A DNA stretch of 35,878 bases from Aquificota bacterium (lineage in GTDB: Bacteria; Thermosulfidibacterota; Thermosulfidibacteria; Thermosulfidibacterales; B14-G1): assembly GCA_015486015.1 (NCBI GenBank), contig WFSL01000032.1:1-35878 (forward strand), given 5' to 3'. Positions 1-35,878 of the stretch are shown in pieces. Each line of letters opens with the position of its first letter. Positions within the stretch are counted from its first letter, which is position 1. The notes under the pieces were generated by a model. It ran no database searches and was not told where the DNA came from. It worked only from the letters and a program-made list of their open reading frames with translations. Position numbers and translations under genes: made by a program.

Positions 1-94
1 TGGCCCCCTGCTTCGCCAGAACCCTGGATATGGCCCTTCCGATCCCCCTTCCTCCCCCCGTAACTACAGCCACCTTCCCCCTTAATTCGAACAT
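1..94 (-). CDS. short-chain dehydrogenase/reductase, N-terminal part (runs off the window)
   Basis: Only the first 31 codons are present, starting at ATG 94 on the minus strand. They read M-F-E-L-R-G-K-V-A-V-V-T followed by GGGRGIGRAI, the glycine-rich NAD(P)-binding turn (TGxxxGIG) of classical SDR proteins. A strong AGGAGGTG ribosome site sits about 5 bases upstream, inside the end of the preceding fragment ORF, so translation from this ATG is well supported. It is the last visible gene of the minus-strand acyl-CoA operon, where an NAD(P)-linked oxidation of a hydroxyacyl or keto intermediate is plausible. Catalytic residues and substrate cannot be seen. Confidence 0.8.
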   Translation of the reverse strand, partial: MFELRGKVAVVTGGGRGIGRAISRVLAKQGA

Positions 95-96
95 CT

Positions 97-222
97 CTAC
101 ACCTCCTCTATCGGGCTATTAATTTTGGAATAAGGGCCTGCCATGGGCCCAGCCACCTCCCTGGCAAAGCGATCCACCGTGTCTTTAAAGAGGCGATGCT
201 CAACTGAAAGCTGGAAGTTCAT
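97..222 (-). pseudogene. acyl-CoA dehydrogenase N-terminal fragment (41 codons)
   Basis: ATG at 222 lies 9 bases after the hydrolase stop with an AGAGGTG ribosome site. The first ~28 residues (M-N-F-Q-L-S-V-E-H-R-L-F, then DTVDRFAREV) match the opening helix of acyl-CoA dehydrogenases. The frame then runs into about 13 unrelated residues and stops at TAG 99-97. The family is normally ~380 aa, so this is a remnant left by a large deletion; the following SDR starts 3 bases later. Homology is from pattern recognition, but start, spacing and truncation are directly visible. Confidence 0.6.
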
Positions 223-231
223 AACGCACCT

Positions 232-1056
232 CTACTTCAGATACTTCCAGAAATCGGGCTTTCTCTTCTCCATGAAGGCCTTGCTCCCCTCCACAGATTC
301 TTCGGTCCCATAGTAGAGGCTGAGACCACCCACTCCCAGGTCTGTAATACCGGATAGGCCGTCTGTATCGGCCAAAAAGGCATATTTAAGCATCTTTAGA
401 GCGGTGGGACTCTTCTCCAGCAGCTCGTCACACCACTTCTGGACCTCTTGATCCAGCTCCTCATGGGGAACCACTCTGTTCACCAGACCCATCTGATAGG
501 CCTCCTGTGCAGTGTAAAGCTGACAGAGGTACCAGATCTCCTTGGCCCTCTTTAGGCCCACGTTCCTCCAAAGATCCCCTGTGCCGTACCCTGGATCAAA
601 ACTGCCCACCTTAGGCCCCGCCTGGCCCAGCTTGGCCTTATCTGATGCGATGGAGAGATCACAGTTCACCTGCCACACATGTCCCCCACCCACGGCGTAA
701 CCGTTGACCCTGGCTATAACCGGTTTGGGAATGTGCCTGATGAGAAAGGTGACCATCTGCCAGCCTGCCTCTAGAGGCAGTTGTGCGATAGTCCCCTGAA
801 GCTCCTCTGCGCTGTAGCCCTTGTAACCTCCCAGGTCTCTGATGCTCTGGTCTCCCCCTGTGCAGAAGGCCTTGTCTCCCGCACCTGTAAAGACCACCAC
901 CCCTACATCCCTGTCTGTCCAGGCGGCGATGAAGGTCTTGGTGAGCTCATAGAGGGTGACAGGGGTACACGCATTGTACTTCTCTGGACGGTTTATGATG
1001 ATCCAGGCGGTCCTACCCCTCTTTTCATAAATGACATCACTAAACTTCCCCTCCAT
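232..1056 (-). CDS. badI: BadI/MenB-family crotonase, probable 2-ketocyclohexanecarboxyl-CoA hydrolase
   Basis: A 274-aa crotonase-fold enzyme. BadI of Rhodopseudomonas palustris opens the ring of 2-ketocyclohexane-carboxyl-CoA to pimelyl-CoA; MenB makes 1,4-dihydroxy-2-naphthoyl-CoA. Both share the features seen here: AFCTGGDQ around residue 65, GPKVGSFDPGYGTG around 150, EIWYLCQLY and the C-terminal EKRKPDFWKYLK. The PGYGT variant (MenB has GGWG) and the C-terminus match BadI better as I remember it. AGGAGGTG precedes the ATG by 4 bases. It lies downstream of a 3-hydroxyacyl-CoA dehydrogenase under a TetR regulator, fitting alicyclic or aromatic acid breakdown rather than menaquinone synthesis, since no men genes are near. 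A MenB-like or other hydratase role remains possible. Confidence 0.75.
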   Translation of the reverse strand: MEGKFSDVIYEKRGRTAWIIINRPEKYNACTPVTLYELTKTFIAAWTDRDVGVVVFTGAGDKAFCTGGDQSIRDLGGYKGYSAEELQGTIAQLPLEAGWQMVTFLIRHIPKPVIARVNGYAVGGGHVWQVNCDLSIASDKAKLGQAGPKVGSFDPGYGTGDLWRNVGLKRAKEIWYLCQLYTAQEAYQMGLVNRVVPHEELDQEVQKWCDELLEKSPTALKMLKYAFLADTDGLSGITDLGVGGLSLYYGTEESVEGSKAFMEKRKPDFWKYLK

Positions 1057-1066
1057 ACTTCACCTC

Positions 1067-1150
1067 CTATTCACCCTTGTATCTGGGTCTTCTTTTTTCA
1101 ATGAAAGCCATAGCCCCTTCCTTCTGGTCTACGGTGGAGAAACACAAGAT
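1067..1150 (-). pseudogene. enoyl-CoA hydratase C-terminal remnant
   Basis: In the gap between the dehydrogenase and the BadI-like gene, a minus-strand frame reads I-L-C-F-S-T-V-D-Q-K-E-G then MAFIEKRRPRYKGE and a stop at 1069-1067. This is the standard C-terminal helix of crotonases (typically CFxTEDQKEGxxAFLEKRxPxFKG). No start or body precedes it because the upstream bases belong to the end of the dehydrogenase gene in another frame. It is best explained as what is left of a deleted enoyl-CoA hydratase gene once located between these two genes. Confidence 0.6.
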
Positions 1151-1157
1151 AATCCCC

Positions 1158-2045
1158 TCACCACTTGGACAAGATCTCCCCCCAGAAGTCGTAAATACCC
1201 TTCTTCCCAGGCCCTCCAGTGTACCCGGCCCGCACCATCATCTTTATTAGGGGATGGACCCTCTTCCCCGTCTCCTTGACTATGGAATCCTCAGAGGCCG
1301 CCGTAATCCCCCAGGCTCCCACCATATCCCCCAACTCCAAGGGACCCATAGGGAGGGCATATCCCAGCTTCAGGGCCTTATCTATATCCTCTGGAGATGC
1401 CACCCTCTCCCAGACCATTTGTAGTGCCTCATTCCTCATGGCCCTGTAGGCCCTATTGGCAATGAAGCCAAAGCTGAAGTCCTTACAGACAATGGGCTCT
1501 TTACCGAGCCTTTTTGCAAGGGCACATGTGACCTTCACCGTTTCTTCAGAGGTGAGGGGGCTCCTCACCACCTCTACCAGTTTCATCACGGCCACAGGAT
1601 TGAAAAAGTGCATTCCCACCACCTTGTCTCTCCTCTCTGTGAGGCTTCCTATCTCCGTGATATTGAGGGCAGAGGTGTTGGAGGCCAGAATGGCGTGGGC
1701 AGGGGCGCTCTCGCCCAGTTGCCGAAACACCCCCTTCTTCACTTCCAGATTCTCTACCACAGCCTCAACGACAAAATCTGCCTGAGAAACGGCCTGGGAT
1801 AATTCCGCGGTGGGCTCTATCCTACCCAAGATGCTTTCATACTCATCCTGGGAGATCTTACCCTTTCTTAGAAAGTGCCTCTCCAGCCCCTCTCTTATGG
1901 AAGCCATTCCCTTTTCCAAAAGCTCATCGCTCAGGTCCCATAGGTTTACCGGATACTTCCCAACCCTTGAGAAAAGCTCTGCAATTTGGCTTCCCATCCT
2001 TCCTGCACCTATCACCGCTATTCGAGTGATACTATCCAGATTCAT
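1158..2045 (-). CDS. 3-hydroxyacyl-CoA dehydrogenase (3-hydroxybutyryl-CoA dehydrogenase type)
   Basis: A 295-aa protein, full length for the single-domain family. It oxidises (S)-3-hydroxyacyl-CoA to 3-ketoacyl-CoA with NAD. The N-terminal Rossmann motif is GAGRMGSQIAELF (residues ~13-25). The catalytic region has SNTSALNITE and GMHFFNPVAVMKLVEVV (the active-site His in HFFNP), and the C-terminal helical domain has GYALPMGPLELGD. The ATG at 2045 is preceded by AAGGAGAGG. It is the first gene after a predicted TetR operator at 2075-2088 and leads the operon with the BadI-like hydrolase and SDR. In BadI pathways such an enzyme oxidises 2-hydroxycyclohexanecarboxyl-CoA (the BadH role), so it may act on a ring substrate; that is inference. 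Confidence 0.88.
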   Translation of the reverse strand: MNLDSITRIAVIGAGRMGSQIAELFSRVGKYPVNLWDLSDELLEKGMASIREGLERHFLRKGKISQDEYESILGRIEPTAELSQAVSQADFVVEAVVENLEVKKGVFRQLGESAPAHAILASNTSALNITEIGSLTERRDKVVGMHFFNPVAVMKLVEVVRSPLTSEETVKVTCALAKRLGKEPIVCKDFSFGFIANRAYRAMRNEALQMVWERVASPEDIDKALKLGYALPMGPLELGDMVGAWGITAASEDSIVKETGKRVHPLIKMMVRAGYTGGPGKKGIYDFWGEILSKW

Positions 2046-2074
2046 GGTTCCCTCTCCTTGAATAAAATTTGTTT

Positions 2075-2088
2075 ACCGTATGTTCGGT
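2075..2088. promoter_or_regulatory. predicted TetR operator upstream of the dehydrogenase-hydrolase operon
   Basis: ACCG-TATGTT-CGGT is a 14-bp inverted repeat followed by AGAT, about 30 bases before the dehydrogenase start. The same ACCG-N6-CGGTAGAT pattern occurs at 2779-2792 in front of the tetR gene. TetR regulators of acyl-CoA metabolism typically bind ACCGACxxGTCGGT-like palindromes, so this is probably the site through which the local TetR protein controls the operon. Confidence 0.55.
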
Positions 2089-2125
2089 AGATAACCATGC
2101 AGAATATATAGGATTAACCAGTAAA

Positions 2126-2728
2126 TCAAACATAATCTTTTCCCTTTCGGGCCCCATTGAAAAAGAGCTCTATCCAGAACTGGGCCAGCTCTCGGGGTGA
2201 TTTCTCTCCATTGGGGGAATACCACCTGATCATCCAATTCATCATGCCTAAAAGGGCGAAACCGGCCAATTTCTCATCCATTTCTCTCAATATCCCGGCC
2301 TCCCTTGCATCCCTTATAGCCTGGCGGATCAAACCTTCATATTTATCCCTCAAACCCACTGTCTCTTCCCAGAATGGCCCTGCATTAGTGGGGGTGAGTT
2401 CCCTCAAGGTAACGGTGAACAAATCCAAGTTCTCACAGAGAAGCTCCACATGGGAAACAATCAACCTTTTCAATCTCTCCTCTGGGTCACTCACCGAAGT
2501 GATAATCCCTTCTGCGGCTTTTGTGAGCATGCCCATGGTCCTGATACAGATTTCCCTGAGGAGTTCCTCCTTCGAGTTTATGTAATAATATATAGAGCTC
2601 TTCCTTATACCCAAGGCCTGGGCAATATCCTCCATGGAGGCCGCCTTAAATCCCTTTTCCTGAAAAAGCCTGGCTGACGCCTCAAAGAGACGCTCCCTGG
2701 TCACATTGGTTTTCCTCTCCAATCTCAA
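2126..2728 (-). CDS. TetR/AcrR-family transcriptional regulator, acyl-CoA catabolism type
   Basis: A 200-aa regulator. The N-terminal helix-turn-helix is clear: LFEASARLFQEKGFKAASMEDIA followed by GIRKSSIYYYINSKEELL (residues ~14-55). The C-terminal ligand domain (GMMNWMIRWY, then ELAQFWIELFFNGA) resembles the KstR2/FadR-like TetR group that senses acyl-CoA thioesters. The frame opens with TTG at 2728; a TTG two codons later or GTG at codon 9 are alternative starts with comparable ribosome sites. It lies 80 bases upstream of, and co-directional with, the operon it probably represses, and has its own palindrome at 2779-2792, suggesting autoregulation. Confidence 0.85.
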   Translation of the reverse strand: MRLERKTNVTRERLFEASARLFQEKGFKAASMEDIAQALGIRKSSIYYYINSKEELLREICIRTMGMLTKAAEGIITSVSDPEERLKRLIVSHVELLCENLDLFTVTLRELTPTNAGPFWEETVGLRDKYEGLIRQAIRDAREAGILREMDEKLAGFALLGMMNWMIRWYSPNGEKSPRELAQFWIELFFNGARKGKDYV

Positions 2729-2778
2729 ATCTCCATTTGCTTGTTTTTTTAATTATAACCGGTCAACCATCCTTGTCA

Positions 2779-2792
2779 ACCGATCAATCGGT
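2779..2792. promoter_or_regulatory. predicted TetR operator in front of tetR
   Basis: ACCGAT-CA-ATCGGT is a perfect 6+6 inverted repeat followed by AGAT, about 50 bases upstream of the tetR start. It shares ACCG, CGGTAGAT and 14-bp length with the site at 2075-2088, so both are likely bound by the same protein. Confidence 0.55.
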
Positions 2793-2868
2793 AGATTATG
2801 AAATGGCCCAAAAAACTGAACTGTAAGATAAGCTCCCTATCCCCGGAACAATTTCAAGGAGGCGAGCA

Positions 2869-3150
2869 ATGAAAAGGAAGCGCAAGAAGCACTCGGCTGA
2901 GTTCAAGGCAAAGGTAGCACTGGAGGCTATCAAAGTTGAGGAGACCCTCCAGCAACTGGCCAGCAGGTATGGGGTCCACCCCGCCATGATCACCAGATGG
3001 AAGAGAGAACTGGTAGAGAACGCTCCAGAAGTCTTTGGTAAGGGAGCCAAAGCAGAAAAAGACATCCAGGCCCAGATAGAAGGGCTCTATCGCCAGATTG
3101 GGCAACTGAAGGTGGAGCGGGATTTTTTGGCAAAAAGGGTCGGCTTCTAA
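2869..3150 (+). mobile_element. IS3-family transposase OrfA
   Basis: A 93-aa protein of normal OrfA length. It begins with a basic stretch and FKAKVALEAIK, then the helix-turn-helix QQLASRYGVHPAMITRWKRE (residues ~26-46) and a leucine-zipper-like helix ending in IGQLKVERDFLAKR. AAGGAGG lies 6 bases before the ATG. In IS3 elements OrfA joins OrfB through a -1 ribosomal frameshift. Here an A-run at 3132-3136 sits just before the OrfA stop, and OrfB continues in the -1 frame, as expected. OrfB is cut short, so the element cannot move by itself. Confidence 0.88.
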
Positions 3151-3170
3151 AGCTAAAAGAGCGCAGAGCC

Positions 3171-3335
3171 ATGGTGAAACCGACCCTCAAGAGGCTCAGT
3201 GTAAAAAGACAGTGTGAGCTCTTGGAGTTGCCCAGATCCACCTGCTACTATAAGCCCAGGCCCACGAGTGAAGAGGATTTAAGGATCATGAGGCTCATAG
3301 ACGAGCAGTTCCTCAAGGGAGAGAGGAAACTGTAA
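3171..3335 (+). pseudogene. IS3-family transposase OrfB, 5' fragment
   Basis: The frame (ATG 3171, open back to the OrfA overlap at ~3138) encodes the OrfB N-terminal region: LKRLSVKRQCELLELPRSTCYYKPRP, then DLRIMRLIDEQFLKG. OrfB proteins normally go on to HPFYGSRRM-like sequence and the DDE catalytic domain (~280 aa in total). Here the match breaks after ~50 residues and the frame ends at TAA 3335, so the DDE domain is missing. A second, diverged copy of the same segment is at 4423-4548. Confidence 0.75.
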
Positions 3336-3475
3336 TAGCATCCTCCTGTAGTAACCGTCTTTGAAATCAATTCTACCCAATGCCAGAAGCTGTAAAGAGG
3401 AGAAGTGATATTTTCCTCTCCTTTTATGTGACAAAATAGCACAAAACCAACGTGATGTCTGTGATGGCATCATAT

Positions 3476-3913
3476 CTATCCTTCACCTTGGGTGCTCAAA
3501 ATGTCCTTCAACTTCTCCAAAAGCTCCCAGAAGGTGGGTTCCGCCTCTCTTAGGAACCTCTCCAGGAGCTGCCAACGAATATCCAGGTACTCATGGGCAA
3601 GGATGTTTCTCAGGGCCGCCCACTTCGAGATTCTCTCTCCAAACTCTTCATCAAAGGGGGGAATACTACCAAGAGACTTGAGGACCCCCCTGTAAGTGCT
3701 GGGCATCTCTCTACCCTTCATTGCCAACAGGACCTTGGCTATATCTACGGAGCAGTTTACAATGTTTTCTATCCATCTCTCCAGGTTTCTGCGCAGGTCC
3801 CTGTCGGATGTATAGGTGCTCCAGTCTACCTGAGAAAACTTGGGGAAGTCGGATAACTCACCATCCAGAAAGTCTATATACCTCAGCAGCCTGCTCCTGT
3901 ACTCAGGTAGCAT
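3476..3913 (-). CDS. HepT-like HEPN-domain toxin (DUF86 family)
   Basis: A 145-aa all-helical protein, usual length for HepT. It carries the HEPN RNase signature RNILAHEY, i.e. R102-x4-H107-x-Y109, in the form RX4HXY. HepT toxins cleave RNA with this R/H pair; the partner MntA silences them by adding AMP groups to the Tyr. The start overlaps the end of the upstream mntA-like gene by 11 bases, so the pair is translationally coupled in the order antitoxin-toxin. All motif residues are intact, so the toxin could be active. The gene sits between two IS3 orfB fragments, consistent with mobility. RNase activity is inferred from the family. Confidence 0.85.
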   Translation of the reverse strand: MLPEYRSRLLRYIDFLDGELSDFPKFSQVDWSTYTSDRDLRRNLERWIENIVNCSVDIAKVLLAMKGREMPSTYRGVLKSLGSIPPFDEEFGERISKWAALRNILAHEYLDIRWQLLERFLREAEPTFWELLEKLKDILSTQGEG

Positions 3914-4349
3914 ACTTCACTCTCTCCTTGAGCCTGAAGTAGCTTTCTATCCACGTTCTAAAATCAAAGGCCTCAAAGGTGACCCTCGTGAGGTAGTCTA
4001 AATATACTCCCCTGTCCTTTATCACTATGGGAATCCCTCGCAAGGCGCTCTCTGCCACCGTGGGGACAGCCCTATTCAAAACAAGGAGGTCCACCTCCCT
4101 GCCCAGCATCTCCTCCAGATCCAACCATATCTCATCCTCGGATTCATACCGGGCTGTCGGATCATCCCATTGCAAAAAACCGCTGGGGGGCTGAAAATAA
4201 ATGGCTATATCCACATCGGAATCCACTCCACCTACACCCCTTGCCCAAGAGCCAAACAGGAAGGCCATGAGCACCTCTTCTCTCCTTTCAAGGTACTCCC
4301 TGAGCTTTAAGACCATATCGTTGCCATTTATGCCATGCAACCTCGCCAT
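3903..4349 (-). CDS. MntA-like minimal nucleotidyltransferase antitoxin
   Basis: A 148-aa polymerase-beta-fold nucleotidyltransferase. The signature is FLFGSWARGVGG-VDSDVDIAIYF: G33-S34, ten residues, then D45-x-D47, matching the GSX10DXD motif of MNT antitoxins. A third acidic position (VDLLVLNRA) follows around residue 93. MntA proteins use ATP to AMPylate the Tyr of the RX4HXY motif in HepT and so neutralise it. AAGGTG lies ~7 bases before the ATG at 4349, and the 3' end overlaps the HepT-like gene. Both partners look complete, so this is a candidate functional type VII toxin-antitoxin module. Confidence 0.85.
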   Translation of the reverse strand: MARLHGINGNDMVLKLREYLERREEVLMAFLFGSWARGVGGVDSDVDIAIYFQPPSGFLQWDDPTARYESEDEIWLDLEEMLGREVDLLVLNRAVPTVAESALRGIPIVIKDRGVYLDYLTRVTFEAFDFRTWIESYFRLKERVKYAT

Positions 4350-4422
4350 TTTTACACCTTGTTGTTTTTAATTTTCCCAGGGAAAACAACGGGCTGTCAA
4401 GGCGTAGGGGAGCCGGCCTACA

Positions 4423-4548
4423 AAGGTCTCAGTCAGCGTCAGGAGGCAATGTGAACTTCTGGGATTATCCAGATCCACCTACTACTATTATAAGCCCAGG
4501 CCCACAAGCGAAAAAGAGGCTATAGCCCTCCACCCAGTCCCTCAGTAA
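4423..4548 (+). pseudogene. second IS3 OrfB 5' fragment
   Basis: The frame reads K-V-S-V-S-V-R-R-Q-C-E-L-L, then SRSTYYYYKPRPTSEKEA, closely matching SVKRQCELLELPRSTCYYKPRPTSEED at ~3201-3280. The nucleotide match covers roughly 90 bases with scattered differences and one inserted codon, so it is a diverged paralogue rather than a recent copy. There is no start codon and no transposase body; similarity ends near 4520 and the frame stops at 4546-4548, overlapping the 3' end of the antitoxin-like gene on the other strand. Confidence 0.65.
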
Positions 4549-4730
4549 TCCAAACCCAGCTCCCGGGTCACTTCCTCCACCGAATATCTCTCTCGGGCTT
4601 TCATGGACTCTCGAAGCTTCTCTTCCACCTCCGGCTTGAGTTCCAGACCGTAATCAGGATCCATGATCTCGAGAAGCACCTCTCTTATGAGAGCCTTAAG
4701 CTCCTCCACAGACAAATCGCCTGCCTTCAC
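4542..4730 (-). CDS. small antitoxin-like protein (orphan, RelB/Phd-type appearance)
   Basis: A 62-aa charged helical protein starting with GTG 4730 behind a purine-rich GAGAGAGG. It reads SVEELKALIREVLLEIM, then DPDYGLELKPEVEEKL and ends YSVEEVTRELGLDY. This resembles small antitoxins that pair with RelE/ParE-like toxins, with the C-terminal tail made for toxin binding. No toxin follows: the gene ends inside an IS3 orfB fragment, which suggests that the downstream toxin was removed by the insertion. Family assignment is by pattern only. Confidence 0.55.
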   Translation of the reverse strand: MKAGDLSVEELKALIREVLLEIMDPDYGLELKPEVEEKLRESMKARERYSVEEVTRELGLDY

Positions 4731-4792
4731 CCTCTCTCACCCTTTCACCTCACAAAATTCCTATTACTAAGGTATGCCAAACTCCAGCCCCT

Positions 4793-5896
4793 TTAAAGGT
4801 CCACAAACCTCCCGCCTTTATAAATGAGCCTGCCATCGGCGTATACCTCTCCCTGCGCCATACCCTTGATGAAGTCCCAGTGGAGGCCCGACTTGTTGGT
4901 GCCCCCCGTCTCGGGATAGGCCGCTCCCGCCGCCATGTGAATGGTACCCCCTATCTTCTCGTCAAAGAGGATGTTCTTGGTGAACCTTTTGATACCATCG
5001 TTCAAACCAAAGGCCACCTCCCCCAGGTACCGGGCACCCTCATCGGTATCCAGCATCTTTTTGAGGAACTCCTCCCCCTTATCGGCCTGGGCCTCCACAA
5101 TCCTTCCTTCCTTGAAGGTGAGACGCACACCGTGGACCTCTACCCCTGAGTAGCAGGCAGGATAATCGAAGTATATGTGCCCCTCTACAGAAGCCTCCAC
5201 GGGAGAGGTGAAAACCTCGCCGTCTGGCATGTTCCGCTTGCCATCACAGTTTATCCATCTGCGCCCCTTTACAGAGAGAATAAGATTTGTTTCGGGACCC
5301 ACATAGCGCAGCTCCTTCACCCCCTGGAGGCGTTCCCTTATCACCTCCTGGCGGGCTGAAACCTCCTTCCAATAGGCTACAGGATCATCCTTATCCACTC
5401 CGCAAGCAGCGAAGAGAAACTCTTCGTACTCCATAAAAGACATCTCGGCATCCTGGGCAAAGGCCTGGGTGGGATAAGGGGCCAGGACCCAGCCAAACTC
5501 CCCCTTCATCTCCCTCTCGTCCAGGATGTCCCTGATCTCCCGCTGGGCCGCCCGGGCCTTTGCCATCTTAGTAGGATCCACATTTGTGAGTTCCTTAGTG
5601 TTGGGCTCGCTCAAAAAGGCGATGAGGCTGTTGACGGTCCGGGCCGTCACCCGGTCTATCTCGGAGATGAAAGTGAGCTGGGGCTCCTGGGCCAGGCTGT
5701 AAAAGAGGTAGTTCTGCCCCTCAAAGGAGAGTCTCACCATGGGATGGGCACCCTTGTTTAGCACCTCTCTAAAACAGGCCCTCACCGCCGGCTCCGCCAG
5801 GGTAGTGGCCCGTATGATCACCACGTCTCCCTCCTTTACCCCCAGGGAGTACTCCACCAGCAGCCTGGCCAGACGATCTATCCTCACATCCTGCAT
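4793..5896 (-). CDS. M29-family metallo-aminopeptidase (AmpS/aminopeptidase T)
   Basis: A 367-aa peptidase that removes N-terminal residues from peptides in the cytoplasm with two metal ions. All ligand positions known from the staphylococcal and Thermus enzymes can be picked out: E227 (MPDGEVF), E293 (YLGEVAFG), H320 (TIHMAAG), Y327, H339 and D341 (LHWD). Length is slightly short of the usual ~400 aa but no domain is missing. ATG at 5896 is preceded by GAGGTGAGGGG. It is a single gene between the IS region and carB; nothing visible points to regulation. Confidence 0.9.
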
Positions 5897-6132
5897 CCCC
5901 TCACCTCCTCAGTGGACTTCGAGACAACCCTCTAAGAGTACAACAGCCCGGGGGAATCTATCAAACCAGAGAGAGACATCTCAAGAGATGACAGCTTCGT
6001 AGGTAGTTTAGACGATTAGCAGATTTATCCCTGTTCTCCAATCCCTTGTAAAGAATGAGCTCTTTCAAGGCCTTTGCCGTCTCCTTTAGAGGAACCGCAT
6101 AAACCTTGATCAGAACATGAAAGGCTCCGAGA
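5897..6132. other. gap between aminopeptidase and carB with a short degenerate reading frame
   Basis: No complete gene is seen. On the minus strand a frame with no convincing start reads A-F-H-V-L-I-K-V-Y-A-V-P-L-K-E-T-A-K-A-L and stops near 5965. It could be the tail of a lost gene or chance. No U-tracted hairpin was found after carB. Confidence 0.3.
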
Positions 6133-9100
6133 TCATTTCCCCTGGGAGGCAGGCAAGTAGTTAGATATTCCCTCCAAGTCAGGCCTTCCTACTATCTCTG
6201 TGTGGTACTTCTGCAAGGGCAACACATCTAAACGGCCCTTCTTCAAGGCCTCTATCCCCTCCACGGCGGCCATGGCACCTCTCATGGTAGTGAAGTAGGG
6301 GATGCCATAAGTCAGAGCTGTGCGCCGAATATGGAGTGAATCCTTCTGAGCAGCTCCCCCCAGCGGGGTATTGATCACCATCTGGACTTCCCCAGAGATC
6401 ATATGGTCCACTACGTGGGGGCGCCCTTCAGGAACGCCCCCTCTACCGATCTTGTATACCCTTCTAGCCTTCACCCCATGCTTGCCCAGGTACTGAGCTG
6501 TACCCTTGGTAGCCAAAATTCTGAACCCCATCTCCTTTAACTTCCTGGCAATGGGCACCACCTGGGCCTTGTCCTCGTCCTTCACACTCACAAAGACATT
6601 ACCTTCCAAGGGTAAGGTATTCCCTGCCGCCTCTTGGGCCTTGGCAAAGGCGATGCCAAATTCCCTGTCTATCCCCATCACCTCACCTGTAGACTTCATC
6701 TCAGGACCCAGAACGGTATCCACACCGGGAAACTTGATAAAGGGGAAGACCGCCTCCTTCACGGCCACATGGTGCAGCCTTAGATCACAGGGCAGCCCAA
6801 AATCCCTCAGCCTTCTGCCCAGCATGAGCTGGGTGGCCACCTTGGCCATGGGGATACCAATGGCCTTGCTCACAAAGGGTACCGTCCGACTGGCCCTTGG
6901 ATTCACCTCCAATACATAGATCTCTTGTCCCTGAATGGCATACTGGATATTGATCAGGCCAACCACCTTTAGCTCCAATGCCAGAGCTGTGGTCTGACGC
7001 TTGATTTCCTGGATGAGCCCTTCACTCAGCCCCCGGGGTGGCAGGGAACAGGCAGAGTCCCCGGAGTGAACCCCCGCTTGTTCGATATGTTCCATGATGC
7101 CCGCTACAAAGACCTCTTCCCCATCGCAAAGGGCATCTACGTCAATCTCCACAGCGTCTTGGAGGAATTTGTCCACTAACACAGGGTGTTCATACGATGC
7201 CTCCACTGCATAGGTCATATAGTGGCGCAGGTCTTCCTCTGAGTAAACAATCTCCATAGCGCGCCCCCCTAAGACATAAGAGGGGCGTACCAATACAGGG
7301 TAACCAATCTTTTGGGCTATGCCCACCGCCTCCTCCACAGAGGTGGCCGTAGCATTGGGGGGCTGGCGGAGCTGGAGTTTTTCCAGGATGCAGCGAAAGC
7401 GCTCTCGATCCTCAGCGATGTCTATACTATCAGGACTGGTTCCCAAAATTGGCACACCTGCTCGCTCTAATGGGATAGCCAGCTTTAACGGAGTCTGGCC
7501 ACCGAACTGAATGATGACCCCCATGGGATCTTCAGCCTCTATGATGGCCAACACATCCTCCAAGGTAAGGGGCTCAAAGTAGAGGCGGTCGGAGGTGTCA
7601 TAGTCAGTAGAGACCGTCTCAGGGTTGCAGTTGACCATGATAGCCTGATAACCCATATCCTTAACGGCGAAGACGCCATGTACACAGCAGTAATCAAACT
7701 CTATCCCCTGACCTATTCGATTGGGCCCTCCACCAAGGATGATGACACGGGGCTTATCACCTCGCTTGCACTCCGAGACCCTCTCATAGGTGGAGTAGAA
7801 ATAGGGAGTATGCGCCTCAAACTCAGCAGCACAAGTGTCCACACTCTTGAAGACCGGCTTTACACCCAGCTCTTCCCTCCTCTGCCTGACCTTTCCCTCC
7901 CTGACCCCAAGGATCTGGGCCAAGCGTACATCAGAGAAACCCATCTTTTTGGCTTCAGAGATGGTCTCAAAGTCCAAATCCTCCATGTTATGGGCCTTGA
8001 GGAACTCCTCCATCTCCACGATCTCCTTCAGGTTGTCCAAAAACCAGGGGTCTATAGCCGTAAGTTCATAGACCTCCTCCACACTCATCCCCGCCCGAAA
8101 AGCATCGGCCACGTACCACAATCTGTTCCAACAGGGGACCCGGAGGCGCTGTTCAATGAGCCCCAAGTCCCAAGTCCCATCGGGTCTCTGGGAGTCCTTT
8201 TCCCTGGCAAGGCCGTAGCGATCTATCTCCAAAGAACGGATGGCCTTTTGAAGGGATTCCTTGAAGGTGCGGCCTATGGCCATTACCTCGCCCACAGACT
8301 TCATCTGAGTAGTTAAAGTGGCATCGGCCTCAGGAAACTTCTCAAAGGTAAAACGGGGAATCTTCACCACACAGTAGTCTATGGTGGGCTCGAAGCAGGC
8401 AGGGGTCTTCTTGGTGATGTCGTTGGGGATCTCATCTAAGGTATAGCCAACAGCGAGCTTGGCAGCGATCTTCGCAATGGGGAAACCCGTGGCCTTGCTG
8501 GCCAAGGCTGATGACCGACTCACTCGGGGATTCATCTCTATCACCACCATGCGCCCATCCATAGGGTTCACAGCAAACTGGATGTTGGAACCCCCCGTCT
8601 CTACCCCGATCTCACGGATGATGGCGATGGCAGCATCCCTCATGATCTGATACTCCTTGTCGGTGAGGGTCTGAGCAGGGGCTACAGTAATGGAGTCTCC
8701 CGTATGGATACCCATGGGGTCAAAGTTCTCAATGGAACAGACAATTACCACATTATCTTTTAAATCCCGCATTACCTCCAACTCAAACTCTTTCCACCCC
8801 AGTACCGACTCCTCTACGAGCACCTCATGGGTGGGAGAGGCATTGAGGCCCCATTTTACCTTTTCCTCGAACTCCTTCATATTGTAAGCCACAGAGCCCC
8901 CTGTGCCTCCCAAGGTAAAGCTGGGTCTAATGATTACAGGAAAACCCAAATCCCTGACGATCCCTTCAGCCTCCTCCATAGAATGTACATAACCACTTTT
9001 GGGCACCTCGAGCCCGATATTCTCCATAGCCTGCTTGAACATGTCTCTATCCTCAGCCTTTTTGATGGCAAGGAGCTTGGCCCCGATGAGCTCAACATCG

Positions 9101-9432
9101 AATCTATCCAGCACCCCACTCTCCGCCAAGGCCACGGCGGTATTGAGGGCCGTTTGCCCCCCCAAGGTGGGAAGAATGGCCTGTGGACGCTCCTTTTCTA
9201 TAATCTTGGCTACGAATTCTGGGGTAATGGGTTCTATGTAGGTTTTATGGGCTATCTCAGGATCAGTCATGATGGTTGCGGGATTGGAGTTGACCAAGAC
9301 TACGGTGAAACCTTCTTCCTTAAGGACCTTGCACGCCTGCGTACCAGAGTAATCAAACTCGCAGGCCTGTCCAATGACAATGGGACCAGAGCCAATAATA
9401 AGAATCTTTTCTATATCAGCGCGCCTGGGCAA
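6133..9432 (-). CDS. carB: carbamoyl-phosphate synthase large subunit
   Basis: The protein (~1099 aa from this start) makes carbamoyl phosphate for pyrimidine and arginine synthesis. Two homologous ATP-grasp halves are clear: [18 protein letters not shown] near the start and [18 protein letters not shown] near residue 590, each followed by its ATP-binding region ([11 protein letters not shown] and [11 protein letters not shown]). The C-terminal allosteric domain ([12 protein letters not shown], then [10 protein letters not shown]) is present. I chose TTG at 9432 because family members start [17 protein letters not shown] and here the matching [11 protein letters not shown] begins with TTG behind GGGGGT. 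The frame extends to ATG 9474 and TTG 9513 but adds residues without family similarity. No carA is in the window, so the subunits are encoded apart. Confidence 0.95.
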
Positions 9433-9624
9433 CCCATTACCCCCATTTTGCCGGGGAGAGTAGCAGAGCTCCATGATTAAAGCAACTCTGACGGGATCAA
9501 GGGGGAGATTCAAATTATGCCTGGCCTTTGTCCCACTACTATGCTAAAAAACACCTACTCGATCTAAGCGGTCTTTAAAGGTTAGAGAGGTCCAGCAGAA
9601 AAGGGTGGTGAAATTGCCCAATTT

Positions 9625-9653
9625 ACAACCTACGCTAGTACGGAGGCAGAAAG
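9625..9653 (+). repeat. intergenic motif shared with 26342-26372
   Basis: ACAACCTACGCT, 8 bases, then GGCAGAAAG, lying just upstream of the PAS-receiver gene. The same two blocks in the same order occur at 26342-26372 with a 10-base spacer. The 3' block overlaps the ribosome-binding region of the downstream gene. Function unknown: a conserved leader element, a regulator site or a small dispersed repeat are all possible. Confidence 0.4.
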
Positions 9654-9657
9654 GAGA

Positions 9658-10410
9658 ATGGATTGGAAACTTATTTTAGATTCGCTTAAAGATGGGGTGT
9701 GCATTACAACGCCTTACTACTCCTTAATATACCTCAATCCTGCCCTAAAGGAACTCCTCCTGGTCAAGGAAGACCCTCCCTTCCATCCATGCTATAAGGC
9801 CCTTTTTGACAGGGAGGAACCCTGTCCCTTCTGCCCTGAGCCAGATGGCCTGCGGGAGGGGATGCACACTGAAGAGTGCATCCTTGAGCCTGTGCCGGTG
9901 CATATGAGGGTAATGGTCGTTAAAGACCCAAAAAAGGGGCTACTCAGAGTAGCAACATTCAGGGATCTACCCATAGAGACCAGGTGGATGAGGGGGAAGG
10001 GGCACCCTGAGAATGCTTTTACCAAAAGGCACCATGTGCTACTTATAGATGACAATGAGCTTCTGAGGGACATGGGGAGAGATATCTTGGACCACTTGGG
10101 CTATGTACCTATACTGGCCGCCAGCGGAGAAGAAGGCATCAAGCTCTTCAGGGAAAAGCACCATAGGATTGACTTAGTACTTCTGGATGTAGTGATGCCA
10201 GGTATAGGGGGCCTTGAAACGTTCAGGAGGCTTAAACAAATTGACCCCAAGGTAAAGGTATTGGTGGTAAGCGGTTACAGTGAGGCAGAGCAGGTGATAA
10301 AAATCTTGAAAGAGGGCGCATTGGGGCTCATCCAAAAGCCCTTCCAGATAAAGGTTCTCGCAAGAGCAATCAAAGAGATCCTCGGGGAGAAAGGTGAAGC
10401 CCCTGCCTGA
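9658..10410 (+). CDS. PAS-receiver signalling protein with a Cys-rich PAS domain
   Basis: A 250-aa protein. Residues 1-~110 form a PAS-like domain (LKDGVCITTPYYSLIYLNPALKEL), with C45, C56 and C59 in a C-x10-C-x2-C arrangement (PCPFCPE). Residues ~126-245 are a receiver: acidic D131/D132, phosphoacceptor D177 (LVLLDVVMPG), S205 (VVSGYS) and K227 (QKPF). There is no DNA-binding, kinase or cyclase output domain, so it probably passes a signal to a partner protein. The Cys cluster could bind metal or respond to redox state; inference. It is first in an operon with the PUA protein (overlap 17 bases) and metH. GGAGG lies ~9 bases before the ATG. Confidence 0.8.
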   Translation: MDWKLILDSLKDGVCITTPYYSLIYLNPALKELLLVKEDPPFHPCYKALFDREEPCPFCPEPDGLREGMHTEECILEPVPVHMRVMVVKDPKKGLLRVATFRDLPIETRWMRGKGHPENAFTKRHHVLLIDDNELLRDMGRDILDHLGYVPILAASGEEGIKLFREKHHRIDLVLLDVVMPGIGGLETFRRLKQIDPKVKVLVVSGYSEAEQVIKILKEGALGLIQKPFQIKVLARAIKEILGEKGEAPA

Positions 10411-10861
10411 AAGTGAGAGAGAAAAGTTTCTCATATGGATGGAGAAGTATTTCGGGATTCCCTCCTCCCTTTTCACAAACTTGGCTCTTTTCCTGCAGGG
10501 TAAGGATATCTGGGTCACCACAAAGGAGGCAGCAGGGGTGCCCCTAAGCTGTGTGATGAGAAGGGGTATGCGCATTGCAAAGAAGGGTCGCTGCGGATAC
10601 CGTCTTGCCACACCCGCCATTCAATACTTTGGTAGCCTTGCCACTCGCAGGGTTATTGACCTCACTCCTGATGCATCTGAGAAATACATGAGGGGAGAAG
10701 ACATGTTTGTTGGTCCATCTATCACCTATCCAAAGGGCCAGGTAATCGTGAGATGCGAAGGTAAGCCCTTAGGGTCTGGACTCCTTATAGGGAACCGTAT
10801 AAAGAACCAAATCCCCATAGCCCAAAGGATAAGAGGGCCATTAAGGAGAAAGGTTAGATGA
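10394..10861 (+). CDS. free-standing RsmF-type PUA-like RNA-binding domain protein
   Basis: A 155-aa protein. Its C-terminal part (YMRGEDMFV at 98-106, VIVRCEGKPLGSGLLIG at 118-133, NRIKNQIP) matches the PUA-like tail of RsmF/NSUN-type rRNA m5C methyltransferases, in which this domain binds RNA. The S-adenosylmethionine methyltransferase domain itself is absent, and residues 1-~75 resemble the pre-PUA region (RMGYRL-like GRCGYRLATPAIQYFG). It overlaps the PAS-receiver gene upstream and metH downstream (ATGA), so all three are coupled. It may assist a methyltransferase encoded elsewhere or bind RNA alone. Family call by pattern; function inferred. Confidence 0.6.
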   Translation: MKPLPESEREKFLIWMEKYFGIPSSLFTNLALFLQGKDIWVTTKEAAGVPLSCVMRRGMRIAKKGRCGYRLATPAIQYFGSLATRRVIDLTPDASEKYMRGEDMFVGPSITYPKGQVIVRCEGKPLGSGLLIGNRIKNQIPIAQRIRGPLRRKVR

Positions 10862-13278
10862 GGCTGGAGGAGATATGGGGAAGGGAAGTGCTCTGCTTAG
10901 ATGGGGCCATGGGAACCATGATCCAGGCAACAGGGGCCTCTTTTACAACTGCTCCAGAGTACCTCAATGTCACCCATCCTCAAATCATCATGGACATTCA
11001 CAAGGCCTATGTGAACGCCGGGGTCCACATTATAGAGACGAACACCTTTGGTGCCAACAGGGTGAAATTGGCCAACTATGGGCTTGAGGCAATGGTGTAC
11101 AGACTCAACATGGCAGGGGTAAATCTGGCTAAAGAGGCTGCAAAAGGGCGTGTGTTGGTGGCTGGATCCATGGGACCCACAGGGAAATTCCTTGAACCTG
11201 TAGGGGATCTCTCCTTCTCTCAGGCGGTGGAAGCCTTCAAGGAGCAAGCCATGGCCTTCAGAGATGGAGGTGCCGACATAGTCATGGTGGAGACTATGTC
11301 CGACATAAAGGAAGCCAAGGCGGCCATTATAGCCGTGAGAGAAGTGATGGATGTCCCCATCTTCGTCCTGGCCACATTCCAAGAGGATCTCCATACCCTG
11401 TTGGGGATGTCTCCAGAGGCAGTGGCTGTCACCTTGGAGGCTATGGGGGTATGGGCCCTTGGAGCCAACTGCAGCCTGGGTCCAGAGGGGATATTTGAAG
11501 TGGCTAAGCGTATGGCCGGTGTCACATCCCATCCATTGGTCTTTATGCCCAACGCTGGCCTCCCCAGGCTTGAGGGTAAAAGGACTGTGTTCCCGTCCAG
11601 CCCCAAGGAGATGGCAGACTATGCGGTAAAGCTGGTTGAAGTAGGGGCATGGGTGGTAGGAGGCTGCTGCGGCAGTACCCCTCTCCACATCCAGGAAATG
11701 GTAAAACGCGTTAGAGGTATGCCAATAGTCCGGCGTGAGGTCCCACCGGGGCTGAAACTGGCTGGCAGGAGGAAGGTAGTCTTCATTGGAGAGAAGCATT
11801 ATCCCGCTATTATAGGCGAACGCATTAATCCCACAGGGAAAGAGGCCTTTCAAAAAGAGTTAAGGGGGGGTAGGACTGCCTGGGCGCAGGAGGCTGCCTG
11901 GCAACAGCTTCAAGCAGGGGCAGATCTCTTGGACATCAATGTGGGTATGCCAGGGATAGAAGAGGAAAGGCTTTTGCCCCTCGTTGCAACTTCTGTCCAG
12001 ACTCAGGCAGACTGTCCATTGGTGCTGGACTCAAGCAACCCCAAGGCTATAGAGAAGGCCTTACAGCAAGTAGAGGGCAGGCCACTCATCAACTCCATGA
12101 CTGGAGAGAAAGACTCTATGAAAGCCCTCCTTCCGCTTGCCCTCAGGTATGGGGCAGCAGTGCTATTGCTCCCCTTAGACGACCAGGGCATCCCTGCTTC
12201 TCCAGAGGGTCGGGTAAAGGTGGCACACCGGTTGCTAAAATCAGCCCTAAAGGCGGGACTTTCGAAGGAGAGCCTCATAGTTGATGGCATCGTTATGACT
12301 GCGGGGGCACAGGATCAGGGCCCAAGGATCGCCCTCGAAACGGTGAGGAGTATAAGGAAAAGGATAGGCCTGCCAACAGTGTTGGGGGTGAGCAACGTCT
12401 CCTTTGGACTTCCTAAGAGAGACGCAGTGAATGCTGCATTTCTCTCCATGGCCATGGAAGCAGGTCTGGACGCTGCCATCATAAATCCCCTCAGCGAAAG
12501 GGTGATGGAGGCCTTCTATGCGGCGGCCCTGTTGGCGGGCAGGGATCCCAAAGCATCTCGATTCTTAAGCTCCCTCTCCAAAAAGGGGGAGGAACCCCCC
12601 ACGCCCAAGGAACAATTGGAAGATCCAAGAGATATGCTATTCAAGGCCGTGCTTTATGGGGATGAGGAACAAGCCAAGGCACTGACTATTAAGCTCCTTG
12701 GTGAGATGAAGCCTATAGAGATCAGCAACACCGTGCTCATACCAGCCATGGAGGAGGTGGGGAGACTCTTCGAAAGAAGCGAGTACTTCCTGCCCCAGGT
12801 GATGGCCTCTGCTTCTGCCATGCAAGAAGCCTTCTCTATCCTAAAGGATGCTATGAAGGGGGAGAAGAGGGAACCCAAGGGTACGGTGGTTATGGCCACT
12901 GTGGAGGGGGACATCCACGAGATTGGGAAGAACATCGTATGTACATTATTGGAAAACCATGGGTTTACCGTGATAGACCTGGGCAAGAATGTGCCCAAGG
13001 AAAAGATAGTGGCCCAGGTGAGGGGCCTAATAGAGAAGGGGCACCCCCCAGAAAAGCTGGTGGTGGGCCTATCTGCCCTCATGACCACTACCATGACAGA
13101 GATGAAGCGGGTGATAGAGGCCCTAAGAAGGGAGGGCATCCAGGTGCTAACCATGGTGGGTGGGGCTGTAGTCACCCCTGAATATGCAAGGAAAATGGGA
13201 GCCCAATATGCCAAGGATGCCATAGAGGCAGTTAAACTTGTAGAAAGGATCATGAAAGACCCCCAGGGTTCGGCATAA
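10858..13278 (+). CDS. metH: cobalamin-dependent methionine synthase without reactivation domain
   Basis: An 806-aa protein transferring a methyl group from methyltetrahydrofolate through cobalamin to homocysteine. Domains in order: homocysteine/Zn domain (1-~290, zinc ligands C205 and the pair C270-C271 in VVGGCCGSTP), pterin-binding domain (~315-575, GERINPTGK and DLLDINVGMP), and cobalamin cap plus binding domain (~590-800, with DIHEIG placing cobalt ligand H687). E. coli MetH is ~1227 aa because of a C-terminal AdoMet-binding reactivation domain; here the protein ends after the B12 domain. This is common in anaerobes, which reactivate the cofactor with a separate protein (RamA-like); none is in this window. 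The ATG overlaps the upstream stop by 4 bases. Confidence 0.92.
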   Translation: MRLEEIWGREVLCLDGAMGTMIQATGASFTTAPEYLNVTHPQIIMDIHKAYVNAGVHIIETNTFGANRVKLANYGLEAMVYRLNMAGVNLAKEAAKGRVLVAGSMGPTGKFLEPVGDLSFSQAVEAFKEQAMAFRDGGADIVMVETMSDIKEAKAAIIAVREVMDVPIFVLATFQEDLHTLLGMSPEAVAVTLEAMGVWALGANCSLGPEGIFEVAKRMAGVTSHPLVFMPNAGLPRLEGKRTVFPSSPKEMADYAVKLVEVGAWVVGGCCGSTPLHIQEMVKRVRGMPIVRREVPPGLKLAGRRKVVFIGEKHYPAIIGERINPTGKEAFQKELRGGRTAWAQEAAWQQLQAGADLLDINVGMPGIEEERLLPLVATSVQTQADCPLVLDSSNPKAIEKALQQVEGRPLINSMTGEKDSMKALLPLALRYGAAVLLLPLDDQGIPASPEGRVKVAHRLLKSALKAGLSKESLIVDGIVMTAGAQDQGPRIALETVRSIRKRIGLPTVLGVSNVSFGLPKRDAVNAAFLSMAMEAGLDAAIINPLSERVMEAFYAAALLAGRDPKASRFLSSLSKKGEEPPTPKEQLEDPRDMLFKAVLYGDEEQAKALTIKLLGEMKPIEISNTVLIPAMEEVGRLFERSEYFLPQVMASASAMQEAFSILKDAMKGEKREPKGTVVMATVEGDIHEIGKNIVCTLLENHGFTVIDLGKNVPKEKIVAQVRGLIEKGHPPEKLVVGLSALMTTTMTEMKRVIEALRREGIQVLTMVGGAVVTPEYARKMGAQYAKDAIEAVKLVERIMKDPQGSA

Positions 13279-13372
13279 ACAATATACCCCAGGCCATCCC
13301 AAAAGTGCGGCGAGCCTTATGCAGTACGCAAACGCTTACATCCTCTTGGACCAGAAACATTCTTGGGGTGCA

Positions 13373-13400
13373 AAGGCTTTCCTGTAATCAAGAAAGCCTT
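13373..13400 (-). terminator. hairpin directly after the tatBC stop
   Basis: AAGGCTTTC and GAAAGCCTT form a perfect 9-bp stem with a 10-base loop that begins at the stop codon of the TatB-TatC fusion gene, between it and the convergent metH end. There is no clear U-tract on either strand (the minus strand continues TTTGCACC), so it is only a weak candidate for a terminator or 3'-end protecting structure. Confidence 0.35.
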
Positions 13401-14266
13401 CAACGTACATCGGCATCCACTTTTTTATGGGCTTTAATGTAGAGCTTACTAACCAAAAGGCTTGCCTCAAAGAGAACTATCAAAGGGAGAGCCATCATCA
13501 CTTGAGAAAGCACATCGGGAGGAGTCAAAACAGCGCCCAGCACAAAGCTCACTACCCAGATGGCCCTCCTGTAAGACGAAAAAGTCTCCAAAGAGACCAA
13601 ATCGGCAGCCACCAAGAAGAAGATAATGATAGGGATTTGAAAGACTATGCCAAAGGCTATCATAAGTTTAAAGACAAAGGAAAAGTACCTACCCGCTGTG
13701 AGCATGGGTTGGAACCAAGGGGCGGAGAACCGGAGAAGGAATTTAAAAGCCAAAGGCAGAATCCCGAAGTAGGCAAATGCCATCCCCCCACCAAAGAGAC
13801 CTATGGAGGTGAGAAAGAGAGTGAGGAATACCTTCTTTTCCCGGGGATAGAGTCCTGGAGCAATGAAGAGCCACATCTGAAAGGCGATAATGGGAAAAGC
13901 GCAGACCACACCTGTGGCCAGGGCCACTTTGATATTCACCACAAAGGCCTCGGTGGGAGCTATAAAGATAAGGTTACCCCCGTAAGGGTGGCGGAAAAAC
14001 TGGATGATCCTGGGTGCAAAGGGAAAAGCAACGGCAGCAAGGGGAACGATACTCACCACAGAGACGATGAGTCTCCGCCTCAACTCTTCTAAGTGCGTAA
14101 CGAATGCAGGGGCCTTGTCTGCCTCATCTGTGTATTCCTTTGTTATATCTTGTTTCAAGTTGTCAACTTCGTTCCTCAGAGTTCTGATAATCTGAATAGC
14201 CCGTTCAGGTCCAAGGATTAACACTGCGAGAAGAACTACTACCGTAATTTCACCAAATCCGATCAT
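13400..14266 (-). CDS. tatC: TatB-TatC fusion protein of the twin-arginine translocase
   Basis: A 288-aa inner-membrane protein. Residues 1-~35 are a TatA/B-type N-terminus (FGEITVVVLLAVLILGPERAI): one membrane helix with Glu at position 6, then LGPER, the TatB-like form, and the start of an amphipathic helix. After a charged linker (~35-53) comes full TatC: FVTHLEELRRRL at 56-67, six hydrophobic segments and FIAPGLYPREKK in the first cytoplasmic loop. HLxELRxRL and the loop Glu are signal-peptide contact sites in E. coli TatC. TatB and TatC form the receptor complex for folded Tat substrates, so a 1:1 fusion makes structural sense. AAAGGAC precedes the ATG. A separate tatA lies at 26072-26290. 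Confidence 0.88.
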   Translation of the reverse strand: MIGFGEITVVVLLAVLILGPERAIQIIRTLRNEVDNLKQDITKEYTDEADKAPAFVTHLEELRRRLIVSVVSIVPLAAVAFPFAPRIIQFFRHPYGGNLIFIAPTEAFVVNIKVALATGVVCAFPIIAFQMWLFIAPGLYPREKKVFLTLFLTSIGLFGGGMAFAYFGILPLAFKFLLRFSAPWFQPMLTAGRYFSFVFKLMIAFGIVFQIPIIIFFLVAADLVSLETFSSYRRAIWVVSFVLGAVLTPPDVLSQVMMALPLIVLFEASLLVSKLYIKAHKKVDADVR

Positions 14267-14382
14267 AAAACTGTCCTTTGATGCTTAGACAATACAGATC
14301 TTGCTACTTAAAAGAGGTATCCAAGGCTCCTCTAAAATCTCCCATGGTCATCCCTGCGGGTTGACAATGACCACGCCAAAAC

Positions 14383-14940
14383 TCATGTTTGTTCCTCTAT
14401 TTGTGTGTAAAGAAATTTTATAGTCTCCTTAGCAGACCAAGCTACAACTAAAGGGCACTTGTCTTTATGACCTCCGCTTTTCTCGAATAAGGCAAACTCA
14501 ACCTCATCCCAAAGATTGAAAGCCCTGCCCATCAAACTTTTTTGAATCTTCAAACACTGTGTATCCCCAAACCTATTCTCAAAAGCTTCAACAAAACCTT
14601 TTGAAATCCTGTAGCATTTTATTCCTCTATCCAGATTCTCCAAGCTTCTTATATCTCTCCCAAAAAATAAACCAATTAGCATTATACTCCCTATGAGGGC
14701 GCCGCACGTTGATTTATTGGTTAAACCTATTCCAGCTCCGAATCCTGATGCTGCTCTGAATGTTAAATCATCTCTGAGGTTGAGTGAATCTAAGACAGCA
14801 AGAACAGTGCTTTGAGAACATCCCCAATAGGTAGCTTCATATTTCAAACCCAATTCGAATGCTTTGGCTGCAATCTTGTCCAAAGAAACTTGAGTCAGCC
14901 TTTCTTTTAATCTATTGACGAGAATTTCCTTTTCCACCAC
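14383..14940 (-). CDS. C_GCAxxG_C_C family redox-type protein
   Basis: A 185-aa protein carrying the family pattern: C41 (YWGCSQST), C79 followed by GALIG (the CGAxxG core), C129 (GDTQCLKIQ) and C162 (DKCPLVV). Members are widespread in anaerobes and are thought to be redox or metal proteins with no fixed function. It starts 29 bases inside the end of the sigma-54 activator gene and is the last gene of the minus-strand catabolic operon, so it may serve the same pathway, for example in electron transfer. The sequence is AT-rich like its neighbours and unlike the tatBC gene that follows. Confidence 0.72.
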   Translation of the reverse strand: MVEKEILVNRLKERLTQVSLDKIAAKAFELGLKYEATYWGCSQSTVLAVLDSLNLRDDLTFRAASGFGAGIGLTNKSTCGALIGSIMLIGLFFGRDIRSLENLDRGIKCYRISKGFVEAFENRFGDTQCLKIQKSLMGRAFNLWDEVEFALFEKSGGHKDKCPLVVAWSAKETIKFLYTQIEEQT

Positions 14941-15982
14941 TCACATCCTCTAGATCTAGTTTCTTCAATTTTCCGTAGAATTGGCTCCTGCTCATCTTTA
15001 AGGACTTTATCAATTCAGTCTTAGTCTTGAATCTATTCAGCAGTGACTTAAATATGTTTTTCTCCACTTCTTGTCTTATTTCTGCCCAGCTCTTATCGGC
15101 TAAACTGTTTGTGATGACTTTATAAGCATTCTCTAAGTCTTCCTCTACTGCCCCAGTCTCTTTCTCTTCCTCCACATCCAAACCTTGCTCTGCGATATAA
15201 GCTGGAAGATCTTTGTGAGTTATTTCAGTATTTTCGCTCATTACTATCGCATATTCTATCACATTAAACAGTTCCCTAACGTTCCCAGGCCAGTCATATG
15301 CTCGCAGCAGGCTCAGCGTCTCCTTGGAGAAGTGTTTGTTAGTTCCCATTTTCTTACAATAGAAATGAAGGAAGTAATTTGATAAAATTTCTATATCATC
15401 ATTTCTCTCCCTAAGAGGAGGCAAATCAATTCTGACTACGTTCAATCTATAGTATAAGTCCTCTCTAAATCTTCCCTCTTTTATTAGTTCCCTTATATCT
15501 TTATTCGTTGCTGCTATTATCCTAACATCCACTTTTATAGCTTTTGTACCACCAATTTTTGTAAATTCCTTGTCCTGAATAGCTGTAAGTAACTTTGCCT
15601 GAGCAGGAAGAGAGAGATCTCCCACTTCATCTAAAAATATAGTTCCTTGATGAGCTTGCTGGAATAAACCTATCTTACCGCCCTTTTTCGCACCTGTAAA
15701 TGCCCCTTCCTCGTAACCAAAAAACTCAGTCTCGATTAATGTGTCTGGAATAGCTGCACAATTCACTTTTATGAAAGGCCTGTCTCTCCTTTTGCTTGCC
15801 ACGTGAATTGCACGAGCCATGAGCTCTTTTCCGGTGCCGTGTTCCCCAAATATTAGAACATTGCAATCTGTTCTGCTTGCCTTTCTGGCTTTAGATATTT
15901 CTCTATTTAATTTCTCACATTGCCCCACTATGATGCTAAAGGCTGTCTCCTCCATGTTTATGGTATCTCTACTCCTCTTCAT
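14912..15982 (-). CDS. sigma-54-dependent transcriptional activator without sensor domain
   Basis: A 356-aa bacterial enhancer-binding protein. Residues ~15-250 form the AAA+ domain: Walker A GEHGTGKE (46-53), the sigma-54-contacting loop GAFTGA (93-98), Walker B TIFLDE (114-119) and the R-finger region GRFREDLYYRLN. A C-terminal helix-turn-helix follows (KTELIKSLKMSRSQFYGKLKK, ~310-330). There is no receiver, PAS or GAF domain in front: the AAA+ domain starts almost at residue 1, so control must come from a partner, a ligand or its own level. The ATG overlaps the HMG-CoA-lyase-like stop (ATGA). It probably activates the divergent promoters at 21.05-21.47 kb, though I found no convincing -24/-12 sequence there. 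Confidence 0.88.
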   Translation of the reverse strand: MKRSRDTINMEETAFSIIVGQCEKLNREISKARKASRTDCNVLIFGEHGTGKELMARAIHVASKRRDRPFIKVNCAAIPDTLIETEFFGYEEGAFTGAKKGGKIGLFQQAHQGTIFLDEVGDLSLPAQAKLLTAIQDKEFTKIGGTKAIKVDVRIIAATNKDIRELIKEGRFREDLYYRLNVVRIDLPPLRERNDDIEILSNYFLHFYCKKMGTNKHFSKETLSLLRAYDWPGNVRELFNVIEYAIVMSENTEITHKDLPAYIAEQGLDVEEEKETGAVEEDLENAYKVITNSLADKSWAEIRQEVEKNIFKSLLNRFKTKTELIKSLKMSRSQFYGKLKKLDLEDVSGGKGNSRQ

Positions 15983-16812
15983 CTTAAGCTTCCCACATTC
16001 TCAACAATACCTTTAATCTCATTTATTATTTTTAGCGCTGGTTCAAATCTTAAGTTATCTAAGCCTATCATTTCAGCAAGTAGCTCTGTTGGTGGCAGAG
16101 TAACTATCCTTCCATCTATCTTCCTCAAACCAATACCTCCCAGTGATGTTGCGAACCTCTCTATACCTGAATCTAATGCCGAGTTGAGCAAGCTGACCAT
16201 CTCATTCCTCTCTTCGTATATGTGAATACCTATCTCTATACTTTTTGAATATGGACTTAAATTTTTGAAGAATGAGCTTATATCCTTGGGACGGAGCGGC
16301 TCTCCGAAGTTACTAAAATACAAGATATCAACACCTGCCTTTACTAACTGCTCTGCCACTATACAAGCTAATCTTCTATTTTCAGCCTCAAATGCCCTTA
16401 CAATGAATGCTTCTACTTCAAGTCCTTCTGACTTCGCTTCTGTTGCTACCACTATCATATCTTCTAACAGCGACTTTAAGTTTTTTCTGAAGAAAGTTAG
16501 GTTTATGCTGTCTTCTATTGAAATGAAGAATGAAACTCTGTCCACTTTGGAGTGTAATGCTCTTCTCAAACCTACTTCATTGGGAATGAAACCCACATAC
16601 TTCACATCCTGTTTTCTGCTAATTTTGTTGCAGACTTGCTCAGCGTCTTTTAGTTGTGTTATAACTTTAGGGTGAGCGAAGTAAGTTACATGGATCTCTT
16701 TGATGCCAGAATTAGATATGGCATTGATGAGATTTATCTTCATCTCTGTAGGAATAAACCTTTTAAATACTTGGATACCATCTCTTGGGCTTAACTCGCA
16801 AATCTTTATCAT
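15979..16812 (-). CDS. HMG-CoA-lyase-like DRE-TIM-barrel protein with altered active site
   Basis: 277 aa from ATG 16812, chosen because GGAGGAAA lies 6 bases upstream and the homologous region starts there (the frame is open 16 codons further). The fold is HMG-CoA lyase-like: ELSPRDGIQ (R10, D11), VGFIPNEVGLRRAL, AGVDILYFSNFGEP and a C-terminal SLGGIGLR-DGRI. HMG-CoA lyase splits 3-hydroxy-3-methylglutaryl-CoA into acetyl-CoA and acetoacetate. Three functional positions differ: the strand-2 Glu (EVTSF in the family) is His41, the metal-binding HxH is H197-I-Y199, and the catalytic Cys (GLGGCP) is Ile227. The reaction is therefore uncertain; a related C-C lyase/aldolase, or a non-catalytic role, is possible. 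It is co-operonic with the SDR (25-base gap). Confidence 0.72.
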   Translation of the reverse strand: MIKICELSPRDGIQVFKRFIPTEMKINLINAISNSGIKEIHVTYFAHPKVITQLKDAEQVCNKISRKQDVKYVGFIPNEVGLRRALHSKVDRVSFFISIEDSINLTFFRKNLKSLLEDMIVVATEAKSEGLEVEAFIVRAFEAENRRLACIVAEQLVKAGVDILYFSNFGEPLRPKDISSFFKNLSPYSKSIEIGIHIYEERNEMVSLLNSALDSGIERFATSLGGIGLRKIDGRIVTLPPTELLAEMIGLDNLRFEPALKIINEIKGIVENVGSLR

Positions 16813-16837
16813 TGGCTTTCCTCCAGAGACTAATGTA

Positions 16838-17608
16838 TTACCCTGCTGTCCAGCCGCCATCTATTATGAGGCAGTGACCTGTTATATAAGAAGCTCCATC
16901 CGAGGCTAAAAAAACGGCTGCCTTTGCAACCTCCTCTGGCTTTCCAAATCTCCCCATGGGTATTCTCGAAATCACTTGCTCCTTTAGTTCACTTTTCGAA
17001 GATAATCCCTTCGTCATATCAGTCTCTATAAATCCCGGGCAGATAGCGTTGACTCTTATATTGTAAGGTGCCCACTCAATAGAGATCGCCTTTGTGAAAG
17101 TGACGATAGCGCCTTTTGAAGCTGTGTATATGGCTACCCTGGGCAGTCCAATTACTCCTCCTATAGAAGATATGTTAATAATCGATGAACTGGAACACTT
17201 GCTAAGAAGAGGGAATGCGAGCTTACAGCAATTGAATGTTCCGAAGATATTTGTGTTTATTATTTCTTTCCAATCTTCAAGCGGGGCTTTATGGAAAGAA
17301 GTATAATGAGGGCTAATGCCGGCGCTATTGACGAGGATATTCAGATATCCAAATTCTCTCTCAATGAAATTAAAGACTTTAGATACATCGTTAATACTTG
17401 CTACATCGGCTGAAAGTGCTTTTGCCCAGCCACCGCTGGAAGAAATGGCCTCCTCTGTTTCTCTCAGCAGTGACAGGGTTCTGCTGACTAAAATCACGTG
17501 GGCTCCAGCTTTGGATAATTCTACAGATATCGCCCTTCCTATTCCCCTACTAGCACCAGTCACTAAAGCGATTTTCCCTTTCAAGATATCATTCTTAAAA
17601 ATGCTCAC
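16838..17608 (-). CDS. short-chain dehydrogenase/reductase (FabG-like)
   Basis: A complete 256-aa classical SDR. The NAD(P) site is TGASRGIGRAI (residues ~18-28), followed by LVNSAGI (the usual NNAG region), the catalytic Ser in INISSIGG, Y-x3-K as YTASK, and the C-terminal GHCLIIDGGW of the FabG/acetoacetyl-CoA reductase group. It starts with GTG 17608 behind GGAGGG at 6 bases. An R after TGAS and later RT suggest NADP preference, but this is weak. In this operon it probably oxidises or reduces a hydroxyacyl-/ketoacyl-CoA intermediate between the dehydratase-like and lyase-like steps; substrate unknown. Confidence 0.88.
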   Translation of the reverse strand: MSIFKNDILKGKIALVTGASRGIGRAISVELSKAGAHVILVSRTLSLLRETEEAISSSGGWAKALSADVASINDVSKVFNFIEREFGYLNILVNSAGISPHYTSFHKAPLEDWKEIINTNIFGTFNCCKLAFPLLSKCSSSSIINISSIGGVIGLPRVAIYTASKGAIVTFTKAISIEWAPYNIRVNAICPGFIETDMTKGLSSKSELKEQVISRIPMGRFGKPEEVAKAAVFLASDGASYITGHCLIIDGGWTAG

Positions 17609-17835
17609 TGTAAGCCCTCCAGTTAAAGCTTCTTAAATAATTTCTTTTCTACATCCATGACAAAATGGTTGATAATAATATCCATTATCCCCTTCTTTAT
17701 TAAGATAAAACTTTTCACCGCCCCTGCTCCTTGCTCATCTATCCCAACTGTACAGCAGTCTTGCTGAAAAAACATTCTTTTTTGCATTATACGCCATTAA
17801 GGGGACTTGGGGAAAGGCATTGCGAATGACCCGAA
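17609..17835. other. AT-rich gap with no intact gene upstream of the SDR
   Basis: Together with 17836-18208 this forms a 600-base stretch inside the operon. On the minus strand one frame reads I-P-M-V-L-D-V-I-R-V-I-R-N-A-F-P (about 17858-17811) and another stretch runs to 17637 with stops. These look like broken coding sequence, but I could not assign them. Confidence 0.35.
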
Positions 17836-18171
17836 TCACATCCAGAACCATGGGGATACCAGACCTTTCTCAAGATGTAGCTGGGCCTCCCAAGGCTTCT
17901 CCCACATTAAAGGATCCATCTGACTCGAAGGCATAGAAGATAACTCCATTTGTCCAAACAGGCGAACATCAGTAACGTTCACTTGGGAAACCAATTGATC
18001 TACGGAGAGCCCAGAGCAAGGAGGCCATTGGTTAGCCACCTCTTTGCCTTTCTCGTAGATGATAAAGAAAAGCTGGATAAGCTGATTTACAGAGAGGCAG
18101 GCCTCCTTTATTATTTCCCCTGTTTTTTCTGAATCTTTGCGTCTCTTAGGTCCATGCATTGGAAATAGCAT
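17836..18171 (-). CDS. unrecognised 111-aa ORF, possibly the 5' end of a frameshifted gene
   Basis: ATG 18171 has a good ribosome site (AAAAGGAGCACATC before the ATG) and lies 38 bases after the PaaK-like stop, so initiation is plausible. The first half (KTGEIIKEACLSVNQLIQL, then FGQMELSSM) looks protein-like; the last third (QMDPLMWEKPWEAQL) does not look like a natural domain end. Shifting to another frame near 17955 gives a coding-like run (T-N-G-V-I-F-Y-A-F-E-S-D-G-S-F-N-V-G-E-A) before a stop. A small gene broken by one or more frameshifts is therefore likely. I recognise no family. Confidence 0.35.
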   Translation of the reverse strand: MLFPMHGPKRRKDSEKTGEIIKEACLSVNQLIQLFFIIYEKGKEVANQWPPCSGLSVDQLVSQVNVTDVRLFGQMELSSMPSSQMDPLMWEKPWEAQLHLEKGLVSPWFWM

Positions 18172-18208
18172 GATGTGCTCCTTTTAATTCTCACTAAAAA
18201 CACAGCCA

Positions 18209-19537
18209 TTAGACCTTCTTCCTGTTATCAAGAATCCTTTTGGCCTTGAACTCTGTTCTTGGCAAAGTGCCGGGACCCACTATTTCAACTTCAGGGGTAA
18301 CTGCTAATTCTTCTCTCAATGCCTTTTTCATGGCCGAAATCAAGTTTTCAGATTCAAGGCTCATATCCAAGCATTCAACTACAACAGTGACTATATCTGC
18401 GCCGGTTCTTTCGTTTGTCTCGAGCTTTATGACGTACTCTGTGCTTAGCTCGGGAAAACCCCTAACCACTTTCTCAACCTGGGCTGGATAGAAGTTCTCT
18501 CCTTTGTAAATTATCATATCATCTGCTCTTCCTAATATACCCCCAGGTGATCTTGCATGGGTTCTACCGCAATCACACCTATCAGTTGCAAGCTTTGCTA
18601 AGTCATTCGTCCAGTATCTTATCAGAGGAGTAGCTTCCTTGGTTAGGTGAGTTAATACTAGTACTCCAGTTTCACCAGGTTGACATCTCTTTCTTGTTTC
18701 CTTATCCAGTATTTCAACAAGGACATGATCTTCCACCCAGTGTATACCGGCTTTCTCTCTGCATTCGGATGCAATAGTTGGACCGATTTCGGCAAGACCA
18801 TAATAATCATAAGCGTCAATCCCCAAGCCTTCTTCAATTTTCTTTCTGGTTGAGGGAATTTCTGTACCTGCTTCACCTCCAAGTATACCAAGTCTGAGTG
18901 AAAGGTCCTTTGTGGATACTCCTTTTTCCTTTAACTTCTCAGCTAAGTATAGAGCATAAGAGGGGGTGGCAAGAAATACGGTAGATTTTAGTTTTATGAA
19001 GTAATCTATTTGTCTTTCTGTTAAGGTAGCCCCAATGGGAATAGTGAAACAACCTATCCTACGTGCTGCATAATGGCAGGACAGACCCGCTACCCATAGC
19101 CCATAGCTAAATCCATTTTGTACAATGTCACCAGGTCTCACTCCTGACATCCACATGGTTCTTGCTGTCCAAGATGTTATATTCTCGATGTCATTTTCAG
19201 TCCATATTGTGTGCACTGGAACCCCCGTAGTTCCTGTTGATGGGTGAATTTCCCTCCACTGATCTTCAGGAGCAACCGCGTATCTCCCCAATGGTGGATA
19301 GTTAATCTGTTCTTGTCTAAGTTCATCTTTGGTTACTGGAGGGATCGCCTCAATATCGTCTAAACTTCTTATATCTTCCGGTGTAATTCCAGCCTTTTTA
19401 AACCTTTCTCTGTAAAATTCAGAGTTTTCATAGCATCTCTTAACCTGCCATTTTAGCCTTTTGAGTTGTAAATCCAATAATTGCTCTCTATCTAATGTCT
19501 CAATCTCAGCATCGAAGAATTTGGGATAATCAACCAT
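18209..19537 (-). CDS. phenylacetate-CoA ligase family (PaaK-type) acyl-CoA synthetase
   Basis: A 442-aa adenylate-forming enzyme, usual PaaK length. It activates a carboxylic acid, often aromatic, with ATP and CoA. Motifs: phosphate loop STGTTGVP (100-107, family SSGTTGKP), acyl-site strand DYYGLAEIGP (244-253), LIRYWTNDLA (305-314), a CDCGRT Cys pair typical of the family (321-326), and the C-terminal domain with LPRTEFKAKRI carrying the catalytic Lys (K431). GGAGGTG stands before ATG 19537. It follows the dehydratase-like gene by 30 bases, so its product is probably the CoA thioester feeding that enzyme. The real acid cannot be read from sequence. Confidence 0.88.
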   Translation of the reverse strand: MVDYPKFFDAEIETLDREQLLDLQLKRLKWQVKRCYENSEFYRERFKKAGITPEDIRSLDDIEAIPPVTKDELRQEQINYPPLGRYAVAPEDQWREIHPSTGTTGVPVHTIWTENDIENITSWTARTMWMSGVRPGDIVQNGFSYGLWVAGLSCHYAARRIGCFTIPIGATLTERQIDYFIKLKSTVFLATPSYALYLAEKLKEKGVSTKDLSLRLGILGGEAGTEIPSTRKKIEEGLGIDAYDYYGLAEIGPTIASECREKAGIHWVEDHVLVEILDKETRKRCQPGETGVLVLTHLTKEATPLIRYWTNDLAKLATDRCDCGRTHARSPGGILGRADDMIIYKGENFYPAQVEKVVRGFPELSTEYVIKLETNERTGADIVTVVVECLDMSLESENLISAMKKALREELAVTPEVEIVGPGTLPRTEFKAKRILDNRKKV

Positions 19538-19567
19538 ATCTACACCTCCATACTTAAAGTATAAGTT

Positions 19568-21040
19568 TCACTTAATATTAGGTTCAACTTTAAGATACTT
19601 TGTTTGATCTAAGTTTGGTTCCAATCCAGCAAGATATTTAGCTATTAATTTCCTATATTCATAGTCATACTCTGCGTTAAGTGTTATAGTTTCCATTATC
19701 GGTGACCCTCCCCCATGCACTCCCGCTATCTGGTACCATGCGGTCATACCTGATGCTACGATGTTCTCTACAAATCTCCAGATTCGATGAGATTCTTCGG
19801 GGGAAAATTTGGGGTTTCTCACTATATATTTGTCCATATACGGCTTTGTTGACTTTGAAATAAACTCTTCTTCAAATGGCAGGGTAACCGACAAACCACC
19901 AGCAACCTCTGTAAGAATGTTGTATTCGTGATAAATTGTTTCACCCATAATTCGCCTTCCCACATTTGCATATATAGGATTAGGGAAGAAAGTACCGGCA
20001 TCTGTTTTTTCTCCAAATATTGCGGCTGCTATACCTGCTGAAAATGATAGCTCCGCTGCTCCTACAAACTCTGAAAGCTTCTGCTTTATGTGTGATATTT
20101 TATCTATATTGTTTGCTTCAGCAACTAAGGCCGTTGCGCCGCAAAGAATGTCTGATACCGCTGGTTTACATCCGCAGTAGCTGTGGCGATGAGAATTTGC
20201 AAAAAGTAATGCTAAGCGGCGTCCGAATTCCCATTCACCGCACATGAAAACTCTTTCTTTTGGAATAAAGGTGTTGTCAAAAATAACTATTGAGTCAGAT
20301 ACTCCATATTCTGGAAGTGGGGCTTTAATAGCTTTTCTCTTTCTCATCCATACAGGTCTTGTGATTAAATGAATATCGTCCCAATCTGCTGGAATGGCAA
20401 AAGCAACAGCATAGTCTTTGTCCTCCTTTCTTAATGCTCTGGTGGGTAAAACGATAATTTCGTCTGCGTAAGCTACCATTGTAATACTTATCTTCGCACC
20501 TCTAACTACTATTCCATCTGATGCAGTTTCTACTATGTGAACATACGAATCTGGATCGTGTTGCTCTGAAGGCCTCTTTGTTCTATCTCCTTTCATGTCT
20601 GTTTGCGCGCATGCCGCACAGAGATCTTTCTCTTGATAGTACTTTATGAATTCTGTAAATCTTTTATGGTATTCAGTATTATACTTCTGATCTATTTCTT
20701 TCGTGCAGATTGAGAGTGCAGTTATAGCATCGTGCCCCATACATCTCTGTATGCAACCTCCGACTCTCTGGGTGCTTAGCCTAATCATCTTTTGTTTTTG
20801 AATCAAATCATAGGGAGAAAGGTGGAGATGGTTGAATCTGTTTATTTTTTTCCCGATGAGCGGTGACTCAGCTGTGATAACACCTTCCCATTCTGGATCC
20901 TGAGCAAGCTTATAAGTTTCACCGATCACGTTGATTCCCGGCCTGATGCGGGGATCGTCTCTTCCTACGCGTTCTCCACCAATATACAAGTTATTCTTCA
21001 TCTTCATCAAATCAGACACGTAATCTTCGAACGTCCTCAT
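19568..21040 (-). CDS. 4-hydroxybutyryl-CoA dehydratase-like Fe-S flavoenzyme (HpaB superfamily)
   Basis: A 490-aa member of the HpaB/AbfD family, the same length as Clostridium aminobutyricum 4-hydroxybutyryl-CoA dehydratase. That enzyme removes an unactivated beta-hydrogen by a ketyl-radical mechanism using FAD and a [4Fe-4S] cluster. All four cluster ligands are conserved: C96 and C100 (GGCIQRCMGHDA), H284 and C291 (HRHSYCGC, same 7-residue spacing as His292/Cys299). Tyr288, Lys292 and Thr187 align with Tyr296, Lys300 and Thr190; Glu257 is replaced by Asp249. The position of Glu455 is Ala439 (YQIAGVHGGGSP versus TESMHGAGSP). The substrate or reaction may therefore differ. GGAGGGGGAAGGAA precedes the ATG. 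First gene of the minus-strand operon. Confidence 0.85.
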   Translation of the reverse strand: MRTFEDYVSDLMKMKNNLYIGGERVGRDDPRIRPGINVIGETYKLAQDPEWEGVITAESPLIGKKINRFNHLHLSPYDLIQKQKMIRLSTQRVGGCIQRCMGHDAITALSICTKEIDQKYNTEYHKRFTEFIKYYQEKDLCAACAQTDMKGDRTKRPSEQHDPDSYVHIVETASDGIVVRGAKISITMVAYADEIIVLPTRALRKEDKDYAVAFAIPADWDDIHLITRPVWMRKRKAIKAPLPEYGVSDSIVIFDNTFIPKERVFMCGEWEFGRRLALLFANSHRHSYCGCKPAVSDILCGATALVAEANNIDKISHIKQKLSEFVGAAELSFSAGIAAAIFGEKTDAGTFFPNPIYANVGRRIMGETIYHEYNILTEVAGGLSVTLPFEEEFISKSTKPYMDKYIVRNPKFSPEESHRIWRFVENIVASGMTAWYQIAGVHGGGSPIMETITLNAEYDYEYRKLIAKYLAGLEPNLDQTKYLKVEPNIK

Positions 21041-21190
21041 TTCCTTCCCCCTCCAAGATTTTTCTATCCAAAGAAATTGACCCTCTCCATGCCAACGGTA
21101 TATGTGCTTGTAATCGAGGGGGTTAGCTGATTAAGTTGGATTAGAGAAGTTATCAAGAACTGGTGCGTCTCTGTATATATTCGGAAAAAC

Positions 21191-21207
21191 AAACATAGTG
21201 TATGTTT
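21191..21207. promoter_or_regulatory. palindrome AAACATA-N3-TATGTTT (candidate operator)
   Basis: A perfect 7+7 inverted repeat with centre GTG, about 150 bases upstream of the dehydratase-like gene start. A perfect repeat of this size between divergent operons is a typical regulator site; which protein binds is unknown. Confidence 0.4.
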
Positions 21208-21307
21208 TATAGGACATACCTAATTTACTCCTTTTGTCTTGATCCCGCCACCATTTGGATTTTCTTGTCTTAGGGCCTAATTTAAGCAAAACCAACTTCT
21301 GTCATTC

Positions 21308-21330
21308 GTAACATTTTGAAAAATTGTTAC
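21308..21330. promoter_or_regulatory. 23-bp imperfect palindrome (candidate activator or repressor site)
   Basis: GTAACA-TTTT-GAA-AAAT-TGTTAC pairs at 9 of 11 positions. It lies 135 bases upstream of the binding-protein start, a distance suitable for an enhancer bound by a sigma-54 activator such as the one encoded at 14912-15982. No direct evidence links them. Confidence 0.4.
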
Positions 21331-21465
21331 TTAACCATCAAACAAATTTTAATAACAACGATCGATATTTAATTCCTTAAAATTACGTGCATTACTTCGT
21401 TGGCATAGCAAAGTTTATATCTAAGATATAAAAGGATTTACTAAAATTATTTTAGGAGGTGTCAC

Positions 21466-22782
21466 ATGAGGGAAGCTATAGAAGCTCGGAGGGAATTTTT
21501 GAAAAAGTTAGGCATAGTGGGGGCTGGAGTCGTTGTGTGTGGTTCCTTGGGGTTGCCCAAAGCCCAGGCATCATCGAGGAAGAGGTTAAAGGACAAGATA
21601 AAAATCGGGCACATTGCTATTTTCTCGGGTCCCTTTGGAACTTATGGCGAGCTCCAGAAAAGGGGCTCAATGCTAGCTGCTGAGGAAATTAATAAAGTCG
21701 GAGGGATTCAAGGAAGTAAGGTTGAGATCATCTATAAAGATTCCAGGGCTAAGCCAGCTGAAGCTGTTAAACAAGTTAGAAGGTTAGTGGAATCAGAGGG
21801 AGCTGACTTTATTATCGGGATTGACTCCAGCGGTGTTGTGTTGGGAGTGGCCCAGGTAATGCCGGAGTTAAAAAAGCTCCTAATCGTCACTCATGCGGCC
21901 ACCCATAAGCTTACAGAGGAATTAGTCTACAAAAAAGGTAACAAATATGCATTTAGACTTTCCGTACCAACCTATCAGGATGGAACTATGGCAGCTATTA
22001 CCGCAGCTCAACTCCCAGCAAAGAGATGGGCATGCGTACATCCAGATTATGAATATGGATATGCTTCTTGGGAACTATTCAAAGCAACCTTAAAGAAGTT
22101 AAGACCTGACGTCCAATTTGTTGGTGAGTCCTGGGCTAAGATCGGAACCACAGATTTCAAACCTTTCATATCTTCAATACTTGACAAGAAACCTGATGGA
22201 ATTCATACAGTTGAGTGGGGGGTGGATCTCTTTACCTTTGTAAGGCAGGCAAAAGAGATGGGATTATTTGATGCCGTGAGATATAAAGATGGATACGCCT
22301 GGATAAATCCCATGGGTTATTCTATTGATGCAATGGAAGCACTTAAGAAGGAGTATCCTGAAGGTTGTTGGGTCTCAGGGAGATATCTCTGGCAGTATCC
22401 TCCTACAGAGCTTAATGAAAAATTTGTCAAAGCTCACTACAGAAGATGGGGACATTTACCTGCATATAGCGGTGCAACTTCATATACAGCGGTCTACTTA
22501 ATAAAGCATTTAATCGAATTGACCCAGACATTGGATGTAGAGACACACATAAAGACCCTCGAAAATCTGGCAATTTATTCACCTATTGGAGAAATGTTAA
22601 TTAGAAAGGAAGACCATCAAGCGATTTATGATGTACCCTTTGGACAGATAAAACATGATCCAAAATTCCCCATTCCAGTTTTAAAGAATTTCTTAGGTAT
22701 GCCCGCTTATATGTATTTTAGGAGACCACCGTTCACGGAGACACCTCCCTACACTGGCTATCCACCGTTCATGAGCCTGTAA
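21466..22782 (+). CDS. Tat-exported branched-chain-amino-acid-type ABC substrate-binding protein
   Basis: A 438-aa periplasmic binding protein (Peripla_BP_6/LivJ type). The N-terminus ARREFLKKLG with R8-R9 is a twin-arginine motif (RRxFLK), followed by the hydrophobic stretch GIVGAGVVVCGSLGLP and an AQA cleavage site at 33-35. It should thus leave the cell folded through the Tat system; most Liv-type binding proteins use Sec. The mature part shows IKIGHIAIFSGPFGTYG and AAEEINKVGGIQG, usual for the family. AGGAGG lies 7 bases before the ATG. It heads an operon with LivHMGF and TatA, divergent from CoA ligase and dehydratase genes, so the ligand is probably an organic acid; inference. Confidence 0.9.
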   Translation: MREAIEARREFLKKLGIVGAGVVVCGSLGLPKAQASSRKRLKDKIKIGHIAIFSGPFGTYGELQKRGSMLAAEEINKVGGIQGSKVEIIYKDSRAKPAEAVKQVRRLVESEGADFIIGIDSSGVVLGVAQVMPELKKLLIVTHAATHKLTEELVYKKGNKYAFRLSVPTYQDGTMAAITAAQLPAKRWACVHPDYEYGYASWELFKATLKKLRPDVQFVGESWAKIGTTDFKPFISSILDKKPDGIHTVEWGVDLFTFVRQAKEMGLFDAVRYKDGYAWINPMGYSIDAMEALKKEYPEGCWVSGRYLWQYPPTELNEKFVKAHYRRWGHLPAYSGATSYTAVYLIKHLIELTQTLDVETHIKTLENLAIYSPIGEMLIRKEDHQAIYDVPFGQIKHDPKFPIPVLKNFLGMPAYMYFRRPPFTETPPYTGYPPFMSL

Positions 22783-22796
22783 GCGTTAAATGCATT

Positions 22797-22822
22797 GGAA
22801 GGCAGTGTTCATGCTGCCTTCC
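22797..22822 (+). promoter_or_regulatory. intercistronic hairpin between binding-protein and permease genes
   Basis: GGAAGGCAG-TGTTCATG-CTGCCTTCC is a perfect 9-bp stem with an 8-base loop, 14 bases after the binding-protein stop and 35 before the permease start. No U-tract follows, so it is more likely an mRNA-stabilising or partial attenuation structure that raises binding-protein over permease level, as known from malE-malF-type operons. Confidence 0.6.
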
Positions 22823-22857
22823 TTGCCTGTTTATATCTGGTGTTGGGAGGTGTTGCT

Positions 22858-23709
22858 GTGGAGGCAATCTTCTTTCAGATATTGGTTGGTTTGTCGACCG
22901 CTATGCTTTACTGGGTAGTATCAGTGGGATTAACGTTCATTTTTGGTGTTACCAGAGTTTTAAACTTTGCCCATGGATCTTTTTATATGCTGGGTGCCTT
23001 TTTTGCCTTAGCATTATTCAAGTGGACGAATAGTTTTGTATTATCGATAGCATTAGGCTCGTTAGCCGTTGGGGTTGTCGGCTTATTGTGCGAGAGGGGA
23101 GTCATTAGGTTCACTTATTCTCTACCTGTAGCCTTTCAACTGGTATTGACTTTCGGCTTGGTCCTAATCTTTGAAGACTTGGTAAGGTTTATTTGGGGAT
23201 CCGTTCCCCAAATGATACGACCTCTGGGCTTAGGTGTAGTCACAATAGCAGGGAGGCGCTTTCCCATTTATTCTTTTGTAATCATGGGAACAGGGTTATT
23301 TCTATGGATCATCCTCTATTTCCTACTATTAGAAACAAAGCTTGGGTTAATGATTAGGGCAACGATATCAGACATTGAATTAGCCATGGCAAACGGCATA
23401 AATCCACATCTCCTTTATGCTTTCTCTTTCTTTTTCGGTTCTTTCTTAGCTGGATTAGGTGGAGCACTAACTTTGCCAATGTGTTCTGCTTCATTGGGTA
23501 TGGGAGAGAGAATCATAATTTATTCTTTTATAATAACGGTAATGGGTGGATTGGGGAACATTAAAGGCGCATTCATGTCCTCTTTAATAATAGGTATTTC
23601 AGAGTCGCTATGTGCTTTTTTCATGCCAAGCTTAACAATTGCCATTTCTTATGTAATACTTGCCCTTGTTTTGGTGGTTAAACCGGAGGGGATCTATGGA
23701 GAGGCTTAG
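22858..23709 (+). CDS. livH: branched-chain-amino-acid-type ABC transporter permease LivH
   Basis: A 283-aa inner-membrane permease with about eight hydrophobic segments. Family marks are GLTFIFGVTRVLNFAHGSFYMLGAFFA near residues 24-50 and VMGGLGNIKGAFMSSLIIGI near the C-terminus (the region that contacts the ATPase). I chose GTG 22858, which has GGGAGG 7 bases upstream and gives the usual family length. The frame stays open back to TTG 22795, but that extension lies over the intercistronic hairpin. With LivM it forms the transmembrane pore for the substrate delivered by the Tat-exported binding protein. Confidence 0.9.
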   Translation: MEAIFFQILVGLSTAMLYWVVSVGLTFIFGVTRVLNFAHGSFYMLGAFFALALFKWTNSFVLSIALGSLAVGVVGLLCERGVIRFTYSLPVAFQLVLTFGLVLIFEDLVRFIWGSVPQMIRPLGLGVVTIAGRRFPIYSFVIMGTGLFLWIILYFLLLETKLGLMIRATISDIELAMANGINPHLLYAFSFFFGSFLAGLGGALTLPMCSASLGMGERIIIYSFIITVMGGLGNIKGAFMSSLIIGISESLCAFFMPSLTIAISYVILALVLVVKPEGIYGEA

Positions 23710-24658
23710 TAATAAGTTCTTATTTTTCGTTCTAACGTCCATATTACTGCTAACTTTTGCTTTGCCACTTTTGAGTGGAGCCTACACTAATTACATAATT
23801 ATAAAGATATCTATTCTATCCCTTTATGCTGTAGCTTTTAATATTATGTTTGGCTATTGTGGTCTTCTAAGTTTTGGTCATGCAATCTTCTTCTCGGCCA
23901 GTGCCTATACTCTGGGTGTTTCCTTAACTAAATTAAACTTACCCATTTTTGTCGCTCTGCTGGCTGGCCTACTCACCTCGGTCATCTTTTCAATTATTGT
24001 AGGTTTTTTGTCACTTCGACACAAGGAAATTCATTTCGCAATGATAACCCTGGCACTTTCAATGCTGTTTTGGGGAGTTGTAATGAAGTGGAGATCTGTA
24101 ACAGGTGGCGAGGATGGTATAACGGGTATTTCAAGATCAATCTCAATGATAGCTTATTACTATATCTGTATAATTACTGTCCTTTCCTGTCTATTTATAA
24201 TTTATAAAATTATCTTTTCCGATTTTGGGCTGTTGTTAGAGGGAATTAGGGAAAACGAGATAAGGGTCGAATTTTCTGCTCACTCAGTGGTAAAACTTAG
24301 AATGTTGGCTATGATCATATCTGGACTATTTACTGGTATAGCAGGCATATTATGGGCCTTTTTAGATGGAGCTGTTACACCTACTATAGCCCATTGGTCA
24401 TTCTCGGCCGTACCTGTCATCGCAGCTCTTATCGGTGGACCCCAATCTTTTGTTGGCCCTATAATTGGAACTATAGTCTATGTTATTGCAGAGGACTTTA
24501 TTACCAGATTTACCCTCTATTGGCAGATTTGGCTGGGTATCGTTGTCGTACTTATAGTTTTATTTTTCAGAGGAGGGATAGTCGGTACAATTGCAAAGGT
24601 AGTATCCGAATTTTATCATTCTAAACTGAGGGAAAAATACCGTGAGAGGGAGAACTAA
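23696..24658 (+). CDS. livM: branched-chain-amino-acid-type ABC transporter permease LivM
   Basis: A 320-aa permease from ATG 23696, which has GGAGGGG about 5 bases upstream and overlaps the livH end by 14 bases. Motifs: LYAVAFNIMFGYCGLLSFGHAIFFSASAY near residues 45-75 (LivM signature NLxxGxxGxxSFGHAxFFGxGAY), EGIRENEIRVEF (the coupling helix region), and WSFSAVPVIAALIGGPQSFVGPIIGT toward the C-terminus. Multiple hydrophobic helices. Partner of LivH in the import pore. Confidence 0.9.
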   Translation: MERLSNKFLFFVLTSILLLTFALPLLSGAYTNYIIIKISILSLYAVAFNIMFGYCGLLSFGHAIFFSASAYTLGVSLTKLNLPIFVALLAGLLTSVIFSIIVGFLSLRHKEIHFAMITLALSMLFWGVVMKWRSVTGGEDGITGISRSISMIAYYYICIITVLSCLFIIYKIIFSDFGLLLEGIRENEIRVEFSAHSVVKLRMLAMIISGLFTGIAGILWAFLDGAVTPTIAHWSFSAVPVIAALIGGPQSFVGPIIGTIVYVIAEDFITRFTLYWQIWLGIVVVLIVLFFRGGIVGTIAKVVSEFYHSKLREKYREREN

Positions 24659-25365
24659 TGTTCTTTAGAGTAGAGAATCTAACGAAAAAGTTTGGAGAAT
24701 TTACAGCAGTCAATAACGTATCAGTAAGCTTTGAAAAGAACGTTATTACGGCAATAATAGGGCCTAATGGGGCTGGAAAAACTACATTTGTAAACTTATG
24801 TTCTGGGCTTCTAAAACCCACCAACGGTTATATATTCTTTAATGGAGAAGACATTACAAACTATAAAATCCATAAGAGAGCTAGTTTAGGTATCGCTAGA
24901 ACGTTCCAAATAGTGAACATATTTCAAGGTCTCTCGGTTTGGGAAAATGTAAAAATTCCACTCCTGTCGAGAAAGAATACGAGAGATATAGATAACACTA
25001 TAACCAAATTACTTACGTTCTTCAAATTGGAGAATATTAGATACACAACTTCAAGCGAGATCTCTCATGGGGATCAACGCCTTTTGGAGATGTGCATGGC
25101 CCTTGCTCTAAATCCCCAACTCTTGTTTCTGGATGAGCCTCTCGCAGGAATAAATCCACAAGACAGAGGGGTTATTATAGAAAGGATTGTCGAAATGAAA
25201 AGAAGCGGAATAACAGTAATCTTTATTGAACACGACATAGAATCCGTTCTAAAGATGGCAGATGAGATCATAGTAATGCACAAGGGTGAAATAGTGGCTA
25301 AAGGGCCATCAAGTAGCATTAAAGAGAATGATTTTGTCAAGGAGATATATTTAGGAGGTTGTTAA
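24658..25365 (+). CDS. livG: ABC transporter ATP-binding protein LivG
   Basis: A 235-aa ATPase. Walker A GPNGAGKT (35-42), the family insertion GIARTFQIVNIFQGLSVWENV, signature ISHGDQRLLEM (variant of LSYGEQR), Walker B LLFLDEPLAGI with the catalytic Glu, and IEHDIESVLKMADEIIVM (H-loop). The ATG shares one base with the livM stop (TAATG). It is shorter than E. coli LivG by ~20 residues, without loss of a motif. Powers the LivHM permease with LivF. Confidence 0.93.
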   Translation: MFFRVENLTKKFGEFTAVNNVSVSFEKNVITAIIGPNGAGKTTFVNLCSGLLKPTNGYIFFNGEDITNYKIHKRASLGIARTFQIVNIFQGLSVWENVKIPLLSRKNTRDIDNTITKLLTFFKLENIRYTTSSEISHGDQRLLEMCMALALNPQLLFLDEPLAGINPQDRGVIIERIVEMKRSGITVIFIEHDIESVLKMADEIIVMHKGEIVAKGPSSSIKENDFVKEIYLGGC

Positions 25366-25368
25366 TTA

Positions 25369-26055
25369 ATGACAATACTGGATGTCGATAATCTTAATTC
25401 ATATTATGGAAAGAGTCATGTTATTTATGACCTAAACATTAATATTGGTTCCGGCGAAATCGTCTCGATAGTAGGGAGGAACGGAGTTGGCAAAACCACA
25501 ATATTGAAAAGCATTATGTCCTTAGTTGAGAAGAGAAACTCGAAAATAACCTTCAAAGGTTTAGATATAACAAATTTCCCCCCTTACAAAATATCTAAAA
25601 TTGGAATTGGATTTGTGCCTGATAAAGGAGGTGTATTTCTCGATCTGACCGTTGAAGAAAATCTTAGACTTGCTTTCAGAAAAGGGGGTTATAATTATGA
25701 AGAAATTATAGAACTATTCCCTGAGATGAAGCCTTTACTTAAGAGGAAAGGTGGACACCTTAGTGGAGGTGAAAGGAGATTAGTGGGAATATCAAGAGCA
25801 CTGCTTATGAGCCAAGATGTTCTTCTTATAGACGAACCATCAGAAGGACTTGCTCCATCAATAGTTAAGGAGATTGCAAACGTATTATTAGAACTCAAAA
25901 AGAAGGGTATTTCTATACTCTTTGCCGATCAAAATGTTGAGTTTATACTGGAGATATCTGATAAGATCTACATAGTTGATAATGGACAGATTAAGGCCAA
26001 GGGTTGTAGAGGTGATATAACAAGAGAATTGCTTGAGAGACACATCTCTATTTAA
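25369..26055 (+). CDS. livF: ABC transporter ATP-binding protein LivF
   Basis: A 228-aa ATPase. Walker A GRNGVGKT (36-43), [21 protein letters not shown] (Q-loop region, where the usual Q is replaced in VPDKGG), signature [15 protein letters not shown], Walker [17 protein letters not shown]. The H-loop position reads FADQN, where many LivF proteins also have VEQN rather than His. AGGAGG precedes the ATG. Second ATPase of the importer; 16 bases separate it from tatA. Confidence 0.93.
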
Positions 26056-26071
26056 AGATAGGAGGTGCAAT

Positions 26072-26290
26072 ATGGGAAGTATTGGTTTCACAGAGCTACT
26101 GTTAATATTCTTGGTAGTTATGCTTTTGTTTGGCGCAAAGAAACTACCAGAATTAGCGAGAGGTTTAGGCCAAGCAATGAGGGAGTTCAGAAAAGCTGCC
26201 AAAGAAGTTGAAGATATCAGCAAATTAGAAGGTAACACTGAATCCGAAGAAGACCAAGCCTCTACTTCAAACAAGAATGATTCGAAATAA
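26072..26290 (+). CDS. tatA: Tat translocase pore subunit TatA
   Basis: 72 aa from ATG 26072, chosen for the AGGAGG 7 bases upstream and the canonical opening [10 protein letters not shown] single membrane helix with FTELL (Glu at 8), the hinge [16 protein letters not shown] and an amphipathic helix [14 protein letters not shown] are followed by a short acidic tail. FGxKKLPE marks it as TatA rather than TatB. TatA oligomers form the passage for folded proteins recruited by TatBC. It is the last gene of the importer operon, 16 bases after livF, next to a Tat-dependent binding protein gene; the TatB-TatC fusion is ~12 kb away at 13400-14266. Confidence 0.93.
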
Positions 26291-26341
26291 ACAAAGGCAA
26301 ACGTGGTAAGAGTGGATAATGTAATACCCTATGATTTCCGC

Positions 26342-26372
26342 ACAACCTACGCTGCTATATCTCGGCAGAAAG
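26342..26372 (+). repeat. second copy of the 9625-9653 intergenic motif
   Basis: ACAACCTACGCT, 10 bases, then GGCAGAAAG. Same two blocks and order as at 9625-9653, and same strand. It follows the tatA operon rather than immediately preceding a gene, so a ribosome-site explanation does not apply here. Confidence 0.4.
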
Positions 26373-26377
26373 CTTTT

Positions 26378-26448
26378 TATCCTGCTCCTCCCTCAAAAAG
26401 TGATCCTGAGGCAAGGCATGCTGGAGCAGAAAGGAGAGGAGCAGGATA
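26378..26448. repeat. inverted repeat with 13-bp perfect arms
   Basis: TATCCTGCTCCTC (26378-26390) and GAGGAGCAGGATA (26436-26448) are exact reverse complements separated by 45 bases. It may be a stem-loop at the 3' end of the tatA transcript or the ends of a tiny non-coding mobile element. There is no U-tract directly after it. Confidence 0.6.
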
Positions 26449-26611
26449 CCCCTTGACCTAAGGAGGGACCTTCAGCGTATAAATCAAAATATTGAAGGAT
26501 CTTAAGGGACCCTGAAATGGTTAGCAGTAGTGGTTTACTTTTTTCTTTCAGAGGAGAGAGGATTGGGGGGTTCTAAGGGATCTGAGAGGAGATGGAAGGA
26601 TTAGGTGCCTC

Positions 26612-27988
26612 ATGGTTAAGGGGGCCTTCATAAGGAGGCTGAGGAAACTGCTGGGGGAAGACGGTATCACCACTCGAGTGGAAGATCTTTTATGTTACTC
26701 CTTTGACGCCACTCAAGAGGAGTATCTCCCACAGGTAGTGACCTTTCCTCAGAACACCCAACAGGTCCAGGAGCTTATGAGGCTGGCTTGGGAGGAAGAG
26801 ATACCCATCATCCCTCGGGGAGCGGGTTCGGGTTTCACCGGGGGTTCTCTCCCTGTGAAAGGGGGCATGGTAGTTTCTACAGAGCGCCTGAATCGCATTC
26901 TTGAAATAGATGAGGAGAATCTCACGGTCTTGGTAGAGCCAGGGGTGGTGACGGCCAAGCTCCAGCAAGCGGCAGAGGCCTTGGGCCTCTTTTATCCCCC
27001 CGACCCTGCCAGCATGGAATTCTGCACCATAGGAGGAAATGTAGCTGAAAACGCAGGGGGTCCCAGAGCTGTGAAGTATGGGGTCACCCGGGATTATGTC
27101 CTGGGTATTGAGGCGGTGTTGCCAGGAGGAGGGATGATCATTACGGGGAGAAAGGTGATGAAAGATGTGGTGGGCTATGATCTTACTCGCTTACTGGTGG
27201 GGTCGGAGGGCACCTTGGCCTTTTTCACCAAGATTCTCTTGAAGCTCTTACCTCTGCCTCCCACCACGGGCACCCTTTTAGCCCTTTTTTCTTCCCGAGA
27301 GCAGGCAGGGGACGCTGTAGCCGCCATTATCAGGTCCCGGATCTTGCCTACAGCTATAGAGTTTATAGATCGGGGAGCCCTGGAGGCTGTCAGAAGATAC
27401 GCTGGGATAGACATAGATGCTCAGGCCCAGGGGGTGCTTCTCATCGAGGTAGACGGGGAGGAGGATGTGGTAATGCACCTCTTAGAGGGGGTGGCGAGGG
27501 TGTGTGAGCAGGTAGGAGGCATTACCCGTGTAGCCAAGGATCAGGCAGAAGCCCAAGAACTGTGGCGGGCACGGCGAGCCATCTCTCCTTCCCTGGTCCA
27601 CGTGGCCCCTACCAAGATAAACGAGGACATCGTGGTGCCTCGAAGCCTCCTTCCTCAGGCTTTGGCCCGCATTGAGGCCTTAGAGGGGAGATACGGCCTG
27701 CCTATTATCTGCTACGGCCATGCAGGGGATGGTAACATCCACGTGAATGTCATGACAGACAGGAGGGATCCCGAAAAGTGGAGCAAGGCCCAAGAGGCAG
27801 TGAGAGATATTTTTGCCATTACCGTAGAGCTGGGCGGTACCCTAAGCGGGGAGCATGGCGTAGGCATCACCAAGGTACCTTATCTCTCCATGGAGTTGTC
27901 CCCTCGGGTCATGCAGCTCTTCAAGGGAATCAAGGGTATCTTCGATCCTAAGAACCTCCTCAACCCCGGCAAAATGGGATTGGGTTAA
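26612..27988 (+). CDS. glcD: FAD-linked oxidase of the GlcD (glycolate/lactate dehydrogenase) family
   Basis: A 458-aa PCMH-type flavoprotein oxidising an alpha-hydroxy acid such as glycolate or lactate. FAD-binding motifs: IPIIPRGAGSGFTGGSLP (residues ~63-80), NLTVLVEPGVV, TIGGNVAENAGGPRAVKYG and LTRLLVGSEGTLAFFTKI. The C-terminal cap holds CYGHAGDGNIHVNVM and LGGTLSGEHGVGITK, both typical of GlcD. Full length. No GlcE or GlcF iron-sulfur partner follows, so the electron acceptor is unknown; D-lactate or another 2-hydroxy acid is equally possible. GC-richer than the preceding block. Confidence 0.88.
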   Translation: MVKGAFIRRLRKLLGEDGITTRVEDLLCYSFDATQEEYLPQVVTFPQNTQQVQELMRLAWEEEIPIIPRGAGSGFTGGSLPVKGGMVVSTERLNRILEIDEENLTVLVEPGVVTAKLQQAAEALGLFYPPDPASMEFCTIGGNVAENAGGPRAVKYGVTRDYVLGIEAVLPGGGMIITGRKVMKDVVGYDLTRLLVGSEGTLAFFTKILLKLLPLPPTTGTLLALFSSREQAGDAVAAIIRSRILPTAIEFIDRGALEAVRRYAGIDIDAQAQGVLLIEVDGEEDVVMHLLEGVARVCEQVGGITRVAKDQAEAQELWRARRAISPSLVHVAPTKINEDIVVPRSLLPQALARIEALEGRYGLPIICYGHAGDGNIHVNVMTDRRDPEKWSKAQEAVRDIFAITVELGGTLSGEHGVGITKVPYLSMELSPRVMQLFKGIKGIFDPKNLLNPGKMGLG

Positions 27989-28004
27989 TGGGAGTGCCTC
28001 TTTA

Positions 28005-28730
28005 ATGAATGGAGAAGAAGATACCTTGAAGATTGGCTGTTGTGGATTCCCTGTAGCCTTGACCTCCTACTTCAGGGAGATGGATGTGGTGGAGGTACAA
28101 GTCAGCTTCTACCGCCAGATTGGGGATAGTCAGGTACTCAACTGGAGGTCGAAGGCCCCTGAGGGGTTTGAGTTTATCCTGAAGGCACCGCAGTGTGTGA
28201 CCCATCCTCCCAAGAGCCCTACCTATCGTCGGTCCCACTTAAGCCCTCAGGAGCGTCAAGGCTGCGGATCATTTGGTCTGACTGAAGTGGTGAAGGGAGA
28301 GATGGAGCTTTTCTTGGAGAAGGCCAAAGCCTTGGCATCTGAGAAGTTCCTATTTCAAACCCCGCCATCCTTCAAGCCCAGCCCAGAGCACTTGGAGGCC
28401 ATGGAGGCCTTCTTTAAGTATTACCGGGGGGTTGGAACATTTTTGTGGGAACCCAGGGGTAGCGAATGGACACCTGATCTAATCCGGGAGGTCTGCCAAC
28501 GGTTAGGCCTCATTCATGCTACCGATCCTTTTCTCGAGGTCCCCCAACAGTGGGGTGACTTCGTGTACTTTCGTCTTCATGGAAATCTGAGGAGCTACCG
28601 CCATGATTACACCCCTGAGGAGATGAGAGCTATCTTGGAAATGGTCAAAGGTAAGGGCTACATCCTCTTCAACAATGACAAGATGTGGAAAAACGCCTTG
28701 GAAATGAAGGCACTTATAAAAGTGGAATAG
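28005..28730 (+). CDS. DUF72 (YecE-like) TIM-barrel protein
   Basis: A 241-aa DUF72 protein. Recognisable parts: IGCCGFP near the N-terminus, VEVQVSFYRQ (family E-xx-xTFY), W-R-S-K-A-P-E-G-F-E-F-I-L-K-A-P with the nearby TH, FLWEPRGSEW (family EFRHxSW; here EPRGSEW), and VYFRLHGNLRSYRHDYT (RLHG motif). No biochemical function is established for the family. It starts 16 bases after glcD, co-directional, and may be cotranscribed. Confidence 0.82.
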   Translation: MNGEEDTLKIGCCGFPVALTSYFREMDVVEVQVSFYRQIGDSQVLNWRSKAPEGFEFILKAPQCVTHPPKSPTYRRSHLSPQERQGCGSFGLTEVVKGEMELFLEKAKALASEKFLFQTPPSFKPSPEHLEAMEAFFKYYRGVGTFLWEPRGSEWTPDLIREVCQRLGLIHATDPFLEVPQQWGDFVYFRLHGNLRSYRHDYTPEEMRAILEMVKGKGYILFNNDKMWKNALEMKALIKVE

Positions 28731-28738
28731 GGTTGTGA

Positions 28739-29782
<1,044 letters not shown>

Positions 29783-29854
29783 CCCTGGTAGAAAGCGGTA
29801 CATTGACCTTCGATCCCCTTAGCCATATAAGCCATGTCTCAAGGAGGGGAACCT

Positions 29855-30922
29855 GTGGTAATCCTTGTTACTGGAGGAGCTGGTTTCATTGGGAGCAACT
29901 TCGTTAGACACGTTTTGGGATCCAAGCCCACCTGTTGCGTGATTAACCTTGATAAGCTCACCTATGCGGGCAACCTGGATAACCTTAAGTGTATCTCTGA
30001 TCGTTGGGAGGGGAAGCGGTACTTCTTCATAAAGGGAGATATCGCAGATAGCGAGCTGGTGAGGTCCCTCTTCAGGAGGAATGGGCTTCCAAGGCCCCAA
30101 GTGATCATAAACTTTGCCGCCGAATCCCACGTGGACAGGAGTATAATGGACGCCACCCCCTTGGTCGAAACCAATGTAAAGGGGACCCAAGTGCTCCTGG
30201 ATGCCGCTTGTGAGTACGGGGTGGAGCGCTTTGTCCACATCTCCACAGATGAGGTCTACGGCAGTCTCCCCTTAGAAGGACCGGAAAGGTTTACAGAAGA
30301 GGACAGGTTACTACCCAACAATCCCTATTCTGCTTCCAAGGCTGCCTCTGACCTACTATGCAGGGCCTATTATAAGACCCACTCCCTGCCCGTGGTAATC
30401 ACGCGCTGTTGCAATAACTATGGGCCCTACCAATTTCCTGAAAAGCTCATCCCCCTCATGACTATAAACGCCATAGAAGGGCTTCCCTTACCCGTATACG
30501 GCGACGGGAGGCATGTGCGGGAGTGGATACACGTGCTGGATCATTGTCGTGCCTTGGAGTTTCTCATGGAGAAGGGGAAGGTGGGAGAGGTGTACAACAT
30601 TGGATCAGGGGAAGAGCGCTCCAATGTGGAAACGGTGGGGGCCATCGTGGAGGAGGTTTCCCTCCTCTCTGACAAACCCCTGAAGGAGCTGAGATCACTC
30701 ATCACCTTTGTTAAAGACCGCCCTGGCCATGATCGGCGCTATGCCCTGGATTCCAGTAAACTCAGGGGATTGGGATGGAGGCCTACCCTATCTTTTAGGG
30801 AGGGGCTCAGGGAAACCGTGGCCTGGTATATTGAGCATCGAGAGTGGTGGGAAAAGGTAAGAGGGGAGAATATAGGGAGTTTCACGAAAGGTGGTATGCA
30901 CACAGGAGGAGATGAGGGATGA
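29855..30922 (+). CDS. rmlB: dTDP-glucose 4,6-dehydratase
   Basis: 355 aa from GTG 29855, preferred over ATG 29834 because AAGGAGGGG lies 5-7 bases upstream and the protein then opens directly with VILVTGGAGFIGSN. It makes dTDP-4-keto-6-deoxyglucose for rhamnose or other 6-deoxysugars. NAD motif GGAGFIGS, catalytic HISTDEVYGSL (Thr, Asp, Glu), YSASKAASD (Tyr, Lys) and RCCNNYGPYQFPEKLIPLM are all present. The last ~15 residues (FTKGGMHTGGDEG) are beyond the usual end. An rmlC-like remnant begins in the ATGA overlap. Confidence 0.93.
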   Translation: MVILVTGGAGFIGSNFVRHVLGSKPTCCVINLDKLTYAGNLDNLKCISDRWEGKRYFFIKGDIADSELVRSLFRRNGLPRPQVIINFAAESHVDRSIMDATPLVETNVKGTQVLLDAACEYGVERFVHISTDEVYGSLPLEGPERFTEEDRLLPNNPYSASKAASDLLCRAYYKTHSLPVVITRCCNNYGPYQFPEKLIPLMTINAIEGLPLPVYGDGRHVREWIHVLDHCRALEFLMEKGKVGEVYNIGSGEERSNVETVGAIVEEVSLLSDKPLKELRSLITFVKDRPGHDRRYALDSSKLRGLGWRPTLSFREGLRETVAWYIEHREWWEKVRGENIGSFTKGGMHTGGDEG

Positions 30923-31060
30923 TTAAAGGGGTAATAATTAAGCCTTGCATCACCAGGGGACCCATGAAGACTTGTATCAGACAAATTGCTTCTGCCTCAT
31001 TGTGCCCACCGAATTCAAGTTGACCTTATAGGATAACTGGTCTTTGTGGCTTGATGTAAC
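30919..31060 (+). pseudogene. decayed RmlC-like (dTDP-4-dehydrorhamnose 3,5-epimerase-like) remnant
   Basis: ATG 30919 overlaps the rmlB stop (ATGA). It opens MIKGVIIKPC, close to the start of RmlC-like cupins (MIKxVIIKPL followed by DERG). The frame then degenerates and stops near 31020. In the next frame a cupin-like segment is readable (Y-Q-T-N-C-F-C-L-I-V then EFKLTL, ending at a TAG where the family has Tyr). The start position, order after rmlB and frame-shifted similarity suggest a pseudogene; the match is short. Confidence 0.4.
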
Positions 31061-31179
31061 TACATTGCTCGAAACCACAGGTGTGGTGCTGTAGGGGGAA
31101 GGCATGCTGATCGATCCACGTGACAAGACCCCCGAGTTGTGGCTAAAATATACAACAATATATGGAAGGAGGTCGTCTT

Positions 31180-32748
31180 ATGATTCCTATAACCACTGCT
31201 GAAGAGATGAGATCCTTGGATAGTGCTACTATTCAGGGTTTGGGTGTGCCTGGTGTTGTGCTAATGGAACATGCAGGCTTTGGCGTGTTGATGCATATGG
31301 AAGAATTCTTCGATGGCATAGAAGGTAAAAACATCCTGGTGGTGTGCGGAAAGGGGAATAACGGGGGAGATGGTTTTGTCGTGGCACGCTGGGCCACAAA
31401 AAAGGGTGCAAACGTAGAGGTGGCCCTGCTTTGTGAGATGGAGCAGTTAAAGGGGGATGCCTTGGTAAATGCTACCATCTTCCAGAGACTTCATTCCCAG
31501 CAGCTTCACTGCATCACTAAGGATACAAAAACGCTTGAAGGCCTCTTAAGCTGGGCAGAAATTGTAGTAGATGGGATCCTGGGTACGGGACTCACCTCAG
31601 CGGCCAAGGGGCTTGCTGCCCATGCCATAGAACTAATAAACGCCTCTGAGAGATCCGTTGTAGCTATTGACATTCCCTCAGGCTTATCCGCTGATACAGG
31701 ACAGATACCCGGTCCTGCCATAGATGCAGATCTGACCGTCACCTTTGGCCTTCCAAAGGTTGCCCACTACTCCTTCCCCGCAGCAGATCTGGTAGGGGAA
31801 GTGAGGGTGGTGGACATAGGAATACCCTCAAGGTTTGTGGAAGAGGCAGGGATCTCTACTTATGTTCCTGAAGAGAGGGACGCTGCCACCCTCTTCCCCT
31901 TACGGCCCTTGAACTCACACAAGGGACGATACGGTCACCTTTTGGGCATTGCGGGATCCCCTGGCAAGACAGGTGCTGGGATCATGACGGCCCAGGCGGC
32001 CCTGAGGGTAGGAACGGGGCTTGTTACCATAGGAGTGCCCTCCTCCCTTAATCAGATCTTCGAATCCTCTCTTATAGAAGCCATGACCATTCCCCTACCC
32101 CACGACGATGGGTACCTCTTGGAATCTGCCTATGATGCAATAGCAAACGCACTCTCAGGCAAGACAGCATTGGCCATTGGCCCAGGTTTGGGCACAAATT
32201 TCTCCACAATAGCATTGGTGAGAAAGGTGGTCCAAGAAGTGGAGTTGCCTATGGTGATAGACGCTGACGGCATCAATGCCTTAGCAGGTGCCTTGGAGAT
32301 ACTGAAGGATAGGAAGGCATCAACTGTGCTTACCCCCCATCCTGGAGAGATGGCACGTCTGATAGGTTCTTCCCCTTCCTCCATACAAGAGCGCCGCTTG
32401 GAAACAGCCAGGGAGTTTGCCTCAGAGTATGGGGTGATCCTGGTCTTAAAGGGTGCGGGGACCATTACAGCCCTCCCAGATGGTCGGGCCTTTATCAACC
32501 CAACGGGCAACCCGGGCATGGCTTCAGGAGGTAGCGGGGACGTACTCACAGGGATCATCGGGGGGCTCCTGGCCCAGGGCGTGAAGGGAGAAGATGCAGC
32601 CTGGGCAGGTGTGTATCTACACGGTCTGGCAGGGGACAAGGCAGCCCAGAAGAAAGGGGAAGCTGCCCTCATCGCTGGGGACATGATTGAAGCTATACCT
32701 GAGATCCTGAGGGAATGGGAAGAATGGAACACCTCCGCCCTCTCATAG
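31180..32748 (+). CDS. nnrD: bifunctional NAD(P)H-hydrate epimerase/dehydratase
   Basis: 522 aa from ATG 31180 (AAGGAGGT 7 bases upstream; an in-frame ATG at 31162 lies ahead of that site). It repairs hydrated NAD(P)H. The N-terminal epimerase domain (~1-215) has [17 protein letters not shown]; the C-terminal ribokinase-like dehydratase domain (~225-515) has [29 protein letters not shown] and [20 protein letters not shown]. Both domains look complete. Its 3' end overlaps the argB start, indicating cotranscription. Confidence 0.93.
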
Positions 32749-33611
32749 AACGAGCCCATATCCTGTTGGAGTCCCTGCCTTACATCAGGGCATTTTATGG
32801 AAAGACCATTGTGGTGAAATACGGGGGACATGCCATGGTGGATGAGGGGCTCAAGGAGTCATTTGCCAGGGACGTGGTGCTGATGAAGTACATAGGGATG
32901 CATCCGGTTGTGGTGCACGGGGGAGGACCACAAATAGGGGACATCATGGAAAAGATGGGTAAAACCCCACGCTTCGTGGATGGGCTCCGTGTCACTGACG
33001 ACGAGACCATGGACATCGTAGAGATGGTACTGGGAGGTAAGGTGAACAAAGAAATTGTGGCCCTCATCAACAAACATGGGGGCCAAGCTGTAGGGCTAAC
33101 CGGCAAGGATGGGGGCCTAATCACCGCTAAAAAGATGATGGTGAGCAGGGGGTCGCCCACTGGAGAAGCCCCTGAAATCATTGACCTTGGCCATGTAGGA
33201 GAGATAGCCCACGTGAACCCTCAGGTTATCGGCACCTTAAAAGGTGGCGACTTTATACCTGTGATAGCCCCTGTTGGGGTAGATGAGGATGGCGTCGCTT
33301 ATAACATGAATGCAGATTACGTTGCGGGCAAGGTGGCTGCAGCCCTTGGGGCAGAGAGGGTAGTATTTATGACCGACGTGGAGGGTATTCGAGATGAAAA
33401 AGGGGTGCTTGTCTCCTCACTTTTCCGTGGCGAGGTAGAGGCCCTGATTGAGCGTGGCATCATACAGGGGGGCATGATTCCTAAGGCAAGGGCTTCGGTA
33501 GAGGCTTTGGAGGAAGGTGTGGGCAAGGCCCATATCGTGGATGGACGGGTACCCCACGCCATTCTTCTGGAGCTCTTCACCGACAGGGGCATCGGCACCG
33601 AGATCGTGTAA
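32715..33611 (+). CDS. argB: acetylglutamate kinase
   Basis: A 298-aa amino-acid kinase phosphorylating N-acetylglutamate in arginine synthesis. Motifs: VVKYGGHAM near residue 33, [59 protein letters not shown]. Complete. ATG 32724 (M-E-H-L) is an equally likely start. It overlaps the nnrD end by 34 bases. No other arg genes are in the window, but carB supplies carbamoyl phosphate to the same pathway. Confidence 0.95.
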
Positions 33612-33640
33612 GGGGACTTGTCCTTACCATAGGGGTTTGG

Positions 33641-34270
33641 ATGTCAGGGGTCTTTCTGGTTTTTGAGGGTATAGAGGGAGCAGGCAAGAGCTTACAGATA
33701 AGCCTCTTGGCTCAGCGTTTGAGGAAAAGGGGGGTAGACCCTCTGCTGACCAAAGAGCCAGGAGGAACCAAGGTGGGCATGGATATTAGAAACCTTCTGC
33801 TGGGTGAAAGCGGCTTAGTTTCTATGGCTGAACTCTTTCTCTGCTTGGCTGATAGGGCCCAACACGTGGAGGAGGTAATACTCCCCGCCTTGAGGGAGGG
33901 AAAGATTGTCCTTTGCGACCGTTTTTCCTTTTCCACCATTGCTTACCAAGGGTACGGTAGGGGGATAGACATCAGTTTCTTGAAAGAGGCCGACGCCTGG
34001 GGAACCGGTGGGCTTAATCCTCATTTGGTAGTGCTCCTGGATCTACCTGTGGAAGCCGCCCTCCAGAGGATCCAGGGAAGGAGATTAGATAGGATGGAAC
34101 GAGAGGAGCGTGCTTTCCATGAAAGAGTCAGGGAAGGCTTCCTGGTCCAGGCCCGGGAAGAGCCCTCTCTCTTTTTGGTTGTTGATGGTGCCAAAAGCCC
34201 GGTGGAAGTCTCTGAGGAAGTGCTGAGGGGCATCCAGTCCAGGGTACCACAGATCGCTCACCTCCTATGA
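33641..34270 (+). CDS. tmk: thymidylate kinase
   Basis: A 209-aa dTMP kinase. P-loop GIEGAGKS (10-17), TKEPGGTKVG (the dTMP-binding Arg/Glu region), VLCDRFSFSTIAYQGYGRGI (DR(Y/F) motif) and LDLPVEAALQRIQGRRLDRME (lid). Full length. Its last ~140 bases lie over the 3' end of folK on the opposite strand. Possibly cotranscribed with argB (29-base gap). Confidence 0.94.
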   Translation: MSGVFLVFEGIEGAGKSLQISLLAQRLRKRGVDPLLTKEPGGTKVGMDIRNLLLGESGLVSMAELFLCLADRAQHVEEVILPALREGKIVLCDRFSFSTIAYQGYGRGIDISFLKEADAWGTGGLNPHLVVLLDLPVEAALQRIQGRRLDRMEREERAFHERVREGFLVQAREEPSLFLVVDGAKSPVEVSEEVLRGIQSRVPQIAHLL

Positions 34271-34742
34271 GAGGAATAACCCTCGAGGTATCCTGGCACC
34301 TCTTCAAGAGCTCCTCTACAGTATATCCTGTGAGAGGGTCCCGGTAACGAGGGGCTATAGTGGAGAGGGGTAAAAGGACAAAGCGCCTTTCCCTAAATCG
34401 TGGATGGGGCAGGCTCAGTTCTGGGGTGAAAAGGACCAGTTGATCGTAAAAGACGATGTCCAGATCTATAATCCTTGGGGCCCCCGTCCCCTTTTCCACC
34501 CTGCCCATCTGTCTCTCTATTCCCTGGAGACATTTGAGGAAAGCCAAAGGAGGCAGAGGGGTGCAGATCTGGGCCACGGCATTGATGAACCACGGCTGCG
34601 GGATACCCAGGGGCTCGCTGAGGAACCAAGGTGATACACCCTCCACAATGCACCCTTTCTTGGAAAGCGCCTGCAGGGCACAGCAACAGTTACATATCCT
34701 CGACCCAACGTTGGAACCCAATGCAATAAAGGTCCACTTCAT
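34128..34742 (-). CDS. folK: 2-amino-4-hydroxy-6-hydroxymethyldihydropteridine diphosphokinase
   Basis: 204 aa from ATG 34742, where the family opening WTFIALGSNVGS begins (the frame stays open to 34856 without similarity). It transfers diphosphate from ATP to hydroxymethyldihydropterin in folate synthesis. Motifs: ALGSN, PQPWFINAVAQI, and GTGAPRIIDLDIVFYD with the two metal-binding Asp. The enzyme core ends around residue 160; the last ~45 residues are antisense to tmk and rich in Pro/Gln, so they may be read-through of a lost stop. No good ribosome site precedes the ATG. Confidence 0.85.
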   Translation of the reverse strand: MKWTFIALGSNVGSRICNCCCALQALSKKGCIVEGVSPWFLSEPLGIPQPWFINAVAQICTPLPPLAFLKCLQGIERQMGRVEKGTGAPRIIDLDIVFYDQLVLFTPELSLPHPRFRERRFVLLPLSTIAPRYRDPLTGYTVEELLKRCQDTSRVIPLIGGERSVVPWTGCPSALPQRLPPGFWHHQQPKRERALPGPGPGSLP

Positions 34743-34850
34743 GAAATTATTTTTATCACTTATCAAGCTCGAACATAAAGGGTGGCAAAGTCGCTCAATA
34801 TAGGTTAGACTAAATAAACCAGTAGAATTCTGACCAAAAGGAGGTCGAAG

Positions 34851-35870
34851 ATGCACGTAATAGGGGCGATAATCCGTTATCTTCTGGGACTGGGCTATCT
34901 TATTGGCGGCCTAATGTTGCTTTGTGCAGGGGGATTGGCCCTTTGGGCGAAAAATTGGAAGATAGGTGGAGCGAGCAGTGCTATAGGGATCGTTGCACTC
35001 TTGGGATCCTACGAGTCCTTTTCTTATGCAGCTCCATTTTTGTTCTGGTGCATCTTCATCCTATTTATTCTTCTGGCCGTTGCAGCAGCCCTGTATGTCA
35101 CAGAGCCTGACTTGGGGATAGTAGATCGCTTTAAGTCCCCTAAGAGGCTTCTCAAAGAGGGCAAAAAGGAGAAGGCAGCCGTGAAACTCAAGAAGAATGG
35201 CTGCCTTAGGGATGCCGGAAGGGTATATGAGGATCTTGGGTGGTATACCTCTGCGGCCCTCTGTTACGAGGAGGCCGGGGATTGGGGAAAGGTAGCGGAG
35301 CTGTATCTCATGATCGGCGAGAATGAAGATAATGGAGAATACTATCTGAGAAAGGCACGTGAGATATTCGAGGAAAAGCTCAACGAGGTAGAAAAGGCTG
35401 CACAGGTGCTCGAGAAGTTGGCCGATATGGAGGGCTGGTATTGGGAGGATGCTGCCAAGGACTGGGAAAAGGCTGGCAATGAGAAGGCGGCGAAGAGATG
35501 CTGGGAGAGGGCATTGAAGTACTACCAAGAGAGGGTGAAGGAGGATGACCCTGTTTTCCTGGGTGACGTCGCCAATATATCAGAGCGATTGGGCCTAATG
35601 GATGATGCCGTGGGGGCTTATAAGGACTTTCTCAAGTACTGCGAGGAGATGGTAGAAAAAGAGGAGAAGGGATGGCTCCGCCATGTGGTGGAGACCAACT
35701 ATGCCTTGGCCAGGATCACAGGGGATGAGAGCTTCAAGGCTCAGGGAGATAAAGTACTGGAGGATTATAAGAAGTATCTGGACGAGGTGATTAAGAGTGA
35801 GGATTACAAACAAGAGCTCCTGGGTGAAGTGAAGCGATGGCTCACTGAGAGGGTGGAGAGGAGGCCCTGA
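34851..35870 (+). CDS. membrane-anchored TPR-like protein
   Basis: A 339-aa protein starting 4 bases after AAAAGGAGG-TCGAAG. Residues ~1-85 are three hydrophobic segments (YLLGLGYLIGGLMLLCAGGLAL, then the ASSAIGIVALLG and FLFWCIFILFILLAVAAALYV regions). Residues ~105-330 are helical, alanine- and charge-rich repeats: RDAGRVYEDLGWYTSAALCYEEAGDW, WEDAAKDWEKAGNEKAAKRCWERAL and ISERLGLMDDAVGAYKDFL, spaced like tetratricopeptide repeats. Such a fold mediates protein contacts, here at the cytoplasmic face of the membrane. No family name or partner recognised. Confidence 0.7.
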   Translation: MHVIGAIIRYLLGLGYLIGGLMLLCAGGLALWAKNWKIGGASSAIGIVALLGSYESFSYAAPFLFWCIFILFILLAVAAALYVTEPDLGIVDRFKSPKRLLKEGKKEKAAVKLKKNGCLRDAGRVYEDLGWYTSAALCYEEAGDWGKVAELYLMIGENEDNGEYYLRKAREIFEEKLNEVEKAAQVLEKLADMEGWYWEDAAKDWEKAGNEKAAKRCWERALKYYQERVKEDDPVFLGDVANISERLGLMDDAVGAYKDFLKYCEEMVEKEEKGWLRHVVETNYALARITGDESFKAQGDKVLEDYKKYLDEVIKSEDYKQELLGEVKRWLTERVERRP

Positions 35871-35878
35871 TAGAATGG

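Follow-up and report, generated by a model that had tools for sequence, protein, structure and literature searches.

The window analysed here is a 35,878-nt stretch of a genome labelled Aquificota bacterium (GenBank assembly GCA_015486015.1, contig WFSL01000032.1). A cluster of same-strand genes in it is headed by an ORF for a predicted FAD/[4Fe-4S] acyl-CoA enzyme that resembles 4-hydroxybutyryl-CoA dehydratase (4HBCD) by homology and structural modelling and is of the Ala455 type, with alanine at the position of the catalytic Glu455. This ORF occupies 21040-19568 on the minus strand, for which an earlier note had given the correct coordinates, and comprises 490 codons, starting with an ATG at 21040 that is preceded by a strong GGAGG-type ribosome-binding site. 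Downstream on the same strand lie a PaaK-type, AMP-forming acyl-CoA ligase (18209-19537), the predicted maker of the CoA ester, a non-coding stretch (17640-18180), an SDR dehydrogenase similar to FabG and gluconate-5-dehydrogenase (16838-17608), an HMG-CoA-lyase-like (HMGL-like) protein (15979-16860), an AAA+ sigma-54 activator (14912-15982) and a putative redox-active protein of the C_GCAxxG_C_C type (14383-14940); the ends of the last four genes overlap. A Liv-type ABC importer is encoded divergently on the plus strand (21466-26055) and consists of a binding protein (21466-22782), two permeases (22795-23709 and 23660-24658) and two ATPases (24658-25365 and 25369-26055). A crotonase homologue is present elsewhere in the window (232-1056).

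The longest ORF of the non-coding stretch had no Pfam match, and 45 bp of the stretch match the locus of the intact hemB gene of this genome at 82%; we tentatively regard it as a decayed hemB (ALAD) remnant. The HMGL-like protein is probably not a true HMG-CoA lyase, judging from an alignment in which Tyr occupies the position of the second His of the metal motif and the region of the C-terminal catalytic Cys has no match. Since no such gene was found beside the Ala455-type enzyme in other loci, we left it out of account in defining the pathway. Gene context suggests regulation by the sigma-54 activator; a scan for the sigma-54 promoter consensus returned 8 sites vs 5.8 expected, which is no better than chance. 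The GC content of the block from 13.5 to 27 kb (13501-27000) is 38-44%, compared to mostly 49-55% in the rest of the window. This block coincides with the catabolic cluster and the transporter and may have been acquired horizontally.

Homology, fold and active-site residues

A phmmer search against PDB sequences identified AbfD, the 4HBCD of Clostridium aminobutyricum (1u8v), as one of the two best solved relatives of the window protein (E = 1.7e-109, residues 2-473). The two proteins are 41% identical, and the window protein is a full-length AbfD homologue, far above chance. It passes the Pfam gathering scores of PF11794 and PF03241 (292.6 and 177 bits) and misses the cut-off for HpaB monooxygenases (TIGR02309, HpaB-1) by a wide distance (146.5 bits vs 480.2 needed). 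An AlphaFold2 model built from 40 window and locus sequences had a mean pLDDT of 94.6 and a pTM of 0.92. In a structure search its top PDB matches were 6vjr (from N. maritimus) and 1u8v, with TM-scores of 0.91-0.93, followed by HpaB-type monooxygenases; the AbfD fold was thus recovered, with a TM-score of 0.93 and an rmsd of 2.0 to 1u8v. HpaB (4-hydroxyphenylacetate 3-monooxygenase) and two-component phenol monooxygenases have PF11794, PF03241 and the overall fold in common with the window protein, but HpaB lacks the cluster ligands. The acyl-CoA dehydrogenases MCAD and SCAD are more distant in fold (TM-scores of 0.41-0.49 to the model) and have no Fe-S cluster.

In phmmer and MAFFT alignments, C96, C100, H284 and C291 of the window protein fall on the [4Fe-4S] ligands C99, C103, H292 and C299 of AbfD, whereas A439 falls on E455. 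The earlier note had described a 4HBCD relative that keeps the Fe-S ligands and has Ala in place of Glu455; this description is confirmed, and all of its residue numbers (C96, C100, T187, D249, H284, Y288, C291, K292 and A439) are exact. The codons of C96-IQR-C100, two predicted ligands, lie at 20741-20755 (all codon positions here are on the minus strand), and those of the segment H284-RHS-Y288-CG-C291-K292, with the other two predicted ligands, the redox tyrosine (Tyr296 of AbfD) and Lys300, at 20165-20191. A further residue of this segment, H286, is a His found specifically in the Ala group; AbfD has Gln294 there. T187 (20480-20482) corresponds to T190 and D249 (20294-20296) to E257, a position with Asp or Glu among relatives. 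E372 (19925-19927), aligned with Ile380, is likewise specific to the Ala group and is a candidate replacement acid/base. Around A439 (19724-19726), the loop reads IAGVHGGGSP instead of TESMHGAGSP and contains no Glu; both solved enzymes, 1u8v and 6vjr, carry Glu at this position. In the model, E372 is located on a long helix (355-380) and A439 on another helix (431-442). Taken together, the window protein shares with AbfD the fold, the length, all four ligands, Q101, T190, Y296, K300, H458 and an acyl-CoA context, but differs from it by E455 to Ala, E257 to Asp, Q294H, I380E, V361P and A460G.

The Ala455 group across the family

To place these differences, residues at the AbfD positions were read in a wider set of 173 family sequences. 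Of the members that have all four ligands, 145 could be read at position 455, where the residue was Ala in 83, Glu in 35, Gly in 22, Asp in four and Val in one, and three further four-ligand members were too short to be read there. The set was collected with an Ala455 query, so that the proportions of Ala and Glu should not be read as a census, and several loci are near-duplicates, so that sequence counts do not equal independent events. The C, C, H and C ligands, Tyr296 and Lys300 are invariant in all 83 Ala-type proteins. Position 257 is Asp in 59 of them, Glu in 22 and His in two; the exchange of Glu257 for Asp is conservative and varies among relatives, whereas the E455A change is categorical. 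Four other positions vary together with 455: His at 294 (82/83, vs Gln in 30/35 of the Glu set), Pro at 361 (83/83, vs Val in 25/35), Glu at 380 (76/83, vs Ile in 33/35) and Gly at 460 (83/83, vs Ala in 35/35). His294 and Glu380 are also present in much of the Gly455 set and in all four Asp455 members. By these substitutions (Q294H, I380E, V361P and A460G), the site of the Ala group has, as read from sequence, been redesigned in a coordinated way and is not the AbfD site minus one residue. Close homologues (about 42-70% identity) were found in Dehalococcoidia, Desulfobacterota, Desulfurella and several archaeal groups, all of them with Ala at 455 except for one with Val. In view of the clade-wide conservation, a single-gene mutation or pseudogene was discarded as an explanation.

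The window protein lies outside the E455 group in the family tree, in a separate clade. In a quick tree of 95 rows, the Ala types fell together to one side of a branch (SH-aLRT 89), and the E455 proteins lay elsewhere. In a more careful tree of 42 rows, a bacterial Ala/Gly/Asp group including the window protein, never with Glu455, was supported at 100/100, and an archaeal type with the motif ASCHG grouped with the E455 side (92/78). The E455 group itself is weakly supported (82 SH-aLRT in the larger tree, 59/70 in the smaller). In the outgroup without an Fe-S cluster, position 455 is Ala or Trp, so that under the assumed root Ala may be ancestral and Glu455 derived.

We also compared this group with Sulfolobales homologues. 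The sequence L127, which we take to represent the Sulfolobales 'type 2' 4HBCD homologue group, has Ala at 455 as well, but its residues at the ligand positions are I/A/H/Y, without the Cys ligands, whereas the window protein keeps all four. Some other members of the family have departed further from AbfD. Eight loci from Syntrophales and other Deltaproteobacteria (L050-L054, L056, L058 and L059) have Cys at three ligand positions together with Val292, Lys296, Thr300 and Ser455, which suggests a different cluster site or none. The four Asp455 members (L144, L176 and two more) have His257 and all cluster ligands and appear to represent another redesigned active site. Two more diverged family members, neither of them a canonical E455 enzyme, are encoded on contigs C22 and C7 of the window's own genome (L002/L003): one has all ligands together with Gly455, Thr257 and Cys296, and in the other, Tyr replaces the ligand His292, and neither Tyr296 nor Lys300 is retained.

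Gene context and probable function

Gene neighbourhoods of the enzyme were examined in other genomes, where many loci are short contigs and the evidence is consequently uneven. In a genome of the same order, the enzyme (a fragment with 75% identity) is again located next to a Liv importer in divergent orientation. The Ala type opens an operon in six genomes of the Smithella-containing class Syntrophia, the class of G067 (L184-L188 and L195). The other genes of this operon code for a canonical E455 enzyme, with 53-55% identity to AbfD where this was measured, an SDR, a type I or type III CoA-transferase and an MFS transporter, and a sigma-54 activator lies divergently from it. A thiolase lies within the operon in five of the six and apart from it in L188. 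An Ala type of another subclade (L027 and L028) has an E455 enzyme in its vicinity, along with a CN_hydrolase and a Liv transporter, and in L027 also an Fe-ADH. A short-chain fatty acid transporter and a CoA-transferase are among the proteins encoded around the enzyme gene in Desulfurella acetivorans. About half of the loci of close relatives have an SDR gene nearby, although the SDR of the window and that of the Syntrophia operons are different orthologues. NCBIfam searches with the SDR, ligase and thiolase did not narrow down the substrate. Redox proteins of the C_GCAxxG_C_C family (PF09719) were found in eight Ala-type loci (the window, L008, L015, L027, L029, L031, L034 and L037), in L031 directly downstream of the enzyme; such a protein is a possible partner in electron transfer or cluster maintenance.

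In total, a canonical E455 enzyme was detected near the Ala type in eight loci, including the six Syntrophia operons; this sharing of operons in relatives is a further difference from AbfD. Because the two co-occur, they are probably not redundant, and a related acyl-CoA is indicated as the substrate of the Ala type. The window genome has no canonical E455 enzyme, and therefore this argument comes from relatives only. Retention of the cluster, the tyrosine and the lysine points to the same kind of chemistry. The enzyme probably serves the anaerobic breakdown of acids with a reaction that is related to, yet distinct from, that of 4HBCD. On balance, we favour the reading that the window enzyme is an uncharacterised FAD/[4Fe-4S] acyl-CoA dehydratase or isomerase acting on a substrate other than 4-hydroxybutyryl-CoA, and that the Ala455 subfamily is not 4HBCD itself; FAD and cluster occupancy, radical chemistry and the reaction class are what we infer for it. 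A short hydroxy or unsaturated acid would be imported and catabolised anaerobically, passing from the importer to the CoA ligase or CoA-transferase, the Ala455 enzyme, the SDR dehydrogenase and finally C-C cleavage. Since the activation and transport neighbours vary between genomes, several substrates are possible.

Within the predicted site, the substrate would be bound as in AbfD, between flavin and cluster; Tyr288 would mediate electron transfer, and Asp249 and Thr187 would relay protons to FAD. In the mechanism said to have been put forward by Zhang et al. in 2015, E455 is reportedly the base that deprotonates Y296 at the radical start, E257 protonates FAD via T190, and an E455Q variant is said to have had no measurable hydratase activity. 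The earlier note had argued for a different substrate or reaction with the radical machinery intact. The first part is supported by the invariant ligands, Tyr296 and Lys300, the clade-wide Ala and the operon pairing with an E455 enzyme, but the second was overstated, because E455, by its reported role, belongs to that machinery. Its loss would cripple radical initiation on the same grounds, and the chemistry could thus be non-radical. In the Ala455 type, the role of this base would be dispensed with or taken by another residue, for which H286 and E372 are candidates. A bolder version, which we hold only tentatively, is that of a widespread flavin/[4Fe-4S] radical subfamily that starts its radical without Glu455 by means of an H286/E372 acid/base pair and catalyses a second, undescribed difficult elimination paired with 4HBCD in one operon, the Glu455 form being derived.

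Four rival explanations were considered. The first in rank, though unlikely, is an ordinary 4-hydroxybutyryl-CoA dehydratase with a relocated base, in which E372, together with H286, replaces E455. It would account for the Glu380 and His294 that accompany Ala455 where the E455 group has Ile and Gln, and there is a parallel in the acyl-CoA dehydrogenases, whose catalytic Glu occupies differing positions among members; an engineered mutant with a relocated base (1egd, T255E/E376G) was even among the weaker matches of the structure search. However, such an enzyme would be redundant in the eight loci that have a canonical E455 enzyme nearby. AbfD has both dehydratase and isomerase activities, and a pure acyl-CoA delta-isomerase (3-enoyl to 2-enoyl) that has lost the dehydratase activity ranks next, also with a low probability: this second activity of AbfD would fit a site that has lost E455 and kept the rest, but, as known for the family, the canonical enzyme of the same operon would be expected to isomerise already. 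Slightly less probable again is a crotonyl-CoA (enoyl-CoA) hydratase acting at C3. The CoA-transferase, 4HBCD, SDR and thiolase of the Syntrophia operons leave exactly one step without an enzyme, crotonyl-CoA to 3-hydroxybutyryl-CoA, and no crotonase homologue was detected in these operon stretches. Nevertheless, an Fe-S/flavin enzyme is not required for this hydration, and one of the widespread crotonases may be encoded at another place in those genomes; the window, too, has one. The conserved Tyr296 and cluster suggest harder chemistry. A decayed or non-catalytic copy, for which the decayed remnant of another gene in the same cluster might speak, is very improbable given the intact ORF, the retention of all ligands, the same residue in many phyla and the 60-70% identity across phyla.

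Relation to known 4HBCDs

4HBCD (EC 4.2.1.120 / 5.3.3.3) is an oxygen-sensitive enzyme that removes water from 4-hydroxybutyryl-CoA. In two archaeal cycles of CO2 fixation it is regarded as the key enzyme (PMC12794621), and its gene is one of those that are scored in calling such pathways from metagenomes (PMC9802188). In a Metallosphaera paper, both Msed_1220 and Msed_1321 are given as candidates for 4HBCD, of which Msed_1321 is assigned to the step, and a paper on benzene activation cites AbfD as a chemical precedent only. We found no account of an Ala455 subfamily in the literature searched, and this large branch is apparently unstudied. Among the four-ligand homologues sampled with the Ala455 query, the Ala455 type is commoner than the Glu455 type and can be 40-45% identical to AbfD; therefore, identity-based annotation can mistake it for 4HBCD. 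Positions 455, 294 and 380 together provide a simple sequence test that separates the two. Moreover, as a natural intact site without the proposed base, the Ala455 group makes the proposed mechanism of the radical start testable.

Two additional observations were made in these genomes. In Desulfurella acetivorans, the Ala455-type gene (L021, near 6176) appears to be frameshifted near residue 61, with its N-terminal part in another frame. In the class of G067, paralogues of the family are greatly expanded, with members in 121 of 155 genomes and 13 matches in a single genome (G070).
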